Source: an uncultured Bacteroidales bacterium
GTDB lineage: Bacteria > Bacteroidota > Bacteroidia > Bacteroidales > UBA3663
Direction: 5' to 3'
Length of the DNA stretch: 32,335 nucleotides
Assembly: GCA_902776605.1 (NCBI GenBank)
Contig: CACYQQ010000018.1
Span: 1 to 32,335, forward strand
A program made the translations under genes and the position numbers. The notes under the pieces were generated by a model. That model saw only the letters and a list, made by a program, of their open reading frames with translations, was not told the DNA's origin and ran no database searches. Position 1 is the stretch's first letter. Every line of letters begins with the position of its first letter. This document shows, one piece after another, positions 1 through 32,335 of the stretch.

Positions 1-783
1 CGATGAGAGGGTGAGAGTGGTCCATGCAGCGGGGTAAGGAGAGAGGCCGCGCACTTGATTGTAGAGTTGCTCGCACGTGCGGTTCCAATCCAACTGACAG
101 GTCTCCTTGAAGATCTTCGGAGCAGGACGCAACTCGGCAATACCAGTGGCCGATACCAGGTCGGACATCAATGTCTTTTGGTCAATGGTTGGGATGCGGT
201 TGATGTCACCCTCAGCGGCAAGGACAAGGTCCACGGTACGACACACCAGTCCTTTGCCCAACTCCATGAGTCGGTCATGTACCGAACCGACATTCTCGTC
301 GGGCGCAATGTCCATCTCTTCTTTCAGGATGATGCGCCCCGTATCAATCTCGTGGTCCAGAAAGAAGGTTGTGGCACCCGTCTTTCGGTCGCCGTTCATC
401 ACCGCCCAGTTGATAGGCGCGGCACCTCGATACTGGGGCAAGAGGGCAGCATGGAGGTTGAACGTACCGCATCGCGGCATGTTCCACACCACTTCGGGCA
501 ACATACGGAACGCCACAACTACTTGCAAGTCAGCCTTCCAGGCACGCAGAGCCTCCAGAAAAGTCTCATCCTTCAACTTCTCGGGTTGCAGCAACGGGAT
601 ATCATGCGCCAAGGCATATTCCTTGACGGGACTGAACTGCACCTTGTGACCACGACCCGCCGGTTTGTCGGGCATAGTGATGACACCCACTACGTTATAT
701 CCACCCTGCACCAGGGCATCCAACGATGGCACCGCAAAGTCCGGCGTGCCCATATATACGATGCGTAAATCTTGCTTATTCAT
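1..783 (-). CDS. fmt: Methionyl-tRNA formyltransferase, 3' end cut by window edge
   Basis: Formylates the amino group of Met-tRNA(fMet) using 10-formyl-tetrahydrofolate, in the cytoplasm, for translation initiation. The reading frame starts at the ATG complementary to 781-783 and runs 261 codons without a stop to base 1, so the C-terminus lies outside. The N-terminus has the Rossmann motif RIVYMGTPDFAVPSL. Near residue 110 it has FNLHAALLPQYRGAAPINWA, with the catalytic Asn and His of the formyltransferase fold, followed by FFLDHEIDTGRI with the catalytic Asp. The C-terminal OB-like domain has begun (LDWNRTCEQLYNQVRGLSPY). It lies 88 bp downstream of uvrA on the same strand and may share its transcript. 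The family is about 310-330 aa, so roughly 50-60 residues are missing. Confidence 0.95.
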   Translation of the reverse strand, partial: MNKQDLRIVYMGTPDFAVPSLDALVQGGYNVVGVITMPDKPAGRGHKVQFSPVKEYALAHDIPLLQPEKLKDETFLEALRAWKADLQVVVAFRMLPEVVWNMPRCGTFNLHAALLPQYRGAAPINWAVMNGDRKTGATTFFLDHEIDTGRIILKEEMDIAPDENVGSVHDRLMELGKGLVCRTVDLVLAAEGDINRIPTIDQKTLMSDLVSATGIAELRPAPKIFKETCQLDWNRTCEQLYNQVRGLSPYPAAWTTLTLSS

Positions 784-811
784 AATGTTCGATATTTATC
801 TGTTTAATAAG

Positions 812-841
812 GTTGGTCACAGTTAATAAATGATGACCAAC
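812..841. other. Inverted repeat between uvrA and fmt
   Basis: GTTGGTCA at 812-819 is complementary to TGACCAAC at 834-841, with a 14-base loop. It lies in the 88-bp gap downstream of uvrA. Neither side has a good T run, so it is weak as an intrinsic terminator. It could attenuate read-through into fmt or be chance. Confidence 0.3.
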
Positions 842-871
842 TGCTTAATATTGAACGAGCACCACAGTCCC

Positions 872-3847
872 TTACCCTTTCCCCGCGAACTTCGCCTTCA
901 GGTACTTCGCCGTGTACGACGCCTCGCACTGGCAGAGGTCACGTGGCGTACCTTGGAAGACCAGATTACCGCCTGCATCGCCACCCTCGGGACCGAGGTC
1001 GATGACATGGTCGGCGCACTTGATGACGTCCAGATTGTGTTCGATGATGACCAACGTGTGCCCATATTGCAACAGTTCGTTGAAGGCGTTGAGCAGGATG
1101 CGCACGTCATGCAGATGGAGGCCAGTGGTAGGTTCATCGAAGATAAATAAGGTGTGTTCGTTGGCCAACAACGAGTCGCGCTTCACGCCGCCCACCAGAT
1201 AGTAGGCCAACTTCACGCGCTGATTCTCACCGCCCGACAGCGTGCTCGAACTCTGTCCCAACTTGATGTAACCCAGGCCCACTTTCTGCAACGGCACGAG
1301 ACGACGCACCACGCTGGGTTCGTCCTTGAAGAACTCCACTGCCTCGTCCACCGAGAGGTCGAGCACCTGGGCAATGTTCAATCCCTTGTACTTCACCTCC
1401 AACACATCGCTGTTGAAGCGCTGACCGTGACAAGACTCGCACTCGATGACGAGGTCCGCCATGAATTGCATCTCGACGGTGATGGTACCTTCGCCTTTGC
1501 ATTCCTCACATCGGCCGCCCTCCACATTGAACGAGAACGTCGCCGGCGTGAAACCCAACTGCTTGGACATCTGCTGTTCGGCAAAGACACGCCGAATCTC
1601 GTCATACGCCTTCAGGTAAGTGGCGGCATTGCTGCGGGTCGATTTGCCAATCGGGTTCTGGTCAATGAACTCGATATGCTGGACGGCCGACACATCCCCC
1701 TTGAAGCCGGCAAAGGCACCTGGCGCATCTCCCACCAAGTCCAACTGGCGCAACATGCCTCGATACAGGATGTCGCGCACCAGCGTCGATTTGCCCGACC
1801 CCGACACACCTGTCACCACCGTCATCACACCCAACGGAATCCGGACGTTCAGGTTCTTGAGGTTGTTCTGCAATGCTCCGCATATCTCGATGTAACGACT
1901 CCACGGACGGGTATGCAGAGGCGGCTCAATCTTCTCGGCGCCAATCATGAAACGCGCTGTGTAGGAGGCCGACACATCCCTCCTCTCCGCCGTTTGGACC
2001 GACGCTCCGTCGCTCTCCCATTGGAGTTCCGACACCGGACCTTGATACACCACCTCGCCACCATGCACACCTGCCTCGGGACCGATGTCAATCAGGTAGT
2101 CGGCCGAGCGGATAATCTCTTCGTCATGCTCGACGACGATGACCGTGTTGCCCTGGTCACGCAGTTCGCGCAACACCTGTATAAGTTGGTCTGTATCACG
2201 GCTATGCAGACCGATGGAGGGTTCGTCCAAGATATACATCGAACCCACCAACGCCGAACCCAACGACGTGGCGAGGTTAATGCGCTGGCTCTCACCGCCC
2301 GACAGCGAGTTCGACAGTCGGTCCAGGGTCAAGTACGACAGTCCCACCTCCTCCAGGAAGTGCAGGCGGTTGCGTATCTCGGTCAACAGACGTTTGGCGA
2401 TAGTGCGTTCATGTTCAGTGAGTTGCTCCTCCAATCGGGCGAAGAACGGCACCAGGTCCGACACGCTCATACGCACCACCTCGGTAATCGACTTGCCACC
2501 CACCTGGACATAGGTTGCCTCTTTCTTCAACCGGCTGCCATGGCAAGTGGGGCATACCGTCTTGCCACGATAGCGCGCCTGCATCACGCGGTACTGAATC
2601 TTGTAGAGGTTCTCGTTCACCATCTGGAAGAAGTCGTCCAATCCATAGACCACCTTCTCCATCCGGGCCTCCTGACTGGTACCCAACACCGGCGGATAAC
2701 CCTTCCAGAGCAGGTCTTTCTGCTCCTGCGTCAACTGGTAATAAGGTCGATGAATAGGGAAAGGCTTGCCGTCGCTCAATGTCACTTCCTGACTGCCCTG
2801 GATGAAGTATTTCTTCCACTCCCCCATCTTCTCGCCGCGCCAGCACACCACCGCATCCTCCATCACCGAGAGGGCTTGGTTCGGGATGACCAGGTTCTCG
2901 TCGATGCCCAACACCTTGCCGAAGCCCTCGCACGTAGGACAAGCGCCCATCGGACTGTTGAAGTTGAACATCATGTCGGTCGGCTCCTCGAAGGTGATGC
3001 CGTCGGCCTCAAACCGCTTGGAGAAGAACGCCTCGCGTATCTCCTCGCCCCCTTCGCCGTCGGGCACCCACGCCTTGAGTGTCATCTCGCCATTGCCCTC
3101 GTAGAAGGCGGTCTCCACCGAGTCGCCGAATCGGCTCAAGGCAGCGGCATCCTCGAACGGCATCTTCATGCGGTCTATCACCAGGTTGAAGGGTGAGGCC
3201 GACACCTCCTCCAGACGGATGAAGCGACCTTCGTTCTCGGCACGCGCAAAACCCGACTTGATCAACACATCGACATGCTCCTGCAGGGTTCTGCCCTCGG
3301 GCACCGTCATGCGTACAAACAGAGCCACCTTACTGCCCTCGGGCAAAGCCTGTGCACAGGCCACGACGTCGGCAGTGGTGTGTTTCTTCACCTCCACCCC
3401 GCTCACGGGCGAGATGGTCTTACCGATGCGGGCATAGAGGAGACGCAGGTAGTCGTATATCTCGGTCGATGTACCCACCGTACTGCGCGGATTGCGCACA
3501 ATGACCTTCTGCTGTATCGCCACCGCCGGCGGAATGCCCAAGATGTAGTCACACTCCGGTTTGCCCATACGCCCCAGGAACTGACGGGCATAGGACGACA
3601 GCGACTCCACATAACGGCGCTGACCCTCAGCATAGAGCGTATCGAACGCCAACGACGACTTGCCCGAGCCCGACAGTCCGGTGATGACCACCAACTTGCC
3701 GCGCGGTATCTCCACGTCGATGTTCTTGAGGTTATTGACCCTCGCTCCCTTGATGCGAATGCAGCCGCTATTGCTCTCTTCGTGAGGCACTTGCGCTGCT
3801 TGTTGCTGCTGCTTGAGTTGGGCTACGGATGGTGCTGTCTTACTCAT
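872..3847 (-). CDS. uvrA: Excinuclease ABC subunit A (UvrA), variant with an incomplete first zinc finger
   Basis: DNA damage-recognition ATPase of nucleotide excision repair; it loads UvrB. The protein has 991 aa, slightly long for the family (about 940), partly from a Gln-rich N-terminal extension. Walker A1 (GLSGSGKSS) is at residues 57-65, followed by the UvrA motif [20 protein letters not shown]. The first ABC signature is [14 protein letters not shown] with Walker [13 protein letters not shown]. The second half has Walker A2 [10 protein letters not shown], a complete C4 zinc finger ([11 protein letters not shown] ... [10 protein letters not shown]), signature [14 protein letters not shown] and Walker [13 protein letters not shown]. 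The first zinc finger keeps only its second CxxC pair (GACPTCEG); the first pair is replaced by [13 protein letters not shown] at 3847 is the start. A TATATTTG -7 box lies upstream. Confidence 0.97.
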
Positions 3848-3926
3848 ATAGAGTTGCTGTCTTGCTTGTTTGGATTACCGATTTTTCCTGCCTCCTCCCT
3901 CCGGCTGTGGGGGTTGAAAGCAACTG

Positions 3927-3934
3927 CAAATATA
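3927..3934 (-). promoter_or_regulatory. Probable uvrA -7 element
   Basis: On the minus strand this reads TATATTTG, matching the Bacteroidetes -7 consensus TAnnTTTG, about 80 bp before the uvrA ATG. No TTG lies at the ideal 19-21 bp upstream, so only half of the promoter is supported. Confidence 0.5.
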
Positions 3935-4089
3935 CAAATAAATTTCCAAAATCGACCACTCCCCTCCCATATATTTTCAGATTTTCTTCTTTTTTTCTCT
4001 AACTTCCTGTCAATCTGTCTGCTGGAGAGTGGAGTTAATGGTAGTTATTAGAAGTTATCGCTGCGCTCATGAAGTTAACGGACATTACA

Positions 4090-4126
4090 AAAAAATGGCG
4101 CACCCTCATTTCTTGAAGGTACGCCT
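4090..4126 (-). terminator. Rho-independent terminator of the 4968-4177 transcript
   Basis: On the minus strand GGCGTACC (4126-4119) pairs with GGTGCGCC (4105-4098, one G-U pair) and is followed by a run of seven T (4096-4090). It starts about 50 bp after the barrel gene stop. A second stem, GGACTCT/AGAGTCC at 4144-4170, lies between the stop and this terminator but has no T run. Confidence 0.75.
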
Positions 4127-4176
4127 CTTGCATTTATCCGTCAGGACTCTTCGCTTCTCTGGCAGAGTCCCTGTTG

Positions 4177-4926
4177 TCAAAAGTCAAATCGCATGGAGAA
4201 ATTGACGAAGGCCTTGTCCCGTATGGGGTTGAGGAGATAGCTGGCACTCAATGGCACAATTCGGTTGCCCGACAAATGCAGGTTATAGGTGTATTTCAAA
4301 TCAATGTTGACATTGTTGACGAAGTCTTCGTAGTCATTGTAAAAACTCCGTTTCGTGCAGAAACCCATATTCAGCGACAGTCGGTTGGCATCCAGAAAAT
4401 CATACCACGCACCAATCTCTGCATAGGTGGAGTAGGCCTGATCATCTTCGTATTTGTCTTCGCCGGCAATCATGGTTGCCACCATCAACGAGACCGGAAT
4501 CTTCTTTGGCGCTACACGCAACGATGCTTCAAGCAAGTGTCTAGCCTCGCCGTAACAGAATTTGGTATAGTCATCTTCGGCCGACGTAAGGTCGGGGAAG
4601 TAATAATCGGTCAATCCAACCGACACCCATTTATAAGTATAGTCAGCACCGAGATTCAATTGGCCGAACTTGCCATTGGTGGCATATCCCCCTTTGGTAT
4701 AAGCCCGCCAACCCTTATACTGGTAATACAACTCGGTGAAGAGCACAGGTGCCGATTCCGAAACCATCATCTCCTGTCCTCTCCAAACATATTTCGTATG
4801 GAGTTCCAGACCAACATGGAAATGGGAAGGACGACGATTGTCCACCAACGTGTCACTGGGTTCGGCAGCATTAGCCACCAAGGCTACGAACAACGTAGCT
4901 ACTGAAAGGATAAGTTTTTTTGTCAT
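4177..4926 (-). CDS. Outer-membrane beta-barrel protein, TorF-like putative porin family
   Basis: 249 aa. A signal peptide (MTKKLILSVATLFVALVANA, cleavage before AEP) is followed by alternating strand-like segments rich in Tyr and Trp (HTKYVWRGQEM, ELYYQYKGWRAYTKGGY, LNLGADYTYKWVSVGLTDYY). The chain ends in MRFDF, with the terminal aromatic residue typical of outer-membrane barrels recognised by the BAM machinery. The N-terminal KYVWRGQ motif resembles the TorF/Gcw_chp putative porins. This supports an outer-membrane barrel; the substrate is unknown. It follows the small lipoprotein at 4968 by 41 bp on the same strand and probably shares its transcript. A strong terminator follows. Confidence 0.75.
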   Translation of the reverse strand: MTKKLILSVATLFVALVANAAEPSDTLVDNRRPSHFHVGLELHTKYVWRGQEMMVSESAPVLFTELYYQYKGWRAYTKGGYATNGKFGQLNLGADYTYKWVSVGLTDYYFPDLTSAEDDYTKFCYGEARHLLEASLRVAPKKIPVSLMVATMIAGEDKYEDDQAYSTYAEIGAWYDFLDANRLSLNMGFCTKRSFYNDYEDFVNNVNIDLKYTYNLHLSGNRIVPLSASYLLNPIRDKAFVNFSMRFDF

Positions 4927-4967
4927 GATTAATCTATGTAAGAATTTTTCAACAATGGTTTCATTAT

Positions 4968-5312
4968 CTATTTGATAGTAAATGACGGATGAATATAATG
5001 GCTTTCCTCTTTTTCAAGTTTTAATTTTCCATTTAAATACCCTTTCACTTTGATTTTTACGTATTGGTCGTCACATTTTACGGTGCAACCAGCCCAGTAA
5101 AGATGAGTCTTATAAGTATATTTATACCCAGTACTCACTTGGATAGTTTCACCTGTATAACTACAATCAAATAAAAGACTTGCATTAGCATCACTTGCCA
5201 AAATCTCCCAAGTGACGGTATTCTCATCCCCAATCTCATCATCTTCCTTGTCACAAGAAGAAAACACACAGGATAAGGCACACAACAACAAACCAAATAA
5301 AAGCTTTTTCAT
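4968..5312 (-). CDS. Small surface-type lipoprotein of unknown function
   Basis: 114 aa. The signal ends in a lipobox with Cys20 (LSCVFSSC), followed by DKEDDEIGDE. This acidic stretch matches the Bacteroidetes lipoprotein export signal that sends lipoproteins to the cell surface (known for the phylum, inferred here). The rest is a compact, probably beta-rich domain (GYKYTYKTHLYWAGCTVKC, QYVKIKVKGYLNGKLKLEKE) with two further Cys. I recognise no family. It is the first gene of a likely pair with the barrel protein at 4177, so a joint role in the outer membrane is possible but unproven. A TATCTTTG -7 box lies about 65 bp upstream. Confidence 0.8.
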   Translation of the reverse strand: MKKLLFGLLLCALSCVFSSCDKEDDEIGDENTVTWEILASDANASLLFDCSYTGETIQVSTGYKYTYKTHLYWAGCTVKCDDQYVKIKVKGYLNGKLKLEKEESHYIHPSFTIK

Positions 5313-5378
5313 ATCACAATAAATTGAAACAAAGTAAAATAACCCTCTTGAACTACTTCAAATAAGGATTTGCGGGTG

Positions 5379-5386
5379 CAAAGATA
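5379..5386 (-). promoter_or_regulatory. -7 element for the lipoprotein/barrel pair
   Basis: Minus strand TATCTTTG, followed by CACCC, matches the Bacteroidetes -7 box. A TTG at the usual 19-21 bp upstream was not found. It lies 67 bp before the 4968-5312 start codon. Confidence 0.55.
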
Positions 5387-5447
5387 ATAAAAAAACAAAT
5401 ACAATATGCATATTTATGATAGATTTTTTCAATAAGGCTATAAGTCA

Positions 5448-5490
5448 TCCTGAACAGTCTGAATCGTTCTGTCGCCCCTTCAGGGCTTAA
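5448..5490 (-). repeat. Copy of a dispersed palindromic repeat (AAGCCC-GAAGGGGCGACAGAA type)
   Basis: On the minus strand this contains AAGCCCTGAAGGGGCGACAG followed by AACGATTCAGACTGTTCAG. About 45 bp match, at roughly 80% by eye, the right half of the element at 10776-10899 (AAGCCCAGAAGGGGCGACAG, then AACTATTCTGACTATTTAG). The AGCCC/GGGGC core can form a short stem. Similar GC-rich palindromes are common between genes in Bacteroidetes. Confidence 0.6.
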
Positions 5491-5493
5491 AGA

Positions 5494-5533
5494 AATCCGT
5501 CGGACAACCATTTCCTTGGCTATCCGACGGATT
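5494..5533 (-). terminator. Probable terminator of leuB
   Basis: A perfect 11-bp inverted repeat: AATCCGTCGGA at 5494-5504 and TCCGACGGATT at 5523-5533. Inside it, CCA/TGG adds three pairs. On the minus strand the stem is followed by TCTTTAAG. It lies about 90 bp after the leuB stop and next to the dispersed repeat at 5448. Confidence 0.55.
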
Positions 5534-5621
5534 AACTGTTTCGTATTATAACTCCTCCCCTCGGGGTCCTCGCAACTGGGGACAATCTCCTTCCCTCGGG
5601 AAGGTCGGGATGGGGTCTTTC

Positions 5622-6701
5622 TTACTTCTTCTCAATATACTCCACAATCCACTGGCCGACTTCCTTGGTGCCGTACTTAGCGCCGCCCTCCACCTGGATT
5701 TCGGGGGTGCGGACATTCTGGTCGAGCGATGCGTTGACAGCCTCACGAATGAGGGCGCCCTCCTCCTTGAGGTCGAAGTACTCGAAGAGCATAGCTACGG
5801 AGAGGATCTGTGCCAATGGGTTGGCGATGTTCAGACCCTTGCCCTGAGGCCAAGAGCCGTGGATAGGTTCGAAGACAGGAGTGTGTTCGCCCGTCGAAGC
5901 CGATGGCAGCAAGCCCATCGAACCGGTAATGACGGAACCCTCGTCGGTGAGGATGTCGCCGAAGGTGTTCTCGGTCACCATGACGTCGAAGAAACAGGGG
6001 TCCTGAATCATGCGCATGGCAGCATTATCCACATACATGAAGTCGGTGGTCACGTCGGGATACTGAGGAGCCATCTCCTGCGCCACCTTGCGCCACAGAC
6101 GGCTGGAAGCCAAGACGTTAGCCTTATCCACCACCGTCAGGTGCTTGCGGCGCTGACGGGCATACTGATAGGCCACCTTGAGGATACGCTCCACCTCGGG
6201 ACGAGAGTAGTAGTTGGTGTCGAGGGCATCCTCCACACCGTTGGCGTTCACCTGAGGCTCCTGCTTCTTGCCGAAGTACATACCGCCCGTGAGCTCACGG
6301 ATGCAGATGAAGTCGGCACCCTTCACAATCGAGTCCTTGAGCGGAGACTTGTGAATGAGGCAATCGAAGGTAGTGACTGGTCGGATGTTGGCAAAGAGGC
6401 CCAACTTCTTGCGCATGGCCAACAAGCCCTGCTCGGGACGCACCTTGGCGTTGGGGTTATTGTCGAACTTCGGGTCACCCACGCTGGCAAAGAGCACGGC
6501 GTCGGCCTCCATACAGGTCTGGAAAGTCTCTTCGGGGAACGGATCGCCCACCTTGTCGATGGCGTCTGCTCCACAGATGGCATACTTGTAACTCAACTCA
6601 TGACCGAACTTCTGGCACACAGCCTTGGTCACTGCCAAGCCCTGCTCCATAATCTCTGGTCCGATGCCATCACCTGGCAGTACAGCTAACTTCAGATTCA
6701 T
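5622..6701 (-). CDS. leuB: 3-isopropylmalate dehydrogenase
   Basis: Third enzyme of leucine synthesis: oxidative decarboxylation of 3-isopropylmalate with NAD+, cytoplasmic. The protein has 359 aa, normal for the family. It starts [20 protein letters not shown], the conserved N-terminal motif, and has [11 protein letters not shown] at the substrate and loop region. [16 protein letters not shown] carries the active-site Lys. [30 protein letters not shown] (metal-binding Asp) and [15 protein letters not shown] with [11 protein letters not shown] complete the NAD and dimer motifs. No leuA, leuC or leuD lies next to it, so the rest of the pathway must be elsewhere or beyond a rearrangement. It has its own promoter at 6725-6755. 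Isocitrate or tartrate dehydrogenase is less likely given the leuB-like motifs. Confidence 0.95.
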
Positions 6702-6724
6702 AGTGTAAATGTTTTTAATCGCGG

Positions 6725-6755
6725 CAAAGTTAACATATATTTTTCAATTATGCAA
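6725..6755 (-). promoter_or_regulatory. leuB promoter
   Basis: On the minus strand TTG (6755-6753), exactly 20 bp, then TAACTTTG (6732-6725) matches the Bacteroidetes sigma-ABfr consensus. The leuB ATG is 24 bp downstream, giving a short leader with no room for an attenuator. Confidence 0.8.
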
Positions 6756-6789
6756 GTATTTGCTCACATTTTAACGAATATTATAGCAA

Positions 6790-7242
6790 AATGAAAGGAA
6801 ATTGAAAGTTGAAAATTGAAAATTGAAAAACCGCTCCTTACTATTAGTGCCAAAGGACCTGGTCAATGAAAAACGAAAAGTGAATTGAAAGTTGAAAATT
6901 GAAAAACCATGCTGGACGGGATCCATAACGTCGGAAGACGTTTCACCTCTTTAACCCCACATTCCTTATGTGGGGATGGGACGACAGCCCTCCCCCCTCA
7001 CCGCCTTACGTCGAAGACGTTTCACCTCTTTCGGGGATGGGACGATATCCTACTTATGCTTCCGTCTGCCTACCCCAGATGCGGCACTGACCTTCTCCCT
7101 TTTTCCTACCTTTAAAAGGGAGCAAAAAGGGAGAAGGTCTGTAAAAAGACAAGAACATTTCAACAGGAAGAAAAGGTGGTGGAGGAAAAATTAAAAATGA
7201 AAAGTGAATGGAGCAATTGAAAATTGAAAATTGAAAAAAACT
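6790..7242. repeat. Gene-free stretch with AT-rich and GC-rich short repeats
   Basis: There are three clusters of the simple repeat GAAA(A/G)TTGAAAATTGAAA (near 6800, 6885 and 7215). An imperfect pair of about 45-bp units, starting ACGTCGGAAGACGTTTCACC at 6928 and ACGTCGAAGACGTTTCACC at 7008, lies 80 bp apart. Each unit ends in GGGGATGGGACGA. The first contains a CCCCACAT/ATGTGGGG stem at 6955-6975. No convincing gene was found on either strand. Confidence 0.6.
7089..7139. repeat. Perfect 16-bp inverted repeat
   Basis: GACCTTCTCCCTTTTT (7089-7104) and AAAAAGGGAGAAGGTC (7124-7139) are exact reverse complements with a 19-base loop. The loop contains CCTACCTTTAAAAGGGAGC, itself partly palindromic. 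A related sequence (TTTTTCCTACCTTTTTGCTC followed by CTTTTAAAAGGGAG) occurs at 31021-31058. It could be a small transposon-like palindrome or a strong hairpin. Confidence 0.6.
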
Positions 7243-7249
7243 CCGAGTT

Positions 7250-7460
7250 TTCAGATTATTCCGATTATTCTGAGTTTTCCGATTACTCCGATGGCTCCCG
7301 AGCTCCTTAGCGCCGAAGGCTATTAGCGTGCGAAGCACTTTTAGCGACGCAAATGCGCCTATTAGCGCCCATTAGCCTCCGTTGCTATCGTCCGTTAACT
7401 CCACAGCCGCAGGCAGTTAACTCCTTATAACTCCCATTAACTCCAAATAAAAAAAGCCCT
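7250..7460. repeat. Low-complexity runs of TTAGCG-, TTAACTCC- and ATTCCGA-like words
   Basis: Between 7250 and 7290 the words TTCCGATTA and TTCTGAGTTTTC repeat. From 7310 to 7375 TTAGCG recurs at least four times. From 7393 to 7470 (T)TAACTCC recurs at least five times. No gene is supported. The region ends just before the promoter of the 7612 gene. Confidence 0.5.
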
Positions 7461-7544
7461 CTCCCATTAACTCCATTCCCCCTACGCTCTCCAACCGCTC
7501 AGCAGGGCATGGTGAATTGAGACTCAAAAATATATGCCTACGGA

Positions 7545-7576
7545 TTTGGAAATCTCCGAGAAACGATGTATATTTG
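7545..7576 (+). promoter_or_regulatory. Promoter of the TonB-C-domain gene
   Basis: TTTG at 7545-7548, a 20-bp spacer, then TATATTTG at 7569-7576: a full Bacteroidetes promoter. The start codon at 7612 follows 35 bp later. Confidence 0.8.
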
Positions 7577-7611
7577 CGACCAATAATTGAAGAAACACAA
7601 AACCTACTATT

Positions 7612-9099
7612 ATGAAAAATGTATTGAAGATAAAAGTCATTAAGGTCATCGGAATGATAGTTTTGCTGGCGTGCACATGCTTGCAGACCTCTGCTGGTAG
7701 TGATAGTCCAAAGGACAAAATGGAAACAGAGAAGGTGAAGCAATTATTGAAGCTTAAGTCTGTGAATGCCTTTTATTTATACCCTAAAGGCTCATGGTCT
7801 CATGATGAATGCCCACGTAATCTTGGCATGACAGAGGACTCGTTGAGTTCGTACATTGCTCATAATTTCAATTATCCATACGATTTAATTGGAGACACTA
7901 TAGAATCGAGATGTACGGTTCACCTCGGAGTAGATTCTGCAGGGAGCATCACTGACATTAAGTCTCTGAAACTTTCCCTGGATATGCCCGAACTCGCAAA
8001 AGAGACACGACGTGTCATAAATTCGTTGAAGTTTTCTGGTGGTCCTGAGAAATATGATTCCGTGACAGGCCAATGGGTACCAGATACTACGAGCGTTATC
8101 ATTAAGTTTTACATCGTTCCCTATCCTGTAGAGACTATTGATGACAAGTCTTCAATCATTGAAGATCTAGCTCTGCTTGGCTCATATAGCTATTATGGGT
8201 CAAATGGATGGGGAGGAATACCTGTCAGTTGGGTGTTGCAACAGAAATTAAAGGCAATAACAACTGCGCAAGAAAAGAAAGAATTGGTTCTGACTCATCC
8301 CAGTTCAGTCATTCGGTTTACAGCGTTCAATGGGCTCTTAGAGGAGCATGATCCAGATTGTGCAGCATTGGTCAAAAATGCGGTTACTGATAACTCAAAT
8401 ATCATGTGTTGGGCAGCGGATTGTGGTTTTTCTGAAAAACTCTCCGATGCCATGATAATGAGGTTGTTTCGCGACAAAAGTACCTACACAAAAGCTGACT
8501 CACTGGAGATTGACTCCTTGGTACTGTATGCCACAAATGAAGGCGCATCCGAATATAGGGGGAAGTTGCTCCATAGATTGGAGCCGACTCCAGAACGTTA
8601 TGCCAGAGTAAAGGAGTTGAGCAAAGACGGAGTGAATGCGGATGCATTATATCTCCTTGCCCAATATCGCCGTGCAGAGGATAAGGAAACTATCATTAAG
8701 GCGTTAGGTGAATATCGTGTAGGTTTAGATAAACATGGTGCTCGCAATGGCAAAGGTATAGGCAGAACAAATCAAGCTCTCGAATGCATCTTATTATGGC
8801 CCGACAAGGATTTCATTCCTGTATTGGAGAAACTTGGAGATTATGAACTTACGAGGAAATATCATAGTTACCAAAGGGTATATCTTTTCTATCGCGTCAT
8901 CATGGAGTATGACAATGACTGGGCTTATAAATATTTGGAGGAATATTTCGCAAAGAAACAGGCTGGGAAAGTCTATAGTCATAAAGAAAATTTTTATCGT
9001 GCCTATTACCTGAACAAACATCCGCACGAACGCTTTTTGCCTTTAGTAAAGAAATACGCCAAGAAACCTAGTGATTGGGATTATTATGACAACAAATGA
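7612..9099 (+). CDS. Secreted protein with a TonB C-terminal-like domain and a long helical C-terminal region
   Basis: 495 aa. The N-terminus has a basic segment and hydrophobic core (MKNVLKIKVIKVIGMIVLLAC), so it is exported; Cys at 21 or 23 could make it a lipoprotein. Residues about 85-170 resemble the TonB C-terminal fold (TIESRCTVHLGVDSAGSITD, LAKETRRVINSLKFSGG), here as a soluble domain without the Pro-rich TonB spacer. The C-terminal 300 residues are mostly helical with HEAT-like spacing (SSVIRFTAFNGLLEEHDPDC, ADALYLLAQYRRAEDKETII), suggesting a protein-binding solenoid. I know no function for this arrangement. It has its own promoter, is single-gene, and its base composition is more AT-rich than dusB downstream. 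It may have a role in envelope protein interactions. Confidence 0.75.
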   Translation: MKNVLKIKVIKVIGMIVLLACTCLQTSAGSDSPKDKMETEKVKQLLKLKSVNAFYLYPKGSWSHDECPRNLGMTEDSLSSYIAHNFNYPYDLIGDTIESRCTVHLGVDSAGSITDIKSLKLSLDMPELAKETRRVINSLKFSGGPEKYDSVTGQWVPDTTSVIIKFYIVPYPVETIDDKSSIIEDLALLGSYSYYGSNGWGGIPVSWVLQQKLKAITTAQEKKELVLTHPSSVIRFTAFNGLLEEHDPDCAALVKNAVTDNSNIMCWAADCGFSEKLSDAMIMRLFRDKSTYTKADSLEIDSLVLYATNEGASEYRGKLLHRLEPTPERYARVKELSKDGVNADALYLLAQYRRAEDKETIIKALGEYRVGLDKHGARNGKGIGRTNQALECILLWPDKDFIPVLEKLGDYELTRKYHSYQRVYLFYRVIMEYDNDWAYKYLEEYFAKKQAGKVYSHKENFYRAYYLNKHPHERFLPLVKKYAKKPSDWDYYDNK

Positions 9100-9172
9100 G
9101 TATCATGGAGGCACAAGGCAAACAATAAAGAAAATTATCGCGGCAAACAACGGATAATTGAAAAATAATGTT

Positions 9173-9180
9173 TATCTTTG
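9173..9180 (+). promoter_or_regulatory. dusB -7 element
   Basis: TATCTTTG, followed by CAG, 25 bp before the ATG at 9206. A properly spaced TTG is not evident. This box also argues that translation starts at 9206 and not at the in-frame TTG at 9158, which lies upstream of it. Confidence 0.6.
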
Positions 9181-9205
9181 CAGTTCAAAAAACCTATTGA
9201 GCAGA

Positions 9206-10222
9206 ATGAAAATAGCAAACATCGAATTACCCGACCGCGCCGTCATGCTCGCCCCAATGGAGGACGTGACCGACGTGGGTTTCCGCCTGCAATGCAAGCA
9301 GTTCGGCGCCGACATGGTTTATAGTGAGTTCGTATCGGCCGATGCCCTGATACGCTCCATCGACAAGACCATGCAGAAGCTGAAGGTGCTGGAGGAGGAA
9401 CGTCCCGTGGTGATACAGATATATGGTAAGGATGTTGCCTCGATGGTGGAGGCGGCGCAGATTGTGGAACAGGCACACCCCGACATCATCGACATCAACT
9501 TCGGCTGCCCGGTCAAGCGGGTGGCTGGCAAGGGTGCCGGCGCCGGTCTGTTGCAGAACATTCCCCTCATGCTCCAGATAACGCGCGCCGTGGTGGATGC
9601 CGTCCACCTGCCCGTCACGGTCAAGACGCGCCTCGGCTGGGACTGCGAACACAAGATCATCGTCTCCCTGGCCGAACAGCTTCAGGATCAAGGCATTGCC
9701 GCCCTCGCCATCCACGGTCGTACCCGCTCGCAGATGTACAACGGCGAGGCGGACTGGACCCTGATTCGCGAGGTGAAACAGAACCCGCATATGCACATCC
9801 CCATCATCGGCAACGGTGACGTGACGTCGGCCCAGATAGCCCGCCAACGCTTCGAGGAGACGGGCGTGGATGCCATCATGGTAGGTCGCGCCACCTTCGG
9901 CCGCCCTTGGATATTCAAGGAGATCAAGCACTTGCTCCAGACGGGCGAGGAGTTGCCGCCCATCCCGCTGGACGAGTGTATCCTGGCCCTGAAACATCAG
10001 GTAGAGGCCTCGGTCGCCCGCATCGGCGAATACCGCGGCATCCTCCACATCCGCCGTCACTTGGCCGCCACCCCAGTCTTCAAGGGCATCCCGAACTTCC
10101 GCGACACGCGCATCGCCATGCTCCGCGCCGAAACGGTGGACGAACTGTACGCCATCATGGAGTCTGCCGTCAGTCAAATCCGTGAATCGGGAGTTCAAAG
10201 TGTATCCTCCGTCAATTGGTGA
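9206..10222 (+). CDS. dusB: tRNA-dihydrouridine synthase B
   Basis: FMN enzyme that reduces specific uridines in the tRNA D-loop with NADPH. From the ATG at 9206 it is 338 aa, normal for DusB. It opens with LPDRAVMLAPMEDVTDVGFR, the FMN-barrel start. DINFGCPVKRVAGKGAGAGL contains the catalytic Cys101. VKTRLGWD, AIHGRTRSQMYNGEADW and IIGNGDVTS are the FMN/substrate motifs, and IMVGRATFGRPWIF and HIRRHLAATPVFKG lead into the helical C-terminal domain. The last codons (SSVNW-stop) are part of CTCCGTCAATTGGTGA, the left end of the inverted-repeat cassette starting at 10207. So the natural C-terminus may have been replaced. The gene is GC-rich, like other core genes here. Confidence 0.95.
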   Translation: MKIANIELPDRAVMLAPMEDVTDVGFRLQCKQFGADMVYSEFVSADALIRSIDKTMQKLKVLEEERPVVIQIYGKDVASMVEAAQIVEQAHPDIIDINFGCPVKRVAGKGAGAGLLQNIPLMLQITRAVVDAVHLPVTVKTRLGWDCEHKIIVSLAEQLQDQGIAALAIHGRTRSQMYNGEADWTLIREVKQNPHMHIPIIGNGDVTSAQIARQRFEETGVDAIMVGRATFGRPWIFKEIKHLLQTGEELPPIPLDECILALKHQVEASVARIGEYRGILHIRRHLAATPVFKGIPNFRDTRIAMLRAETVDELYAIMESAVSQIRESGVQSVSSVNW

Positions 10223-10235
10223 GTAGCTATATTTA

Positions 10236-10771
10236 CTCCGTCAATTGAACTTAATTAGAACTTAATTTTTATTAGTTTTCCTAGGTGGAGACAAAAGAGT
10301 CTCATTTAAGGGAACTTAATGAAACTAAATTTTTGATTGAGCAAAAGGATATTCTCCGTCAATTAAACTTAATTAGAACTTAATTTTTATTAGTTTTCCT
10401 AGGTGGGGACAAAAGGAGGCTCATTTAAGGGAACTTAATGAAACTTAATACTTATTGAGCTAAAGGATATACTCCGTCAATTGAACTTAATTAGAACTTA
10501 ATTTTTTAAGTTTCTCCTGACGGGGGACAAAAGTGAGCTCATTCAAGGGTACTTAATGAAACTTAATACTTATTGAGCAAAAGGTTATTCTCCGTCAATT
10601 GAACTTAATTCCGTGAGTTGCGAGAGCCTTGCAACACAATTGGGAACTCAATTGAACTCAATTTTATTAGTTTTGCTGACGGGGGACAAAAGGAGGCTCA
10701 TTTAAGGGAATTTAATAGAACTTAATTTTTAATTTGGAGAGAGAGATACTCTTAATCAATTGAACTTAATA
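10236..10771 (+). repeat. Tandem array of 118-bp units (left arm of the cassette)
   Basis: Units start with CTCCGTCAATT(G/A)AACTTAATT at 10236, 10354, 10472 and 10590: exactly 118 bp apart three times. The fourth is longer (about 159 bp) because of extra sequence near 10611-10656, and a fragment follows at 10749. Each unit contains GGGGACAAAAG and GAGC(A/T)AAAGG landmarks. 118 is about twice the roughly 60-bp module of the right array, so the unit looks like a diverged dimer. No coding frame is conserved across units. Confidence 0.85.
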
Positions 10772-10775
10772 TTTG

Positions 10776-10899
10776 TGTCCACTGAAAGAAGTCCCGAAGG
10801 GACGGAAAGACCACAGGGAGGGGTAAAACCCCTTCTTGGCAATCAGAAAATTATAAGCCCAGAAGGGGCGACAGAACTATTCTGACTATTTAGTGGACA
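10776..10899 (+). repeat. Nested 124-bp palindromic element with TGTCCACT ends
   Basis: TGTCCACT (10776-10783) and AGTGGACA (10892-10899) form exact inverted ends. Inside are three short stems: GTCCC-GAA-GGGAC (10791-10803), AGGGGT-AAA-ACCCCT (10819-10833) and AGCCC-AGAA-GGGGC near 10856. The right half recurs on the opposite strand at 5448-5490. The multi-stem layout suggests a REP- or MITE-like unit or a structured RNA. It sits directly upstream of the GxxExxY gene. Confidence 0.65.
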
Positions 10900-10925
10900 G
10901 AGATTAGAAATAAAACTTGATTCGC

Positions 10926-11372
10926 ATGAACGGGGTTGATAACGAGATTGTGCAATTGTATTACATAGTAATAAACAAGGCCTATGAGGTAATGAATTAC
11001 TTCAAGAAAGGTTTACAGGAATCGGCATATCACGCAGCCCTGGAGTGGGAGTTGCATGATGCAGGAGTGCAGGTCGAGACCGAACAACCTTTTCATATCT
11101 GGTACAAAGGGAATCGGTTGGACAAAATGTACAAAATAGATTTAGTGGTGAACGGGAACATCGTTGTCGAACTGAAAGCCAAGGAAGAAATAACGTCGGA
11201 GCACCGCCTGCAACTGTTCAACTACATGCGCCTAGCCAACCTTCCTTTCGGCCTCCTCATCAACTTCGGCACCAAAGGAACCCTGTCTGCCGAACGCTAC
11301 TTCTACGACACCACCACCAATACCATCACCCTCTTTGACAGCAAAGGAACTCTGCTTCCACCCCTCAAATAA
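10926..11372 (+). CDS. GxxExxY protein (PD-(D/E)XK nuclease-like fold)
   Basis: 148 aa from the ATG at 10926; an in-frame TTG at 10917 is less likely. Residues 29-35 read GLQESAY, the defining GxxExxY motif. YKIDLVVNGNIVVELKAKE holds Asp72, Glu82 and Lys84, the D...ExK pattern of PD-(D/E)XK nucleases. LLINFGTKG follows, as in the family. The biochemical role is not established; nuclease activity is inference from the fold and residues. It is the only gene inside the inverted-repeat cassette, preceded by the palindromic element at 10776 and followed by the right array. This fits a gene travelling with its repeats. No clear promoter was found directly upstream. Confidence 0.9.
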   Translation: MNGVDNEIVQLYYIVINKAYEVMNYFKKGLQESAYHAALEWELHDAGVQVETEQPFHIWYKGNRLDKMYKIDLVVNGNIVVELKAKEEITSEHRLQLFNYMRLANLPFGLLINFGTKGTLSAERYFYDTTTNTITLFDSKGTLLPPLK

Positions 11373-11429
11373 ACCACTTAACTCCAAATTTAGGGTCTAA
11401 AGCAGTATCCCAAGCATTCACCCGATTGC

Positions 11430-11923
11430 TGGAATCAAAATAAATTGAGTTTAATTAAGTTATATTGTTGGAGCTAAACCAACTGTCGGGACAAAAAAAA
11501 ATTGAGTTCCAATTAAGTTCAATTGTCGGAGTTAAACCAACTATCAGGACAAAATGAATTGAGTTCCAATTAAGTTCAATTGTCGGAATAAGACCAAACT
11601 TAGAACCAATTGTCGGAGCAAAATAAATTGAGTTTAATTAAGTTCTATTATTGGAGCTAAACCAACTGTCTGGACAGAAAAAATTAAGTTCTAATTGAGT
11701 TCAATTGTTGGAGTAAAACCAAACTTAGAACCAATGGTCGGACTAAATAAATTGAGTTTAATTAAGTTCTTTTATTGGAGCTAAACCAACTGTCGGGACA
11801 AAAAAATTAAGTTCTAATTGAGTTCAATTGTTGGAGTTTAAACCAACTATCGGGACAAAATGAATTGAGTTCAAATTAAGTTCAATTGTCGGAGTAAATA
11901 TATCGCCTCACCAATTGACGGAG
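11430..11923 (-). repeat. Array of about 60-bp units (right arm of the cassette)
   Basis: About eight imperfect units of 59-62 bp are built from AATTGAGTT(C)nAATTAAGTT, CAATTGTCGGAG and CTAAACCAACTGTCGGGAC. Anchors such as TAAATTGAGTTTAATTAAG occur at 11441, 11624 and 11748 (spacing 183 and 124, that is three and two units). Reverse-complemented, the units match the start of the 118-bp units of the left array, so the arrays face each other. No coding content. Confidence 0.8.
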
Positions 11924-11961
11924 TAAACATAGCGTAAAATAATTGTTGTAGCAACAGAATT

Positions 11962-12414
11962 ATGGACGATTTGACGGCTTGGGGTTATCCCGGGCTATTC
12001 GTGGCGGCGTTTCTGGCCGGTACCCCCTTCCCGATGAACTCGGAGGTGGTGTTGAGTGGACTGCTTATGGTGGGCTTTCCGCTGTGGCCTTGTGTGTTGG
12101 TGGCCACGGCGGGTAACTGGTTGGGGGCCATTGTCAACTACTTCCTGGGGCGGCTCTGCACCTACGAGCAGATGCTGCGGTGGACGCGTGCTAATCCGAA
12201 ACGTCTGGAACGAGTACGTACTTTCTTGACAGGCAAAGGATTATGGTTCGCCTTGGGGGCGTCGCTCCCCATCTTGGGCAACGTCATCATCATCAGTTAT
12301 GGTCTGCTCCGAGCTCCGTTCTGGAAGGTGACCGGCATCATGGCTATCGGCCAATTCCTCCGTTTCCTCATCTGGTCGTGGTTCACCCTCGGCGTCTGGC
12401 ACAGCGTCAACTAA
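11962..12414 (+). CDS. YqaA-type DedA/VTT family membrane protein
   Basis: 150 aa, about the size of YqaA proteins. It opens MDDLTAWGYPGLFVAAFLAG, then TPFPMNSEVVLSGLLMVGF with the conserved acidic residue of the re-entrant segment. AGNWLGAIVNYFLGR follows with the conserved G-x3-NY-x2-GR core. After a charged loop, LPILGNVIIISYGLLRAP and a last membrane helix end the protein. DedA/VTT proteins act in lipid movement or membrane homeostasis; the substrate here is unknown. It starts 38 bp after the cassette's right end. I see no good promoter in that gap, so it may be read from the cassette or from dusB. Confidence 0.85.
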   Translation: MDDLTAWGYPGLFVAAFLAGTPFPMNSEVVLSGLLMVGFPLWPCVLVATAGNWLGAIVNYFLGRLCTYEQMLRWTRANPKRLERVRTFLTGKGLWFALGASLPILGNVIIISYGLLRAPFWKVTGIMAIGQFLRFLIWSWFTLGVWHSVN

Positions 12415-12451
12415 ATGAATATGAATGAACCACGGGAAATGGAAGAAGATG

Positions 12452-12544
12452 AATCACCGAATTGAACGAATGAAAACAAATTTCCTTTTACGCAAACAAC
12501 TGACGGAAAGGGTATTGAACGAATTACGGAACGAAGGGAATTAA
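12452..12544 (+). repeat. Lone diverged copy of the 30-kb array unit
   Basis: AATCACCGAATTGAACGAATG at 12452, then GAAAACAAAT and GGTATTGAACGAATTACGG, matches the first part of the 150-bp units at 30088-30795 (AATCACCGAATTCAACGAATG ... GGTATTAAACGAATTACTG). It keeps the same ATG-led frame, here 24 codons (12470-12544, starting MKTNFLLRKQLTERVL). The following text to 12600 has CCACGAAAAACAC and AAACACGG words. No gene of normal size lies in 12415-12928. Confidence 0.6.
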
Positions 12545-12730
12545 CCACGAAAAACACTAAAAACACGGAAGAAATTGTCTCTGCACGAGGTGAGGAAGGG
12601 AACACCGAATGGAACAAATTGAACGAAGTGAAAAAACTCTGAAAAAAATGCTTAAAAAATAGCCCAACAAAAAAGCGCATATTTTTAAGCACTTAAAAAC
12701 ACGAACAAATTGACTATTAAATACATAACA

Positions 12731-12822
12731 CCTCAAAAACGCCGATTAAATTACCTCAAAAACGCCGATTAAATTACCTCAAAAACACCGAATAAAATGC
12801 CTCAAAAACACCGAATTACTTG
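12731..12822 (+). repeat. Four 23-bp tandem repeats
   Basis: Units of CCTCAAAAACGCCGATTAAA plus TTA start at 12731, 12754, 12777 and 12800, with an exact 23-bp period. Units 1 and 2 are identical; units 3 and 4 drift (CACCGAATAAAATG, CACCGAATTACTTG). The last unit ends in TTG, which is the -33 box of the helicase promoter. They could be operator-like sites or plain slippage repeats. Confidence 0.85.
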
Positions 12823-12850
12823 CAGAATCCAACTATTTGCATTATCTTTG
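12820..12850 (+). promoter_or_regulatory. Promoter of the helicase-NERD-NUDIX operon
   Basis: TTG at 12820-12822, a 20-bp spacer and TATCTTTG at 12843-12850 match the Bacteroidetes consensus. The leader to the ATG at 12929 is about 70 nt. The -33 TTG is the end of the fourth 23-bp repeat. Confidence 0.8.
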
Positions 12851-12928
12851 CCGTGCCATAATGGTTATATAGAGAAAATCAAATACTATGGACAAAAAAG
12901 TCATCCCAAATAAGAACGTGTAGAGACT

Positions 12929-15900
12929 ATGAAAATTGGTATTTACGAACAAATTATCAATCAACTATTCGAGGAAAAGATTTCTTCGATGGATCGCACT
13001 CGTTTTTATATTGGAGAACGAAATATAGACAAGAGTGAGGTTGCAAAACTTTTGTCTATGTATCTGACAAATATCTTTGAACAGGTATTGTCAAGTATCA
13101 CTGACCAAAGCGAAGACGATGACGAAGGAACAACCAAAGACACCTCAGTCAGTAATGGTATTGCTTTAGCCAACTCCATAATCAACAAGTTAGTACACGA
13201 TTTTCATCTAAACTCTGGCAATCTACTATCTGCTCAAGCCAAGATATTGACCGCCGTAATTGATAAGACCCAAAATGACTATCCAGATCTGGCCAAGAGA
13301 TTGGAAGAAATAATGCCGCTAAAAGGACTTGTTAACGGAGCATTGTTTACAGGTAAAGGCATGAAGATGTACACCGAACTTCAAAAAGAGATTATGTCGG
13401 CCGATGAAATACGGCTAATGGTTTCTTTTATCAAAAAACGTGGTTTGGTGTTGATATACCCTCAGCTAAAGGAATTTACTGAGCGCGGCGGATGTCTGAA
13501 AGTGATTACAACCACCTATATGCAAGCAACCGACTTCGAGGCTATCAAACAATTATCTGCACTCAAAAATACAGAGATTAAGATAACCTATGACGAATCG
13601 TCGGAGCGACTACATGCCAAAGCCTATATCTTCTTACGGAATACGGGGTTCAATACGGCGTACGTTGGTTCTTCTAATTTGTCAGCACAAGCTCTCGACA
13701 CAGGTGCTGAATGGAATGTCAAAGTGGCCCAAATGGAGCAACCTCGAATGATGAAAACCATCCTCGATGCCTTTGATGCTTCTTGGTGGGATGAAAGTTA
13801 CGAGCCATTTATTCCGGAGCGAGATGACGAACGACTGAAAGCTGCATTGCATGGAGAAGATATTCAAGAGATAGATTATTCCAATCTCAGCGCTTTGATT
13901 CGGCCTTTCGACTATCAGAAAGAGATTTTGGAGAGGTTGCAAGTGGAACGCAATGTGCGAGGTCATTGGCGCAATCTTGTGGTGGCTGCTACAGGTACAG
14001 GCAAAACGGTAATGGCCGCCAGCGATTATAAGGCTTTTGCCGAAAGTCACGACCGTGCGAGATTACTCTTTGTTGCCCACCGTGAGGAAATTCTTAGACA
14101 AAGTATCAATACCTTTAGACAGGTACTCTGCGACTATAATTTCGGCGAAAAATGGTTTGGCGATGAAAAGCCTTCCAATTACGAGCATCTGTTTGCTTCA
14201 AAAGACATGTTGAATAATCACCTGGAAGATATGCAAATCTCTCCAGAATATTATGATTATATCGTCATCGATGAGGTACATCACGTTGAAGCCGATTCAT
14301 ACAGAAAAATAGTTGATTTTTTCAAGCCTCAAATTCTATTGGGTTTAACGGCCACCCCCGAACGAATGGATGGAAAAGACATTACCCAGGATTTTGATGG
14401 TACAATTTCTGCCGAAATCCGTTTAGATGATGCCTTGAATAAGGGTCTTTTAGCTCCCTTCTTTTATTATGGCATAACCGACTCGGTCGATTACACCGAA
14501 GTAGGTTGGGAAAGAGGCCACTATGTAGCATCCGAATTGTCGCATATCTATACCTACAACGATGCTCGAACCCAGGTTGTACTAAAGGCATTAGAGAGAT
14601 ACCTTGACAACGTTCGTAAAGTTCGGGCTTTATGCTTCTGTGTAGATCAGCAACACGCCAAATATATGGCAGCGAAGGTTACCCTATGCGGTCTGAAAGC
14701 TGAGGTATTGACAAGTGAAAACTCGGCTATGCGTCAGGTATTATATGGCCGACTCAAAAGACAAGAAATCAACTATTTATTCGTAGTTGATATGTTCAAT
14801 GAGGGCGTAGATATACCCGAGGTGGATACTATCCTATTCTTACGCCCTACTGAGAGTTTAACTATTTTTATCCAGCAGTTTGGTCGTGGATTGCGTAAGG
14901 CGGAGGGCAAGGATCATGTCGATATCTTTGACTTTGTAGGTAATTGTCGAGCCGAGTTTAACTATACGGACAGAATGCGTGCTATGATTGGACGAACCTC
15001 CATGAGTGTCAAAGAGGAGATGGAACGAGGTTGTCCACATTTGCCTTTGGGGTGCAAGATAATACTGGAGCCCAAAGCAAAAGAGTACATCATGGACAAT
15101 ATTAACAATGCCATCAAACGTTTTAGCCTCGCTAAATTGACGGCATTGATTAAAAACTTTGAGCACAACCACTCTGCTTCGCTATCGTTGGCTAACTTTG
15201 TTAATATCTATGGCGTATCCTTAGACAGAATCTATAAAGGAGGCCATACTTGGTACCAACTATTGCGCACTGCTGGCAGGATGGATGCGGAGTCGGTTTA
15301 TGCCGATGAGTTGAGTCGTGCGGTATTCCGCAAATGGTTATCGACCGATAGCTATACCTATTTTAGTTTCATTGACCAACTTGCCAATCAATCATTCAAA
15401 TGTCAAGTCGATAGGATGAATATCAAAGAGCAAAAGATGTTGCTTATGCTCTATTATGACCTGTTTGAAGAGGCAGGAAAATTCAATAGCTTGCAAACTA
15501 TGGTCAATGCACTTGCAGCAGATGAATGTTTTTGCGCTGAAATCAAGGAGGTAATGCCAATATTGATTAACCAGTGCAAGTCTCTGGAATTGAACGACAA
15601 CTCTCAATTGTTTAATTTCCCATTGAAATTGCATGGAGTTTATACCAAAGCGCAAATACAAGTAGCAATAGGCACGTCAACATTGAGCAAAAAATCTCCG
15701 TCCCGTGAAGGCGCGGAACGTAATAAGCAAACGCGAGTAGAAGCTATGTTCGTCGATATTATCAAGAATCGAGAAGAGGGCTCTACCACCAATTATGATG
15801 ATAAGGCACTTACACCTTTACTCTTCCAATGGGATACTCAAAACAGCGTTAGCCCACAGACAAATACAGGACAGGCATATATCAATCAAACCCAAACTAT

Positions 15901-16102
15901 GCTACTTTTTGTTCGCGAACAAAAGAACTTCGCTGAAGATAAAAGTCGCACCATGGGATATGTCTATTTAGGTCGTGTAACTCTCAATAATTGGGAGTAT
16001 AAAAATCTGGGAACACGCTATCAAATGCAAATAATTTGGAATATGCTAGAACCTATTCCAGCTAGTGTCATGCACTACGCACGAATAAGAGAGGTAATTT
16101 AA
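12929..16102 (+). CDS. PLD-like / SF2 helicase / DUF3427 protein
   Basis: 1057 aa, cytoplasmic. Residues about 130-290 resemble a phospholipase D-like nuclease domain: LHAKAYIF gives H229 and K231 of an HxK motif, followed by AYVGSSNLSAQAL. The SF2 helicase follows: Walker A ATGTGKT (354-360), DEVH box (448-451, variant of DEAH), LTATPER (motif III) and QQFGRGLRK (motif VI, about 650). The C-terminal 270 residues match the DUF3427 layout, ending with LLFQWDTQNSVSPQTNTG, LLFVRE and YLGRVTLNNWE. Such proteins are related to restriction-type translocases and often occur with defence genes; the exact activity is unknown. It is the first gene of a tight operon, with NERD 8 bp and NUDIX 6 bp after the preceding genes. 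It is AT-richer than the core genes. Confidence 0.88.
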   Translation: MKIGIYEQIINQLFEEKISSMDRTRFYIGERNIDKSEVAKLLSMYLTNIFEQVLSSITDQSEDDDEGTTKDTSVSNGIALANSIINKLVHDFHLNSGNLLSAQAKILTAVIDKTQNDYPDLAKRLEEIMPLKGLVNGALFTGKGMKMYTELQKEIMSADEIRLMVSFIKKRGLVLIYPQLKEFTERGGCLKVITTTYMQATDFEAIKQLSALKNTEIKITYDESSERLHAKAYIFLRNTGFNTAYVGSSNLSAQALDTGAEWNVKVAQMEQPRMMKTILDAFDASWWDESYEPFIPERDDERLKAALHGEDIQEIDYSNLSALIRPFDYQKEILERLQVERNVRGHWRNLVVAATGTGKTVMAASDYKAFAESHDRARLLFVAHREEILRQSINTFRQVLCDYNFGEKWFGDEKPSNYEHLFASKDMLNNHLEDMQISPEYYDYIVIDEVHHVEADSYRKIVDFFKPQILLGLTATPERMDGKDITQDFDGTISAEIRLDDALNKGLLAPFFYYGITDSVDYTEVGWERGHYVASELSHIYTYNDARTQVVLKALERYLDNVRKVRALCFCVDQQHAKYMAAKVTLCGLKAEVLTSENSAMRQVLYGRLKRQEINYLFVVDMFNEGVDIPEVDTILFLRPTESLTIFIQQFGRGLRKAEGKDHVDIFDFVGNCRAEFNYTDRMRAMIGRTSMSVKEEMERGCPHLPLGCKIILEPKAKEYIMDNINNAIKRFSLAKLTALIKNFEHNHSASLSLANFVNIYGVSLDRIYKGGHTWYQLLRTAGRMDAESVYADELSRAVFRKWLSTDSYTYFSFIDQLANQSFKCQVDRMNIKEQKMLLMLYYDLFEEAGKFNSLQTMVNALAADECFCAEIKEVMPILINQCKSLELNDNSQLFNFPLKLHGVYTKAQIQVAIGTSTLSKKSPSREGAERNKQTRVEAMFVDIIKNREEGSTTNYDDKALTPLLFQWDTQNSVSPQTNTGQAYINQTQTMLLFVREQKNFAEDKSRTMGYVYLGRVTLNNWEYKNLGTRYQMQIIWNMLEPIPASVMHYARIREVI

Positions 16103-16110
16103 ATATATTA

Positions 16111-16926
16111 ATGGAGGTTGATGTTACTATGTTCCTATTTCTATTGATATGTATTATAACTGTTCTTATCTTCTTCCACCTTCGTTCTGGTAAAAATGTA
16201 GCAGAGCGAAAAGGAAAAAAGGGAGAAAAGATTGTCCATAAAATACTCTCAAAACTTCCCCCTGATTATACTCTACTTGAGGATGTCGTGTTGTTTACCG
16301 AGACAGGCACGACTCAAATTGATCATATTGTTATTTCTAAATATGGCATTTTCGCTATTGAAACCAAGAATTACCGAAGGGAAATATATGGCGATGACAA
16401 TAGAGAATATTGGACTCAAATGATTGTGACAAAAGTCCGGTTTAGAAGACTCTTTTCAAAAGTATATACTTACGTCACAAAAAATAAACTTTATAATCCT
16501 GTTAAGCAATCTATTGGACACGTTTATGCAATAAAGAAGAAATTGCGTGATATGCCATATTTGTATATAGAGCCTATCATTGTATTTATCGGAAATGCGG
16601 ATTTAAGTCATGTAATAACAAACCATAAAGTAATATATGGCAAAAATCTTCTTTCTACAATTTTGAGTTATACTACGGTAGTAATCACAGAGACTGATGT
16701 ACAACTCATAGTGGAAAAACTTACAAAACACAATGTGAAAGGTGTCATTGACAACAAAACACATGTGCATAATATAAAAATGGCCGAACAACGAAAATAC
16801 GAATCTATTCAATCGGGATTATGTCCTCGTTGTGGCGGGAAACTTATCTTAAAAAAAGGAGAATATGGCTCTTTTTATGGGTGCTCGAACTATCCAAAAT
16901 GTAAGTTTACTTGTAATCCAACTTAA
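16111..16926 (+). CDS. NERD-domain nuclease with C-terminal topoisomerase-type zinc finger
   Basis: 271 aa. An N-terminal membrane helix (residues about 7-23, MFLFLLICIITVLIFFHL) is followed by a basic stretch. The NERD domain shows GKKGE (Glu39), QIDH (Asp71) and ETK (Glu85, Lys87), the restriction-endonuclease-like catalytic pattern. The C-terminus is a C4 zinc finger, CPRCGG ... FYGCSNYPKCKF (Cys238, 241, 258, 264), like those at the end of DNA topoisomerase I. So this is a membrane-anchored, DNA-binding putative nuclease; the activity is inferred from these residues. It lies 8 bp after the helicase and 6 bp before the NUDIX gene, so it is almost surely co-transcribed. It is strikingly AT-rich. 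ATG at 16111 gives the full membrane segment. Confidence 0.9.
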   Translation: MEVDVTMFLFLLICIITVLIFFHLRSGKNVAERKGKKGEKIVHKILSKLPPDYTLLEDVVLFTETGTTQIDHIVISKYGIFAIETKNYRREIYGDDNREYWTQMIVTKVRFRRLFSKVYTYVTKNKLYNPVKQSIGHVYAIKKKLRDMPYLYIEPIIVFIGNADLSHVITNHKVIYGKNLLSTILSYTTVVITETDVQLIVEKLTKHNVKGVIDNKTHVHNIKMAEQRKYESIQSGLCPRCGGKLILKKGEYGSFYGCSNYPKCKFTCNPT

Positions 16927-16932
16927 AGTCAA

Positions 16933-17358
16933 ATGAAAACAATAGAAGTGGTGGCTGCCGTGATTCGTGATGCAAAAGGTCGATATTATGCCACACAACG
17001 CGGATATGGCGACATGAAAGATGGATGGGAATTCCCAGGAGGAAAAATAGAACCTGAAGAAACACCCGAAGAGGCTCTGCGGCGCGAAATACGAGAGGAA
17101 CTTCAATTGGAGATTGAGGTGGATAAATACATCACCACGGTGGAATGGGACTACCCAAAGTTCCACCTCACGATGCATTGCTACTTCTGTCACATACTTA
17201 CAGGTCAACCAGTTCTACTTGAACATGAAGCCGCCCGATGGCTCTACCCCGACCAGTTAGACGAAGTGGATTGGCTTCCAGCCGACCAAGTGGTTGTCCG
17301 AGAAATGAAAGACCCCCTCTCAATCTCCCCGTTGGGAGGAGATTTACAAACTTACTAA
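16933..17358 (+). CDS. NUDIX (deoxy)nucleoside triphosphate pyrophosphohydrolase
   Basis: 141 aa. It resembles MutT/NudG-type enzymes that hydrolyse (damaged) dNTPs or CTP to the monophosphate. It begins MKTIEVVAAVIRDAKGRYYA, then WEFPGGKIEPEE and the Nudix box at residues 37-59, with REIREE supplying the metal-binding Glu residues. The usual Gly near the end of the box is Gln58. The last 15 residues (DPLSISPLGGDLQTY) look like read-through into a small CTCCC/GGGAG palindrome and are not typical for the family. Third gene of the operon. Within a helicase-nuclease unit it could change nucleotide pools or sanitise nucleotides. Whether it belongs functionally to the system is inference from the 6-bp spacing. 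Confidence 0.9.
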   Translation: MKTIEVVAAVIRDAKGRYYATQRGYGDMKDGWEFPGGKIEPEETPEEALRREIREELQLEIEVDKYITTVEWDYPKFHLTMHCYFCHILTGQPVLLEHEAARWLYPDQLDEVDWLPADQVVVREMKDPLSISPLGGDLQTY

Positions 17359-17627
17359 GGCGTTGATAAATTGAAAATCGAGAAATAGTATATCGAGGTT
17401 CAAATATAGAGGTGCTTCACTTTCTTTCTGAATTACTTACGTCCACACACGATTTTTGTCAATTTCGCTGATTTCGTGTTCGCAAAAACAGGCATGAGCA
17501 GGGGTAAATTTTTCATGGTTGGAAAAGATTCCGTGCTCTTCCGTGCATTCCGTGGTTACACAACAGTTACGCCATTATTTTAGTGTGATTTTGTGCCTTT
17601 CGTGGTTATTTTCAGTGAGACATGTGC
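17359..17627. other. Intergenic, short CCGTG/CGTGGTTA words, no gene seen
   Basis: Contains AATTGAAAATCGAG, then TTCCGTGCTCTTCCGTGCATT followed by CCGTGGTTA, and later CGTGGTTATT. These are the reverse complement of the AACCACG...AACACGG words at 12543-12575. Such CACGAA-type low-complexity sequence is common between Bacteroidales genes. No reading frame on either strand resembles a protein. Confidence 0.5.
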
Positions 17628-17790
17628 CGATAGTTGCTCCGTAACTATACTTTAAAGGTGCTTACGGATAAAGTATCGCCGATAATTACTCCGTAACTAC
17701 CTATTTTTTGATAGTTACGGATAACATATAAGCGATAGTTGCTCCATAACTATATTTTTTAAGGTACTTACGGATAAGGTATCGGAATAT
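17628..17790. repeat. Three 52-53-bp units, each with a hairpin
   Basis: Units begin CGATAGTTGCTCCGTAAC at 17628, CGATAATTACTCCGTAAC at 17680 and CGATAGTTGCTCCATAAC at 17733. Each can fold through TCCGTAA and TTACGGA arms (TCCATAA in the third, one mismatch). The array ends about 6 bp before the -7 box of the ATPase gene. It may be an operator array or structured leader; no function is known. Confidence 0.75.
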
Positions 17791-17795
17791 TTCAT

Positions 17796-17803
17796 TACCT
17801 TTG
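17796..17803 (+). promoter_or_regulatory. -7 element of the ATPase gene
   Basis: TACCTTTG followed by CAG matches the Bacteroidetes -7 box 20 bp before the ATG at 17824. There is no TTG at the right distance; that region lies in the third hairpin repeat, so activation may need another factor. Confidence 0.5.
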
Positions 17804-17823
17804 CAGTACTAAACAATAGGACT

Positions 17824-19269
17824 ATGGGAAACAAGATTATTGGCCGAGAATACGAACAAGGCCTTATTAACCAGTATTATGAGTCCCCAAAATCGGAGAT
17901 GGTAGCTATCTATGGCCGCCGCCGAGTGGGCAAGACCTATTTGGTAAAAAAATGTTTCGACGAGAAGTTTGACTTCTGGTTTACTGGCATGTACGAGACA
18001 ACGCGCGTCGTACAACTCTTCCAATTCGAAAAAGAACTGTCACGATGCGCCAATCGCCCCGTAGGCAAATTGAAAGACTGGTATGCCGCGTTTGATGCCT
18101 TGCGCGACTATCTACACTCGTTGGGGAAAAAGAAAGTGGTCGTATTCTTGGACGAGCTGCCCTGGATGGACACCCCCAAGGGGCAATTTCTCTCGGCTTT
18201 CAGTTACTTCTGGAACATGTGGTCGGAAAACGACACCCTACTGAAATTGTATTGCTGCGGTTCGGCCACCACATGGATGCTCGACAAGTTTGTGGGGGAC
18301 AAGGGTGGACTATATGGCCGCGTATGCAGGACCATCTACCTGGCACCGTTCACCCTGCATGAGACAGAACTCTATCTGCGCGAAATGAAGAAACTAAACC
18401 TTGGAAGACAACAAGTGATGCAGGTATATATGATCATGGGAGGCATCCCTTACTATCTGGACATGTTGGAAGGCAACGTGCCTCTGGAGCAAAGCATCGA
18501 CCACCTCTTTTTTGCTCATCGAGCGCCACTGAGCAATGAATATGACTTTCTGTTTCGCTCCCTGTTCCGAGAATCACAATCGTACCGCAACGTCATCAGC
18601 ATTTTGTCTCAAAAACTGAGTGGCATGACACGATCGGAACTAAAAGACTCCCTGCCCAACATGGATGGCGGTCTGTTGACCGAAGTTCTGGAAAACCTCT
18701 GCCGTTGTGATTTCCTGCGTCGGTATGCTGGCATCGGCAAGTCCCAACGCGACATTATCTACCAACTCTCAGACTTGTTCTCCCTATTTCACCTCCGCTT
18801 TGTATCAAGTGCCGATGGTCAAGATGAACACTATTGGAGCAACATGCGAGGTTCGGCCAAAATCAACACCTGGCAAGGATATGCTTTCGAGCAGGTATGT
18901 ATGCACCACTTGCCACAGATCAAGAAAAAACTAGGTATAGGAGGAGTGGCCACAAATGCCTATTCCTGGACCTGCCGTCCATTTATCGATAACGACGGAG
19001 TACAATGGAAAGGGGGGCAGATAGATCTGCTATTGGATCGAGCAGACAATGTCATCAATATCTGCGAAATGAAATATGGCAACGATGCTTTTATCATTGA
19101 CAAGGACTACGAGGAACACCTCCGTCAACGAGCTTCCCTCTTTGTCAAAACGACAGGCTCACGCAAAACTCTGCAGCATACCTTCATCACCCTCTACGGA
19201 GTGCGTTCCAACTCGTACAGCGGCATTGTGAGCCACCAAATCACTATGGACGACCTATTCGCAGACTGA
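17824..19269 (+). CDS. AAA ATPase with DUF234-like nuclease-fold C-terminus
   Basis: 481 aa. It belongs to the ATPase family first seen in archaea (PF01637 type). Walker A is GRRRVGKT at 31-38, Walker B VVVFLDELPW with Asp110-Glu111, and the sensor-like LKLYCCGSATTWM follows. A winged-helix-like middle (about 255-310) leads to a C-terminal domain. There, YAFEQVCMHH (Glu356), GGQIDLLLDR (Asp401) and INICEMKYG (Glu415, Lys417) form an E...D...ExK pattern of the PD-(D/E)XK superfamily. The family's role is unclear; many members are single genes in variable regions. Here it stands alone, 465 bp after the NUDIX gene and with its own -7 box, so it is probably not part of that operon. A terminator follows at 19327. 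Confidence 0.88.
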   Translation: MGNKIIGREYEQGLINQYYESPKSEMVAIYGRRRVGKTYLVKKCFDEKFDFWFTGMYETTRVVQLFQFEKELSRCANRPVGKLKDWYAAFDALRDYLHSLGKKKVVVFLDELPWMDTPKGQFLSAFSYFWNMWSENDTLLKLYCCGSATTWMLDKFVGDKGGLYGRVCRTIYLAPFTLHETELYLREMKKLNLGRQQVMQVYMIMGGIPYYLDMLEGNVPLEQSIDHLFFAHRAPLSNEYDFLFRSLFRESQSYRNVISILSQKLSGMTRSELKDSLPNMDGGLLTEVLENLCRCDFLRRYAGIGKSQRDIIYQLSDLFSLFHLRFVSSADGQDEHYWSNMRGSAKINTWQGYAFEQVCMHHLPQIKKKLGIGGVATNAYSWTCRPFIDNDGVQWKGGQIDLLLDRADNVINICEMKYGNDAFIIDKDYEEHLRQRASLFVKTTGSRKTLQHTFITLYGVRSNSYSGIVSHQITMDDLFAD

Positions 19270-19326
19270 AAACCTATCCTACATAGAGCGAAGCTGTGAA
19301 AACTGCGTACTCCCAGCAAAAAAAGA

Positions 19327-19355
19327 AAGCCAGTGAGCGATAGGCTCACTGGCTT
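19327..19355. terminator. Bidirectional terminator between the ATPase gene and fabG
   Basis: AAGCCAGTGAGC and GCTCACTGGCTT form a perfect 12-bp stem with loop GATAG. On the plus strand ATTTG follows; on the minus strand CTTTTTTT follows. It separates two convergent genes. Confidence 0.85.
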
Positions 19356-19439
19356 ATTTGATGTTATGGTAGGAAAAGGAAAGGGTAGCAGCAGAGTCAA
19401 ACTTCTTTACTCATTACTCTTTCATTCTCTACACTTTCA

Positions 19440-20198
19440 TTACATATTCATGCCGCCGTCGATCTGGATGACCTGACCAGAAACGTAGCTGGACATGTCG
19501 GAACCGAGGAAAACGCAGACGTTGGCGATGTCCTCGACCTGACCGCCACGACGCAGAGGAATCTTCTTCATCCACTCGTCACGAACGGCCTGTGGAAGCT
19601 GGGCTGTCATGGCTGTCTCGATGAAGCCTGGGGCAACAGCGTTGGCGCGGATACCCTTAGGACCCATCTCCTGAGCGATAGACTTGGCGAGGCCAATCAT
19701 ACCTGCCTTAGAGGCAGAGTAGTTGCACTGACCGGCATTGCCGTGAACGCCGACGACACTGGACATGTTGATGATGGAACCGCCCTTCTGACGCATCATG
19801 ATTGGGGTGACAGCATGGATGAAGTTGAAGGCCGACTTGAGGTTGACGTTGATGACTGCATCCCACTGAGCCTCGGTCATACGGAGCATGAGTCCGTCCT
19901 TGTTGATACCGGCATTGTTGACCAGGATATCGATGTGACCGAACTCCTCCTTGATCTTGGCAACGACCTGCTCAGTCTCGGCGAAGTCGGCAGCGTTGGA
20001 AGCATAACCGATACACTTAACACCGTGAGCAGCAATCTCTTCGGCTGCCTTCTTGATGTTGGCAAGATGCTCGTCATTGAGGGCGAGGTCAGTAAATGCG
20101 ATGTCGCAACCTTCGGTAGCGAACTTGTGGGCAATGGCGTTACCAATGCCACGTGCAGCACCTGTGATGAGGGCTACTTTTCCTTCAAGTAATTTCAT
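19440..20198 (-). CDS. fabG: 3-oxoacyl-[acyl-carrier-protein] reductase
   Basis: NADPH-dependent ketoreductase of type II fatty acid synthesis. The ATG complementary to 20196-20198 gives a 252-aa protein starting MKLLEGKVALITGAARGIGN, with the Rossmann motif at the expected distance; the 20 in-frame codons upstream are not family-like. NNAG is at 94-97, Asn118, SS near 146-147, and YSASK with Tyr160 and Lys164 completes the catalytic tetrad. PGFIETAMTA and a C-terminal VSGQVIQIDGGMNM are typical. It lies 103 bp downstream of the TetR remnant on the same strand. No -7 box occurs in that gap, so the TetR promoter at 20845 probably drives it. Confidence 0.95.
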   Translation of the reverse strand: MKLLEGKVALITGAARGIGNAIAHKFATEGCDIAFTDLALNDEHLANIKKAAEEIAAHGVKCIGYASNAADFAETEQVVAKIKEEFGHIDILVNNAGINKDGLMLRMTEAQWDAVINVNLKSAFNFIHAVTPIMMRQKGGSIINMSSVVGVHGNAGQCNYSASKAGMIGLAKSIAQEMGPKGIRANAVAPGFIETAMTAQLPQAVRDEWMKKIPLRRGGQVEDIANVCVFLGSDMSSYVSGQVIQIDGGMNM

Positions 20199-20301
20199 AA
20201 TGAATATATTAAAAAAATTTAGGTTCGTTTTTTTACAGACATTTTCTCGCCATAACATAAAGCAAGCTTTCTGTCTATGGCTTAACGAAAACGTTCCTTT
20301 T

Positions 20302-20828
20302 TTACTCTTCCGACGGAATCAGTTGCCGACCACCCTGTCGGGGTTGGCGCACGATGCCGTAGAAAATCATGTTGAAGATGGACTGACGCAGACGGTTGGT
20401 GGGTACGCCCAAGGCGGTGAACTGACCTCGGATGTTGGGAATATCCAGACCACGAAGGGCATAGTGGATGGTGACCGCTACGACCGAAGCATTGTCGATG
20501 TCGAAAGTGCCTTCGTCTATACCCTGCTGGAGGATGCTGCGGAGGAAAGTGAGTTCGCGGGCATCCAACTTACGGCGCGCATGTTCCAGTTTCACTACGT
20601 CGCGGAAGAATGCCGCCTTGAGTGAACCGTTGCGGACCACCGTCTCCTTGACCGTATCCAGTCGAACCAGGATGTACCACTTGAGTTTCTCGTCGGCCGA
20701 CATCTGGGAGATGGCGTCGGAGAAACTCATCCCCAGAAAATCCACGCCGCCGCAGAAAGCGCCCATCAACGGAATGGCCACCAGCCACACCAGCAGGCTT
20801 CTATCAACTCAGCTTTGGTGTTGCTCAT
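20302..20828 (-). pseudogene. TetR-family regulator lacking its HTH domain, frame broken
   Basis: The ATG at 20828 begins MSNTKAELIEA, a normal TetR N-terminus, but after it comes CWCGWWPFR and a stop. In another frame a 162-aa stretch (down to 20302) matches the ligand-binding half of TetR proteins: EKLKWYILVRLDTVKETVVR, GSLKAAFFRDVV, DEGTFDIDNASVVAVTIHYA. About 45 or more residues covering the helix-turn-helix are missing, and the two parts are out of frame. So the gene has lost its DNA-binding domain through a deletion, unless the assembly has a gap here. Full-length relatives are about 200 aa. Upstream promoter elements at 20845-20874 are intact and may now serve fabG. Confidence 0.75.
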
Positions 20829-20844
20829 TTTTCTAATTTGTGTG

Positions 20845-20874
20845 CAAAGATAAGATTTATTATTGACACGGCAA
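20845..20874 (-). promoter_or_regulatory. Promoter of the tetR remnant and fabG
   Basis: On the minus strand TTG (20874-20872), 19 bp, TATCTTTG (20852-20845). The broken tetR starts 17 bp downstream. Confidence 0.75.
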
Positions 20875-20986
20875 TACTTGCAGCACAAAAAACACTCAAT
20901 GCAGAGGTTTTTTGTCGTGTTTTGTTGTTTTTCAACTTAAAAATATCAAATTTATCGTCGAATAACCTACTTTTCAGTGGTAAATA

Positions 20987-21017
20987 TTGCGTTTATCACA
21001 TTTATTTCCTAAATTTG
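20987..21017 (+). promoter_or_regulatory. Promoter of the GH133-GT4-GH57 cluster
   Basis: TTG at 20987-20989, exactly 20 bp, then TAAATTTG at 21010-21017. The leader to the ATG at 21118 is about 95 nt. No internal promoters of comparable quality were noticed before GT4 or GH57. Confidence 0.8.
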
Positions 21018-21117
21018 CAGCAAACTAAAGAATATCCATGGGCAACTTCGTTATAAAATTGTCGTGCCTATTCTTTGAAATAGCCTAAAGTGTATTGACA
21101 CCGAAAAATCTAATAAT

Positions 21118-23133
21118 ATGAGTTATCTCAAGTTTGACAAGACGCTTTTGACCAATCTGGAGGAATCTCTACCCATTGAATATTTACGTACCAACAAGTA
21201 CGGAGCCTATTCTTCAACTACTGTGACTGGGTGCAACACCCGAAAGTACCACGGACTACTGGTGACCCCCGTACCGGAATTAGACGACGAAAACCACGTA
21301 CTGCTCTCTTCTCTGGATGAGACTGTCATTCAGCATGGCGCTGAGTTCAACCTCGGCATCCACAAATACGATGGCGACAACTTCGCCCCTCGTGGACATA
21401 AATATATACGCGAATTCAACTGCGAGACCATATCGACCAACACCTACCGCGTGGGTGGAGTCATCCTGACCCGCGAGAGTCTGCTGGCCCGCAACGAACC
21501 GCGTGTCCTGTTGCGCTACACGTTGGTCGAGGCCCACTCCGAGACGACCCTCAAGCTGAGACCGCAGTTGGCTTTCCGCAGCGTCAACGAACTGACGCAC
21601 CGCAACAACAACGTCAACTACGACTACGAGACCGTTGATAATGGCGTGGGCATGTGCCTCTATCCCGGTTATCCTACCCTCTACATGCAACTCAGCAAGG
21701 AGTGCCGCTACGTGTCGTGCCCCGACTGGAACAACGGCGTAGAGTACATCCGCGAACAGGTTCGTGGATATGGATACAAGGAGGACCTCTTCATGCCAGG
21801 TTACTTCGAGGTGCAGATCAAGAAAGGGGAGAGCATCATCTTCTCGGCCGGTCTGTCGCCTGTCAAATCGACCGGACTGAAAGCCTCCTTTACGAAGGAG
21901 TATAACCTCCGCCCCCATCGTGACAGTTTCTTCAACTGCCTCAAGATTTCGGCTGAGAGCAACATCCTGACCCGCAACGGCGAGGAATATATCATTGCCG
22001 GTTGGCCTTGGTTCAAGATTCGTGCCCGCGACACCTTCATTGCCTTGCCTGGTTCCACCCTCATCATCGGCAATGTCCCTGAGTTTGAGAAGATTATGCA
22101 ACCTGCCCAACAGGCCTTGAAACGGTACATGATGGACGGCATCACCGACCCCTTCATTCAGGAGATCGAGGATCCCGACATCCCTCTCTGGGCCTTGTGG
22201 AGCATTCAACAATATGCCAAATATGTCTCGTTGGAGAAGGCCTACAAACTGTACGGCGACTTCGTCATGCAGATCTTGGACTACATTATCGGCGACCATG
22301 CTCCCGAGATGGACCTCCGTCCGAACGGACTGGTCTATTCGTTGGGCGAGGACAAAGCCGTCACTTGGATGAACGCCACCGAGTTTGGACGTCCCATCAC
22401 CCCACGCAGTGGTTTCATCGTCGAGTTCAATGCCCTGTGGTACAACGGATTGATGTTCGCCATCGAGATGTTGCAGACCGACAAGAGCCAAGAGGCCAAG
22501 CGACGCATTTCCCTCTACAAGGAGTGGGCAAAACGCTACGAAGAGAACTTCCAGAAGACCTTCACTGCCCCAGGCGGTTATCTGTACGACTATGTGACCG
22601 AAACCTATAACGACGCCAATGTCCGACCCAACCAGCTCTTCGCCCTGGGTCTGAAATATACACCATTGGACAAACCTGCGCGCAAGGCAGCGTTGGACAT
22701 GGTAACCAAGGAGTTACTCACGCCCAAGGGTATCCGTTCACTCACCCCGAAGGCCGGTTTGTATCGTCCTTATTATGTGGGCAATGCCTCCGAGCGCAAC
22801 TACGCTTATCACAACGGAGCCTGCTGGCCTTGGTTGTTGGGCATCTATACCGAGGCCTATCTGTCGGTCTTCACCCGTTCGGGCGTCACCTTCATCAAAC
22901 GTCGCCTGATGAGTTACGAGGAAGAGATGTCACGTCACTGCATCGGCACGCTGTCGGAGGTCTTCGACGGCAACCCGCCTTTCAGTGGACACGGCGCTCA
23001 GTCGCTCTCCATCAACCAGGCAGAGGTGCTTCGTGCCATCCGCATCGTCAACGACTATGTGCCCGAAACGGACTTACACCTACGACCGGACAAATCGGTG
23101 AACAATCCCAAGCGAGGCGGTACCGCCGAGTAA
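21118..23133 (+). CDS. Glycogen debranching enzyme, GH133-type amylo-alpha-1,6-glucosidase
   Basis: 671 aa. It hydrolyses alpha-1,6 branch glucose of glycogen-type glucans. An N-terminal beta-sandwich domain of the bacterial/archaeal debranching type (YLRTNKYGAYSSTTVTGCNT, RKYHGLLV) spans about residues 1-250. An (alpha/alpha)6-barrel follows, with AGWPWFKIRARDTFIALPG, GLVYSLGEDKAVTWMNA, GFIVEFNALWYNGL, PNQLFALGL and NGACWPWLLGIYTEAYL as typical active-site loops; the acidic residues in RDTF and the ExNALWY loop are conserved. It is the first gene of a three-gene glucan cluster with a good promoter. The start MSYLKFDKTLL fits homologous N-termini. Confidence 0.93.
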   Translation: MSYLKFDKTLLTNLEESLPIEYLRTNKYGAYSSTTVTGCNTRKYHGLLVTPVPELDDENHVLLSSLDETVIQHGAEFNLGIHKYDGDNFAPRGHKYIREFNCETISTNTYRVGGVILTRESLLARNEPRVLLRYTLVEAHSETTLKLRPQLAFRSVNELTHRNNNVNYDYETVDNGVGMCLYPGYPTLYMQLSKECRYVSCPDWNNGVEYIREQVRGYGYKEDLFMPGYFEVQIKKGESIIFSAGLSPVKSTGLKASFTKEYNLRPHRDSFFNCLKISAESNILTRNGEEYIIAGWPWFKIRARDTFIALPGSTLIIGNVPEFEKIMQPAQQALKRYMMDGITDPFIQEIEDPDIPLWALWSIQQYAKYVSLEKAYKLYGDFVMQILDYIIGDHAPEMDLRPNGLVYSLGEDKAVTWMNATEFGRPITPRSGFIVEFNALWYNGLMFAIEMLQTDKSQEAKRRISLYKEWAKRYEENFQKTFTAPGGYLYDYVTETYNDANVRPNQLFALGLKYTPLDKPARKAALDMVTKELLTPKGIRSLTPKAGLYRPYYVGNASERNYAYHNGACWPWLLGIYTEAYLSVFTRSGVTFIKRRLMSYEEEMSRHCIGTLSEVFDGNPPFSGHGAQSLSINQAEVLRAIRIVNDYVPETDLHLRPDKSVNNPKRGGTAE

Positions 23134-23214
23134 GCTGTTTGTTTGCTGACTATTAAACCTTATAAGGAGACTTCTAAACGAAAAGAAAAAACACTTAAAT
23201 TTTATTGGATATCT

Positions 23215-24486
23215 ATGAAAGCATTGATGTTTGGCTGGGAGTGGCCACCTCACATCCTGGGAGGATTGGGACCTGCGTCGTACGGCATTGTGCGCGGCGT
23301 GGTCAATACGGGATGCTGTGACGTGACCTTTGTCTTACCAAAGCCACAGGGCGACGAAAAGAAGGATTTCGTCCATATCATTGGTGCAGCCAACACACCT
23401 GTAGTCTGGCGCGACGTAGATTGGAACTATGTCCAACAACGCTTTGGCTACTGCATGGACCCGCAGGAATACTTCGACCTGCGGAATTGTATCTATGCCG
23501 ATTTCAGCAACTTATATACCAACGACCTGGGTTGTATCGAGTTCTCGGGACGCTATCCCAAGAACCTGTTGGAGGAGATCAACAACTACTCCATCGTGGC
23601 AGGTGTCATTGCCCGAAAGGAGTCGTTCGACATCATCCATGCCCACGACTGGCTCACCTACCCTGCTGGCATTCATGCCAAACAGGTGAGCGGCAAACCC
23701 CTTGTCATTCACGTTCATGCCACTCAATATGACCGCACCCGAGGCATGTGCGACGCGGGTGACCCGACCTTCCAAATCGAGTTGGACGGTATGAACCACG
23801 CCGACCTCATCATGTGTGTGTCGGAGCTGACGCGCCAGACGGTCATCAACAAATATCACCAAGACCCCAACAAGTGCATCGCCATGCACAACGCCGTCGA
23901 ACCCATGAGCCCCGACGTGCTCAACATGGAGGCGAAACGCGGCACGGACGAGAAGGTCATCACCTTCCTGGGACGCATCACGGCTCAGAAGGGTTGCGAA
24001 TACTTCGTCGAAGCCGCTGCACGCTGTCTCCAGAAGGCACCTAATGCCCGTGTTGTCATGGCTGGCAACGGTGACCTGATGGAGTCGATGATCCGCTTGG
24101 TGGCCAAGAAGGGGTTGGCCGACCGCTTCCACTTCACCGGTTTCCTGCATGGCAAACAGGTCTATGAGATGTTCAAGGTGAGTGACGTCTATGTCATGCC
24201 TTCGGTATCTGAGCCATTCGGTATCTCGCCTCTCGAAGCTATGCAATGTGGCGTGCCCAGCATCATCTCCAAGCAATCGGGCTGCGGCGAAATCCTCGAC
24301 AACTGTATCAAAGTCGATTATTGGGACATCGATGCTATGGCCGATGCCATGTACGCCCTCATCACCTATCCTGCCTTGCACAAGTATCTGCAAGAGAAAG
24401 GTCGTGACGAGGTCAACCAAATCACTTGGGAGAAGGTTGGCCAACGTGTGGTCAATGCCTACAAACGATTGCTGGGATGGCAGTAA
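23215..24486 (+). CDS. GT4-family glycosyltransferase, glycogen synthase-like
   Basis: 423 aa from the ATG at 23215. The upstream in-frame codons to 23143 are Lys-rich and not family-like. It opens MKALMFGWEWPPHILGGLGP, the glycine-rich N-terminal loop of glycogen/starch synthases (here GGLGP for KTGGL). DIIHAHDWLTYPAG and VIHVHATQYDR line the acceptor site. The C-terminal domain has FLGRITAQKGCEYFVEAA (donor-site Arg-Lys), GFLHGKQVYEMF and SEPFGISPLEAMQCGVPSI, the E-x7-E motif. It probably transfers glucose (from ADP- or UDP-glucose) in alpha-glucan synthesis; the donor cannot be read from sequence. It is 81 bp after GH133 and upstream of GH57, so the cluster combines synthesis and trimming of storage glucan. 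Confidence 0.9.
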   Translation: MKALMFGWEWPPHILGGLGPASYGIVRGVVNTGCCDVTFVLPKPQGDEKKDFVHIIGAANTPVVWRDVDWNYVQQRFGYCMDPQEYFDLRNCIYADFSNLYTNDLGCIEFSGRYPKNLLEEINNYSIVAGVIARKESFDIIHAHDWLTYPAGIHAKQVSGKPLVIHVHATQYDRTRGMCDAGDPTFQIELDGMNHADLIMCVSELTRQTVINKYHQDPNKCIAMHNAVEPMSPDVLNMEAKRGTDEKVITFLGRITAQKGCEYFVEAAARCLQKAPNARVVMAGNGDLMESMIRLVAKKGLADRFHFTGFLHGKQVYEMFKVSDVYVMPSVSEPFGISPLEAMQCGVPSIISKQSGCGEILDNCIKVDYWDIDAMADAMYALITYPALHKYLQEKGRDEVNQITWEKVGQRVVNAYKRLLGWQ

Positions 24487-24488
24487 GA

Positions 24489-24565
24489 GAAGTGAAAAAT
24501 GAAAAGTTAACAATGAAAAATTAACAATGAAAAGTTAAAAGTTAACAATTAAAAATTCTTTCTCC
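24489..24565 (+). repeat. AT-rich GAAAAGTTAACAAT repeats in the GT4-GH57 gap
   Basis: AAATGAAAAGTTAACAATG, AAAAATTAACAATG and AAAAGTTAAAAGTTAACAATT follow one another. They resemble the GAAAATTGAAA words near 6800. They separate two genes of the same operon and hold no stem strong enough for a terminator. Confidence 0.6.
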
Positions 24566-24613
24566 ATTCCTAAATAATATAAACGTTAATAGTCAAAATA
24601 TTTGAGCATAACT

Positions 24614-25957
24614 ATGAAGAACGTCTGTCTGCTGTTTGAGATTCATCAGCCATTCCGCTTGAAGAAGTATCGTTTCTACGATATCGGTGCTGATCACTAT
24701 TACTACGATGACTTTGCCAACGAGGAGATCTTGAAACGCAATGCCTACCAGAGCTATATCCCAGCTGCCAAGATGTTGCTGGAGATGATTCGCCAGAGTC
24801 ACAACGAGTTCAAGGTGGCGCTCTCCATGTCGGGCGTAGTGATGGAGCAGTTCGAGATGTACTGCCCCGAGTTCCTGGATTGTGTCCGTGAACTGGTGGC
24901 AACGGGGTGCTGCGAACTGTGCGCCGAGACTTTCTCTCACTGCCTGTCGTCGCTTGTCAGTGCCGAGGACTTCCAGATTCAGGTCAAGATGCACCAGGAC
25001 ATCATTTACGAGACTTTCAAATACAAGTCGCGCACCTTCGTCAACACCGGTCTTATCTACAACGACGAGATTGGTGCCGAGATAGCCAACATGGGCTTCC
25101 GTGGTGTCATCACCGAGGGTACGAAACACGTTTTGGGTTGGCGCAGTCCCAACTTCATGTATAGCACGACAGCCAAGACCGACGTCGGACTGCTCTTCCG
25201 CAACACCAAACTCAGCGAGGACATCTGCCAGAATTTCCAAGGTGGCTTGGATGCCGATACCTACACCAGCTGGATTGCCAACAGCCCTGAGCAAGAGACT
25301 ATCTGCGTGATTGCCATGAACTTCGATGTTATCGGCGGCATCCATCCTGCCTCGTCAGGTATCTTCGAGTTCTTCAAGGCTTTGCCCCACTTCGCCGAGC
25401 AGAAGCAGATCCGCTTCGTAACACCTGCCGAGGCGTTCGACAATATCCCGTCAGTATCTCCCGTCGCCGTGGGTCACCCCATCAGCTGGGACGGCTACGA
25501 CAAGGATGTCAGTGCCTGGATGGGTAACGACCTCCAACACGAGGCTCAACGCGCCGTCTATTCTATCTTCGAGCGACTCAACCTCTCGCAGAACGAGATG
25601 CTCAAGCAGGACTTCGCCTACCTCCTGTCGGCCGACCACTTCAAGTTCATGTCCACCAAACAGGGTGCCTACGTTCCGTTCTCACCGTACGACAGTTCGT
25701 TCGATGCCTTCACCAACTACATGAACGTCATCAGCGACATGGAGATCCGCCTCAGTCAGGAGTTCCCATCCTCGGTCGATAACGAAGAACTCTCGGCCCA
25801 ACTCCAACTCATCAACAACCAAGGCAAGGAGATCGAGAAACTCCAAGCCAAGATTGCTAAATTGGAAGCCGCTCAAAAACAAGCTGCATCAGCTAAGAAA
25901 GCAGCCGCAAAACCTGCTGCCAACAAGAAACCCGCTGCCAAGGCAAGCAAGAAATAA
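24614..25957 (+). CDS. GH57-family glycoside hydrolase (alpha-amylase/branching type) with Lys-Ala-rich tail
   Basis: 447 aa from the ATG at 24614; an in-frame TTG at 24602 is less likely. GH57 motif 1 is FEIHQP (His11). The likely nucleophile is Glu105 in CELCAETFSH. Motif 4, normally D-Y/x-E-x-F-G with the acid/base Asp, reads MNFDVIGG, so Asn236 sits where Asp is expected and Asp238 two residues on. LSADHFKFMST and FSPYDSSFDAF are family-like C-terminal motifs. After a coiled coil (EIEKLQAKIAKLEAAQKQ) the protein ends in an Ala-Lys-Pro tail of about 27 residues (AKKAAAKPAANKKPAAKASK). Such a tail could bind nucleic acid or polyanions; no role is known. Third gene of the glucan cluster, followed by a strong terminator. 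Confidence 0.9.
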   Translation: MKNVCLLFEIHQPFRLKKYRFYDIGADHYYYDDFANEEILKRNAYQSYIPAAKMLLEMIRQSHNEFKVALSMSGVVMEQFEMYCPEFLDCVRELVATGCCELCAETFSHCLSSLVSAEDFQIQVKMHQDIIYETFKYKSRTFVNTGLIYNDEIGAEIANMGFRGVITEGTKHVLGWRSPNFMYSTTAKTDVGLLFRNTKLSEDICQNFQGGLDADTYTSWIANSPEQETICVIAMNFDVIGGIHPASSGIFEFFKALPHFAEQKQIRFVTPAEAFDNIPSVSPVAVGHPISWDGYDKDVSAWMGNDLQHEAQRAVYSIFERLNLSQNEMLKQDFAYLLSADHFKFMSTKQGAYVPFSPYDSSFDAFTNYMNVISDMEIRLSQEFPSSVDNEELSAQLQLINNQGKEIEKLQAKIAKLEAAQKQAASAKKAAAKPAANKKPAAKASKK

Positions 25958-25976
25958 GAGTACACCACTCAACGCA

Positions 25977-26019
25977 AGCAGGAGATAAACGCACCGACCA
26001 CGGACGTTTATCTCCTGCT
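25977..26019 (+). terminator. Rho-independent terminator of the glucan cluster
   Basis: AGCAGGAGATAAACG (25977-25991) and CGTTTATCTCCTGCT (26005-26019) form a perfect 15-bp stem with a 13-base loop, followed by CTTGTTTT. It starts 19 bp after the GH57 stop codon. Confidence 0.92.
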
Positions 26020-26071
26020 CTTGTTTTCCATACAACAACATTTCAGCTATAGCATACCCTGCTAGAAGGCT

Positions 26072-27583
26072 TTATTTATCATGTACTAAACGGACGGAAA
26101 AATAGGTATCTTCCGTATATTGGGCCATATACAAATTCCACTTATAGAGTTTCATTACATATTTTGGGGTACTTGTCCAATAACCTCCGTTCGTTGTAGA
26201 ATACTCCCCGCCATCAATAGACGATGCTGGTAAAAATAAGTAAGCTCCATTCTTACCTTCTACCAAATATCCAAATGAACCATTGTAATTAATCCAATAA
26301 GACTTGCATCGATTTACAATCTCTTTACATTCTTCCTCCGTGGGTAATCGCCAACCATCTGTGCATTTTAAAGAATCTATATAAGCAAAAGAAGATGTAC
26401 GCCCTAGACCACCTTGGTTATAATAATTCCCATACTGCTCTGGTGAAGTAGCACCGACATTACAGCCGGCCCAAATAACAGACAATCCCAAATCTGTAGG
26501 TTCTGGGCTGACATTGACATCTTCTGTTTCAAACGTTTTGACGTCACTATAATAAATATCAGTACAACAAGGATGCTGTGCGTACGCTCTGTAATAGTAC
26601 ACGGTTCCAGAAGCAAGTCCGAGGATAGTCGACTCACAAGGTTCTGATTGATTACTTAAATAGCAGTTATTGATAATGCAATCAGCACCATCACAGGTAG
26701 GTTCAGGATTGGTGGCAGAATAACAAATGCCTAAAGATAGATATCGTTGTGGATCTTTTTCGCAATGTGCTTCAAATGTAAGAGTCACCGGTCCAACAGG
26801 AACTATATCCTTTATTTCGTTCACGGTAACTGCAACCTCCAATGGTGGCGTAGTAAAGGATTTGACAGCACCACGATAGGTTGCCCCATAACTCATTGCA
26901 TCTTCAATATATCGGACACAAGCTTGATAATAATAGGTTTTATTGTAAAGGAATTCCGACAGATGGACAGAACCATTAGATTCATTATCAAGATTGAGTT
27001 TGTGCCCATTCATATTATATAATATACCATCGCGAATTGTGATGTCAGGAGTTTCTGATGTATATATGAAATATGCATAGTTACCAGCATGTTCAGGACT
27101 GATGTTGAAATGTCCAGAAAGGGTAACAGAATTGTCTGTAAGACTGTCCGTCATATCCTCTGTAACAGCAATGACTTCTTCATCAATATCTACCGTAAAA
27201 GAAGCTTCCTTGCACTTGTACCAATGCACATTTTGATAGTAATTATCCCAAGTTTCGATTGTCGGCTGATAAGTGTAGGTCGTATGATTATACAATCCTT
27301 CGATGCATATTGACGATGCTTTACTCCCACTATATTGAATCGTAGAATGACTCACAGGACAATAGATATTTCTAAATATCAAATAGTCAGTTGTGTCAAT
27401 AAGCGAAAAATCAAAATAATCATGAAGGATAACATATGGTTCTGTGACCCTGGTAGGAACTGAATCTGTTATAAAAAGGTTTTCACAAATCTTTGCATGT
27501 TTAGCTTCAAGACTTTCCTCTTCGTCACAGGAAACGAAGAAAAACGCCACACTTGTAAGGCTGAGGAATAAGGCAGATTTCAT
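26072..27583 (-). CDS. Surface lipoprotein with FnIII-like repeats and Fib_succ_major-type C-terminal domain
   Basis: 503 aa from the ATG at 27583. The lipobox ends at Cys19 (FFFVSC) and is followed by DEEESLE, an acidic export signal for surface lipoproteins in this phylum. The middle has about three fibronectin III-like modules (NSVTLSGHFNISPEHAGNYA, NKTYYYQACVRYIEDAMSYG, GPVTLTFEAHCEKDPQRYLS, SGTVYYYRAYAQHPCC). The C-terminal 150 residues (DLGLSVIWAGCNVGATSPEQ, GWRLPTEEECKEIVNRC, GGYWTSTPKY) match the Fibrobacter succinogenes major paralogous domain, widespread in Prevotella/Bacteroides surface proteins. Its ligand is unknown; adhesion or glycan binding is a guess. Stand-alone gene with a perfect promoter. 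Confidence 0.88.
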   Translation of the reverse strand: MKSALFLSLTSVAFFFVSCDEEESLEAKHAKICENLFITDSVPTRVTEPYVILHDYFDFSLIDTTDYLIFRNIYCPVSHSTIQYSGSKASSICIEGLYNHTTYTYQPTIETWDNYYQNVHWYKCKEASFTVDIDEEVIAVTEDMTDSLTDNSVTLSGHFNISPEHAGNYAYFIYTSETPDITIRDGILYNMNGHKLNLDNESNGSVHLSEFLYNKTYYYQACVRYIEDAMSYGATYRGAVKSFTTPPLEVAVTVNEIKDIVPVGPVTLTFEAHCEKDPQRYLSLGICYSATNPEPTCDGADCIINNCYLSNQSEPCESTILGLASGTVYYYRAYAQHPCCTDIYYSDVKTFETEDVNVSPEPTDLGLSVIWAGCNVGATSPEQYGNYYNQGGLGRTSSFAYIDSLKCTDGWRLPTEEECKEIVNRCKSYWINYNGSFGYLVEGKNGAYLFLPASSIDGGEYSTTNGGYWTSTPKYVMKLYKWNLYMAQYTEDTYFSVRLVHDK

Positions 27584-27616
27584 ATAGAAGAAAAAAATGT
27601 TTTGAATAATAGCCCA

Positions 27617-27647
27617 CAAAATTAATTGTTTTTTGGTAATTATACAA
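27617..27647 (-). promoter_or_regulatory. Promoter of the FnIII lipoprotein
   Basis: Minus strand: TTG (27647-27645), 20 bp, TAATTTTG (27624-27617). The ATG is about 34 bp downstream. Confidence 0.8.
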
Positions 27648-27830
27648 ATTTCAATTCACATTTTTGTGCATAGATACAAAATTAAGTATCAGCCACCCCC
27701 GAAAAGACGCGAAACAACTTACGAAACTTAACATAATACATCAAGAACTAATTTAAGTTCATCGCGACAATCAGAAAGACAATCAACCAGAGTTTAATGA
27801 AGAAGCAACTGAAAAAGGGATGATAACAAC

Positions 27831-27862
27831 AAAAAAACGAGGTTTCACAATGTGGAACCTCG
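27831..27862 (-). terminator. Terminator of the InlB-repeat gene
   Basis: Minus strand CGAGGTT (27862-27856) pairs with AACCTCG (27844-27838); CACA/TGTG inside adds pairs. Seven T follow (27837-27831). It lies about 160 bp after the stop of the 28024-28425 gene. Confidence 0.8.
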
Positions 27863-27993
27863 CTTTTAAATACTGGTTAGCGCCTGAGGGAACTGCTAAT
27901 TCAGAGAGATTTGTTTAGTGGTTGGAATCAGTAAATACCCATTTGAAATCGATTATTAAGGCAATAAAAAAGGTAACAAAAGAAGGTAAATAG
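27850..27993 (+). other. Possible small ORF interrupted by one TAG
   Basis: ATG at 27850 opens 22 codons (MWNLAFKYWLAPEGTANSER...), then TAG at 27916-27918. The same frame continues 24 codons (WLESVNTHLKSIIKAIKKVT...) to TAG at 27991. Without the amber codon this would be a 47-aa basic helical peptide. The first codons overlap the terminator hairpin of the opposite strand, and no promoter or ribosome site is evident. It may be a decayed small gene or chance. Confidence 0.2.
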
Positions 27994-28023
27994 TAGTTCC
28001 CACATTCCCCAAGAAATATTGAA

Positions 28024-28425
28024 TTACTTCTTGGCCAAAAGCTCTGACTGAGTAGGTTGTTCTGCGTTAGCAGCAACAAGCGAACCATTGATTACAACAT
28101 TCTGTGCTGGCATGGTAGCAGGAGAACCGTTCCATCCTGTGAACACGAAACCTTCCTTTACTGGAGCGTCAATCGTCTGAATGACGGTTCCGAAGGCAAC
28201 GGAACGCTGGTAGTAAACTCGTCCATTCAACTTGTAGGTCAACAGGAACTTCTGGCTTGACAACTCAGCTGACAAAGCGGCTGGATCGACTGCTGACTCG
28301 GCAGCAACGGAAGTCTCGTTAACTGGTGCGTTGGACTCTTCTGCGCTCTTATCCTGAGCACTTACTGTTGCGATAAACAACACGCATGCGGTTGTCATCA
28401 AGACTTTTTTAAAGACATTAATCAT
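28024..28425 (-). CDS. Exported protein with one InlB B-repeat-like domain
   Basis: 133 aa from the ATG complementary to 28423-28425. Signal peptide MINVFKKVLMTTACVLFIAT ends at VSA, cleavage before QDK. A low-complexity acidic Ala/Ser stretch (about 25-55) links to one Listeria-Bacteroides repeat: FLLTYKLNGRVYYQRSVAFG, then APVKEGFVFTGWNG and MPAQNVVINGSL. Such repeats usually occur in tandem in large surface proteins; a single copy in a small periplasmic protein is unusual but seen in Prevotella-type genomes. Function unknown. A codon choice rich in GCA/GCT and a good promoter suggest it may be well expressed. Confidence 0.8.
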   Translation of the reverse strand: MINVFKKVLMTTACVLFIATVSAQDKSAEESNAPVNETSVAAESAVDPAALSAELSSQKFLLTYKLNGRVYYQRSVAFGTVIQTIDAPVKEGFVFTGWNGSPATMPAQNVVINGSLVAANAEQPTQSELLAKK

Positions 28426-28481
28426 AGCATAACATAAATTAGTAGTAAAACACCCAAATGGTAAAAACCCTAAATGCACCA

Positions 28482-28511
28482 CAAAGGTAAGGGGATTTTC
28501 AATACCCTCAA
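28482..28511 (-). promoter_or_regulatory. Promoter of the InlB-repeat gene
   Basis: Minus strand: TTG (28511-28509), 19 bp, TACCTTTG (28489-28482). About 57 bp upstream of the ATG. Confidence 0.75.
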
Positions 28512-28945
28512 AATATTCTTATCCTAATTGCCTAAAATACTGATAAAAAGGAAGATTTTACCCCTTATTTGCAAACTCTACATTAAAAACAGAAATCGTA
28601 AATCATTAAAAATCTGTACCTTTTGAGTTTCAATAGTCGAATTTTCTACCCGAGGTTAAATTTCCTACTTTTTGCACTTTTCTAACATGCGTTTGACGAT
28701 TTTCTTCTCCCTTTCAATCGGTTTGTCCCGTTATCCATTTCCGACGCAAAACAATTCTCCATTCCAAGCCAAAATCCAAACTACAGACACTTCAATCGCC
28801 TATTTCAAAACGCAATCGAACAAGTGCACTTATCTATCATTTTGTCCATTTTTGCCAAACACTGAGAGTGTAAATATCTTACACGACGACCAAACAAGGT
28901 CGATTTCTGCCGCAATGGGTAAAAATCTGTCAGTAAGCGCGCAAA
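28512..28945. other. Intergenic, no gene seen
   Basis: This AT-rich 430-bp stretch lies between the InlB-gene promoter and the end of the phosphopantetheinyl transferase gene. The long frame on the plus strand (28672-29067) lacks any family feature and overlaps the transferase antisense. I saw no strong repeat, hairpin or promoter here. Confidence 0.5.
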
Positions 28946-29617
28946 TTATTTCTCCTCCGCCGACGCACCCTTTTTCTCGACGATGCAGAGCACATATTCC
29001 TCGTTGCAGTCGAACTTCACGCGCCAAGGAGCATCCCACCCCTGCACGCGCAACCAGAGAACCTTGATACTCCAGTCGATGTGCAGCACCGAAACCAACT
29101 GCTTCAAGTCGTAGTAGTCGTGCCCCAGCACTTTATAGATCGCCTCCTTGGCGCTCCAAGCCAAATGCAAGGCCAAAGCAAATGCATCACAAGGCAAAGG
29201 CCAAGGGCGAGTCAGAGCCGCCTGATTGGCCTCCATCTGTAGCACAACCACTTCGTCCTCCTTCAGGAACTGACTCACCACGCGCTGCACGCGATTGCCC
29301 AATCGCTCGATGTCGATTCCAACCGGAGAGGGCGACACGCACACGGCAGCAAATCCCTGCGTGTGACTGATGCTCAAAAAGGGACCATTGGCCAACGACG
29401 GTGCACCGTGCTCGTCATAGAGCACCTCTTGCTCCTCGCCATAGAAGAGTGCCTTCAAGGCACAACGCACAGCCAACACCTCCAACAGGCGTTTACTGCC
29501 TGGTTTGAGGTTCTTCACCTTGTCGGCGTACAACTCCGGTCGCGACAACTGGGCGCGGAGTTCCTCCTCGCTCTCGTTGATTCGCCAGATGATATAGTCG
29601 TTTTGCTCCATAGTCAT
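28946..29617 (-). CDS. 4'-phosphopantetheinyl transferase superfamily protein
   Basis: 223 aa from the ATG at 29617 (a second ATG at 29611 is equally possible). It transfers the phosphopantetheine arm of CoA to a Ser of carrier proteins. Motifs are those of the Sfp/EntD type: PFLSISHTQGFAAVCVS (P1 region), VGIDIERLGNRVQRV with the Mg-binding Asp, and LAWSAKEAIYKVLG with the WxxKE-Y-K signature. So the likely partners are fatty-acid or secondary-metabolite carrier proteins; which one cannot be read. It is a single gene with a good promoter at 29631-29661. The C-terminus ends in a Lys/Ala/Glu-rich tail. Confidence 0.9.
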   Translation of the reverse strand: MTMEQNDYIIWRINESEEELRAQLSRPELYADKVKNLKPGSKRLLEVLAVRCALKALFYGEEQEVLYDEHGAPSLANGPFLSISHTQGFAAVCVSPSPVGIDIERLGNRVQRVVSQFLKEDEVVVLQMEANQAALTRPWPLPCDAFALALHLAWSAKEAIYKVLGHDYYDLKQLVSVLHIDWSIKVLWLRVQGWDAPWRVKFDCNEEYVLCIVEKKGASAEEK

Positions 29618-29630
29618 CAAATTTCAGGCA

Positions 29631-29661
29631 CAAAGATGTGCATTTTTTCGTGAATAATCAA
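29631..29661 (-). promoter_or_regulatory. Promoter of the phosphopantetheinyl transferase gene
   Basis: Minus strand: TTG (29661-29659), 20 bp, CATCTTTG (29638-29631), one base off the -7 consensus. The transcript leader would be only about 8-14 nt. Confidence 0.65.
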
Positions 29662-29700
29662 GGATAACTTGTTGAAAAGTTCTGAATAAACGAGGAAAAG

Positions 29701-29770
29701 GGTGGATAAACCTGTGCATAACCACCGAAACAGACAAAAACGCGCAGTTATCCACCACTGACGTGGATAA
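29701..29770. other. Cluster of four DnaA-box-like 9-mers
   Basis: TGTGCATAA at 29713-29721 is a perfect DnaA box (TGTGNATAA). GGTGGATAA (29701-29709), TTATCCACC (29748-29756) and CGTGGATAA (29762-29770) each differ from consensus at one outer position. Four boxes in 70 bp, in both orientations, next to AT-rich sequence, is far denser than expected by chance. It could be part of an origin or a DnaA-binding regulatory or titration site. Confidence 0.5.
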
Positions 29771-29783
29771 CTCCAAGGCACAG

Positions 29784-29913
29784 AAAAAAGGGAAGAGTTG
29801 AATGGCTCTTCCCCTTTTCTGCTTGCTAAAATAGGACAAGCTTCGGTGTTTTTCAAGAATAGATCTAAAGGTTTGCGTTATTTAAGGTATTGTGTTATGG
29901 TTATGTCTTTAAG
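29784..29913 (-). ncRNA. Candidate small RNA of about 130 nt
   Basis: A perfect promoter (29950-29920, minus strand) lies upstream, and an intrinsic terminator closes the unit: GGGGAAGAG/CTCTTCCC stem, then six T at 29789-29784. No open frame of useful length lies between. A GCTTG/CAAGC stem precedes the terminator. It ends over 160 bp before the next gene and that gene has its own promoter, so it is not simply a leader. I cannot assign it to a known RNA family (6S RNA is one thing to test). Confidence 0.5.
29789..29813 (-). terminator. Intrinsic terminator of the candidate small RNA
   Basis: GGGAAGAG (29790-29797) and CTCTTCCC (29806-29813) form an 8-bp stem. On the minus strand it is followed by TTTTTT. 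The plus strand shows CTTTTCTGC, so it could also work there. Confidence 0.75.
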
Positions 29914-29919
29914 GTACCG

Positions 29920-29950
29920 CAAAGATAGGGGCAATTTCTTACCAATCCAA
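29920..29950 (-). promoter_or_regulatory. Orphan promoter reading toward 29784
   Basis: Minus strand: TTG (29950-29948), exactly 20 bp, TATCTTTG (29927-29920), then CGG. It is an exact consensus promoter with no protein gene directly behind it. Confidence 0.75.
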
Positions 29951-30087
29951 AAATTTCTACATGTTCTACAACACAAAAAACGATTGCACAAGCAAAAAAA
30001 GTGCTTTTCCACATATTTATAAGCGATATTTGCATCAAAAAACGACCGATGACCGCAATGTTTTGCACATTATAGCGCAAAAAAGTG

Positions 30088-30795
30088 AATCACCGAATGG
30101 AACAAATGAAGACTAATGCACTTGCTCGCACGCGACTGCCTGTAAGGGGTATTAAACGAATTTCTGAACGAAGGAACGGAATCACACTCACAAAAATAAC
30201 CTCCTTTACACTCAATTAAACTCTGCGAGAAGATTTAAAATCACCGAATTCAACGAATGAAGACTAATACCCTCGCACGCACTCGACTGCCTGTAAGGGA
30301 TATTAAACGAATTTCTGAACGAAGGAACACACACTCTCACAAGAATAACCTCCTTTACACTCAATTAAACTCTGCGAGAAGATTAAATAATCACCGAATT
30401 CAACGAATGAAGACCAACATCCTTACAAGAACTCGACTGCCTGTAAGGGATATTAAACGAATTATTGAACGAATGAAGGGAATCACACTAACAAGAATAA
30501 CCTCCTTTACACTCAATTAAACTCTGCGAGAAGATTAAAAAATCACCGAATTCAACGAATGAAGACTAACATCCTTACAAGAACTCGACTGGCTGAAAGG
30601 GGTATTAAACGAATTACTGAACGAATGAAGGGACACACACTCACAAAAATAAACTCCTTTACACTCAATTAAACTCTGCGAGAGATTATATAACAAAGGA
30701 AAACAGAATGCGAATTACTGAACGAAGGAAGGGACACACTCTCACAAGAATAACCTCCTTTACACTCAATTAAACTCTGCGAGAGATTATAACAA
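30088..30795 (+). repeat. 150-bp tandem array, four units plus a partial one
   Basis: Units start AATCACCGAAT(G/T)(G/C)AAC(A/G)AATG at 30088, 30239, 30389 and 30541 (spacing 151, 150, 152). A fifth, truncated unit runs about 30690-30795. Each unit has a 5' part with CTGTAAGGG(G/A)TATTAAACG and a 3' part with AACCTCCTTTACACTCAATT and AAACTCTGCGAGA. In units 1, 3 and 4 an ATG (30106, 30407, 30559) opens a 37-codon frame starting MKTN and ending TLN-stop. In unit 2 (ATG 30257) a small indel shifts the end and lets the frame run into unit 3. Related single copy at 12452. From 30796 to 31008 there are only ATTCTCTAATTCTC-type words. Confidence 0.85.
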
Positions 30796-31008
30796 CGGGA
30801 GGCATAGAAAAGCTCAGAGAGAACGAGGGTGTCATAGAGTTCGAATCGACCTCAAGAGCTATCGAATTCTCTAATTCTCACTAATTCAATACAGATAACA
30901 AGATTACATCGCGAGCAAAAGAAAATTCTCTAATTCTCTAATTCTTGAGAATAAATTCCGTCACGCCCCGCATATACCGATGACGTAATTGAGTTGCGTT
31001 CTTTTTCC

Positions 31009-31065
31009 GTTCTTTTTGCTACCTTTTTCCTACCTTTTTGCTCCTTTTAAAAGGGAGGAAGAACG
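31009..31065. repeat. T-rich repeat words with a CTTTTAAAAGG palindrome
   Basis: CGTTCTTTTT, CTACCTTTTT (twice) and GCTCCTTTTAAAAGGGAG lie in a row, closing with AAGAACGGGG, which can pair with CGTTCTT at 31009. The words match those in the 7089-7139 inverted repeat, so both may belong to one dispersed family. Confidence 0.4.
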
Positions 31066-31113
31066 GGGGAGCTTTAGAGTAGGCCAACAGAGGGGAGACG
31101 ACAGCATAAGTAG

Positions 31114-31887
31114 GTCAAAAGAGGGGAATGAAGTTTCGTGCTAATCCAGCAAATTTCGCTATTTGCAAGTACAGTGCAGCATCGTTGGCAACTCGATAAT
31201 GCCGTAATCTGACACTGCCAGTCATTTCCACTCATGGCAGAACTCTCACTTGGAACGAACTATACCCACAAGTCTTTCCATGCCATTGCTCAGCATAATC
31301 ATGGCATTGTGGTGGAATAAATGCGGTATGGTGTCAAGGTAGTCGCGATAGTTGTCGGTATAGGCATTCTGTATGTCCTGGTCATGATTTTTCAGTTCGA
31401 TGAAGATAAGCGGAAGACCATTCACGAAGCACACCACATCGGCTCGGCGCTTGTGGATAGGCCCCTTTATCCAAAGTTCTCTGACGGCAATAAACTCGTT
31501 GTTATCCACATGGGCAAAGTCCATAACCTTGGCACGTACCAGCTCTGTCTCGCCATTAGGTTTCAGGCGAGTGACAGGTACACCATCACGCACGTAACCA
31601 TACTTCTCCTCGTTAATCTGCATCAGCGTCTGTGAGCTCATGTAGTTGGTCATGCGCTCGATGACTTCTGTCTACTGCTTGTCGGACATCCATGGATTCT
31701 GACGTTTCAAGACCAGGCGAAGTTGCCGTGTCAGTACGACCTCGCTCTGTGTCTTGCGACCCAGTGTTCCTTGTTCGCCAAGTACCTCATTGTCGAAAGC
31801 ATATACAGACTTCCATCCAAGCTCTTTTTCCAAGAGTTCGGCTGTCGATTTCTGTATCAGTTGGTCTTCGCAATAGTCTTTTGCCAT
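31114..31887 (-). pseudogene. hsdR: Type I restriction enzyme R subunit (HsdR), decayed N-terminal fragment
   Basis: The start at 31887 (MAKDYCEDQLIQKSTAELLE, GEQGTLGRKTQSEVVLTRQL) matches HsdR N-termini. TAG at 31674-31672 interrupts it, but the same frame continues with TEVIERMTNYMSSQTLMQIN, then RRADVVCFVNGLPLIFIELK, the Asp...ExK nuclease motif of the HSDR_N domain, and MIMLSNGMERLVGIVRSK. TGA at 31246, then EFCHEWK, TGA at 31222, LAVSDYGIIELPTMLHCTCK, TAG at 31159, RNLLD and TAG at 31141 keep HsdR-like text in the same frame. After about 31114 similarity ends; helicase parts (about 700 residues) are absent. A decayed, truncated remnant. It begins 12 bp after the McrC-like gene. The left limit is approximate. 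Confidence 0.85.
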
Positions 31888-31899
31888 AATTATAAATAT

Positions 31900-32335
31900 T
31901 TACCCCTTTAATGTAGGGACCGATATTGCTATTTTATAGAATAGTGCAAGTCCTCCTACACTTTTCGAACATAGTTTCTTTAATGAAATATTGAGGAATG
32001 GGTTATTTTTCTCCCCACCTTCCTCTGGATAGATAATAACACAAGGTACATTTGGCAATGGTGCCTCTTCCGAAACCTCTTCATATCCCAAGTATTTCAA
32101 TATTTTCAAGTCTCTGCTATAACCGCTCAACTGCCTTACAACATCTGTGTCAAGTATTTGAGTCTCCTTGTATTTCGGAATATACTTCGTATCGAGAATC
32201 GCCTTGAAGCCCTGCGAATGATAAAGGAAATCAGGCTTTCCTGTCAGGCTGCTATACTGATATGTGATTTTGTTCTGATATGCTTCATAGAGCAATCCAT
32301 ATACATAATGCTCATAGAGCAATGACATATCCAAA
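31900..32335 (-). CDS. mcrC: McrC-like restriction component, 5' part outside the window
   Basis: 144 in-frame codons before the right window edge; the frame is open to the edge, so this is the C-terminal part. LDMSLLYEHYVYGLLYEAYQ resembles the conserved core of McrC. GKPDFLYHSQGFKAILDTKY carries Pro-Asp and Asp-x-Lys of the PD-(D/E)XK nuclease site. VVRQLSGYSRDLKILKYLG and VPCVIIYPEEGGE fit the McrC C-terminus. McrC supplies the nuclease of the McrBC type, which works with a GTPase McrB expected further right (not visible). The catalytic residues are intact, so this gene may be active while the hsdR next to it is dead. The initiator shown by a TTG at 32334 is internal, not a start. Confidence 0.82.
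   Translation of the reverse strand, partial: LDMSLLYEHYVYGLLYEAYQNKITYQYSSLTGKPDFLYHSQGFKAILDTKYIPKYKETQILDTDVVRQLSGYSRDLKILKYLGYEEVSEEAPLPNVPCVIIYPEEGGEKNNPFLNISLKKLCSKSVGGLALFYKIAISVPTLKG

Follow-up and report, generated by a model that had tools for sequence, protein, structure and literature searches.

Does the orphan promoter seen in this Bacteroidales contig, followed by a terminator with no protein between them, drive a small RNA of its own, and what would such an RNA do? The window examined here is the whole stretch of 32,335 nucleotides, and the features that bear on the question all lie on its minus strand (Table 1). A TTG (29950-29948), a 20-bp spacer and the box TATCTTTG (29927-29920) make up the promoter, and a hairpin (29819-29784) runs into six T ending at 29784; the letters agree in both cases with what a sequence-only reading of this DNA had described. 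The same reading had found no protein in between, and the interval 29915-29784 indeed holds no ATG. It had placed the start at 29913, 2 nt away from the A29915 adopted here, which was set by analogy with FopS, a Bacteroidales small RNA discussed below whose model starts 4 nt past TTTG. The predicted RNA, 29915-29784, is about 132 nt long and free of AUG. Its computed fold has an energy of -24.9 kcal/mol, compared with -13.96 ± 2.85 kcal/mol for shuffled sequences (0 of 200 as good), and leaves nucleotides 1-74 unpaired, followed by a small hairpin and then the terminator.

Table 1 Predicted features of the small-RNA locus (positions in the window)
Feature	Position	Strand	Basis
E1 (TGTGCAATCGTTT), possible transcription-factor site	29978..29990	-	Upstream motif shared by copies
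E2 (GTGTTGTAGAACAT), palindromic ATGTTN4AACAT	29961..29974	-	Upstream motif shared by copies
Promoter of Bacteroidales type, TTG + 20 bp + TATCTTTG	29920..29950	-	Sequence; kept in the family alignment
Small RNA of ~132 nt without AUG	29784..29915	-	+1 from FopS analogy; ATG count; fold
Putative anti-FopS site 1, bulged, ACCUUAAA-GACAUA-ACCAU-AACAC	29892..29915	-	-19.2 kcal/mol with same-genome FopS, 1/100 shuffles as good
Middle partial anti-FopS motif, ACCUUAAAU	29880..29888	-	9-nt complement of FopS AUUUAAGGU; kept in the family alignment
Putative anti-FopS site 3, ACCUUUAGAUCUAUUCUUGAAAAACAC	29846..29872	-	-23.6 kcal/mol, 0/100 shuffles as good
Intrinsic terminator, hairpin + T run	29784..29819	-	Fold; hairpin then T in other aligned copies except L054

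Generic tools said little about the locus. A promoter scan of the window, based on the E. coli sigma-70 consensus and not on the Bacteroidales type, did not return this promoter. A generic terminator scan listed the plus-strand version (29790-29813) and not the minus-strand terminator, and a tRNA scan gave none at the small-RNA site. The checks proposed by the sequence-only reading included a covariance search against Rfam, with 6S RNA among the families, and a look at conservation in relatives. Scanned over the whole window, the Rfam models gave nothing at the site at E ≤ 1, and a scan of the small region gave only weak matches, all under their cut-offs. Identity with 6S RNA, tmRNA, tRNA or another Rfam family was ruled out, as no model matched.

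The gene that follows is on the same strand, with an ATG at 29617 and an open reading frame extending to 28946, and codes for a 4'-phosphopantetheinyl transferase (PF01648). As its start lies about 166 nt past the T run, the unit might be taken for a plain 5' leader or attenuator of this gene. We consider this explanation very unlikely. The terminator is strong, and copies of the promoter, 5' box and terminator were found to adjoin unrelated genes in either orientation, at several loci conserved across species, which is why the leader was rejected. Comparison between copies thus supports the view, already taken from the sequence, that the unit is an independent small RNA rather than the leader of the next gene. 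That it has paralogues and is complementary to FopS goes beyond the sequence-only reading. The downstream gene had also been credited with a promoter of its own. A box, CATCTTTG, lies at 29638-29631 and could be the -7 box of this gene; calling it a promoter is a reading by eye. Between the sRNA terminator and this gene (29701-29770), four DnaA-box-like 9-mers occur within 70 bp (TTATCCACC, TTATGCACA, TTATCCACC and TTATCCACG). Such matches number 15 in the whole window against 8.1 expected, and as 15 was reached in 6 of 100 shuffles it is the cluster, not the total, that stands out.

On sequence comparison, the window unit belongs to a family of paralogous predicted small-RNA genes. BLAST returned five further strong copies in its own genome, and R1, a model derived from the alignment of 34 copies and using sequence only, found seven copies there in total. 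The genus is Candidatus Liminaster, which a passage of PMC8957277 equates with GTDB UBA3663. Its genomes yielded 41 R1 matches at E < 1e-5, spread over 13 of 15 genomes with 1-8 per genome. This recurrence of promoter and 5' box makes the window unit more than a chance arrangement. No copy was detected by R1 in G002 and G013, in which FopS is present and which are 63% and 75% complete. Five further matches in the genus were weak (E 0.0018 to 0.0099), and the weak genus matches L181 and L182 failed as members in the pairing test described below, 16 and 88 of 200 shuffles being as good.

Beyond the genus, a sample of 295 genomes from the order was scored with stricter filters under which weak matches were lost; seven genomes matched, four being the own genome and others of its genus and three coming from one other family. 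In this second Bacteroidales family, single copies were found in four of the five genomes of the other genus concerned. A sample of 395 genomes from the class gave matches only in the own genome, apart from two weak ones (L208 and L209, E 4e-4 and 5e-4); these were rejected as members outside the two families, as 118 of 200 and 81 or 131 of 200 shuffles, respectively, paired as well. A 21-base pattern of the 5' box matched 24 stretches in the genome_contigs collection, the records being labelled Bacteroidales bacterium, Prevotellaceae bacterium or Candidatus Liminaster caballi (2 of 24), and many came from ruminants. A phage origin was also rejected, with 0 viral contigs carrying the 5'-box pattern; a site-3 pattern matched 8 viral contigs, and these look like FopS on the opposite strand. 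The gene neighbours of the 34 aligned copies were clustered by blastp, with one protein per cluster named by Pfam. Ten copies lie just downstream of miaA (IPP transferase, PF01715), five have a TPR gene as neighbour, three an HSP90 gene and two an MTHFR gene, and these shared clusters indicate that several loci are conserved across species. With promoter, terminator and conserved loci, the unit has, judged by sequence alone, the transcription unit of its own that is expected of an sRNA sponge.

Comparison of the copies establishes the family together with its promoter elements and terminators. In all 34 aligned copies the promoter box reads TATCTTTG or TACCTTTG and the 5' box reads ACCUUAAAGACAUAACCAUAACACAAUACCUUAAAUAA or a variant thereof. 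The middle is variable save for two conserved blocks, CCUUAAAUCUAA and GAAAAACA, which are split or altered in some copies, and the 3' end is a hairpin of varying sequence with T after it, L054 being the exception. Further upstream, the E1 motif TGYRCAAYCGDTT occurs with at least 12 of 13 matches in 26 of 32 copies, against 0.08% of mononucleotide-shuffled upstreams, and E2 with at least 13 of 14 matches in 27 of 32 copies, against 1.2%, both motifs having been defined on the same copies on which they were then scored. E2 was also present upstream of 3 of 52 FopS genes and visible at the three second-family loci inspected. The core of E1 presumably resembles operators of the LacI family. Where E1 precedes E2, the two start near -60 and -44; where E2 precedes E1, they start at -94 or -84 and at -60, -59 or -49. 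The offsets between these positions are close to 10 bp or its multiples, which fits factors on one face of the DNA, and we infer such binding at E1 and E2, through which the promoters would read signals.

Several repeats were seen elsewhere in the window. A 152-bp unit repeated in tandem about four times occupies 30088-30791, upstream of the sRNA promoter, and other tandem arrays lie at 10236-10610 and 11436-11898. A long near-perfect inverted repeat at 7085-7143 gave sub-threshold matches to microRNA models on both strands.

In the new RNA the conserved blocks are mostly reverse complements of the seed at the FopS 5' end. In B. thetaiotaomicron, FopS is described in PMC11697453 as having 14 copies, each with an unpaired 5' seed and a terminator, and as a post-transcriptional repressor of glycan transporters, SusC translation being repressed near start codons. 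FopS (RF04319) scored above cut-off in all 15 genomes of the genus, with 50 matches at E ≤ 0.001, and in the three second-family genomes examined. Over 53 FopS genes (the 50 of the genus and three from G016, one having a masked first base) the 5' end reads GUGUUUUUCAUGGUAU[A/U]AG and continues with a U-rich stretch and AAGGU. On phage contig L200 (3820-3922), a FopS copy begins a few bases past the 3' end of a tRNA-Arg gene, which suggests release by tRNA processing.

The window RNA is not FopS itself, since it matches on the wrong strand. The FopS model gave no match at E ≤ 10 on the sense strand, and 16.9 bits at 29846-29899 on the opposite strand (cut-off 56). Among 20 further loci it gave one match, which was antisense and sub-threshold at 33 bits. 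The FopS 5' seed GUGUUUUUCAUGGUAUUAGAUUUAAGGU is absent from the window RNA, where its complement is found instead. Both are multicopy paralogous sRNAs with a Bacteroidales promoter, an unpaired 5' part and a terminator. The new RNAs differ in bearing the FopS seed as its reverse complement, in having about double the length and in giving no sense-strand model match, and genuine FopS genes are found alongside them within single genomes.

A sponge is likewise expected to show extended complementarity to an sRNA seed from its own genome, and all 34 aligned copies show it to FopS. Specifically, same-genome FopS 5' ends pair with these copies at -22.4 to -37.4 kcal/mol (mean z -6.3), against -12.5 to -15.4 kcal/mol for shuffles. 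In the dinucleotide-shuffle test, 32 of 34 copies beat all 100 shuffles and the other two had 1 of 100 as good, although homology between the copies means that these are not 34 independent tests. The main site of the window copy has mismatches, and its energy is among the weaker values of the family. The 5' box alone forms a second, bulged FopS site in 34 of 34 copies (-15.7 to -19.5, mean z -2.7), pairing in blocks around ACCUUAAA, ACCAU and AACAC with 0 to 6 of 100 shuffles as good. Cofolding of the full-length RNAs predicted net binding in every one of the 34 cases (-17 to -37 kcal/mol, mean -25.9), and both arms still pair in those copies that carry a small inserted hairpin between them. 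In L006 the sequence of site 1 has changed and its pairing with FopS UUUCAUGGU is kept; by eye, the divergent copies behave similarly. Substitutions in site 3 showed no clear pair-keeping bias, A>G accounting for 35 of 63 changes of A and the pair-breaking T>C for 8 of 18.

The pairing was well above background and extended to copies outside the alignment. The FopS 5' end averages -28.9 over the 34 RNAs, against -8.9 (best -15.6) over 76 control 31-mers downstream of TTG...TANNTTTG in 400 kb of G003. When both strands of our window and of 24 database loci were scanned (21,538 sequence windows), family copies took all of the top 19 places for complementarity to FopS, and a threshold of -22 was passed by 24 of the 25 marked copies and by 6 other sites. 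Five divergent copies of the genus paired at -26.5 to -32.2 (0/200 shuffles each), two genus copies dropped from the alignment at -34.8 each (0/200) and three of four second-family copies at -23.2 to -26.6 (0/200), all tested with one FopS 5' end and not with same-genome ones. The divergent copies had been found with a model in which most of site 3 is included. The remaining second-family copy, L199, tested with one FopS 5' end as well, gave -21.8 (1/200), its best site being the counterpart of the middle motif. Complementarity to FopS is thus established, at the level of sequence and computed energy, as a property of the family.

In both families the RNA is best conserved in its 5' box, letters unpaired to FopS included, and the box is conserved beyond what FopS pairing needs. 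This would suit a different account, in which the RNA acts in trans on other partners, the box being an mRNA seed or a protein-binding site and the pairing with FopS being secondary or reciprocal, with FopS also controlling the RNA. We regard this as possible but doubtful. The account is at odds with the conserved columns between box and terminator, which are the FopS-complementary arms, and with the own genome, where outside the family copies the box found only matches of at most 17 nt (E ≤ 10).

In some copies site 3 matches the FopS 5' end almost exactly when reverse-complemented and may therefore have arisen by inversion, and L054, which has no terminator, runs towards a downstream open reading frame. 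A decaying, functionless remnant could look like this, whether it derived from a FopS copy in inverted orientation or from a leader that had spread from a FopS-regulated mRNA. Such decay is improbable here, given that the promoter elements, the two arms and the terminators persist where other parts have diverged, that the arms survive around inserted hairpins and that loci are conserved across species.

Overall, comparative and energetic evidence favours the reading, to which we assign a probability of roughly 77%, that the window unit belongs to a paralogous family of small RNAs serving as sponges (target mimics) for FopS. FopS RNAs repress through their 5' end (GUGUUUUUCAUGGUAUUAGAUUUAAGGU), which pairs with translation start regions. 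The sponge, if transcribed as predicted, would begin with ACCUUAAA, leave about 74 nt unpaired and offer FopS at least two sites, the bulged 5' site and the longer pre-terminator site, mimicking a start region of the form ACCUUAAAUCUAAUACC-AUG-AAAAACAC whose AUG is altered in many copies. Once made, it would form a duplex with FopS in the cell and occupy or destabilise it, so that repression of FopS target mRNAs would be relieved. AUG was not clearly avoided, 16 of 34 copies having no ATG in the first 90 nt where shuffles would lead one to expect 35%. Among 257 open reading frame starts in 400 kb of G003, the best FopS pairing was -20.9, none being as strong as that of the sponges. The ten best start-region targets of this set were no better than with shuffled seeds (-18.47 against -17.88 ± 1.06), and the mean pairing was somewhat better (-12.96 against -11.13 ± 0.70).

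Upstream of FopS itself, TGCAANNNNTTGCA occurs with at least 13 of 14 matches in 13 of 52 genes (for example L139, L148, L156 and L160). In several FopS promoters a site of this type (TGCAAACGTTTGCA) overlaps the -33 box, and it is possibly a repressor site.

An antagonist of FopS repression is already on record in B. thetaiotaomicron, namely the RRM protein RbpB (PMC11697453). The sponge would resemble RbpB in this role and differ from it in being RNA rather than protein. The RRM_1 domain (PF00076) was detected in 0 of 15 genomes of UBA3663, the control Bacteroides being positive, yet FopS is present in 15 of 15. In the second family, four of five genomes have an RRM protein alongside the sponge, and elsewhere the domain is patchy, occurring in 9 of the other 16 genomes and in 13 of 21 in all. 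The sponge therefore occurs both with and without an RRM protein, and a tie between the sponge and RRM loss everywhere is ruled out by the second family. The coincidence of higher sponge copy number with RRM absence, one event in one genus, is suggestive. As RbpB antagonises FopS and no RRM was found in the genus, the sponges may stand in for it there. Tentatively, and with the odds against it, expanded sponges in Candidatus Liminaster could have replaced a lost RbpB as the FopS antagonist, giving an RNA-only on/off control switched through E1 and E2.

If the sponge reading is correct, a dedicated multicopy sponge family would act as counter-regulator of the glycan-transporter repressor FopS in a rumen gut bacterium. 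Among the papers listed in our search of the literature on Bacteroides and Bacteroidota, mostly outside subscription papers, none described an sRNA sponge in this phylum, and the single mention of 'sponge' in PMC7366714 is a general remark. Sponges of sibling sRNAs do exist in Proteobacteria, as PMC9732341 and PMC12559287 describe. QrrX, a sponge of Qrr1-4 in the gammaproteobacterium Vibrio cholerae, is one RNA and was found by Hfq RIL-seq (PMC9732341), whereas the putative anti-FopS sponge is itself multicopy and belongs to Bacteroidota. Similarly, CrfA of Caulobacter crescentus is one sRNA, induced by carbon starvation and found among Hfq-associated RNA pairs, that acts as a sponge for the four conserved sibling sRNAs SisA-D (PMC12559287); the anti-FopS family, in contrast, has 1-8 copies per genome, with promoters of their own and shared upstream elements.
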